A stretch of 32,268 bases of DNA. Origin: Methanobrevibacter sp. GTDB taxonomy: Archaea > Methanobacteriota > Methanobacteria > Methanobacteriales > Methanobacteriaceae. Every line of letters starts with the position of its first letter. The first letter of the stretch is position 1. The stretch is from NCBI RefSeq assembly GCF_017410345.1, contig NZ_JAFQQZ010000003.1, positions 1 to 32,268 on the forward strand, written 5' to 3'. Of this stretch, positions 1 through 32,268 are shown piece by piece. A program made the position numbers and the translations under genes. The notes under the pieces were generated by a model. It did no database searches. It was not told the origin of the DNA and saw only the letters and a list, made by a program, of their open reading frames with translations.

Positions 1-36
1 AAAAAAGAAGAAAAATATAAGAAAAAGAGAAAGAGC
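1..36 (-). terminator. T-rich terminator region of the fwd operon
   Basis: Immediately after the fwdC stop codon the minus strand becomes a run of C/T with several T tracts (the plus strand is almost pure A/G). Archaeal RNA polymerase terminates at oligo-T tracts, so this is the likely end of the fwd transcript. No hairpin is needed and none was seen. The window edge cuts off whatever follows. Confidence 0.5.
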
Positions 37-903
37 TTATTGAGCTCTGTATTCTCTAATTGCGTTATATTCGTCGTCTTCTTCAATCCAAGTAGATAAT
101 CTGTCTCTGTTTTTCTCAGCATCGATGATTAAGGTACCTTTACCGTTTAAAGCAATGTCCCCTTTGTATTCGATGTATCTACCAGGGTAAGTAACACCAT
201 CTAATTCAGGATCGGTTACAATTCCTTGTTCTACGAAACCTTCGAGTAATCTTCCAACTTTACCGTGGATTACGATGTTACCGTTTTTCATTTGTCCACC
301 AGGCCAACGGTTTACGTTACCATCGATTTCAATGGTACCTTTGGTCATGTGAATACCTGCGAGAATGTCACAGTCACCTAAAACGTGGATTTTACCACCG
401 ACTAAACATTCACCACATTGTTTACCGGCATTTCCGTGGATAATGATTTCTCCACCGGACATACCTCTCCATTCACCAATGTAGGATGCACCACAGAACT
501 CTTTGGTGTTACCCATGATTTCGAGTTTTCCGCCTTTCATTTCACGACCAGCATGAGCTGCTACGTTACCGAATACGGTAACAGTTCCGCCAGACATTTC
601 TGCACCAACGTGAAGGTCTGCATCACCGTTAACAACTACTTCACCAGCACTCATTTTACAACCGATGTATTTTACTCTATCGCAATCTCCGTTTAAGATC
701 ATTTTGACTTCAGCAGGAGATTCTGCTTCTCCTTCAACGGTAATGTCAAAGTAATCAGTGATTGGGAATCTGGAGTTTCCTACAGGTACTTTGTACTCTG
801 CAAAGTCCTCTTCGGTCCAAGAGTAAATGTTATCAGTGATTAACTCATCAAATTCTAAAGCAATTGAAGAAGTTTTCTTTTGATCAAAAGTTATAGTTTT
901 CAT
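37..903 (-). CDS. fwdC: Formylmethanofuran dehydrogenase subunit C (FwdC)
   Basis: This is a structural subunit of the enzyme that reduces and fixes CO2 onto methanofuran, the first step of methanogenesis from CO2. The 288-residue protein has a short N-terminal part and then, from about residue 60 to 240, a regular series of Gly-rich turns (for example [24 protein letters not shown]) spaced about 18-20 residues apart. This GxxG repeat is typical of the FwdC beta-helix, which is also related to a domain of glutamate synthase. It is the last gene of the operon, 15 nt after the fwdA stop, with a GGAG element upstream of ATG. Codon choice (GGT, ACC, AAC, TTC) is that of a highly expressed gene. 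The assignment is firm from motif and context; tungsten versus molybdenum type cannot be decided from this subunit. Confidence 0.95.
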
Positions 904-918
904 TAATAAACACTCTCC

Positions 919-2637
919 TTATTTAGCTTCTACGTCCACTCTAGTTGGGTTTGGTACATAGTGGTCGTGTACTTGATAGTTTTCCCATTTGACAGAATAG
1001 TATTGGGTAAAGAATGGCATTATACTGTCGATAATTTGTTTTTCTTCTTCTTCATATCCTATGACGTTAGTCCAAATGGTGTGGCTTTGTTTGGTTGAAA
1101 CAATGTCACCATCTTTAACAACGATTTGACCATCTTTGATAGTGTAGTAAGCATTGCTGAATGCTTTTTCGACACCTTCAGGGTCTCTGGATGGGTCAAA
1201 GTCATTAGGGTTGATGTCATATACAGCAATATCTGCGTTGTAGCCAGGGGTAAGTGCACCTCTGTCAGCGAATCCGTGGATTCTTGCAGGAGCTGCTCTG
1301 GAAATGGTTGCGATTTCATAGAAGTCGTATTCTCTTTCGAGACCAGCTAAGCCAGTTCTTTTGGAAGCCCATTTGTGTACTTCACCATTGTCAATCATTT
1401 CCATTCTCTTAGGAGCACTCATTAACCAGGAAATGATCTTTGGATATCTGATGAAAGGACCTGCGTTAGGGTGGTCAGTGGTTAAACATACTTGCCATGG
1501 GTTTTCAATGTGCAAGAACAATTCAAGACCGATAGCCCATTGTAAGGTACTTACTGGAGTTTTAGGAGAGTAAATACATGGAATGATACCTGCTGCGGTT
1601 TCACATTCAATGTCTTTGTTAGCCCATTTTAATCCAGAAATCTTGAACAAGTCGTATTCCATAGGAGCGTCTGCAGTCATGGTAGTGGTTTCGTCGAAAG
1701 TTACTTGACCTACGTCACAAGTTACATATGGGTTCTTGTTGATGAAGTCAGCACATTCTTCAGCACCGGATGCTGCATCCTTCCAGCTGTTTCCAGTGTA
1801 AGAGTGGAACTGTAAGTGAGTACAGTGGATGGTTTGATCTCTTACGGAAGCAGATGCTTTAGTGGATTTTGCAATGTCTTTGATAGAGTCTAAAGTTGCA
1901 ATAGTAGTTGGTACGTTTCCTGGGTGACCTAAATCATTAGGGTGGATGTGTATAGAGTGAGGAAGACCTAATTGTTCGTTAGCTTTTGCTAAAGCTCTTA
2001 CAACTTCTCTGGAGGTTACGTCAAAGTAAGGTGCTTTGTCATCGTATCCGTGTACGTTCATACCCCATCCCCATGCTTCTGAACCACATGGGTTTACGAT
2101 TTTTACACCGTATCCTTTGGATACTCTTAACATTGCTGCAATGAATGCTGCTAAGTCATCAATTCTGTTTTCTCTTGCATATTCCATTACGAACCAGTTG
2201 TTACCGAATAATGGTAATGGGTTGATGTCGATGTTTGGAATAGTGTTGATTTCTTCGTGTGTGTGTTTTGCTTCTAAAGGGGGCATAGCTGCTTCACAAA
2301 CAGTACCATATCCCATTCTTGAGTATCTGTATCCAGTGGTAGGACAACTTGGGATAGAGAAACCAGCTTCAGCTCTGGTTGTTTTGGTTTTTTGAGCTAC
2401 TCCTCTTCTTTCGTCTTCTGGTCTGTATAATCTACCTACAACCAATTTTGGTCCTGCAACGTGAGCGTGAGGGTCTACACCAGCAGGCATTACAATTTTA
2501 TCAGTGACGTCTAATACTTCTGCGTCAGCGGATACGTCTTCAACGATTTTACCATCTTTGAAGCAGATATCCATTTTTTCTCCGTTTACTTCATTAGCAG
2601 GGTCGTAAACGATACCGTTTTTAAGTACATATTCCAT
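919..2637 (-). CDS. fwdA: Formylmethanofuran dehydrogenase subunit A (FwdA)
   Basis: This is the amidohydrolase-like subunit that condenses formate with methanofuran at a binuclear metal site. The protein has 572 residues from the chosen start. Visible motifs are the metal-binding VDPHAHVAG (His-x-His) near residue 60, a [11 protein letters not shown] segment that probably carries the carboxylated metal-bridging Lys, HIHPNDLG and IHCTHLQ His motifs in the middle, and TTDHPNAG with the catalytic-site Asp near residue 385. The reading frame is open further upstream to a GTG at 2646, but AGGTGAT lies only 4 nt before the ATG at 2637, which is therefore preferred. It begins 10 nt after the fwdB stop, so translation is probably coupled. 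Codon bias again indicates high expression. Confidence 0.95.
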
Positions 2638-2647
2638 TAAAATCACC

Positions 2648-4039
2648 TTACTTATCTAAGAGACATGCGAGACCTTCATTAGGAACGTATTCATCTGCTA
2701 CGTTAGGTTCTTCTCTGAGTTTCATTACTCTTTCTTTCAATTCACGTACAATCCATTCGTCATCACGACAGGTTTCAGGTTTGTCAATAGCTTTTTTCAT
2801 CCAGATAGGAACACCGTCCATACGGTAACTGGTACCTCCACATTCTACGGAAATGAAGGATCCAGGAAGTACTACATCAGCGAGTTCGGTAGATGGTCCC
2901 CAGTGAATATCGATTTGGATAACTGGAATGTTAGCTAAATGTTGGTTTGCTCCGTTAGGGAAGTGAGCACCAGGGTCAGCTGCAATTACCATGAAACAGT
3001 CAGGTTCTTTTCTGACGAGCAAGTCGATAGTGTTGGTTTCACCCATCATATATCTTCCGTATCCTCTACAGAAGTCTACACCGAATGCCCAACCGGTTTC
3101 GTAAGCCATGAAGATGTTGAAACCGTTTACGTTAAAGTGACCTCTCATTGGAGTGAGTCCCCATTTACTGTTGGTGTTTAAGTCTTGTACTAATTTAATC
3201 GCAATGTCAATGTTTCTTTGTTTACCTAAGGTGTGGGTTAATCCTAAACCGAAGAAGAGAACACCGAATTCTGCAGCTTCCATTTCAGCAGCCAATTCGT
3301 AAATGTCTTCAGCTGGAATACCGGAAACAGATTCAGATTGTAATTTTTTACCTTTTAATACAGCTCTTAAAGCGTTGTAGAAACCGTAGTCCCCGTTTTG
3401 TTCGAATCCAATCCATTTGTCAGACATTTTTGCAGTGTCTGAGAATTTTGGATCCATAGTGATAACGGTTCTGTCGAATCTACCTCTTTGTCTGAAGTAT
3501 CCACGAGGGAATGCTGCATATCTTGCTAAGTGTCTTGGGTGAGAGTTCATAGCGTTACTACCGGAGTATGCAACTACGTCAGCTCTGTTTTTAACTTCCC
3601 CTAAGGTTTGGATAGGGTAACCTGCGTTTTGCATAGCTTGTAGACTTGGACCGTGACAGATAGTTGCTTGGTTATCTAAAACAGCACCAATATATTCACC
3701 TAATTCTACACCTTCTTTCATACATTCAGTAGAAGTTTCAGACCAACCGTAGAATACTGGTCTAATAGAGTTTGCAATATATTCAGCTGCAGTGTCTAAA
3801 GCAGTATCCCAGTCTACTTCTTCAAGAACTCCTTCTTCGTTTCTTACCATTGGCACAAGTAATCTTTGGTCCATATCTTCCATAACTTTACTTGCACCTA
3901 ATCTGCATGCGTGTCTTACAGCAACTACGTGACCGTTCTTAACTAAGAAATCCAAGTCATCACAGTTACATCCACAGAATGCACAAGTACAATTTTCTAC
4001 AATGTGATCGTAATCAGTTACAGGTGGTTCATATGTCAT
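2648..4039 (-). CDS. fwdB: Formylmethanofuran dehydrogenase subunit B (FwdB), Cys type
   Basis: This is the catalytic tungsto/molybdopterin subunit that reduces CO2 to formate before transfer to FwdA. It belongs to the formate dehydrogenase/DMSO reductase superfamily. Near the N-terminus a Cys cluster (C17, C19, C22, C24, C26, C45) includes the [4Fe-4S] ligands. The metal ligand region reads ICHGP with Cys128, so this is the cysteine form; some methanogens use selenocysteine here, and no in-frame TGA is present. The frame is open to a TTG at 4045, but the ATG at 4039, behind GGGAGGAG, gives a normal 463-residue protein and overlaps the fwdD 3' end by 11 nt, implying translational coupling. 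Here the order is D-B-A-C, with B before A, unlike the D-A-C-B order reported for Methanothermobacter. Confidence 0.94.
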
Positions 4040-4601
4040 GATCAATCAACTCCTCCCATTTACGTCCGTTATAAACTGGTCTTTCACCTAATGATTCCAT
4101 GTTTTCAATAACGTCATCATCTTCTTCGTCAACATATTTTTTGTATACCCATCTCATTAAGTCTGCCATGAGTAGAACTTTTCTGTCGGTTTTTTCTACA
4201 GTGGCGTGGATACCTTTGTAGGTAGGGTCTGAACAACAGTAGGTTTCGTGGCTTACAATAGTGTTAGCCCATGGACCTTTACATACAAAAATAGTACCTT
4301 CGTGAGGAGCATCTCTGGATTTTGCTGCGTTTAAGACAACTTCACCATAGTCGGTTTTTACAAGTACGGTGTCCCAGTTTTTCACACCTAATTTTACCAT
4401 GTCACGAGGATCCATGTAACAGGTACCGGAAGCGTTTTTATATTCTTCTTTTAAGGTAGAACCTCTTTTCTTACAAGCTCCTTGATATATGTCAGAACCG
4501 GTGTTTAACATACATTTGAGTACTTTGGTAGTACCTTCTTGAGCTACGTTTTCTAAATCTCCTACTACAGGTCTTTCTAAATAAGTATTTGCGTAATGCA
4601 T
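4029..4601 (-). CDS. fwdD: Formylmethanofuran dehydrogenase subunit D (FwdD)
   Basis: This is the molybdopterin-dinucleotide-binding subunit, equivalent to the C-terminal domain of single-chain formate dehydrogenases. The segment from about residue 25 to 130 carries the family pattern: [16 protein letters not shown], then [15 protein letters not shown], a hydrophobic strand, and [15 protein letters not shown]. The protein has 190 residues, longer than the roughly 130 I expect for the family. The extra 55-60 residues at the C-terminus (from about GIHATVEK) are acidic and contain VDEEDDD; their role is unknown. The start follows GGAGTGAT closely and lies 10 nt after the fwdG stop. The 3' end overlaps fwdB. 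Confidence 0.9.
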
Positions 4602-4611
4602 GTTATCACTC

Positions 4612-4842
4612 CTATTCTAACCATATAGCTTCAGTAGGACAGAACATTTGGCAAGTACCACATTTGTCACATTTGTCCACACTGAACAATTTAATAAATC
4701 CGTTTTCAACCATCATAATAGTTTCGGTTGTTTTGGAACCATGTCCACCAGCGTTTTCCGGGCTGATTGAAGCGTTTACTGGACATGCGATAACACATAC
4801 TCCACAACCTAAACATTTATCTTGATCTACTTTAAGTTCCAT
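4612..4842 (-). CDS. fwdG: Formylmethanofuran dehydrogenase ferredoxin subunit G (FwdG)
   Basis: This is a 76-residue 2x[4Fe-4S] ferredoxin with two classical motifs, [12 protein letters not shown] (about residues 10-21) and [12 protein letters not shown] (about 59-70). The segment between the motifs is longer than in bacterial ferredoxins. In the Fwd complex it carries electrons between the polyferredoxin FwdF and the catalytic subunit. GGTGAT precedes the ATG by 5 nt. It lies 18 nt after the fwdF stop and 10 nt before fwdD, inside the operon. Confidence 0.93.
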
Positions 4843-4860
4843 AAATAATCACCAATCAAA

Positions 4861-5961
4861 TTAATTTTTTAAAGCTTCGAATGCTGCAATCCAAGATTTA
4901 GAACTAGTTGGGGTGTAGTCGATGTCAGTTCTAGTTACGGTTAAAGCTCCGTTAGGACATGCTTTAGCACATGCACCACAGTGGATACAGTAATCTTCTT
5001 CTTTAACTAAGTGAGTTCCTCTGTCTCCAGGACCAGTTGATTTAGGGAAGGATAAAACATTACATGGACATACATCAATACATGCACCACAGGTACCACA
5101 TGCTTCCTCATCAATTTCGAGAGTACCTTTGAATGCTTGTTTTACAGTAGCTGCGTCTGCAGGACAGACTCCTTCACACCATCCACATTTAATACAGGTT
5201 TCCTTGTCGATAATTGCATTACCTGTAATTGCTGCTTTAGCAGGGTCGAGGTCGTATTCACCGTAGGAACAGGATCTACATACTGCTTTAATTGCGTCAA
5301 CAGGACATGCTTTCTTACATACGAGACAGTATACACATTTTTCCTTGTCAATAACAATGCTTTCTTCACCGGTGGTCTTGTCTACTACAATAGCTTCTGC
5401 AGGACATAATTCAGCACAAGCGCCACAGTAGATACATTCATCTTCACATACGTCAATTTCACCGGTTACCAAGTCAGCTCTGTTAGGTAATGTTCTGTCA
5501 ATGGTAATGGAAGCTCTTGGACATGCTGCTTCACATTTCTTACAGAATAAACATTTGTCTTCATCGATTTCTGCTGAAGCGACGAGACTTGGATAAGCTT
5601 CATTTTCTTTAATGGATACGCCGCCAATGGTGAGGTCTAATGCACCTGCTGGACATACTCCACTACACATACCACAGAGAACACATTTGTCTTCAGCAAT
5701 GTCTAATTTTGCTTTGCCTTCATTGTCGTTTTTGAAAAGAGCATAGTTTTGAGCAATCTTTTCATGACCACTGAAATAGGTTTCGGTGTATTTACGTTCA
5801 ATAGGAGCTACTTCATCAAGAGCAATAGCTTCTACAGGACAGGTTGCTTCACAAAGGCCGCAACCAATACAAACGTGATCTTTAAAGGACAAGATTCTGT
5901 CTTCTTCTGCTGATCTTTTTATATTGAAGTTTTTGCCTTCAATTTCTTTAACGTTAACCAT
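4861..5961 (-). CDS. fwdF: Polyferredoxin subunit FwdF with eight [4Fe-4S] motifs
   Basis: This is an electron-wire subunit of the formylmethanofuran dehydrogenase complex. The 366-residue protein contains eight CxxCxxCxxxCP motifs: CIGCGLCEATCP, CVLCGMCSGVCP, CLFCKKCEAACP, CIYCGACAELCP, CVYCLVCKKACP, CIKCGWCEGVCP, CGTCGACIDVCP and CIHCGACAKACP. Between the fifth and sixth motifs is an extra CRSCSYGEYD segment. The ATG sits inside the 3' end of the upstream regulator-like gene (8-nt overlap), and its ribosome-binding site GGAGGT lies within that gene, so the two are translationally coupled. In the known Methanothermobacter structure FwdF links the catalytic halves and can receive electrons from the heterodisulfide reductase/hydrogenase side; that role is inferred here by homology. 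Confidence 0.95.
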   Translation of the reverse strand: MVNVKEIEGKNFNIKRSAEEDRILSFKDHVCIGCGLCEATCPVEAIALDEVAPIERKYTETYFSGHEKIAQNYALFKNDNEGKAKLDIAEDKCVLCGMCSGVCPAGALDLTIGGVSIKENEAYPSLVASAEIDEDKCLFCKKCEAACPRASITIDRTLPNRADLVTGEIDVCEDECIYCGACAELCPAEAIVVDKTTGEESIVIDKEKCVYCLVCKKACPVDAIKAVCRSCSYGEYDLDPAKAAITGNAIIDKETCIKCGWCEGVCPADAATVKQAFKGTLEIDEEACGTCGACIDVCPCNVLSFPKSTGPGDRGTHLVKEEDYCIHCGACAKACPNGALTVTRTDIDYTPTSSKSWIAAFEALKN

Positions 5962-6412
5962 TTTTTACCTCCAAAATTTCAATAGAATTTGTTGGGCAGT
6001 TCTCAACACACATAAGACAGCCACAACAATAACGGGGGTTTATCTTTGCTTTTAATGAATCCAAATTAATGGTCTTCATCTCACACAAATCTACACACAA
6101 TCCACAGCCAATACATCCATCATTAATCTGCGGGTCATAATGATTCATATTAAAAATAGTCACGATTTGACGAATTTCTTTATAATCTCCAAATAAAACT
6201 TTTGCTATTAATATAAAATCCTTAGGACTTAGTTCTAAAATAGTTTTAGCAAGTTCGATAGAATCCATGGATATGTTTCTACCATTCAAGTAGTGGGAAA
6301 TGGTTGATCTGTCTACACCGATTTCCGCAGAAATTTCCTTTTGAGACAAACCTCTCTTTCTCAACTCAACACTTTCTAAATATTTTAGTCCAGATACTAT
6401 ATGTTTTGGCAT
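5954..6412 (-). CDS. Helix-turn-helix protein fused to two [4Fe-4S] motifs, first gene of the fwd operon
   Basis: This 152-residue protein has two parts. Residues 10-45 form a Cro/XRE-like helix-turn-helix (LSQKEISAEIGVDRSTISHY, with GRNIS after it). Residues 100-140 form a two-cluster ferredoxin: C100-C103-C106-C110, with Glu rather than Pro after the last Cys, and C129-C132-C135-C139, with an extra Cys at 130. The combination suggests a DNA-binding protein that senses redox state or Fe-S status. As the promoter-proximal gene it could autoregulate fwd. The operon in Methanothermobacter also starts with a gene called fwdH; I cannot confirm that this is the same family. Start: GGTGA lies 5 nt before the ATG, with a TATA box about 40 nt upstream, so the leader is short. 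Codon use is less biased than in fwdF, as expected for a less abundant protein. Confidence 0.8.
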   Translation of the reverse strand: MPKHIVSGLKYLESVELRKRGLSQKEISAEIGVDRSTISHYLNGRNISMDSIELAKTILELSPKDFILIAKVLFGDYKEIRQIVTIFNMNHYDPQINDGCIGCGLCVDLCEMKTINLDSLKAKINPRYCCGCLMCVENCPTNSIEILEVKNG

Positions 6413-6500
6413 AAATTCACCATGTGTACAATATTATATTAATATAGATTTATATATAAAGGGTACATATTTAGACTAAAGTCAAAAGATTTATATATTA
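6413..6500 (-). promoter_or_regulatory. fwd operon promoter
   Basis: On the minus strand a TATA box TTTATATATAAATC spans 6460-6447, about 40 nt before the first start codon, which would place transcription start near 6428 with a leader of about 16 nt. A second TATA-like element lies at 6500-6488. TGTGTACA (6423-6430) overlaps the expected start site and a related GTAC half-site lies just upstream of the TATA box near 6463. GGTGA is the ribosome-binding site. The fdhC promoter uses almost the same box (TTTATATAAATC). Confidence 0.6.
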
Positions 6501-6501
6501 C

Positions 6502-6518
6502 TGTGTATTATATACACA
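6502..6518. promoter_or_regulatory. Palindromic operator candidate TGTGTA-N5-TACACA, fwd-proximal
   Basis: This is a perfect inverted repeat (7-bp arms TGTGTAT/ATACACA around 3 nt) placed just upstream of the fwd TATA elements. The same pattern with the same 5-nt spacing recurs at 6783-6799 and, with one mismatch, at 6807-6823. A dimeric regulator is the natural reader; candidates in this window are the HTH/[4Fe-4S] protein and ModE. Confidence 0.5.
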
Positions 6519-6781
6519 TTTTTAAAAAAATTAATAATTGTTTTTAATAGTTATTTTTAATTATACTCAGTTTGAAGTAATTTAATTTATAATATATAGA
6601 TAAATTATAATTTATTTATAAAAATAATGATTTTTTAATCTTACTATAAGAATTGAACTAATTTAAATAAAATAAAAATAAGCAAAAAATACTAAAAAAT
6701 AGATTAATTATATCTCCAATATGTAAACGATTTTATATCGAATTTTCTAAAATTTTTAAATTTTTTAGGCCAAACAAAAAA

Positions 6782-6823
6782 ATGTGTACTAAATACACAT
6801 AAGTTGAGTGTAGTAAGTACACA
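6782..6823. promoter_or_regulatory. Pair of TGTGTA-N5-TACACA palindromes
   Basis: Two palindromes lie 24 bp apart centre to centre. The first (6783-6799) is TGTGTA-CTAAA-TACACA, extended to 7-bp arms by flanking A/T. The second (6807-6823) is AGTGTA-GTAAG-TACACA, with one mismatch in the first position. They lie about 320 bp upstream of the fwd TATA box. They may act at a distance on fwd, or locally on a rightward promoter (TATA-like TTTTATATCG near 6730). Confidence 0.45.
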
Positions 6824-7530
6824 TAGTGATTTTGAGGAAAATTTCTTGATGAGAAATTAGAAAAATCCTTATGAAAATCAACGAAAGTTTTACTAAAAAA
6901 ATATTTAAAAATAATGAAAAAATTCCCTGTAAATTTTTGAAAATAATTATGAAAAATCTAAAGATTTTTGATAAAAAACTTAAAAATAGTCAAAAAATGT
7001 TAGATGAATTCTAATAAGAATTCAAATAACACCACACTCTCAAAAAATTTTTCGGATCTGCTAAATAAATCCCTAAATATACTATAATTCGCTTAATATA
7101 TAAAAGTTTTCATTTTATAAAAATAGTAGGAAAAGCCCATCAAGGATAAGATCTAACCTAACTTTTTTAAACGGCAATTTACACAGCAGAGATGATTATT
7201 GGATAAAGATTAGAAATAATTTTATTAGAACTTCAAGAAGCAATAAAATTGTTCTAAGACTTATTTCCAAAATTTCACCTCCAAAAAATTTTCTGAGAAT
7301 GTATGATCTTTTTAGATGGTGAAACCTAAATATAGATTTTTTAGGCTTAATACTTAAATATAACGATTTTTAAAGCTTTAAATTTCAAAATAACATCAAT
7401 ATTATATTCATTTTGAGAAATAACAAAGAAATAGTGAAATTATAATTAATTAAAAAAATGGATAAATTTTTGAATAATATTCATTTAAGAAAAAAAAAAT
7501 AATTGAAAAAATAGAAAAAAATAGAAAGTT
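6824..7530. other. AT-rich intergenic region between moaA and the fwd promoter
   Basis: No conserved gene is visible in about 700 bp. A plus-strand ORF of 47 codons (6871-7014, Lys/Asn/Phe rich) has no ribosome-binding site and is probably chance. A clear plus-strand TATA-like element (TTAATATATAAAAG, about 7094-7107) precedes a less AT-rich stretch (7130-7260). That stretch contains the overlapping complementary pairs ATTTTATT/AATAAAAT and TTAGAAC/GTTCTAA between about 7219 and 7257, a possible small RNA. On the minus strand a perfect GGAGGTG (7276-7282) precedes a 24-codon hydrophobic ORF. A CCTAA/TTAGG hairpin lies at about 7328-7345. Confidence 0.3.
7196..7270 (-). CDS. Possible 24-residue hydrophobic peptide, or signal-peptide remnant
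   Basis: GGAGGTG (7282-7276) is followed after 5 nt by TTG and 24 sense codons, then TAA. The peptide is strongly hydrophobic and Leu/Ile rich (…TILLLLEVLIKLFLIFIQ) with two basic residues. It could be a single-helix membrane peptide or the broken signal peptide of a lost surface-protein gene; the SD context (GGAGGTGAAAT) resembles that of the adhesin gene at 20778-22736. No family is recognised. This is a weak call. Confidence 0.2.
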   Translation of the reverse strand: MEISLRTILLLLEVLIKLFLIFIQ

Positions 7531-8469
7531 CTATTCTTCTTTATAGAAAGGTTCCCTATTATGAATTCCCTTTAGGAAGATGTCCACAAGCTCTTCATCA
7601 GATACTCCTTCCCTAATGAATTCAACAAGGTCTACAAGATTGTCGTTTCTAAGCAAACACGGTTTAATCTTTCCTTCAGGAGTGATTCTTAATCTTGTGC
7701 AGTTCTTGCAGAAGTTAGTGTTGTCAACAGGGTGAACAACCTCTATCTCACCACCATCAATGAAATATTTCTTCCTGTCCTGCATAAATTCCCTAACCTT
7801 GATCTCATCTGCAATTTCAGCCAAGTGCTTTTCGAATTCTGCAAGTGGGTAGTGATACTTTGAGTTGAAGTCATTGTCATCACAGCTTTCAGACTCAATG
7901 ATCTCAATGAGCTGTAGTATGACACCATGTTCCTTGGTGAATTCGAACATGTCAAAAATGTCATTATGGTTGATATTATTCATAACTACCATATTTATCT
8001 TAACTGGATACATACCAACTTCACAAGATTTGACAATTCCATCCATTACTCTCTTTAAAACGTTTTTCCCTACAATCATTTGATAGGTTTCTTCATTAAG
8101 TGTGTCTAAACTGACATTGATTCTGTCTAATCCTGCATCGACTAAATCTTGTGCATATTTCTCTAAAAATATTCCATTTGTTGTGATAGAAATGTCCTTG
8201 AAATCTAGTGAGTTTATCTTCTCAACAATTTCAACAATGTCTGGCCTGACTAATGGTTCGCCTCCAGACAAACGTATCTTCTCGACACCAAGCTTCTTTG
8301 CAATTCTGCAGATTTCATAAATCTCATCTGGAGTCATTTCAGAAGATGAATCTAGCATCCCATCATGATGGCAGTATATGCAATTCACATTGCAGCGATT
8401 GGTGATGGAAATCCTAAGTGAAATGATCGGTCTTTCATAATCGTCCCTAACTTTATCCTTCATCTTCAT
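7531..8469 (-). CDS. moaA: MoaA-type GTP 3',8-cyclase (molybdenum cofactor biosynthesis, radical SAM)
   Basis: MoaA carries out the first step of pyranopterin cofactor synthesis, rearranging GTP with S-adenosylmethionine. The 312-residue protein has the radical-SAM cluster motif CNVNCIYC (residues 25-32) after [10 protein letters not shown]-type context, the LSGGEPL motif near residue 70 and a C-terminal second [4Fe-4S] motif, C-x2-C-x13-C (FCKNC…KPC), near residues 255-275. These place it in MoaA rather than in other radical-SAM groups. The chain ends in NREPFYKEE and lacks the C-terminal Gly-Gly that bacterial MoaA inserts into its active site. The product feeds the cofactors of Fwd and Fdh on either side. 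It is the last gene of a likely mobB-small gene-moaA unit. The SD is weak (GGGG close to the first ATG); a second ATG six bases in is possible. Confidence 0.9.
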
Positions 8470-8567
8470 GCCCCAAAATAAAATTTAAAAAATAAGAAAT
8501 TCATAAAATGATAAAAATAAAAATAATTATAATGATTAAAATTCCAATTTGAATTTAATTTAAATAA

Positions 8568-8756
8568 CTATTCATTCTTTATAGTTATTTCAACATCCTT
8601 AACTTCATCCACACCATATTCGGAAGTCTTAATTGCTTTCAATAATCCGAGAATGGTTTCCTTAATGATATCATCAGTGAACTTGTTCAATTCAATATCA
8701 TTTCCATTTATTACCAAACTAACTTTGTTTTCATAATCATCATTACAATCGCTCAT
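8568..8756 (-). CDS. Small protein homologous to the C-terminal domain of the adjacent MobB
   Basis: This 62-residue protein lies between mobB and moaA. After about ten N-terminal residues it aligns without gaps to the last ~52 residues of the neighbouring MobB: matching blocks are LNKF/LNRF, TILGLL/TILGIL, SEYGV/KEYGV and EITIKN/DITIKN, 27 identities in about 52 by hand. It therefore looks like a freestanding copy of a MobB accessory domain. The function is unknown; it may help in cofactor insertion or in metal or nucleotide handling. GGTGATTTG before ATG supports the start at 8756 rather than the TTG one codon earlier. Spacing to mobB (68 nt) and moaA (98 nt) fits one operon. Confidence 0.7.
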   Translation of the reverse strand: MSDCNDDYENKVSLVINGNDIELNKFTDDIIKETILGLLKAIKTSEYGVDEVKDVEITIKNE

Positions 8757-8824
8757 CAAATCACCTAAAACTATACTTAATCATTACCTAAATTAATCTT
8801 AATAATATTAATTATAATAGTATA

Positions 8825-9532
8825 TTATTCTTTTTTATTCTTAATTGTTATGTCAATATCATCGAAATCTTCCACACCGTACTCCTTAATCTTAAGAGGT
8901 GTCAATATTCCCAATATTGTTTGCTTGATATAATCGCTTACAAATCTGTTGAGTCCGATGTTCACTCCATCAATAGCCAGATTTACTTCAGCTTGAGTGT
9001 CTGGATTGTAATCCAATTTTCCTTGTGCAAATGCCTGTCCTATGAGGCTTGCATCATTATAGCCGCACTCATTGACAAACAAGGTCTCTAGAATATCATA
9101 GGCCCTTTCTTCAACAAGGTCGACCAATTCAATCAATTCATCATCAGTGATTTCAAATGAATTCACCACTTTTATTGTGTATTCATCCTTGACTTCCTCG
9201 CAAGTTGCTATTTTGGCATAAGGATAAGCTTTGAATCCTTCTATGACCACAAAATCAGGATTTTCAATAAGCTTTATCAGGAAGAGAATTCTCTCCAAAT
9301 CAAGCCTTTCATTGATGTTGAAATAGGTTCTTCCACCGATTCCTACAACAAAATCGGAACCTGACTCCATTTGCTTGTAGGTATCGGTTCCCTCATGGTC
9401 CATTTCCATCTGGTGATGAGAATGCTTTATGCTTGCCACATTGAAGTCCCTATTTGTCAGTTCCTTAATGATCTTGCTTGTAAGTGAGGTCTTGCCAGTG
9501 TTCTTTAAGCCTACGATTGAAATGATTCTCAT
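8825..9532 (-). CDS. mobB: MobB, molybdopterin-guanine dinucleotide synthesis GTPase with a C-terminal extra domain
   Basis: MobB assists attachment of GMP to molybdopterin to make the dinucleotide cofactor used by Fwd and Fdh. The 235-residue protein starts with a P-loop, GLKNTGKTSL (residues 8-17), followed by the family motifs SIKHSHHQMEMDHEGTDT and FVVIEGFKAYPYAKI. MobB proteins are usually about 165-175 residues; here an additional segment from about 165 onward ends in a 52-residue domain that is duplicated as the separate small gene downstream. GGTG lies 5 nt before the ATG. It is the first gene of the mobB-moaA unit, about 450 bp after fdhB. Confidence 0.88.
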   Translation of the reverse strand: MRIISIVGLKNTGKTSLTSKIIKELTNRDFNVASIKHSHHQMEMDHEGTDTYKQMESGSDFVVGIGGRTYFNINERLDLERILFLIKLIENPDFVVIEGFKAYPYAKIATCEEVKDEYTIKVVNSFEITDDELIELVDLVEERAYDILETLFVNECGYNDASLIGQAFAQGKLDYNPDTQAEVNLAIDGVNIGLNRFVSDYIKQTILGILTPLKIKEYGVEDFDDIDITIKNKKE

Positions 9533-9986
9533 TTTTACACCATAATTTACTTGAATTGGAAAGTTTTGCTTGATTTGAAAAAATCTAATAATATTATTAT
9601 TTAATTGTTCATAATTTAAAAACTTATTCTTAAATTTAATTTATCTAAATAATCATTATCTATCAATCATAGATTAAATTATCTTCTTAAGAAAATTCAT
9701 AATCAAAAATAGACCATTAAAATTAGATAAATAAATTAAATTTAAAAATAAATCAATGGTTTTTTTAATTTAAATAATTTAAAAAATAGTAATTTCAATT
9801 ATGGAAGGATTTAATCCTATGAAATGAGTGAATAAGAGGTGACTATTTTTAAATTATTAAATTAAAAAGGAGAATAAAAATAGGAAATTGTAAAAAATAA
9901 AAAGTAGAATTAGTAGAAATCCACTAAAAACTACTTACTAAAGTTTACAACAACTATAATTTATTCTAGATTACCAATTGCCGAAT
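9533..9986. other. Intergenic region between fdhB and mobB with a long inverted repeat
   Basis: No gene is seen. A long imperfect inverted repeat has arms at 9630-9648 and 9723-9745 (about 19 bp matched, with a 4-nt bulge), and the palindrome TTCTTAAGAA (9684-9693) lies in the loop. All are AT-rich, so chance is possible. A separate palindrome, AGGATT-T-AATCCT, lies at 9806-9818. On the minus strand T-rich DNA at about 9890-9905 probably ends the fdh transcript, and the mobB promoter must lie between there and 9540, but no single TATA box stands out. Confidence 0.35.
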
Positions 9987-11195
9987 TTAGTATTGTCTGT
10001 AGGATTTAGGACCAAATTCAGTGAATGGTAATGGTTCTTCGTTGTCTACACCACTGTAGTAGCCGAAGATGTCTCTGACTTTTTGGTTTACAGTAGCCCA
10101 TACTTTGGATACTGGAATTTCACAAGGACATACTTCACTACATTGACCACAGTTGGTACATGCGTCTACCATGTGCACCATACGAGTTAAGTGGAAGAAT
10201 GGAGCTGCAGGGGTGTATCCACCAGGTACCCATTCAGGACCTTCAGCTTCGAGACAACAGTCGTCACAGAAACAGAGAGGACATGCTTCACGACAACCGT
10301 AACATTTCATACATCTGGAGAATTCTTCTTTGTATTCTGCAAATACTTCTAAAATGTCACCGGAAGTTCCAGCAAAGTCTTTTTCTCTTTGTGCCATAGC
10401 TTGTTTTACCATGATGTTGTCGATGTTGGAACGGATGGAAATACCTTTTTCGATTGGAGCTTGGGTTTCGATTAAACCAGCTTCAATGACTTTGTCTAAG
10501 ATTTCTGCACCTTTTTCGGAGCATACTTCTACGAAGGTTGCTTTTCCAGCTAATTCACCGATAACTCCCCAGTTACCTAAAGCCAAGTCAGCGTTGGTAG
10601 GGATGTTCATGGTACATCTTTGACAGTTTTCTCTTCTACCCATACCTTCTTCTTCGAGGTCATCAATCTTAATGGCTTTTTCACCATCAGCGGTTTCCAT
10701 AATGAGTTTACCTTTGGAAATTTCTTCTTTGATGACGTCAGCAGGGTCTAATTCGTAAACGTCTCTAATCATTTTCATAGTTGGTATAGGAGGCATGGTT
10801 CCTCCACAGTTTACACCAATCATGATTACGTTTTCTTCGATAACTTTTCGTTTTCTCATTAACTCTTTTAAGGTCATTGCGTCACATGGTTTACAGGTTA
10901 CAGCAATTTTCATATCTCTTGCACCGTCGAGGTATTTGGATACGAATTTTGCTAAGTTCAAGGTACCACAGTGAAGGGATCCTGCGGATTTGATAACATC
11001 TTCAGGATCGGTGATGAGAATAGGTTTTGCATCGTAAAGGTCAGCTGCTTCTTCTACAGCAACAACAGCATCAACAATACCTTCTTCGAGTAAGTATTTC
11101 ATGATGGTGGTTACGACTCCACCGTATTCTCCTTTTTCTTTAATTGCTTCATTACCAGAGTATGCATAAAATAAATCATTTACATTTACAGCCAT
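9987..11195 (-). CDS. fdhB: Coenzyme F420-dependent formate dehydrogenase beta subunit (FdhB)
   Basis: FdhB passes electrons from the catalytic subunit to coenzyme F420 through flavin and Fe-S clusters. The 402-residue protein belongs to the FrhB/FdhB family: the N-terminal half includes [12 protein letters not shown] and the F420/flavin-binding region with [14 protein letters not shown] and [15 protein letters not shown] lies near residue 190. The C-terminal part has Cys-rich clusters [19 protein letters not shown] (about 292-310) and [12 protein letters not shown] (about 345-356). It begins 21 nt after the fdhA stop, with GGAG 8 nt before the ATG. Codon bias is that of a highly expressed gene. 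The same FdhB can also serve the heterodisulfide reductase complex in some methanogens; that is inference here. Confidence 0.95.
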
Positions 11196-11216
11196 ATTAT
11201 CTACTCCTTATTCACC

Positions 11217-13268
11217 TTATAATTTTTCTACTTGAATAGCACAAGCTTTTAATTCAACCATCTTACATTTAGGGTCGAAAGAATCGGAGTTGGTTAACAT
11301 GTTAGCTGCACATTCGGTAAAGTGCATAGGAATGTTTACAATACCTTTCTTAATGTCGTCAGTTACACGAGCAGGAATTTCAATTTCTCCTCTTCTAGAG
11401 TATGCTTTTACTATTTCATTGTTAAGAATTCCTCTTTCTGCTGCGTCTTCGGTGTTGATTTCGATGAATCCGGTAGGTACTTCCTTATCTAAGGTTTCAC
11501 ATCTTCTGGTCATAGCAGCGTGATAGTGGAACAAGATACGGGTAGTGGTTAAGAGTAATGGGTATTCATCATCTACAACTTCGACAGGACCTTTGTGTTC
11601 TAATGCTTGGAATACACCTAAACCGTCTGGGTGAGCGAATTTGTCTTTGTGCATTAAAGGTTCACAAGGATCTTCTGGGTCAAGACATGGCCAGTGGACA
11701 CCTTCAGGTTTGAGTAATCTTTCGTGGGTAATACCGTAGTAGGAAGGTGCGAGTTCTCTGATTTCTTCCCAGATTTCTGCAGCGTTTTCGTAGTGGAACA
11801 ATTCTCTTGGTCTGCCCATTCTAACAGCAATTTCTTCCATAATCTTCCAGTCAAGCATGGTTCCTTCAGGTGGTTCTTGAGCTTTACGTAACCATTGAAC
11901 TCTTCTTTCACCGGAAGTGAAGGTACCTTCTTGTTCACCCCAACCTGCTGCAGGTAATACTACATCTGCTTCAGCAGCGGTGTCGGTCATGAACAATTCT
12001 TGAACGATTAACATTTCTAAGTTTGCGATTGCTTCTTTGGTGTGTTTAATATCTGCATCGGAGAGAACAGGGTCTTCACCGTGGATGTATAATACTTTTA
12101 AGTCACCAGAGTGAGCAGCGTTCATCATTTCGACTAAGGTTAAACCAGGAGTGGTTGGTAAGTCGATTTGGTAAGCTTCTGAGAATTTTTTGGTAATTTC
12201 AGGGTTTGCAACTTTTTGGTAACCTACATAGTCAGAAGGTAATGCACCCATATCACAAGCACCTTGTACGTTGTTTTGTCCTCTTAATGGGTTTACTCCT
12301 CCACCGATTTTACCTAAGTTACCGGTTAACATTGCTAAGTTAGCAGTGGACATTACGTTGTCTGCACCGTGGGAGTGTTCTGTAATACCTAAGGAGTATA
12401 CAATAGCTGCGTTTTCAGCTTGTGCATATTCGATAGCTACACGTTCAATTTGTTCAGGGTCAGCTTCGGTGATTTCTGCTACTTTGTCAAGGTCGTATTT
12501 CATTGCAACTTCTTTCATTTCTTCGTAACCTTTGGTTCTGTTCTTAATGAACTCATCATCTTGTAATCCGTTTTCAATGATGATCTTGATCATACCGTTC
12601 ATTAAAGCTACGTCAGTACCGGTTTTGAATTGCATGTATTCGTGAGCTAATTTTGCAGTAGGAGTGAATCTTGGGTCTGCTACTACTAATTTTGCGCCGT
12701 TCTTAATAGCTCTGATAATTTTACGACCGAATAATGGGTGTGCTTCCATGTTGTTAGAACCAATACAGAAGATGAAATCAGCTTCTTCAATACTGTCATA
12801 ACCGTTGGTGGATGCACCTGAACCGAAGGTGGTTGCAAGACCAGCTACGGTAGGACCGTGACAGATACGTGCACAGTGGTCTACGTTTTGGGTACCACAT
12901 CCAGCTCTTGCGAGCTTTTGGGTTATGTAAATGTTTTCGTTAGGAGATCTAGCACATGCGTAGAAACCTAATTTGTTAGGGTCAGTGTCAGCGTATTTCT
13001 TAAGGGTGCTAGCTACTAAGTCTAAAGCTTCATCCCAGGAAGCTTCTCTGAATTCACCATTTTCTTTGATTAACGGAGTAGTTAATCTGTCTGGGTGGTT
13101 AATGAATTGCCATCCAAAGTTACCTTTTGGACATACTTTACCTTCATTAACAGGGTGTCTTTTCCATGGTTCGACACCAATGATTTTTCCATCTTTGACT
13201 ACAAAGTTGATACCACATCCGGTACCACAGTAAGGACAAATAGATGGTACATATTTTATCTCAACCAT
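11217..13268 (-). CDS. fdhA: Formate dehydrogenase catalytic alpha subunit (FdhA), Cys type
   Basis: FdhA oxidises formate to CO2 at a molybdenum- or tungsten-bis(pyranopterin) site. The 683-residue protein has an N-terminal [4Fe-4S] motif with Cys at 11, 14, 18 and 46 (CPYCGTGC … [10 protein letters not shown]). The active-site segment is HCARICHGP, with Cys136 as metal ligand followed by the conserved His137; enterobacterial FdhF has selenocysteine at this place. The C-terminal ~120 residues form the dinucleotide-binding domain ([11 protein letters not shown] onward). GGAG lies 8 nt before the ATG. Its own promoter region upstream (13269-13513) carries a TATA element and striking direct repeats, so fdhAB may be controlled separately from fdhC. 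Confidence 0.96.
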
Positions 13269-13360
13269 TTTATAATCTCCATAATAAAATCAAGGTTTTA
13301 TTTTTTTGTTTACATATTGGCAAAATCAATTATTGACTAACAACTGAAAAACTTTATAAT

Positions 13361-13380
13361 AATTACATATATATTAAAAT
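13361..13380 (-). promoter_or_regulatory. Probable fdhAB promoter (TATA element)
   Basis: On the minus strand TTTTAATATATATG lies about 100 nt before the fdhA start codon and would give a leader of roughly 75-80 nt. The direct-repeat array begins only 12 bp further upstream, the position expected for an activator acting on TFB/TBP recruitment. The whole region is AT-rich, so the exact box is uncertain. Confidence 0.45.
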
Positions 13381-13391
13381 CTTTCTTTGAT

Positions 13392-13513
13392 TATTGTGAA
13401 TTGTGTCGGATATTGTGAATTGTGTCTATTGATTTCTATAAACTGTTAATATATAATTTATTAAGTTTCTTTCTGGATTATTGTGAATTGTGTCGAGTAT
13501 TGTGAATTGTGTC
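13392..13513. repeat. Four 16-bp direct repeats upstream of fdhA
   Basis: TATTGTGAATTGTGTC occurs four times without a mismatch, at 13392-13407, 13411-13426, 13479-13494 and 13498-13513. They form two pairs; the period within each pair is 19 bp and the pairs are exactly 87 bp apart. Each unit itself contains two heptamers of the form (A/T)ATTGTG. The flanks TTTCTTT before and TATTG after each pair are also shared, so a ~50-bp block was duplicated. The site lies directly upstream of the fdhA TATA element and is a strong candidate binding array for a regulator of formate dehydrogenase. Confidence 0.85.
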
Positions 13514-13598
13514 TATTGTTATAATCCAATAAAAGAAATTGACAATAATATCAAAGTACATTTATAATATAATATTATATTATCATGAAATTTTGTGA

Positions 13599-13628
13599 AA
13601 ATAGAGAAATCTCTATTTGTTTTTTTTT
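13599..13628 (+). terminator. Hairpin followed by a T tract on the plus strand
   Basis: A perfect 9-bp inverted repeat (AAATAGAGA / TCTCTATTT, 2-nt centre) is followed by G and nine T on the plus strand. This is the form of an intrinsic terminator for rightward transcription, although no rightward gene is known upstream. It may end an antisense or small RNA reading through the direct-repeat array, or simply be a structured element of the fdhC-fdhA spacer. Confidence 0.4.
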
Positions 13629-13708
13629 AAGAATTGTAAAAAATTCTTTATATAAGTATGATTTTTATTCAAATGAAATTTTTTATTAAAAATTTCTAAA
13701 AACTATAT

Positions 13709-13784
13709 AAATTTTGTAGATACTTATTGATATTTGAATTAAATAGGTTTCGCTCAAATATTTCAATAAGTAAATACAAATTTA
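13709..13784 (-). other. Long stem-loop between fdhC and fdhA
   Basis: Arms TACTTATTGA…TATTTGA (13721-13737) and TCAAATA…TCAATAAGTA (13754-13772) pair with only a 2-nt bulge and enclose a 16-nt loop; weaker pairing of flanking AATTTTGTA and TACAAATTT extends the stem. The structure starts about 67 nt after the fdhC stop codon. In the fdhC transcript it could act as terminator, processing site or 3'-end stabiliser that sets different levels of channel and enzyme. Confidence 0.45.
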
Positions 13785-13850
13785 GGGATTTAAAAAATCC
13801 TTTGTGTTTGACTAATACAAGAATATTAGATCCAAACTGATTTTGTACAT

Positions 13851-14672
13851 TTAGTCACGTAAGTATACGAACCAGTATGCACATGCTACGAATACTGCAG
13901 CACCAACGATGTTACCTAAGGTTACAGGTATTAAGTTGTTGATGAAGAATTGTGCCCAGGTTACTTCAGCACCTAAGAAGATACCTAATGGGATGAAGAA
14001 CATGTTTGCGACACTGTGCTCAAATCCAATACATACAAACGCCATGATTGGGAACCAAATACCGAAGAATTTACCTACAACATCTTCTGCTGCGTTAGCT
14101 AAGTATACTGCTAAACATACTAACCAGTTACAACCAATACCTCTAAGGAAACATTGTACCCAAGTTAAAGAAGCAGTTGATTTACCAGCTGCCATGAAGG
14201 ATGCTCCACCTAAAGCTTTGGTGTTAGCAATGGTAATTGCACCGCCAGCGAATGCTTCAGGTACCATAATACCAGTTGCGAAAGCAAGTACGTAAGCAAC
14301 AAAGAGACCACCGACTAAGTTGAATACCCAAGATCCAACCCAGTTTTTGAGTAATCCCATAATATCAGTTTTACCATCTAAGAGACCCATAGTCATAAAC
14401 ATTACGTCACCAGTGAATAATTCGGATCCACAAATGACAACCATAATTAAACCTACAGGGAACACGCCCCCGAAGATCAATTTAGAAATACCTATTGGTA
14501 CGCCACCAGCTACTGCACCAGTGTTAGCTACTTCAGCTAATAATCCACCGAATGCGATGTATGCACCTGCTAAGAAACCTAAAACAGCAAGTTTTGCGAT
14601 AGGCATTTCACCTTTTGCGGTAGCTGCAGATGCAATTGCTTTTGCAGTATCTGCAGGACTTTTAAAACTCAT
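13851..14672 (-). CDS. fdhC: Formate channel FdhC (formate/nitrite transporter family)
   Basis: This is a membrane channel for formate uptake, supplying the formate dehydrogenase encoded downstream. The protein has 273 residues from the chosen start, with about six hydrophobic segments, the usual size and topology of FNT-family pentameric channels. Family features include GAYIAFGG in the first helix, [33 protein letters not shown] (the broken-helix region), and WGVxF-type repeats such as [17 protein letters not shown] with the conserved pore His. The reading frame is open to an ATG at 14714, but GAGGT 8 nt before the ATG at 14672 and conservation ([13 protein letters not shown]) favour the later start. 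Codon bias indicates high expression. The spacer to fdhA is 582 bp. Confidence 0.94.
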
Positions 14673-14830
14673 ATATCTCAACCTCTTTTTTAAATTATCC
14701 CATATAATAATCAATACTCTCGAGGTTCATGTCAAACCTTACATAAAGAGAGCATTAATTATAATTATTTATCATACATATAAAAAGACTTTGCTATTAA
14801 AATGAAAAGGAAAGATTTATATAAAACAGA
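14673..14830 (-). promoter_or_regulatory. fdhC promoter and long leader
   Basis: The TATA box GTTTTATATAAATC lies at 14827-14814 on the minus strand and implies a leader of about 120 nt. In the leader a nested hairpin is possible: CTCTC/GAGAG (14748-14752 with 14717-14721) outside, AGGTT/AACCT (14735-14739 with 14723-14727) inside. An 11-codon ORF (14730-14695, [11 protein letters not shown]) with AGGT upstream lies within the leader, so a leader-peptide or structure-based control is conceivable but unproven. Confidence 0.45.
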
Positions 14831-15443
14831 ATGGCATTTTTTCAAAGAGAAATTAGATTCATAACGATGAAAAATAGAGAAAAATTAAAAAATGTTCAAA
14901 TTTATTAAGATTTGCATATAAATAATATTAATAAAAATAAAAATCTATATAAATTTAGTTATATAAAAATGAATAATTTACTTCGATATAAAAATATATT
15001 CTTATTGATAAATAATGACAAATTAAAATCTCCTTGTAAAATTATTTAAAAAGTATAAAACATCATAAAAATAGTTTTTTTAATAACTAAATTAAGTTTC
15101 ATATCAATAAATTTTTACAATTTACTAAATATTATAAAAAAATTAAGAATATACTCGTTGACACAACGAACAAAAAAATTAGAAAAATATTAAAGAATAA
15201 AAACAGATAACGCTGTTAAAACCCTTTAATTGCAAAAATAAAAGAAAATAGACCAACATGAAAACTATTTATAAAACGATAGAAGGGATTTTGAAAAAAA
15301 TTTGTTTTATCGAAAAAAATCCTATCCCCAAAATCATGATAAATCATGATAAATTAAAGGGATATTTAAGAAATATGAAAAAACAAGCAAACAAAAAATA
15401 AGAATTAACGAATAATGATGAAAAGAAAAAGAATAAAAAAGAA
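14831..15443. other. Intergenic region between modE and fdhC with an inverted-repeat island
   Basis: No protein gene is seen. Plain AT-rich DNA fills 14831-15150. From 15155 to 15361 there are several exact structures: TCGTTG-ACA-CAACGA (15155-15169), AACAG-N6-CTGTT (15202-15217, followed on the minus strand by TTTTATTC), a 10-bp pair CCCTTTAATT (15222-15231) with AATTAAAGGG (15352-15361), an inner GATAG…GGATTTT/AATCCTATC pair, and two palindromes ATCATGAT at 15333-15340 and 15343-15350, one helical turn apart. T-rich minus-strand DNA at about 15410-15440 likely terminates modE. Confidence 0.4.
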
Positions 15444-16139
15444 TTAATTTAATTTTAAAGTAGCAATCGCAAGAGCCTTAAATCCTATATATACATCTTG
15501 GCCTAAAATAAGATCCAACTCTTTGGATGCAGATAAAGTTATATCACTATAGAAAATGACCCCATCCACATCAACCTTAGCACGGATCATATCATCAATA
15601 AGAATGAGCTCGACAATTTTCCCTTTAAAATTATTTCGAATGCTGGATTTTTGAGGACTGTTCATAATGAATATGTTATCATAACTGATTAAAGCCAACA
15701 AACGGTCTCCTATTTTGTATTTATTGTTTAAAGGAATGGTTATATCAAGAGTTTTCATGCGTATTTTCATAACTCCTTTAGAATAATCAATATCTACAAG
15801 CTCCGCTTCCAATTCATTGACTTCACGATGAAGCTCCATGATTGCATTAATCTTCTTGCATTCGCGCAATATCTTTAACCCTTCTTCAGTAAGTTCAGCA
15901 CTTCCACCACCGCCACTGCCTCCCTTTTGAGTTTCAATTACATTAACATTCAAGGTAGACTCCATCTTTTTAATGTAATTTAAAGCGGTACGGTAGGAAA
16001 AGCTGAGCTCATTTGCAGCTGCTCTTATTGAACCTAAATCGTTGATATAATCCAAAAGCAAATACTTTTTCTCATCCAATAGAAAAGAATCCTCACCTAT
16101 GGTAATCCTATATTCCACACTTGTATTGACATTTGCCAT
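15444..16139 (-). CDS. modE: ModE-type molybdate/tungstate-responsive regulator
   Basis: The 231-residue protein has a LysR-like winged helix-turn-helix (about residues 25-90, LGSIRAAANELSFSYRTALNYI, then a Gly-rich wing GGSGGGGSAELTEEG) followed by a Ser/Leu linker helix. Two TOBE/Mop-like halves, from about residues 118 and 170 onward, bind the oxyanion in ModE. In bacteria ModE represses uptake genes and activates molybdoenzyme genes when metal is plentiful. Here it lies next to fdh, mob/moa and fwd, so those are the natural targets. The frame is open to an ATG at 16193, but GGAG 8 nt before the ATG at 16139 favours the shorter form, and the extra 18 residues look unlike ModE. Confidence 0.85.
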   Translation of the reverse strand: MANVNTSVEYRITIGEDSFLLDEKKYLLLDYINDLGSIRAAANELSFSYRTALNYIKKMESTLNVNVIETQKGGSGGGGSAELTEEGLKILRECKKINAIMELHREVNELEAELVDIDYSKGVMKIRMKTLDITIPLNNKYKIGDRLLALISYDNIFIMNSPQKSSIRNNFKGKIVELILIDDMIRAKVDVDGVIFYSDITLSASKELDLILGQDVYIGFKALAIATLKLN

Positions 16140-16291
16140 ATATACAACTCCAAACACTTTTATGCCATCAAAAATATCATTTAAAGGAGGCAAATTAAAA
16201 AATGAATTAAAAGAAAAATTAAAATTTCAATTAAAAAAATAAATTTAGAATAAAAAATAATTAATTAAATATAATTATATTAAATCAATCG

Positions 16292-16609
16292 TCACTCCTG
16301 AACCATTACCAGTTTACCTGTATCAGGATCTCTATAGACCTTTCCGACTTCCGCATAACCTGATTGCTCAAGGGAAGACCCTGCACTTGCATTGCTGGTA
16401 AAGTCTTCACCTGTGCTCACTTGAGAAGTGGCTTGCTTTGCCTGTGATTCATGTGTCTTAGCCATCATATCTGGATTGACTTGAAGAGCCATAATGGCAA
16501 ATATTAAAAATCCTAATGCCAATACCAACATAGCATCTGAAAGGTTTGAAATACCAGTCATAGGATCCTCATCACCATCATCGCTAAAGCGTTTTCTTTT
16601 TCTTAACAT
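16292..16609 (-). CDS. Small one-helix membrane protein, ExbD/TolR-like (DUF2149-type)
   Basis: This is a 105-residue protein. A basic, acidic cytoplasmic N-terminus (MLRKRKRFSDDGDED) is followed by one membrane helix, SDAMLVLALGFLIFAIMAL (about residues 24-42), and then an outward-facing Ser/Thr/Gln-rich tail ending in VYRDPDTGKLVMV. The helix start D-x-MLVL matches the proton-carrying helix of ExbD/TolR (D-V-MLVL in ExbD), and the Asp is residue 25 here. This and the adjacent ExbB-like gene identify it as the partner of a proton-driven channel. I recall the archaeal family DUF2149 for such proteins but could not search. The start at 16609 has GGTG 5 nt upstream; a TTG at 16645 is less likely. 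Confidence 0.75.
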   Translation of the reverse strand: MLRKRKRFSDDGDEDPMTGISNLSDAMLVLALGFLIFAIMALQVNPDMMAKTHESQAKQATSQVSTGEDFTSNASAGSSLEQSGYAEVGKVYRDPDTGKLVMVQE

Positions 16610-16653
16610 ATTATCACCAGTTTCACTGCCAATTTTCACTGCCAATAACCTAA

Positions 16654-17295
16654 CTAGAATCCATTTAATTTCTCTAAAATCGCCTCTGCAACAGCTTCAG
16701 TAGTGGTCAAGTCACTTTCATACCATTGCTTCCTGTATTTGGAAATGACATATCCTATAGCACCAATGGTTAAACCTGTAACTGTAGTGTCAAAAGCAAT
16801 TGTCAAGGATTGTGCCAAGGTAGTGATGTCACCAGTACCCAAAGCAGAAAGTCCTGGCCCTAATGGTATTAAAGTACCAAGCAAACCGAAAATAGGGCCT
16901 AATCTTACTAAAATATCTGTTTTTGAAGTAAGCTTAAGCAAATTGCTCTCTTCCTCTTCAATCAATTTGCTTGCAAATGCCTTTCTTGCATCAGGACCTA
17001 AATTATAATTATTTGTTATTTTTACAAGGATGTCCTTTTGTTCCTTATACAATGCACTTGAATCAATAACAGCCTTCAATTCATCAGGACTGCTTGATTT
17101 TGATACATTCTGCAACAATGATTCCAAAGCATCGGATTTCAATGGCTTCTTGGTAAACCATTCATTTAAAAATCCTCCTAAGCTTAAAATCGCATATACG
17201 AGGAAAATAACTAAAATAATTACAACAGGTGCAAGCAAACTTTCTGAGATTATATGTATAAATGAAGTTAAAATTCCTGTACCTTGAAGTATCAT
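16654..17295 (-). CDS. MotA/TolQ/ExbB proton-channel family protein
   Basis: This 213-residue membrane protein is the channel half of a motor that couples proton flow to mechanical work on a partner. There is one hydrophobic helix near the N-terminus (VVIILVIFLVYAILSLGG), a long cytoplasmic helical region with paired Ser/Lys segments (residues about 45-125), then two helices with family signatures GPIFGLLGTLIPLGPGLSAL and TIAFDTTVTGLTIGAIGYV, including the Thr-rich pore segment. No archaellum or flagellar gene is nearby, so it is ExbB/TolQ-like rather than a swimming motor. The start at 17295 has GGTG 6 nt before the ATG. The downstream ExbD-like gene follows within 45 nt, with a duplicated 13-nt segment in the junction. 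Confidence 0.88.
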   Translation of the reverse strand: MILQGTGILTSFIHIISESLLAPVVIILVIFLVYAILSLGGFLNEWFTKKPLKSDALESLLQNVSKSSSPDELKAVIDSSALYKEQKDILVKITNNYNLGPDARKAFASKLIEEEESNLLKLTSKTDILVRLGPIFGLLGTLIPLGPGLSALGTGDITTLAQSLTIAFDTTVTGLTIGAIGYVISKYRKQWYESDLTTTEAVAEAILEKLNGF

Positions 17296-17350
17296 TCTCT
17301 CCACCAATTTATTAAATAATTAAATAAATATGAAAATATTTTCTTTATGA

Positions 17351-17410
17351 ATTTGAAAATTATTAATTTGAAAATAATTAATTTGAAAATTATTAATTTA
17401 AAAATAATAA
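17351..17410. repeat. Four tandem 15-bp repeats
   Basis: Units of ATTTGAAAATTATTA and close variants occupy 17351-17365, 17366-17380, 17381-17395 and 17396-17410 (the last with ATTTAAAAATAATAA). They lie between the multi-pass membrane protein gene and the exbB-like gene, in what should be a transcribed spacer or the exbB promoter region. They may vary in copy number between strains. Confidence 0.7.
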
Positions 17411-17462
17411 GAATATTATTTTCTTTTAATTTTAAAAATTTATAATTTGAAATAATAATACA

Positions 17463-18146
17463 TTATTTTCTTTTAAGTCTTTTTAAGACCCAATCGCTAT
17501 ATAAAACACCTAAAACAAGGATAATGAGAATAACGATTATTGCATACATCACTTGGTAAGTAGGGGTTAGGATTAGAAAAGACTTGAAGATTGAGTAATC
17601 TAATTCTCTAACAGAACTAAAAGTCAAAGCCAAAATCAGCAAGAATATAAATTCCAAAAACATATATTCCCCGATTACAGCATAATATGGCCTTTTAGCC
17701 TTGTTGAATATTTTAGAAATTTTATAAACCAAAAGCAGAACTATAATGGATAAAATAGCTAATTCCAATGAATTTAAAACTAAATTATCTGATTTTAAGC
17801 ATAATGACAATGCTCCAATTGATATGAATGAAGATAAAACAGTGCCGTAGAATACAATCCTATCATTTTCAATACCATGATTCCTGCCAAAGCTAACAAA
17901 GCGTATTGCAAGTATTAGAACCAATAAGCTAACGAATCCTAAAACATATGGCATGAATGGAATCACATATTCCCCTAAGTTTAAAGAGGATGATATGAAT
18001 GATAAAATAAATACTATCGCACCATAAATCAAGACAAATGGAATAAATTTATTTTTATTAAAATCGTACTTTTTAACTAAAAAGGCAATATTGGTAACGA
18101 ATAATAAAATAAAAACAATTAGATATTCAAAAATCAAATCCATCAT
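17463..18146 (-). CDS. Multi-pass membrane protein linked to the ExbB/ExbD-like pair
   Basis: The 227-residue protein is almost entirely hydrophobic, with about seven predicted membrane helices and a basic C-terminal end (LKRLKRK). No catalytic or transporter motif is recognised by eye. Its size and position beside ExbB- and DUF2149-like genes suggest the archaeal membrane family DUF2162 (called a predicted transporter), but this is unconfirmed. The start has GTGAT 5 nt before the first of two ATG codons. A TATA box (TTTATATAATC, about 18198-18188) lies about 45 nt upstream. It is followed at 167 nt by the exbB-like gene, so all three may be one transcript. Confidence 0.6.
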   Translation of the reverse strand: MMDLIFEYLIVFILLFVTNIAFLVKKYDFNKNKFIPFVLIYGAIVFILSFISSSLNLGEYVIPFMPYVLGFVSLLVLILAIRFVSFGRNHGIENDRIVFYGTVLSSFISIGALSLCLKSDNLVLNSLELAILSIIVLLLVYKISKIFNKAKRPYYAVIGEYMFLEFIFLLILALTFSSVRELDYSIFKSFLILTPTYQVMYAIIVILIILVLGVLYSDWVLKRLKRK

Positions 18147-18187
18147 AGCATATCACATTTTAGTTTAATTAATAATATATTTTTAAA

Positions 18188-18210
18188 TGTGATTATATAA
18201 ACATATCGAT
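18188..18210 (-). promoter_or_regulatory. Promoter of the membrane-motor module
   Basis: On the minus strand TTTATATAATC follows TATCGATATG, about 45 nt before the start codon of the multi-pass membrane protein. The spacing suits a short leader. The 18211-18315 stretch between it and the end of the upstream adhesin gene is A/T-rich and includes the adhesin's termination region (T tracts on the minus strand). Confidence 0.45.
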
Positions 18211-18315
18211 AAGGAATTTAAGAGAAAAAATGAAAAAAAGAAGAATTTGATAATGAATTTCTTATTAAAATAAAAAAGAAAACTAAAAAGAAAATGGAAA
18301 AGAAATTGAGAAAAT

Positions 18316-20538
18316 TTATTTCACAACTGCTTTTCCCTTTACGCTAATTGCTTTAAAGGTATTGTCTCCTGCAAATTTGGCAGTGAATTTATAGCTTTTC
18401 CTTTTATTCAATTTAACTTTCACAACAGCAATTCCTTTTGAATTGGTTTTTGCTGTGTATGTTTTTCCATTGATCCTAAAGTTTATTTTCTTGCCTTTAA
18501 TAGCCTTTCCCTTCGGACTTAGGAATTTGGCAGCCAAGGTCTTTTTCTTTGATTTGAGCTTGAATTTCTTATTTGAGACTTTCAATTTGGCTTTAACCGG
18601 ATTTACCTTAATCTTGTATGACCTAAAGGTTGCATCATAATTATTGTCTCCTAAGAAACAAGCCACAATAGTGTAAGTTCCCTTTTTAGCTAAATTAATC
18701 TGTAATTTAACATACCCATTTTTATCTGTTGTCCTATAGTAATTCTTTCCATTGAAGTTAATAATTATCCTTTTATTAACTAAGGCTTTTGAATTGGAAT
18801 CTGTTAATCTGATTTGGAAGTACTTTCCAATCTTTCCATCCTTGCTGTAAACTGTTGTAGTTGTCATATCCTTAGAAACCAACACAGTCTTATTTCTTGT
18901 AATTGTTGCATTAGGAACTGCAGACCCATTGCCTTGAGAATCAGATTCCTTAATGATCATATTTATCCAGAAAGTAGGGGAGATATATTGCCCATTGGAC
19001 TTGATTAGTTTCAATTGGATAAATTCATCAGGATTTGTTATGTTGAATCCCCAATTGTTATTGTCTATACTTCCATCCCCAAATACAATAGCTTCAAATA
19101 AGGTGCCAGATGCAGAATATAAAGTGAAGTTATTGATTTCTAAATTACATTCTTCCAAAGTTGAATCCTTTATCGCCTTAAGGAACCTTTCCAAGGTTTC
19201 ATTTTCTATAATCAACTCAGGCCTTTCCAATATTGAAGCAGACACTTGAAGATTGGAACCTAAATAATAAATGGAAGCATCCCCATAATTCTTTAAGAAA
19301 CTGGAATTGAAGATAGACATGTTTTCAACGAATTTGCTTGCAAAAATAGCTCCCCCATAAGCATCATTTTGCATAAGAACTCCTCTTAATCCTAAAGCGA
19401 CATTTTCTTCAAACTCGCAGTTGCTTATTTCCATATTGAAAACATTTTGACCTAAATAAATTGCTCCAGCATCTCCAACAGCATAATTATTGATAAATTT
19501 GGAGTTGTTTATTGAAAAATTATTAATCGCCTTCAAGTAGATTGCTCCACCGTAGGTATGGGATATGCAATTAATGAAACTGCAGTTATCAATCCTTCCA
19601 TTGTTTCCAACCCAATGAATAGCTCCCCCTAATCCATCAGCCAAATATGTTTGCTCTTCACCATGCAATGTCCATGCAAATTTTGATATTGCTGAATTGT
19701 TGATGAAAATGGAATTTGAAATGGAATTATTGAATCCTTTCAACCAAATAGCTCCTCCTGAAGATGCAGTTTCATAATTGTAACCTGTATTGTTTATGAA
19801 AGTGCAATTGTCTATTACTGCATTGTTGGATATTAAGTAAATTGCTGGACCATCAGTATGGTGACAGCTGGACTTATTAGCTATATTGTTTAAGAATTTT
19901 GTGTTTAAGATTTTAGCATTATCTCCGAAGCAACTTAATGCAGAGCCTAATTCCCCATTTATTGAGTTTTCAAAGATACAATTATCTATGGTTACATTCC
20001 CATCATTGATTGAAACTGACATTCCATGGGAATTGGCAAACCTGATGTTTTTAATCAATACATTTGGAGATCTTATATCCAATATTTGAGTTAAGAACTT
20101 AGCGTCAAGCGTAGCACCAGAATCATCTCCAACAATATTTAAAGTCTTATTGATGATTATTTTAGAATCACCTGAATAAAGTCCCTTGAGAATAACTGTA
20201 TCATTTTCATTGGCTTGATCAAATAGATTTTGAATGACAGTGAAATCATCCCCACTCTCTGAAGTGAGCATATCTTCAGAGTGATGATATGAACTTATTT
20301 GATCATTTAAATCCTCATTCTCTAAATCTGAATCAGAAATAGAATTACCAAATTCAGAAGTATAAACAGCCCCCCAATCTGAATCTGAAATTTCAGAATT
20401 TTCAACTATTGTATTATCATCATAATTTATATCGATTAAATCATTAGAATTATTTGAAGCAGAAACTAATCCCAAACTTAAAATTAGAATGAAAATTAAT
20501 GATATTGATAATAATAATCTATTAAAATTTATTTTCAT
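18316..20538 (-). CDS. Adhesin-like surface protein with beta-helix and Lys-rich Ig-like C-terminus
   Basis: This is a 740-residue secreted protein. The signal peptide runs to about residue 28 (LLLSISLIFILILSLGLVSA). An acidic Ser/Asp-rich stretch lies at 30-95. From about 100 to 490 is a right-handed beta-helix (pectate-lyase-like) with repeated FxNN and GGAI motifs (GGAIWLKG, GGAIHWVG, GGAIYLKA). Two Ig-like domains follow (about 550-645 and 646-740); the second is very rich in Lys and ends in FAGDNTFKAI…VVK. There is no membrane helix or sortase motif at the end. It resembles Methanobrevibacter adhesin-like proteins; ligand unknown. GGTAGAG precedes the ATG; a TATA box lies near 20590-20603. 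It sits upstream of the membrane-motor genes on the same strand. Confidence 0.8.
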   Translation of the reverse strand: MKINFNRLLLSISLIFILILSLGLVSASNNSNDLIDINYDDNTIVENSEISDSDWGAVYTSEFGNSISDSDLENEDLNDQISSYHHSEDMLTSESGDDFTVIQNLFDQANENDTVILKGLYSGDSKIIINKTLNIVGDDSGATLDAKFLTQILDIRSPNVLIKNIRFANSHGMSVSINDGNVTIDNCIFENSINGELGSALSCFGDNAKILNTKFLNNIANKSSCHHTDGPAIYLISNNAVIDNCTFINNTGYNYETASSGGAIWLKGFNNSISNSIFINNSAISKFAWTLHGEEQTYLADGLGGAIHWVGNNGRIDNCSFINCISHTYGGAIYLKAINNFSINNSKFINNYAVGDAGAIYLGQNVFNMEISNCEFEENVALGLRGVLMQNDAYGGAIFASKFVENMSIFNSSFLKNYGDASIYYLGSNLQVSASILERPELIIENETLERFLKAIKDSTLEECNLEINNFTLYSASGTLFEAIVFGDGSIDNNNWGFNITNPDEFIQLKLIKSNGQYISPTFWINMIIKESDSQGNGSAVPNATITRNKTVLVSKDMTTTTVYSKDGKIGKYFQIRLTDSNSKALVNKRIIINFNGKNYYRTTDKNGYVKLQINLAKKGTYTIVACFLGDNNYDATFRSYKIKVNPVKAKLKVSNKKFKLKSKKKTLAAKFLSPKGKAIKGKKINFRINGKTYTAKTNSKGIAVVKVKLNKRKSYKFTAKFAGDNTFKAISVKGKAVVK

Positions 20539-20588
20539 GATTTCTCTACCCTATTTGTTAGTATAATTAATATTAGATATATTTAAAT

Positions 20589-20604
20589 CGATATATAAAT
20601 TTTA
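20589..20604 (-). promoter_or_regulatory. Promoter of the 740-residue adhesin gene
   Basis: AAAATTTATATATCG on the minus strand forms a TATA box about 55 nt before the start codon, predicting a leader of about 30 nt. The remaining spacer 20605-20777 is low-complexity A/T DNA and contains the T-rich end of the preceding adhesin gene. Confidence 0.45.
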
Positions 20605-20777
20605 GTTAATCGAAGATGATTATTAAAATAAAAATTTTAAAAATGCCCAAAAAATAGAAAAATCTAAAAAAATTAAAAAAAGCTATAAAAAAATAAAGTA
20701 TTTTAAAAAAAAGTAAAAAATTAAAAAATTAAAAAAATTAAGAAATAAAGGTGTTCAAAGCTTTTGACAAGCTTGAA

Positions 20778-22736
20778 CTATTCTTTCATCATCTCAATAA
20801 TATCTTCACGGTAGTATAATCCTATGACAAGTATTATTAAAATCACTAATCCGCCAACACCAATAACTCTGAATGTTTCATCATCAATGGATAATGTTTT
20901 GGCAGATGCACTTTCAGGAACACTGGAACTTGGTGATGGACCTGCTGAGGATGATGCAGAAACACCTGCACTGCCTGAGCTTCCAGATAACACTCCATTG
21001 GAATTGATTGAATAATCCCCTGAAGATAGTCCAGAATCACCGGAACCTGATTGGTTTTGGGAATTAGCATGGCTTGGATTATTTTGAGAATCTGCATTTG
21101 AATTTCTTTTTGAATTTGAACTCAATGCCTTCAACAATTCATTATAGAAACTTTCATAATAATCCATTTCTTCAGAATCCACTTGGTCAAATTGACCCCA
21201 CTGGCTGAATTGCCTATTATCCTCACCTACATTAAGAGAAGAACTTGAGCTTCCCTTTCCTCCAGCACCTGAACCAATATCCAAATACGCAACAGAATTG
21301 ATGAAATTAACAGTATAAGAACGACCATTAACAGTTAGAACAGCTGAAAAATTAGGCAATCCAGAAACGGCATTGCCGTACCTGTCAACAACTGAGAAAT
21401 AATATTTGCTTCCGCTTTGGCGAGAGCGAATGTTAAATCCATATTTCATTCCAACCCTATAACACCTATTCTTTGCAAAGTTCTTTCCAATGCTTACAGC
21501 TTTATCACCCTTATTTTGCAAATCCAATACGCCATTATATGAGAAGAAGTTGTTTTCCAAAGTGAAATTGCCCTTGGTTCCCATGAAATCATAATCGAAC
21601 AAGACCCCCACTCGACTGTTGCCGGTTACAAGATTCTTGTTAAAGGTAAAGTCATTGATCCAACCTTGTATGATAACACCATCACCATTGTCGCTGATTG
21701 TATTGTTGATGATTGACACATTATTTACTGAATAAGGAAAATCAATAGCTGTATACCATTTTCTTATTGTATTTCCTTTCATCAATACGTTGCAAGCATC
21801 CTTGCCGAAGTATATGGCAGTGCCTTCTACACGCTTATCATTGGAAATTATGTTGTTGTTGAGTATACTGATTCCCTTTTTGCTGCTAATGCCCTTTAAA
21901 TTGATTCCAATATTATTCCCGTTATTTGGTGTAATGTTATTCTTGGAAATAGTCACTCCACCAGATTTGGAAATATCTATTGCAATTTTAAAGCTTGAAA
22001 AGACATTGTTACTTATAGTGGAATCGTAAACATCATTGAAAACTATCCCATTCCGTTTTGTAGATATTTTATTTCCAGAGATTCTAATTCCTGAAACATC
22101 ACTTGCATCTACAAAGGAACCGACCAGATTAGTGGTAAAACCGCTAATGTTTGTTCCAGACCCTCCTGACAATATAGTAAATACAGGAATATTGAAGATA
22201 TTAGTAATCAATGTGCCAGATTTACTTATAATGTTTAAAGGCTTTGAAATCTTCAAATAGATATTTTCATAGGAGGAACCTGTAAACTGAATAGTGCTTC
22301 CAGCTGCCACATCATCGATAAGATTCTGAATATATTCATTGATGGAACCATCATAGGAACTTGCATCTTTGATTATAATGGTTTGTGGACCTTTCAATAA
22401 AGAAGCAGAACTGTCTGATTGGGTTAATAAAACATCATTATCGATTTTGCTAGAATCGTCAGTTGAACTTAAGATATCCTTGGATTTCTTATTATTTGAA
22501 TTTCCAGATACATCTGAAATCTCTGCAATGGAATCTGATGAATAATCAATATTGGACTCATCATTAATGGTCTCATCTAAAATATCACTATCAATAACTT
22601 CATCTTGAGAACTGATAGAATCTGATGAAACATCCACAGATAAATCCGATAAATCATTATCTTCAGTTGCAACTGCAGATCCAAGACTTGTGAAGAATAT
22701 TAAGATAATAAAAATCATTAATATTCTCTTCCTAAT
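20778..22736 (-). CDS. Membrane-anchored adhesin-like protein with apparent ATT start codon
   Basis: The chain has about 652 residues: signal peptide (RKRILMIFIILIFFTSLGSA), acidic Asp/Ser-rich region, beta-helix from roughly 120 to 420 with many NN-S turns, a small Ig-like domain (about 425-490), a long Ser/Gly/Asn/Pro-rich spacer likely to be O-glycosylated and to cross the wall, and a C-terminal membrane helix (VIGVGGLVILIILVIGLYY) with a short charged tail. The SD GGGAGGTG (22750-22743) is perfect, but 6 nt after it the in-frame codon is ATT. An ATG 2 nt after the SD is out of frame and stops after two codons. Other in-frame choices are TTG at 22754 (upstream of the SD), GTG inside the SD, or ATG at 22718, which would remove the basic n-region. 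The protein is typical of this family otherwise. Confidence 0.75.
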   Translation of the reverse strand: MRKRILMIFIILIFFTSLGSAVATEDNDLSDLSVDVSSDSISSQDEVIDSDILDETINDESNIDYSSDSIAEISDVSGNSNNKKSKDILSSTDDSSKIDNDVLLTQSDSSASLLKGPQTIIIKDASSYDGSINEYIQNLIDDVAAGSTIQFTGSSYENIYLKISKPLNIISKSGTLITNIFNIPVFTILSGGSGTNISGFTTNLVGSFVDASDVSGIRISGNKISTKRNGIVFNDVYDSTISNNVFSSFKIAIDISKSGGVTISKNNITPNNGNNIGINLKGISSKKGISILNNNIISNDKRVEGTAIYFGKDACNVLMKGNTIRKWYTAIDFPYSVNNVSIINNTISDNGDGVIIQGWINDFTFNKNLVTGNSRVGVLFDYDFMGTKGNFTLENNFFSYNGVLDLQNKGDKAVSIGKNFAKNRCYRVGMKYGFNIRSRQSGSKYYFSVVDRYGNAVSGLPNFSAVLTVNGRSYTVNFINSVAYLDIGSGAGGKGSSSSSLNVGEDNRQFSQWGQFDQVDSEEMDYYESFYNELLKALSSNSKRNSNADSQNNPSHANSQNQSGSGDSGLSSGDYSINSNGVLSGSSGSAGVSASSSAGPSPSSSVPESASAKTLSIDDETFRVIGVGGLVILIILVIGLYYREDIIEMMKE

Positions 22737-22754
22737 ACATTTCACCTCCCACAA

Positions 22755-23475
22755 AAATATAGAAATATGAATTAATTTTAATTTTTACTGTCTAATAATG
22801 AACCAATATTCATATCACGAAAAGATCAAGAGTAAATTATATAATTATAATGATGAAAATAATTTTTTATTTCTGATAATTTTCGAAATATAAATTTATT
22901 ATGAACAGTAATTTATTATTTAAAATATAAATAAGTTTCTAAAAATGAATAGAATTCAAAATTATAAAAAAATAAATTACTCGAATATAAATTAAATGCA
23001 TAAACATACGAAAATTGAATAGATTATCAAATAAAAATTAAAAAATTATTAAAAATCTACTAAAAAATTACAAAAGAAATATCAATGCGAAATTAAATTT
23101 ATTTCATTTAAATTCATTTAAAAAACTTAAAAAGCAAAAAATTAGAAATAAATTAAAAAATATATAAAATATAACTTTTTTTAATAAAATAACTAATATT
23201 TAGCAAAGTAAAAAACAAAATTAGAAAAATAATAAATAAAAAAATAAACGATAAACTTTATATTACATATCGATAATAAATATACATACTAATATGAAAT
23301 ATTTTATTTGCAAAAACTATCTAAAGTTTAAAACCTTAGAAAAAAATTTTTTGCAAATACAAATACCGATGTTATTTCTCATAAAATTGAAAATGAGAAG
23401 ACATTGAGAAAAAACATTGATATTAGTGCAATTTACTAAATTTCTTTTAAAAAAGGAAAAATAAGGAGAAAAAAT
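22755..23475. other. Divergent promoter region between two adhesin genes
   Basis: No gene is seen in this 720-bp very AT-rich spacer. Leftward promoter: TATA-like AATTATATAATTTAC near 22835-22850. Rightward promoter: AACTTTATATTAC at 23254-23266, which would give a leader of about 190 nt. In that leader lies a perfect 11-bp inverted repeat (23306-23316 with 23348-23358). The central part (22870-23240) shows nothing beyond A/T richness. Confidence 0.45.
23306..23358 (+). other. 11-bp inverted repeat in the leader of the 684-residue adhesin gene
   Basis: ATTTGCAAAAA (23306-23316) and TTTTTGCAAAT (23348-23358) are perfectly complementary. The 31-nt loop contains a second weaker pair (TCTAA/TTAGA). 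In the predicted transcript it forms a hairpin about 120 nt before the start codon and could stabilise the message or bind a regulator. Confidence 0.5.
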
Positions 23476-25530
23476 ATGAATAAAAAGATAATCTTATCTC
23501 TTCTTGCAGTATTCATAGTTGCAATTTCTCTTTCCGCAGTATCTGCAGCGGATGATGTGGCTGTAGATGATGTCATAACTGATGCAGGAATTGGCGAAGT
23601 TGTAGCTGTAGAAGAACCTGCAGCAGCAGATGATGCAGTATTGGCAGATGGTGAGGAAAAGACCGGCGATGATATACAAACTTTAATCGATAATGCTGAA
23701 GATGGAGGAGAAGTAGACTTAGGTGTAGACCAAGTTTATAATGTAGCAGATGGAAAAATTTTCAATATTACTAAGAAAGTTACCGTAAAAGGTACCAATG
23801 TTGTCATTAAAGCAAGTGGTGCTTCCCAAGGCGGATCTGGTGCACTTTTCATTGCAAATGTAGCTGGAACCGGATTTGACGGAATCACATTCATCAACAC
23901 TGACGGTAAAAAAACATACGGCCAACAAGTTTCAGGTTATGCTATCCAATTAGCTATTGAAAACGGTACTGTAAACAACTGTAAATTCCTCGATTGGGGT
24001 AGCGGTGTTTACGGTAGAGGAGCAGCATTCTGTAACATTACAAACTCTTACTTCAACGGTTCTTCTGAAAAAGTAACCAATGGAGGAACAAAAGAATACG
24101 GTACCAAAGCAATTAACCTTATGGGTTCCCACGATATCACAGTAAAAGATTGTACCTTTGAAGGACAAGTTCTTGACGGTATTTCCATTGCAAGTAACTC
24201 CGGTAACAACATAATGACCGACAACACTTTCATCGAAAACTGTTACGCTATCTACTTCGGTGGAGCTTCCACCCAAGGATGTGTTATTGCAAACAACTCA
24301 TTCATCAGATGCGGATGGTGTGAAGATGCAGAAGGAAATGTAATCTTTAAAGATTTACCTGTAATCAGTACTCAAAAAGCAGCAAACGGGTATATCATTG
24401 CAGACAACACTATTGAAGCTACTGAAGGATCTATCTTCATGAAAGCTGAATCAGGTAACACTGCACACGGATACCCAAGTGCTATCGGTGACATTAACAT
24501 CACTGGAAACACTTTAACCGTAGCTGAAGGTGCTAACCCAGCAACCATTACCTTCATGTACATTTTAAGTAACCAAGGACAATTAAGCCCATATGCACCT
24601 ATTAACATTAGTGGAAACACTATTGCAGAAGGAGTAACTCCTGTAACTGTATGGTATGCTGACTGGGGTAGTGAAACTGACCCTGTTTTCCCTGCAGCTG
24701 ATCCAGTAGCTACTTCCATAATCATTAAAGACATTTCAACTGCAACCAAAAAAGTAACTATTGAATTGGTAGATGTAAACGGTGTAGCACAAGCTGGAAA
24801 AGAAATTAGCTACTCTATCAACGGTGGAGCAACCCAAACTGGTGAAACCGACGCAGACGGTCTTTTAACTATTGATGTAGCTGAAGATGGTGTAATTGCT
24901 CTTGCATTTGCTGGAGATGAAGAACTCAAAGCAGCAGAAACCAGCATTAACTTTGCAAGTACTGCAGTTAAAACTACTCCAACCATTACTGCTAGTGCAA
25001 TGACTGCTACTGCAAAAATTGCTAAATACTACACAATTACCTTAAAAGATTCCACTGGTAAAGCATTGGTTGGTGAAAGCGTAACCTTCTACTTTAATGG
25101 AAAAACCACTACTGTAAAAACCGATGAAAACGGTAAAGCAAAACTTAGCATCAATGTTGCAACCAAAGGAAACTACCAAATTGCTGTATCTTATTTAGGT
25201 AATGATAAAAACAATGCAGTTACAACAGCTAAAAACATTAAAGTAAATGTACAAGCTACCAAAGCTACCTTCAAGAAAGCTACTTTAAAAGTGAAAAAAG
25301 TTAAAAGCGTAAAATTCACTCTTAAAGATTCCAAAGGTAAAGCTATCAAAGGTAAAAAAATTACCATTAAAGTAAATGGTAAAACATTCAGCGCTAAAAC
25401 CAACGCTAAAGGTGTAGCTACAATCAAAGTAAAAGTAACTAAAAAAGGTAAATTCTTAGCAACCGCTAAATTTGCAGGTGACAACACCTACAAAGCAATT
25501 ACCAAAAAAGCATACTTTACTGTAAAATAA
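23476..25530 (+). CDS. Adhesin-like surface protein, probably abundant, with beta-helix and three Ig-like domains
   Basis: This is a 684-residue secreted protein. The signal peptide (IILSLLAVFIVAISLSAVSA, to about residue 25) is followed by an acidic Ala/Asp/Glu/Val-rich stretch (26-65) and a beta-helix from about 65 to 400 with Gly/Asn turns. Three Ig-like domains span about 412-498, 500-592 and 593-684; the last is strongly basic and ends in FAGDNTYKAI…FTVK, closely matching the end of the 740-residue adhesin. There is no membrane anchor. SD GGAG lies 7 nt before the ATG. Codon choice (AAC, ACC, GGT, TTC) resembles fwd and fdh and differs from the other adhesins here, so it is likely highly expressed, perhaps a major envelope protein. 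A hairpin terminator follows. Confidence 0.82.
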   Translation: MNKKIILSLLAVFIVAISLSAVSAADDVAVDDVITDAGIGEVVAVEEPAAADDAVLADGEEKTGDDIQTLIDNAEDGGEVDLGVDQVYNVADGKIFNITKKVTVKGTNVVIKASGASQGGSGALFIANVAGTGFDGITFINTDGKKTYGQQVSGYAIQLAIENGTVNNCKFLDWGSGVYGRGAAFCNITNSYFNGSSEKVTNGGTKEYGTKAINLMGSHDITVKDCTFEGQVLDGISIASNSGNNIMTDNTFIENCYAIYFGGASTQGCVIANNSFIRCGWCEDAEGNVIFKDLPVISTQKAANGYIIADNTIEATEGSIFMKAESGNTAHGYPSAIGDINITGNTLTVAEGANPATITFMYILSNQGQLSPYAPINISGNTIAEGVTPVTVWYADWGSETDPVFPAADPVATSIIIKDISTATKKVTIELVDVNGVAQAGKEISYSINGGATQTGETDADGLLTIDVAEDGVIALAFAGDEELKAAETSINFASTAVKTTPTITASAMTATAKIAKYYTITLKDSTGKALVGESVTFYFNGKTTTVKTDENGKAKLSINVATKGNYQIAVSYLGNDKNNAVTTAKNIKVNVQATKATFKKATLKVKKVKSVKFTLKDSKGKAIKGKKITIKVNGKTFSAKTNAKGVATIKVKVTKKGKFLATAKFAGDNTYKAITKKAYFTVK

Positions 25531-25543
25531 ATTAACTGATTTT

Positions 25544-25580
25544 GAAAAGTAATTAAATTACTTTTCTCTTTTTTATTTTT
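25544..25580 (+). terminator. Terminator of the 684-residue adhesin gene
   Basis: A perfect hairpin, GAAAAGTAATT (25544-25554), one centre base, AATTACTTTTC (25556-25566), is followed by a T-rich tract (25567-25580). It lies 14 nt after the stop codon on the coding strand. Confidence 0.75.
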
Positions 25581-25765
25581 TAAAACATCCAAAAACTAAT
25601 GACTCTTTTTAATAGATCTTATCTGATAATTGAAGCAGGACCCATTTCAAAAATTATAACAATTGTTAATCAAATTAAGAAAAAATTTATAAAAATGAAA
25701 TGCACATAAATTCATATAGATAGTTATATAATTAGAAAATTTATCAAATAAATTAAAAAGAACAA

Positions 25766-25778
25766 GATATTTATAAAG
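25766..25778 (+). promoter_or_regulatory. Promoter of the giant adhesin gene
   Basis: GATATTTATAAAG forms a good TATA box about 45 nt before the start codon, predicting a leader of about 20 nt that carries GGGAAAGAG as a modest ribosome-binding site. Confidence 0.5.
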
Positions 25779-25819
25779 CAAAATATTAGTTATTTAATTA
25801 AATAAAGTAGGGAAAGAGA

Positions 25820-28800
25820 ATGAAAAGAAAAAATATACTATTAATTTCTTTATTTTTAATAATTGCATTGATTAACACAGGAATAGTCTATGCCGAAGAT
25901 TTTGAAGAAGTTAATATCAGTGATAGTTTAGACGAAAATTTAGAGATTATCGATAATAAAGATATTGATAATCAGAATTACATAAGCCAAGAAAATGCAA
26001 TAGATGATGAAAGCATTTCAGGCAATGCTGCTTATGATGAGGAATCGTTAAAAAGTTCCAATTCAGATGCAAATACTTTACAATCAACATCTTATGTAGA
26101 TGGAAAAGCATATAACCAAATGTCAAATCCCACTATTCAAACTGCAATAGACAATGCAAATGATGGAGATACAATCATCATCACTGGAACTGCATATGTT
26201 CACTGCCATTTTATAGTCAATAAAAAATTAACAATCATCAGTGAAGTGGGAACTACAATGAGCCCTTGCCCATCCAATACAGATGGATCTGGCGCACATG
26301 GAATATTCTACATAAGCCCTGAAGCAAGCGAGACTGTAATAAAAGGATTCAAATTATTGGGAAATGATCAATATTCCAGAGAAAACGACTATGGAATCTA
26401 TATTAAAGGAGCAAGCAATGTCCAAATAGTCAATTGTTCAATAAGCACTGAAATTGCAGACGGAATAAGAGTGGCAAACGCTACAAATACACAGATTACA
26501 GATTCCATCATAAAGGATTCAAATATTGGAATAAACATTGTAGACAGCACTAAAACAATCATAAGGAACAATAATATCACAAACAATACCAAAACAGGTA
26601 TCAATATCTCTGGCAGCACAAAAAACACAACAATCGATACAAACAACATTACCTATAACCAAGGTAGAGGAATAAGCATAACTACAGCAGATTACATTTA
26701 CATATTGAATAACTTCATAGCATTTAACCAAAAAGATGGAAGCGGTGCAGGTGTCTATGTAAACTGCAATATCACTAAAATCGAAATTTTAGGAAACTTG
26801 TTTAGACAAAATGGCCAATATGGTGTTTTAAATGACTACCGTACAAAAAACATGGACTGGCAAAATGGGGCAGACAAATTGGAAGTGGTTAACAATAATT
26901 ATTTCATGGGACATACTGAAAGAACCGTTTACCATATTGAATACAAAGAGGATCCTGAAGGACAATACACCTATGATAGTGCGACAGATACCTATACTTA
27001 TGTAGGGCCGGGAAACGGAAACTATGAACTTGATAAAAACACAGTATATCTAGCATATGCATACCTTATAGATGAAACCATCTGTGGTGCCACCCTTTAT
27101 AAACCTCCAAACATCGGTTGGAACACTGAAAATCGTAACCTTCAAATAAGTGAAATCACTCAAGTCAAAAAGGGAACCTATCAGGTGTCCATAACAGATG
27201 CAAAAGGAAATGTTGCAACAGATTTAAGTTCAATTTATGTCACCTTCTACTTGAATAAAAACAATACCGAATCCCTACCTCAAGAAGGAGACATTTTTAA
27301 AACCGTTTTAATGAAAAATGGTGTTGCAACAGTCAGCTTTAGTGAGAAAGATTATCTTGAAAGCGGAAACGTATTGCTTGCAGTATTCCCTGGACTTGTT
27401 GGAAAGACAACTGTTGACCCTCATGCTAGTTTCAATATAGCTGATGACCAGCTTCCTAAAGATAGCATAAACACTAAAATAACCGTTTCCAACATGAACA
27501 CTTATCCAAACTCTGGAGCAAGCTTTACAGCTACAATAAGAGATGAATATGGAAACCCATTAGCAGGCAAAACAATCAAAATTAGCTTAAATGGAAACAC
27601 ATACACAAGAACTACAGATGCAAATGGAAAAGTGAGCATTCCAATTAAACTATCCAGTGAAAAAACTTACACAATAACCGTAAGCTTCAATGGAGATGAG
27701 GAATACAATGTAAGCAGTGCAAAGGCAAGCATTGCAGTTAAAAGAACTGGTCAAAAAATAATCAGCTCAAACAAATCCTTTGCCCCAAATAAAGTCAGTT
27801 ACTACCCCTTTACCTTAAAAGACCAAAACAATAAGGTAATTGCAAATAAAAACGTCAAAGTAACAATTAACAAAAAAACATACACTGTAAAGACAAACAG
27901 CAAGGGAATAGCTAAAGTAAAAATCAAATTGGCTAAGAAGAAAACATATAAGATCACTATAAAATCTGCAAAAACAAACAAGTATAAAGCTGTAACAAAA
28001 ACAAACAAGATAACAATTAAAGTATTAAAGCAAAAAATAGTCAGCAAAAATGTAAAATATGCTCCAAAAACAGTGAATTACTATAGCATTACCTTAAAGG
28101 ACCAAAACAATATTGCAATAGCCAATAAGAAAATCACTGTAAAAATCGGAACAAAAACATACAATAAGAAAACCAATAAAAATGGAATCGTGAAAATCAA
28201 AATCAATTATTCCAAGAAAAAAACATATAAGGTAGTGATAAAGTCTCCAAAGACAAAACAGTACAAGGCTATTTCAAAAACAAATAAGATAACAATAACC
28301 AGTTTGAACCAAAAGATAATCAGTTCAAACAAGAAATACACTCCAAAGGTAGATGCATATTATAGCATTACTCTAAAGGACCAAAACAATAAGGCAATTG
28401 CAAACAAGAAAGTCAAATTCACACTTAACTCAAAAACATACACTGTAAAGACAAACAGCAAGGGAATAGCTAAAATAAAGATTAGCTTGACTGGAGATAA
28501 AGTATACACTTTAAAGATCAGTTCTCCTAAAACAAGCCAATATAAAGCCATTTCAAAAACCAATAGGATTACAGTGGAAAGGGGAACTCCTAAGCTTGTC
28601 GCTTATGACAGGACTTTTTCAAATAATACTGATGAAGAATATTCTGTATATTTAAGTGATTATGCAGGAAAAGGATTGTCTGGTGAAAAGATAAGATTTG
28701 AATTGGATTGTGAAAACTATACTGCTGTTACAGATGCCAACGGCATGGCAAAGTTTAATGTGAATATTGCAAATCCTGGCACATATCAAATAATCAGCAA

Positions 28801-30208
28801 ATTCTTGGGAAACACTCTTAATAAGGCAATTAGCCTTAGCAATATAATCACTATCAAAGATGCTGTCAATACAAAATATATTGACAATGGTCTTCCTAAT
28901 GCTGAAATCCAAAAGATAATTGACAATTCAAAAAATGAGGATACAATTGAATTCTTAGGAGACAATTATAACAACATCAAATTGAATGTCAATAAGGAGT
29001 TGAACATTAAATCTGAGATTGGCACCATATTGAATGGGGCATCAAACAGCCCTGTATTTAGCATAAACTCAAATAATGTCAATGTTTCAAACTTTATAAT
29101 CAATCCTAAGGAATCTGATGGAATACTAATCAATGGCTCTAAAGACATCAATATATTGAACAATAGCATTGCCAATTCATTAAACCAATCCAAAATCAAT
29201 GATTATAATAATGGAAGCACTATGATGCCTGGAACTGGAATAAGAATATTGAACAGTGAAAATATCCTAATCAGTGAAAATATCATTAAATCATTTGAAA
29301 ACGGCTTATACAATGAATATTCAAACAATTTATCCATTAAAGACAATGAAATCAGCTTAAGCAATTATGGAATCACATATGGATATGGATCCTCTAATAC
29401 AGAAATCAGAAACAACCAAATCATCGATAATATTGGTTGGTATATAATGGATGTTCCAGAAGGGCCAAGAGGATATGGAATATTCCTCAACAACTCTGCA
29501 GTAAACATTACAATTGACAGTAACAATATCAGCAATAACTATATCGGAATCTCACTTGATTCCAATTACAGTACTGGAATAGTCATTACAAGCAATCTGA
29601 TTGCAGACAATTCACTTGAAGGCATAAGATTCAATGCAGGATACGACTTGGCTCAGGATGCAATAGAACCTATTGTAACAAGCAATGCAATCTATAGAAA
29701 TGCTGAAGGGCCAAGCATGATGATTCTTGGTGAAATGAGTGCAAATCCATTTGGAATCTATGGGCCTGGTGCTGAAGATGAAAACCTAAGACTAAGAATC
29801 GGCCCTAACTGGTACGGTGTAAACAGCCTTAGAACCTGGGATAACGATACTGGAATCACTGGCGTAGGAACAATGTGCCCAAGAATAAAGACAAGCGAAA
29901 TCAAATTTGAAACATTCGAATCAGAAACTCCTGGAACTTACGTGATTAATTTCAAAAAGGACGGGGAACTTGATACAAGTCTTGCAAGTTTTGACATTTA
30001 TGCTACATTGAATAGAGGTACAGATAAGGAAACTGAAGTTCATTTCTATGTAATCAATGGAACTGGAAGATTCAGTTTTGATAAGGGGAATTATTTAGAC
30101 TCCGATAATAAAATTGAAATATCTGTTGGTTCCTTGATAAACATAGTGGATAGACTTTACTCTGTTGTCTACAAATATGAGGTTCCAGAAAACGAGATTC
30201 CAGTTTAA
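25820..30208 (+). CDS. Giant adhesin-like protein with duplicated beta-helix/terminal-domain architecture
   Basis: This is a 1462-residue secreted protein. The signal peptide (ILLISLFLIIALINTGIVYA) ends near residue 25, followed by an Asp/Glu/Ser-rich stretch to about 90. A beta-helix spans about 95-340 and a domain of about 100 residues spans 435-545. An Ig-like domain (550-640) is followed by four ~93-residue Ig-like repeats (from about 643, 737, 830 and 921), the first three extremely rich in Lys. A second beta-helix (about 1020-1320) and a second copy of the 100-residue domain (about 1357-1462) end the chain. The two copies share the pattern GTY-[QV]-…-T/D-LS/A-…-Y[VA]T. No membrane helix, sortase motif or recognised pseudomurein-binding repeat is seen, so how it is held on the cell is unclear. 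Family adhesin-like; ligand unknown. Confidence 0.8.
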   Translation: MKRKNILLISLFLIIALINTGIVYAEDFEEVNISDSLDENLEIIDNKDIDNQNYISQENAIDDESISGNAAYDEESLKSSNSDANTLQSTSYVDGKAYNQMSNPTIQTAIDNANDGDTIIITGTAYVHCHFIVNKKLTIISEVGTTMSPCPSNTDGSGAHGIFYISPEASETVIKGFKLLGNDQYSRENDYGIYIKGASNVQIVNCSISTEIADGIRVANATNTQITDSIIKDSNIGINIVDSTKTIIRNNNITNNTKTGINISGSTKNTTIDTNNITYNQGRGISITTADYIYILNNFIAFNQKDGSGAGVYVNCNITKIEILGNLFRQNGQYGVLNDYRTKNMDWQNGADKLEVVNNNYFMGHTERTVYHIEYKEDPEGQYTYDSATDTYTYVGPGNGNYELDKNTVYLAYAYLIDETICGATLYKPPNIGWNTENRNLQISEITQVKKGTYQVSITDAKGNVATDLSSIYVTFYLNKNNTESLPQEGDIFKTVLMKNGVATVSFSEKDYLESGNVLLAVFPGLVGKTTVDPHASFNIADDQLPKDSINTKITVSNMNTYPNSGASFTATIRDEYGNPLAGKTIKISLNGNTYTRTTDANGKVSIPIKLSSEKTYTITVSFNGDEEYNVSSAKASIAVKRTGQKIISSNKSFAPNKVSYYPFTLKDQNNKVIANKNVKVTINKKTYTVKTNSKGIAKVKIKLAKKKTYKITIKSAKTNKYKAVTKTNKITIKVLKQKIVSKNVKYAPKTVNYYSITLKDQNNIAIANKKITVKIGTKTYNKKTNKNGIVKIKINYSKKKTYKVVIKSPKTKQYKAISKTNKITITSLNQKIISSNKKYTPKVDAYYSITLKDQNNKAIANKKVKFTLNSKTYTVKTNSKGIAKIKISLTGDKVYTLKISSPKTSQYKAISKTNRITVERGTPKLVAYDRTFSNNTDEEYSVYLSDYAGKGLSGEKIRFELDCENYTAVTDANGMAKFNVNIANPGTYQIISKFLGNTLNKAISLSNIITIKDAVNTKYIDNGLPNAEIQKIIDNSKNEDTIEFLGDNYNNIKLNVNKELNIKSEIGTILNGASNSPVFSINSNNVNVSNFIINPKESDGILINGSKDINILNNSIANSLNQSKINDYNNGSTMMPGTGIRILNSENILISENIIKSFENGLYNEYSNNLSIKDNEISLSNYGITYGYGSSNTEIRNNQIIDNIGWYIMDVPEGPRGYGIFLNNSAVNITIDSNNISNNYIGISLDSNYSTGIVITSNLIADNSLEGIRFNAGYDLAQDAIEPIVTSNAIYRNAEGPSMMILGEMSANPFGIYGPGAEDENLRLRIGPNWYGVNSLRTWDNDTGITGVGTMCPRIKTSEIKFETFESETPGTYVINFKKDGELDTSLASFDIYATLNRGTDKETEVHFYVINGTGRFSFDKGNYLDSDNKIEISVGSLINIVDRLYSVVYKYEVPENEIPV
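27748..28860 (+). repeat. Ig-like repeat array inside the giant adhesin gene
   Basis: Four in-frame repeats of about 280 bp (93 codons). Repeats 1 and 3 share an exact 43-bp block (27874-27916 and 28432-28474, 558 bp apart, two repeat lengths), showing recent duplication or gene conversion. Repeat 4 (from about 28580) is diverged and less basic. Such arrays can change copy number by recombination. Confidence 0.75.
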
Positions 30209-30226
30209 ATAGCAATAATCATTTAA

Positions 30227-30276
30227 AATAATATAAATAAAAAATATTTATTATTTTTTATTTTTTTCTTTTTTTA
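30227..30276 (+). terminator. Terminator of the giant adhesin gene
   Basis: An AT-only hairpin (30227-30239 with 30245-30255, one 2-nt bulge) leads into a long T-rich tract (30256-30276). It lies about 20 nt after the stop codon. Confidence 0.6.
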
Positions 30277-30458
30277 TCAAGTTTTATAATAATTACTTCG
30301 TTTATAATAACTATTTGTTTAATTATCCTATTTTTAAAATAAAAATAGTAAAAATAATAAAAATACTGATAGTAAAATAGTAAAATAGTAAAATAGTAAG
30401 AAAAAATAAAAAATTTTAGTCATTTAGACTAAAAATAATAAAAAAATAAAAATTTAAA
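30277..30458. other. Spacer between convergent adhesin genes with an 8-bp tandem repeat
   Basis: TAAAATAG is repeated exactly three times at 30373-30396. The A-rich plus strand from about 30420 to 30458 is T-rich on the minus strand and probably terminates the leftward adhesin gene. Nothing else is seen. Confidence 0.45.
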
Positions 30459-32129
30459 TTAATTTGACCTATCTCTTTTTCTCAATAATCCAAATGCAAA
30501 TATTAGCAAAACAATAATGAAAACTAATATGTATCGGATATCAAAAGATTTTTGACTAATAGGATCCTCTTCAAATAATTCAACCATTTTCTTATTATTG
30601 GAATTCTCACTAACAAATGTGGAATTCACTTCATCTGATTCAATAGCTGATTTGCTTAATGTGGATTTTGATTGATTGTTCAATAAGTTACTTGAAAAAC
30701 CATTTGACTGATTGCCCAAAGAATCTTTCAAATCTGTTCCGGTATTTGATTTCCCATTAGAACTGCCTGCATCAGTTTTATTGTCATCAAATTTCAATCC
30801 ACTATCGCTTGAATTGAAACGTTTGAAATGATCATCATAATCCCTGCCATAATAATCCTGCAAAATATCAGAGTATCTGTTTAACAATGAAAAGTCCAAT
30901 AAGTCAAATAAACCCATATTTTGATTAGTTCTAGTTGGTTTTATCCTTTTTGAAACATTATTAGGATCCAAAATAGAAGAATCGGTTGGGTCTTCATCTC
31001 CCCAATTGTTATCATTGAACTTAGGGAACAAATACTTTGCATCAGGCCATTTAACAAATACCTCTTTTCCTAAAGGAGAGGAATTATTTGTTATGATGTT
31101 ATCATGCACGTTTATGACTGTTGTAGCATTGAACATTGGCTGTTGAATATAAAATGAACCTCCAGTTTCGCCAGCTGTATTGTTTAAAATAATCGAATTT
31201 GTGAGGTTAAGGTTTCCAGAAACCATTATGGCTCCACCATTTGTGCCTGCTGTATTGTTGATGAAGATGCATCTGTCAAGACTGGAGTTTCCAGCCCAAC
31301 TGTAATAGGCACCAGCCCACTCATCTGCATGATTATACATAAAAATACAATCTTGAACATTACCATATCCAAAAATGCTCACACGAATAGCTCCACCATC
31401 ACGACGAGCAGAGTTATTGATGAATACAGAATTATAAATGTCTGATTTTGCATAACAGGTAGTTACTGCACCTCCATCATGGTCTGCATGATTGCCTATG
31501 AATAGAGAATTGTTTACAAGCAAATAGCTTCTATCCGTTTCATTTCCATAGTTTGAAATAGCCCCTCCATTGGTAACATTTAATGCTGTGTTGTTAATGA
31601 AGATGCAATTGTCAACATAAGCATTACCTGTTTCAATGCAGATTCCACCACCGAAATTACCTGTTTTCCCATTGGTAATGGTTAAGTTATTAAATTTGGC
31701 AGTTATGCCAATGTCTTGAATGAAGAATATGCTTGACAATTCTTCACCATCGATAATGACTTCACGTGGGTCTCCATAGCCTTGCAGAGAAATGTTTTTA
31801 GTGATATTGATTCCATGAACCTTATATGTGCCAGGTTCAATTAGGATTGTATCTCCATTATTTGCATTTTTTATTCTGCTAATCAATTCCTGTGAAGATT
31901 CATCTGAATTCTGGAGATAATTAGAGTCCTTAAGAGTTGAATCTGAACTAGAAATACTAGGAGATTCAGTAATAGGATCCAAATCATTTATCTCTAAATC
32001 AAAACTGTTTTCATAAGCTAAATCTTCATTAAGAATATTATCATCAATAGTTTCTGCATTAATTGAAGGAACAGTAATCAGAAAAATTAATAATAAGCTA
32101 AATGATATCCATTTAACTTTATCTTTTAT
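30459..32129 (-). CDS. Membrane-anchored adhesin-like protein with apparent ATA start codon
   Basis: The chain is 556 residues if translation starts at the ATA at 32129. A signal peptide follows directly (KDKVKW, then ISFSLLLIFLITVPSINA), then an acidic stretch and a beta-helix from about 75 to 350 with GGAI/GGAV and FINN repeats. A Ser/Asn/Lys-rich spacer (about 390-520) leads to a C-terminal membrane helix (YILVFIIVLLIFAFGLL) with RKRDRS after it. A perfect SD, GGGAGGTG (32142-32135), is placed 5 nt before this ATA. No ATG, GTG or TTG exists in frame until TTG at 31982, which would discard the whole signal peptide, and TAA lies immediately upstream of the ATA. The gene is thus either started at AUA or has lost its ATG by one substitution. 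Confidence 0.72.
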   Translation of the reverse strand: MKDKVKWISFSLLLIFLITVPSINAETIDDNILNEDLAYENSFDLEINDLDPITESPSISSSDSTLKDSNYLQNSDESSQELISRIKNANNGDTILIEPGTYKVHGINITKNISLQGYGDPREVIIDGEELSSIFFIQDIGITAKFNNLTITNGKTGNFGGGICIETGNAYVDNCIFINNTALNVTNGGAISNYGNETDRSYLLVNNSLFIGNHADHDGGAVTTCYAKSDIYNSVFINNSARRDGGAIRVSIFGYGNVQDCIFMYNHADEWAGAYYSWAGNSSLDRCIFINNTAGTNGGAIMVSGNLNLTNSIILNNTAGETGGSFYIQQPMFNATTVINVHDNIITNNSSPLGKEVFVKWPDAKYLFPKFNDNNWGDEDPTDSSILDPNNVSKRIKPTRTNQNMGLFDLLDFSLLNRYSDILQDYYGRDYDDHFKRFNSSDSGLKFDDNKTDAGSSNGKSNTGTDLKDSLGNQSNGFSSNLLNNQSKSTLSKSAIESDEVNSTFVSENSNNKKMVELFEEDPISQKSFDIRYILVFIIVLLIFAFGLLRKRDRSN

Positions 32130-32268
32130 TTATACACCTCCCTACAAATCGATTACTCGAATTAAAATCAATTTAATTAAATTATATCAATAGTATTATC
32201 TTTATTATTTTTCAATATATAATATTTTTCATAACGAAGACAATTATAAAAAATAAAAAAGAATAAAA
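32130..32268 (-). promoter_or_regulatory. Leader and promoter region of the last adhesin gene
   Basis: The ribosome-binding site GGGAGGTG lies at 32142-32135. TATA-like elements on the minus strand occur at about 32190-32172 (GATATAATTTAATT) and 32230-32212; the first would give a leader of about 30-40 nt. The window ends before the next gene. Confidence 0.35.

Follow-up and report, generated by a model that had tools for sequence, protein, structure and literature searches.

A three-gene cassette in a 32,268-nucleotide stretch of Methanobrevibacter sp. DNA (the window, taken at its full length) belongs, as a divergent member, to the hmuTUV-type cassettes and has been re-used alongside a surface beta-helix protein. 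The reading toward which we lean, with somewhat more confidence than doubt, is that it encodes an ion-driven, hmuTUV-like motor of the 5:2 type, which passes force to the tail-anchored surface protein encoded at 20778-22754. A preliminary description of this DNA had recognized the motor-like genes; it overlooked that they correspond to hmuTUV of an operon already known and that their recurring partner possesses a C-terminal membrane tail.

The three genes lie on the minus strand where they had originally been placed, and chance open reading frames were ruled out by the conserved orthologs of all three. The ExbB/TolQ-family protein (16654-17307; probable start ATG 17295, 213 aa), the putative wheel of the motor, contains the previously noted segments GPIFGLLGT and TVTGLTIGA and matches MotA/TolQ/ExbB (PF01618) with an E value of 1.2e-8 and 35.2 bits against a cut-off of 22.9. 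Its AlphaFold (AF2) model, with a mean pLDDT of 95.2 and three long helices, is ExbB-like; the top Foldseek matches were the ExbB chains 5zfp, 9ddo, and 6tyi (TMq ~0.6, E 3e-4). Residue T145 is aligned in all 168 relatives and T175 in 162 of them.

The candidate axle is a DUF2149 protein of 105 aa (16292-16609, minus strand), whose ATG at 16609 lies 45 nt past the ExbB stop, within an open reading frame (16292-16645) that is open from TTG 16645. It comprises one transmembrane helix and a short extracellular part with a hairpin-like motif, GKVYRDPDTGKLVMV, at its end. As had been pointed out, Asp25 stands in a D-x-MLVL segment at the start of the helix, within NLSDAMLVL; it is aligned in 160/160 archaeal and bacterial relatives, with one further row gapped. 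The original assignment as an ExbD-like partner needs amendment: the protein does resemble ExbD/TolR in its single helix with Asp at the helix start, but its family is DUF2149 (PF09919; E 2.8e-16, 60.1 bits against a Pfam cut-off of 27.1 for 16292-16645). The ExbD profile (PF02472) was unmatched, ruling out a true ExbD. Only about 60 residues extend beyond the helix, and PDB sequence searches using DUF2149 and seven-helix profiles as queries returned no matches.

ExbBD and TolQR use proton flow to act across the bacterial envelope on an outer-membrane partner. The claim that the window holds an ExbB-type pair in an archaeon lacking an outer membrane was borne out. Neither TonB (PF03544) nor a TonB-dependent receptor (PF00593) was matched in the organism's own genome; a TonB-type system is thereby ruled out. 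Compared with ExbB-ExbD-TonB and TolQ-TolR-TolA, the cassette shares the ExbB fold, the pore threonines, and a one-helix partner with an ion-path Asp. Unlike in those systems, DUF2149 replaces ExbD, no outer membrane partner exists, and the client helix is C-terminal rather than N-terminal; by analogy, this helix is assumed to lie outside the pentamer, as in TonB/Tol motors. The genome carries four pairs of ExbB with DUF2149 and, apart from them, one true ExbB-ExbD pair. The latter (L013:8417-9680, G000:C17; PF01618 E 4e-29, PF02472 E 7e-8) has no TonB and adjoins coenzyme F420 biosynthesis-like genes.

Ahead of the pair, as described earlier, lies the gene for a membrane protein with seven predicted transmembrane segments (17463-18146, minus strand), which is probably of a divergent DUF2162/HmuT type. 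No significant Pfam match was obtained for it, including DUF2162 (PF09930); a profile built from the DUF2162 proteins of neighboring loci matches it with an E value of 3e-9. The PCPxC motif, kept in most DUF2162 members examined, is absent from this protein and its orthologs. Because its AF2 model reached a pLDDT of 69 and gave no fold match below an E value of 0.001, no fold is claimed. A literature search on DUF2162 found no paper. The gap between the seven-helix and ExbB genes (window 17330-17450) contains AT-rich direct repeats that are TTTTCAAATTAATAATT-like.

Kinship with the hmu heme operon is evident from gene order and homology. In Bacteroidota, hmuSTUV encodes CobN, a hypothetical membrane protein, ExbB, and DUF2149, in that order (PMC10434189), which was also seen in the Bacteroidota loci L096-L098. 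The window presents a multi-pass protein, ExbB, and DUF2149 in hmuTUV order, and its ExbB and DUF2149 are homologous to those of hmu across archaea and bacteria. The client likewise has a C-terminal transmembrane segment in both systems; for HmuS, membrane helices have been described at the N- and C-terminus (PMC13227078, PMC12583661). The window differs in that a probable beta-helix client replaces CobN/HmuS, the outer membrane and HmuY/HmuR are missing, and the seven-helix protein lacks PCPxC. Pfam found no CobN within the window, neither separate nor fused to or hidden in the beta-helix proteins; outside the window, one CobN is encoded at the end of a contig in the same genome. The link of DUF2149 (COG4744/arCOG03208) to TolQ in methanogens had already been listed, without a function or client (PMC9425974).

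A scan of genome contigs recovered 80 cassette loci, which come from archaea of the Methanosarcinales type and from a wide range of bacterial phyla. DUF2149 is present in 79 and the CobN-type chelatase in 72 of these, and each of the 37 loci spanning 15 kb or more carries both. The co-linkage of the three genes across genomes, which the preliminary description had named as a check, was found in most loci. A membrane helix stands at the C-terminal end of CobN in 60/61 cases, the remaining one being a broken sequence, and in many it is preceded by a VEGYEM-like motif. In Trichlorobacter, DUF2162, ExbB, DUF2149, and CobN adjoin a complete ExbB-ExbD-TonB set; since the two sets are carried side by side, neither substitutes for the other there.

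Exchange of the client goes together with loss of PCPxC from the seven-helix protein. Among archaeal loci with an identifiable tail-anchored neighbor, PCPC occurs in the seven-helix protein at 9 of the 10 with CobN versus 1 of the 30 with another client (Fisher p 3.6e-7), the exceptions L010 and L069 being unclear by position; loci scored without PCPC lack either the motif or the seven-helix gene. On the ExbB tree, these loss states require several independent changes in several lineages, and the window cassette sits in a clade without the motif.

The partner of the window motor is most likely the secreted beta-helix protein at 20778-22754 (minus strand; Beta_helix E 6e-20), which ends in the transmembrane tail KTLSIDDETFRVIGVGGLVILIILVIGLYYREDI. 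Orthologs of the seven-helix protein were found in 10 of the 19 genomes searched in the genus, its own included. In all six complete loci (the window, L113, and L115-L118), a counterpart of 20778-22754 lies upstream of the cassette on the same strand; in two of the six, this tail-anchored gene directly precedes the seven-helix gene. The gene just upstream of the cassette in the window, singled out earlier as an example of the secreted beta-helix proteins on which the pair might act, encodes a secreted beta-helix/Big-domain protein (18316-20538, minus strand; Pfam Big_3_5, Big_1, and Beta_helix). It has no transmembrane tail, and its tail-less counterpart between client and cassette is missing in L116 and L118, marking it as an optional neighbor. 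The proposal of a surface beta-helix client remains probable, with the conserved 20778-22754 in place of 18316-20538. Across orthologs of 20778-22754, the tail block is 76% conserved, like the beta-helix domain, whereas the linker between them changes fast (38-57%). The window tail was unmatched by a bacterial-only profile and by a profile leaving it and similar tails out; because it is too divergent for the latter, gene order and conservation are what support its assignment. A second tail-anchored surface protein and possible remote client (30459-31982, minus strand; 507 aa with Chlam_PMP repeats) ends in the same kind of tail (KKMVELFEEDPISQKSF, helix, RKRD), which matched with E 2.2e-12 when the profile contained it and 0.01-0.025 when left out.

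Comparable arrangements extend through the Methanobacteriaceae, in which DUF2149 was found in 87/100 genomes, often in multiple copies. A nearby gene encodes a secreted protein whose C-terminus is a membrane tail, often consisting of KAYEV, a short linker, a helix, and GYxR. The tail-anchored ectodomain is CobN at some loci and an FmdE-domain, beta-helix, DUF11, beta-propeller/PKD, or unassigned protein at others. All four cassette copies of the window's genome keep the T-U-V order near such a protein. A profile built from bacterial CobN tails alone matches archaeal tails, including those of a beta-helix protein (E 6e-4) and of DUF11 proteins; the tails are therefore probably related. No NCBIfam model matched the tail above its own cut-off.

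Tails and motor also track each other across genomes. At E<=1e-3, tails are absent from 7 of 8 genomes without DUF2149 (each at least 85% complete) and present in 29 of 34 with it; the associated Fisher p of 2e-4 is, like the other p values given here, optimistic, as the tail profile was built from motor neighbors and the genomes are related. The contrast persists inside one genus (g6; G039 and G032 versus G005 and G022). Four DUF2149 genomes gave no tail match, and G011, an assembly in 490 contigs, has tails with no DUF2149 found. In G131, G126, and G133, order-level relatives outside the set used to build the profile, two of the 11, 7, and 8 tails, respectively, lie within 8 kb of DUF2149, against about 0.1 expected. 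Most tails of a genome are nevertheless distant from any motor, which rules out the tail as a marker limited to motor neighborhoods, and in some genomes a single motor is accompanied by 6-11 tails that are scattered over different loci; one motor would accordingly serve several clients.

Published expression data from M. ruminantium M1 lend some support to the proposed pairing of motor and client. The window-type locus of G026 shares its gene order with M. ruminantium M1 mru_0326 to mru_0332, which ends in fdhC (PMC5816558). Under lauric acid, mru_0327, taken here as the tail-anchored beta-helix protein, rose by 1.73 log2 and the ExbB gene mru_0329 by 1.56 log2 (PMC5816558). Since about a quarter of all adhesin-like genes was raised as well (PMC5816558), this joint increase is support rather than proof. 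M. ruminantium M1 has 14 adhesin-like proteins with a C-terminal transmembrane segment (PMC2812497); for such Methanobrevibacter proteins, no motor link is reported in the papers found.

From the perspective of mechanism, ExbB subunits, probably five, would form the wheel of an inferred 5:2 assembly, and DUF2149, probably as two copies, would supply the axle, with Asp25 as the presumed ion-carrying residue and the seven-helix protein as a putative membrane accessory. Given the fold of ExbB, the invariance of residues in the ion path, and the known 5:2 motors (PMC9389320), an ion-driven movement of DUF2149 inside the ExbB ring is likely. The proposed client, 20778-22754, would be anchored in the membrane through its C-terminal tail, which may contact the ExbB ring much as the TonB and TolA helices do. 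Ion flow would then set the axle and the surface of ExbB in motion, with the tail relaying force to the ectodomain outside; judging from the analogous machines, the surface protein could, for example, be extended, turned over, or released through the pseudomurein wall. A broader proposal, which we regard as possible yet would not quite bet on, is that a general DUF2149-ExbB motor is common to archaea and bacteria and recognizes its clients by their C-terminal tail, so that ectodomains (chelatase, FmdE-domain, beta-helix, and others) are interchangeable and one motor acts on many surface proteins of cells that lack an outer membrane. As far as the searched open-access papers show, the idea of a single motor type whose tail-anchored clients can be exchanged is new.

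Several other explanations can be weighed against a motor acting on 20778-22754. ExbB-DUF2149 might instead drive heme, another tetrapyrrole, or a metal through the seven-helix protein, with the surface protein only catching the substrate. The identical hmuSTUV order, in which HmuTUV is presumed to carry heme across the inner membrane (PMC13227078), speaks for such transport, as do the presence of CobN in 37/37 long cassette loci outside the Methanobacteriaceae and the potential of PCPxC to bind metal. We nonetheless consider it rather unlikely here: the window copy has no adjoining CobN, and the absence from its seven-helix protein of the PCPxC kept in CobN-linked loci also speaks against the uptake through the multi-pass protein that was initially suggested. 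Moreover, several ExbB-DUF2149 clades have no adjoining seven-helix protein, and thus the motor can apparently do without it. Uptake of molybdate or tungstate under ModE control is very improbable; metal-oxyanion uptake had been raised earlier as an alternative from the placement of the modE gene (15444-16193, minus strand; TIGR00637 and TOBE matches). ModE directly adjoins DUF2149 downstream in the window, L112, and L113 only, lies near a decayed DUF2149 copy in L119 and near another DUF2149 type in L058/L065, and is absent from that position in L114-L118. This patchy link, together with formate transporter, formate dehydrogenase, and moaA genes near the window modE that better explain its position, places the regulator probably outside the system; under lauric acid, ExbB and fdhC (mru_0332, down 1.11 log2) of M. 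ruminantium change in opposite directions (PMC5816558).

The tail itself invites another explanation. A motif, a hydrophobic stretch, a basic end, and a partner tracked across genomes are the usual pattern of sorting systems, and the short C-terminal tails have all of these, the partner being the motor. The cassette could hence secrete, insert, or place tail-anchored proteins in an archaeosortase-like manner; we judge this unlikely, because the three proteins show no match to known families of proteases or transpeptidases and the relatives of ExbB are motors. It is more improbable still that ExbB-DUF2149 acts independently on the pseudomurein wall or membrane, with surface-protein genes nearby only through their abundance. 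With 105 adhesin-like genes in M. ruminantium, chance neighbors are likely (PMC2812497); however, the same tail-anchored gene is kept in every complete locus while tail-less neighbors come and go, motor and tail co-occur, and the same cassette is found in bacteria without pseudomurein.

Descriptions of ExbB-type motors present them as machines that reach the outer membrane, the flagellum, or gliding systems. If true, a motor linked to tail-anchored proteins in archaea with a single membrane would represent a different use, on proteins of the same membrane. For the hmu operon in gut bacteria, the current view is that HmuU and HmuV energize the receptor in the outer membrane. That the cassette also occurs in cells without this receptor, and in Trichlorobacter next to a separate ExbB-ExbD-TonB set, suggests that the client of the motor is HmuS/CobN itself. 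Both the roles of the many archaeal CobN homologs and those of membrane-anchored adhesins in rumen methanogens thereby become testable.

Individual loci illustrate the range of tail-anchored proteins. Large secreted FmdE-domain (PF02663) proteins with a CobN-like C-terminal tail occur in L058, L065, L131, L218, L228, L053, and L130. In L077 (G070), two ExbB-DUF2149 pairs stand near-tandem, 3.5 kb apart, and adjoin a 2019-aa beta-propeller/PKD/beta-helix tail-anchored protein. The 1.24 Mb genome of G100 encodes seven secreted, tail-anchored CobN paralogs and one FmdE-domain protein (L221-L228). The tails of these eight proteins are 92% identical and the CobN parts 36%; as the tail DNA is nearly identical too, gene conversion contributes to the tail identity.
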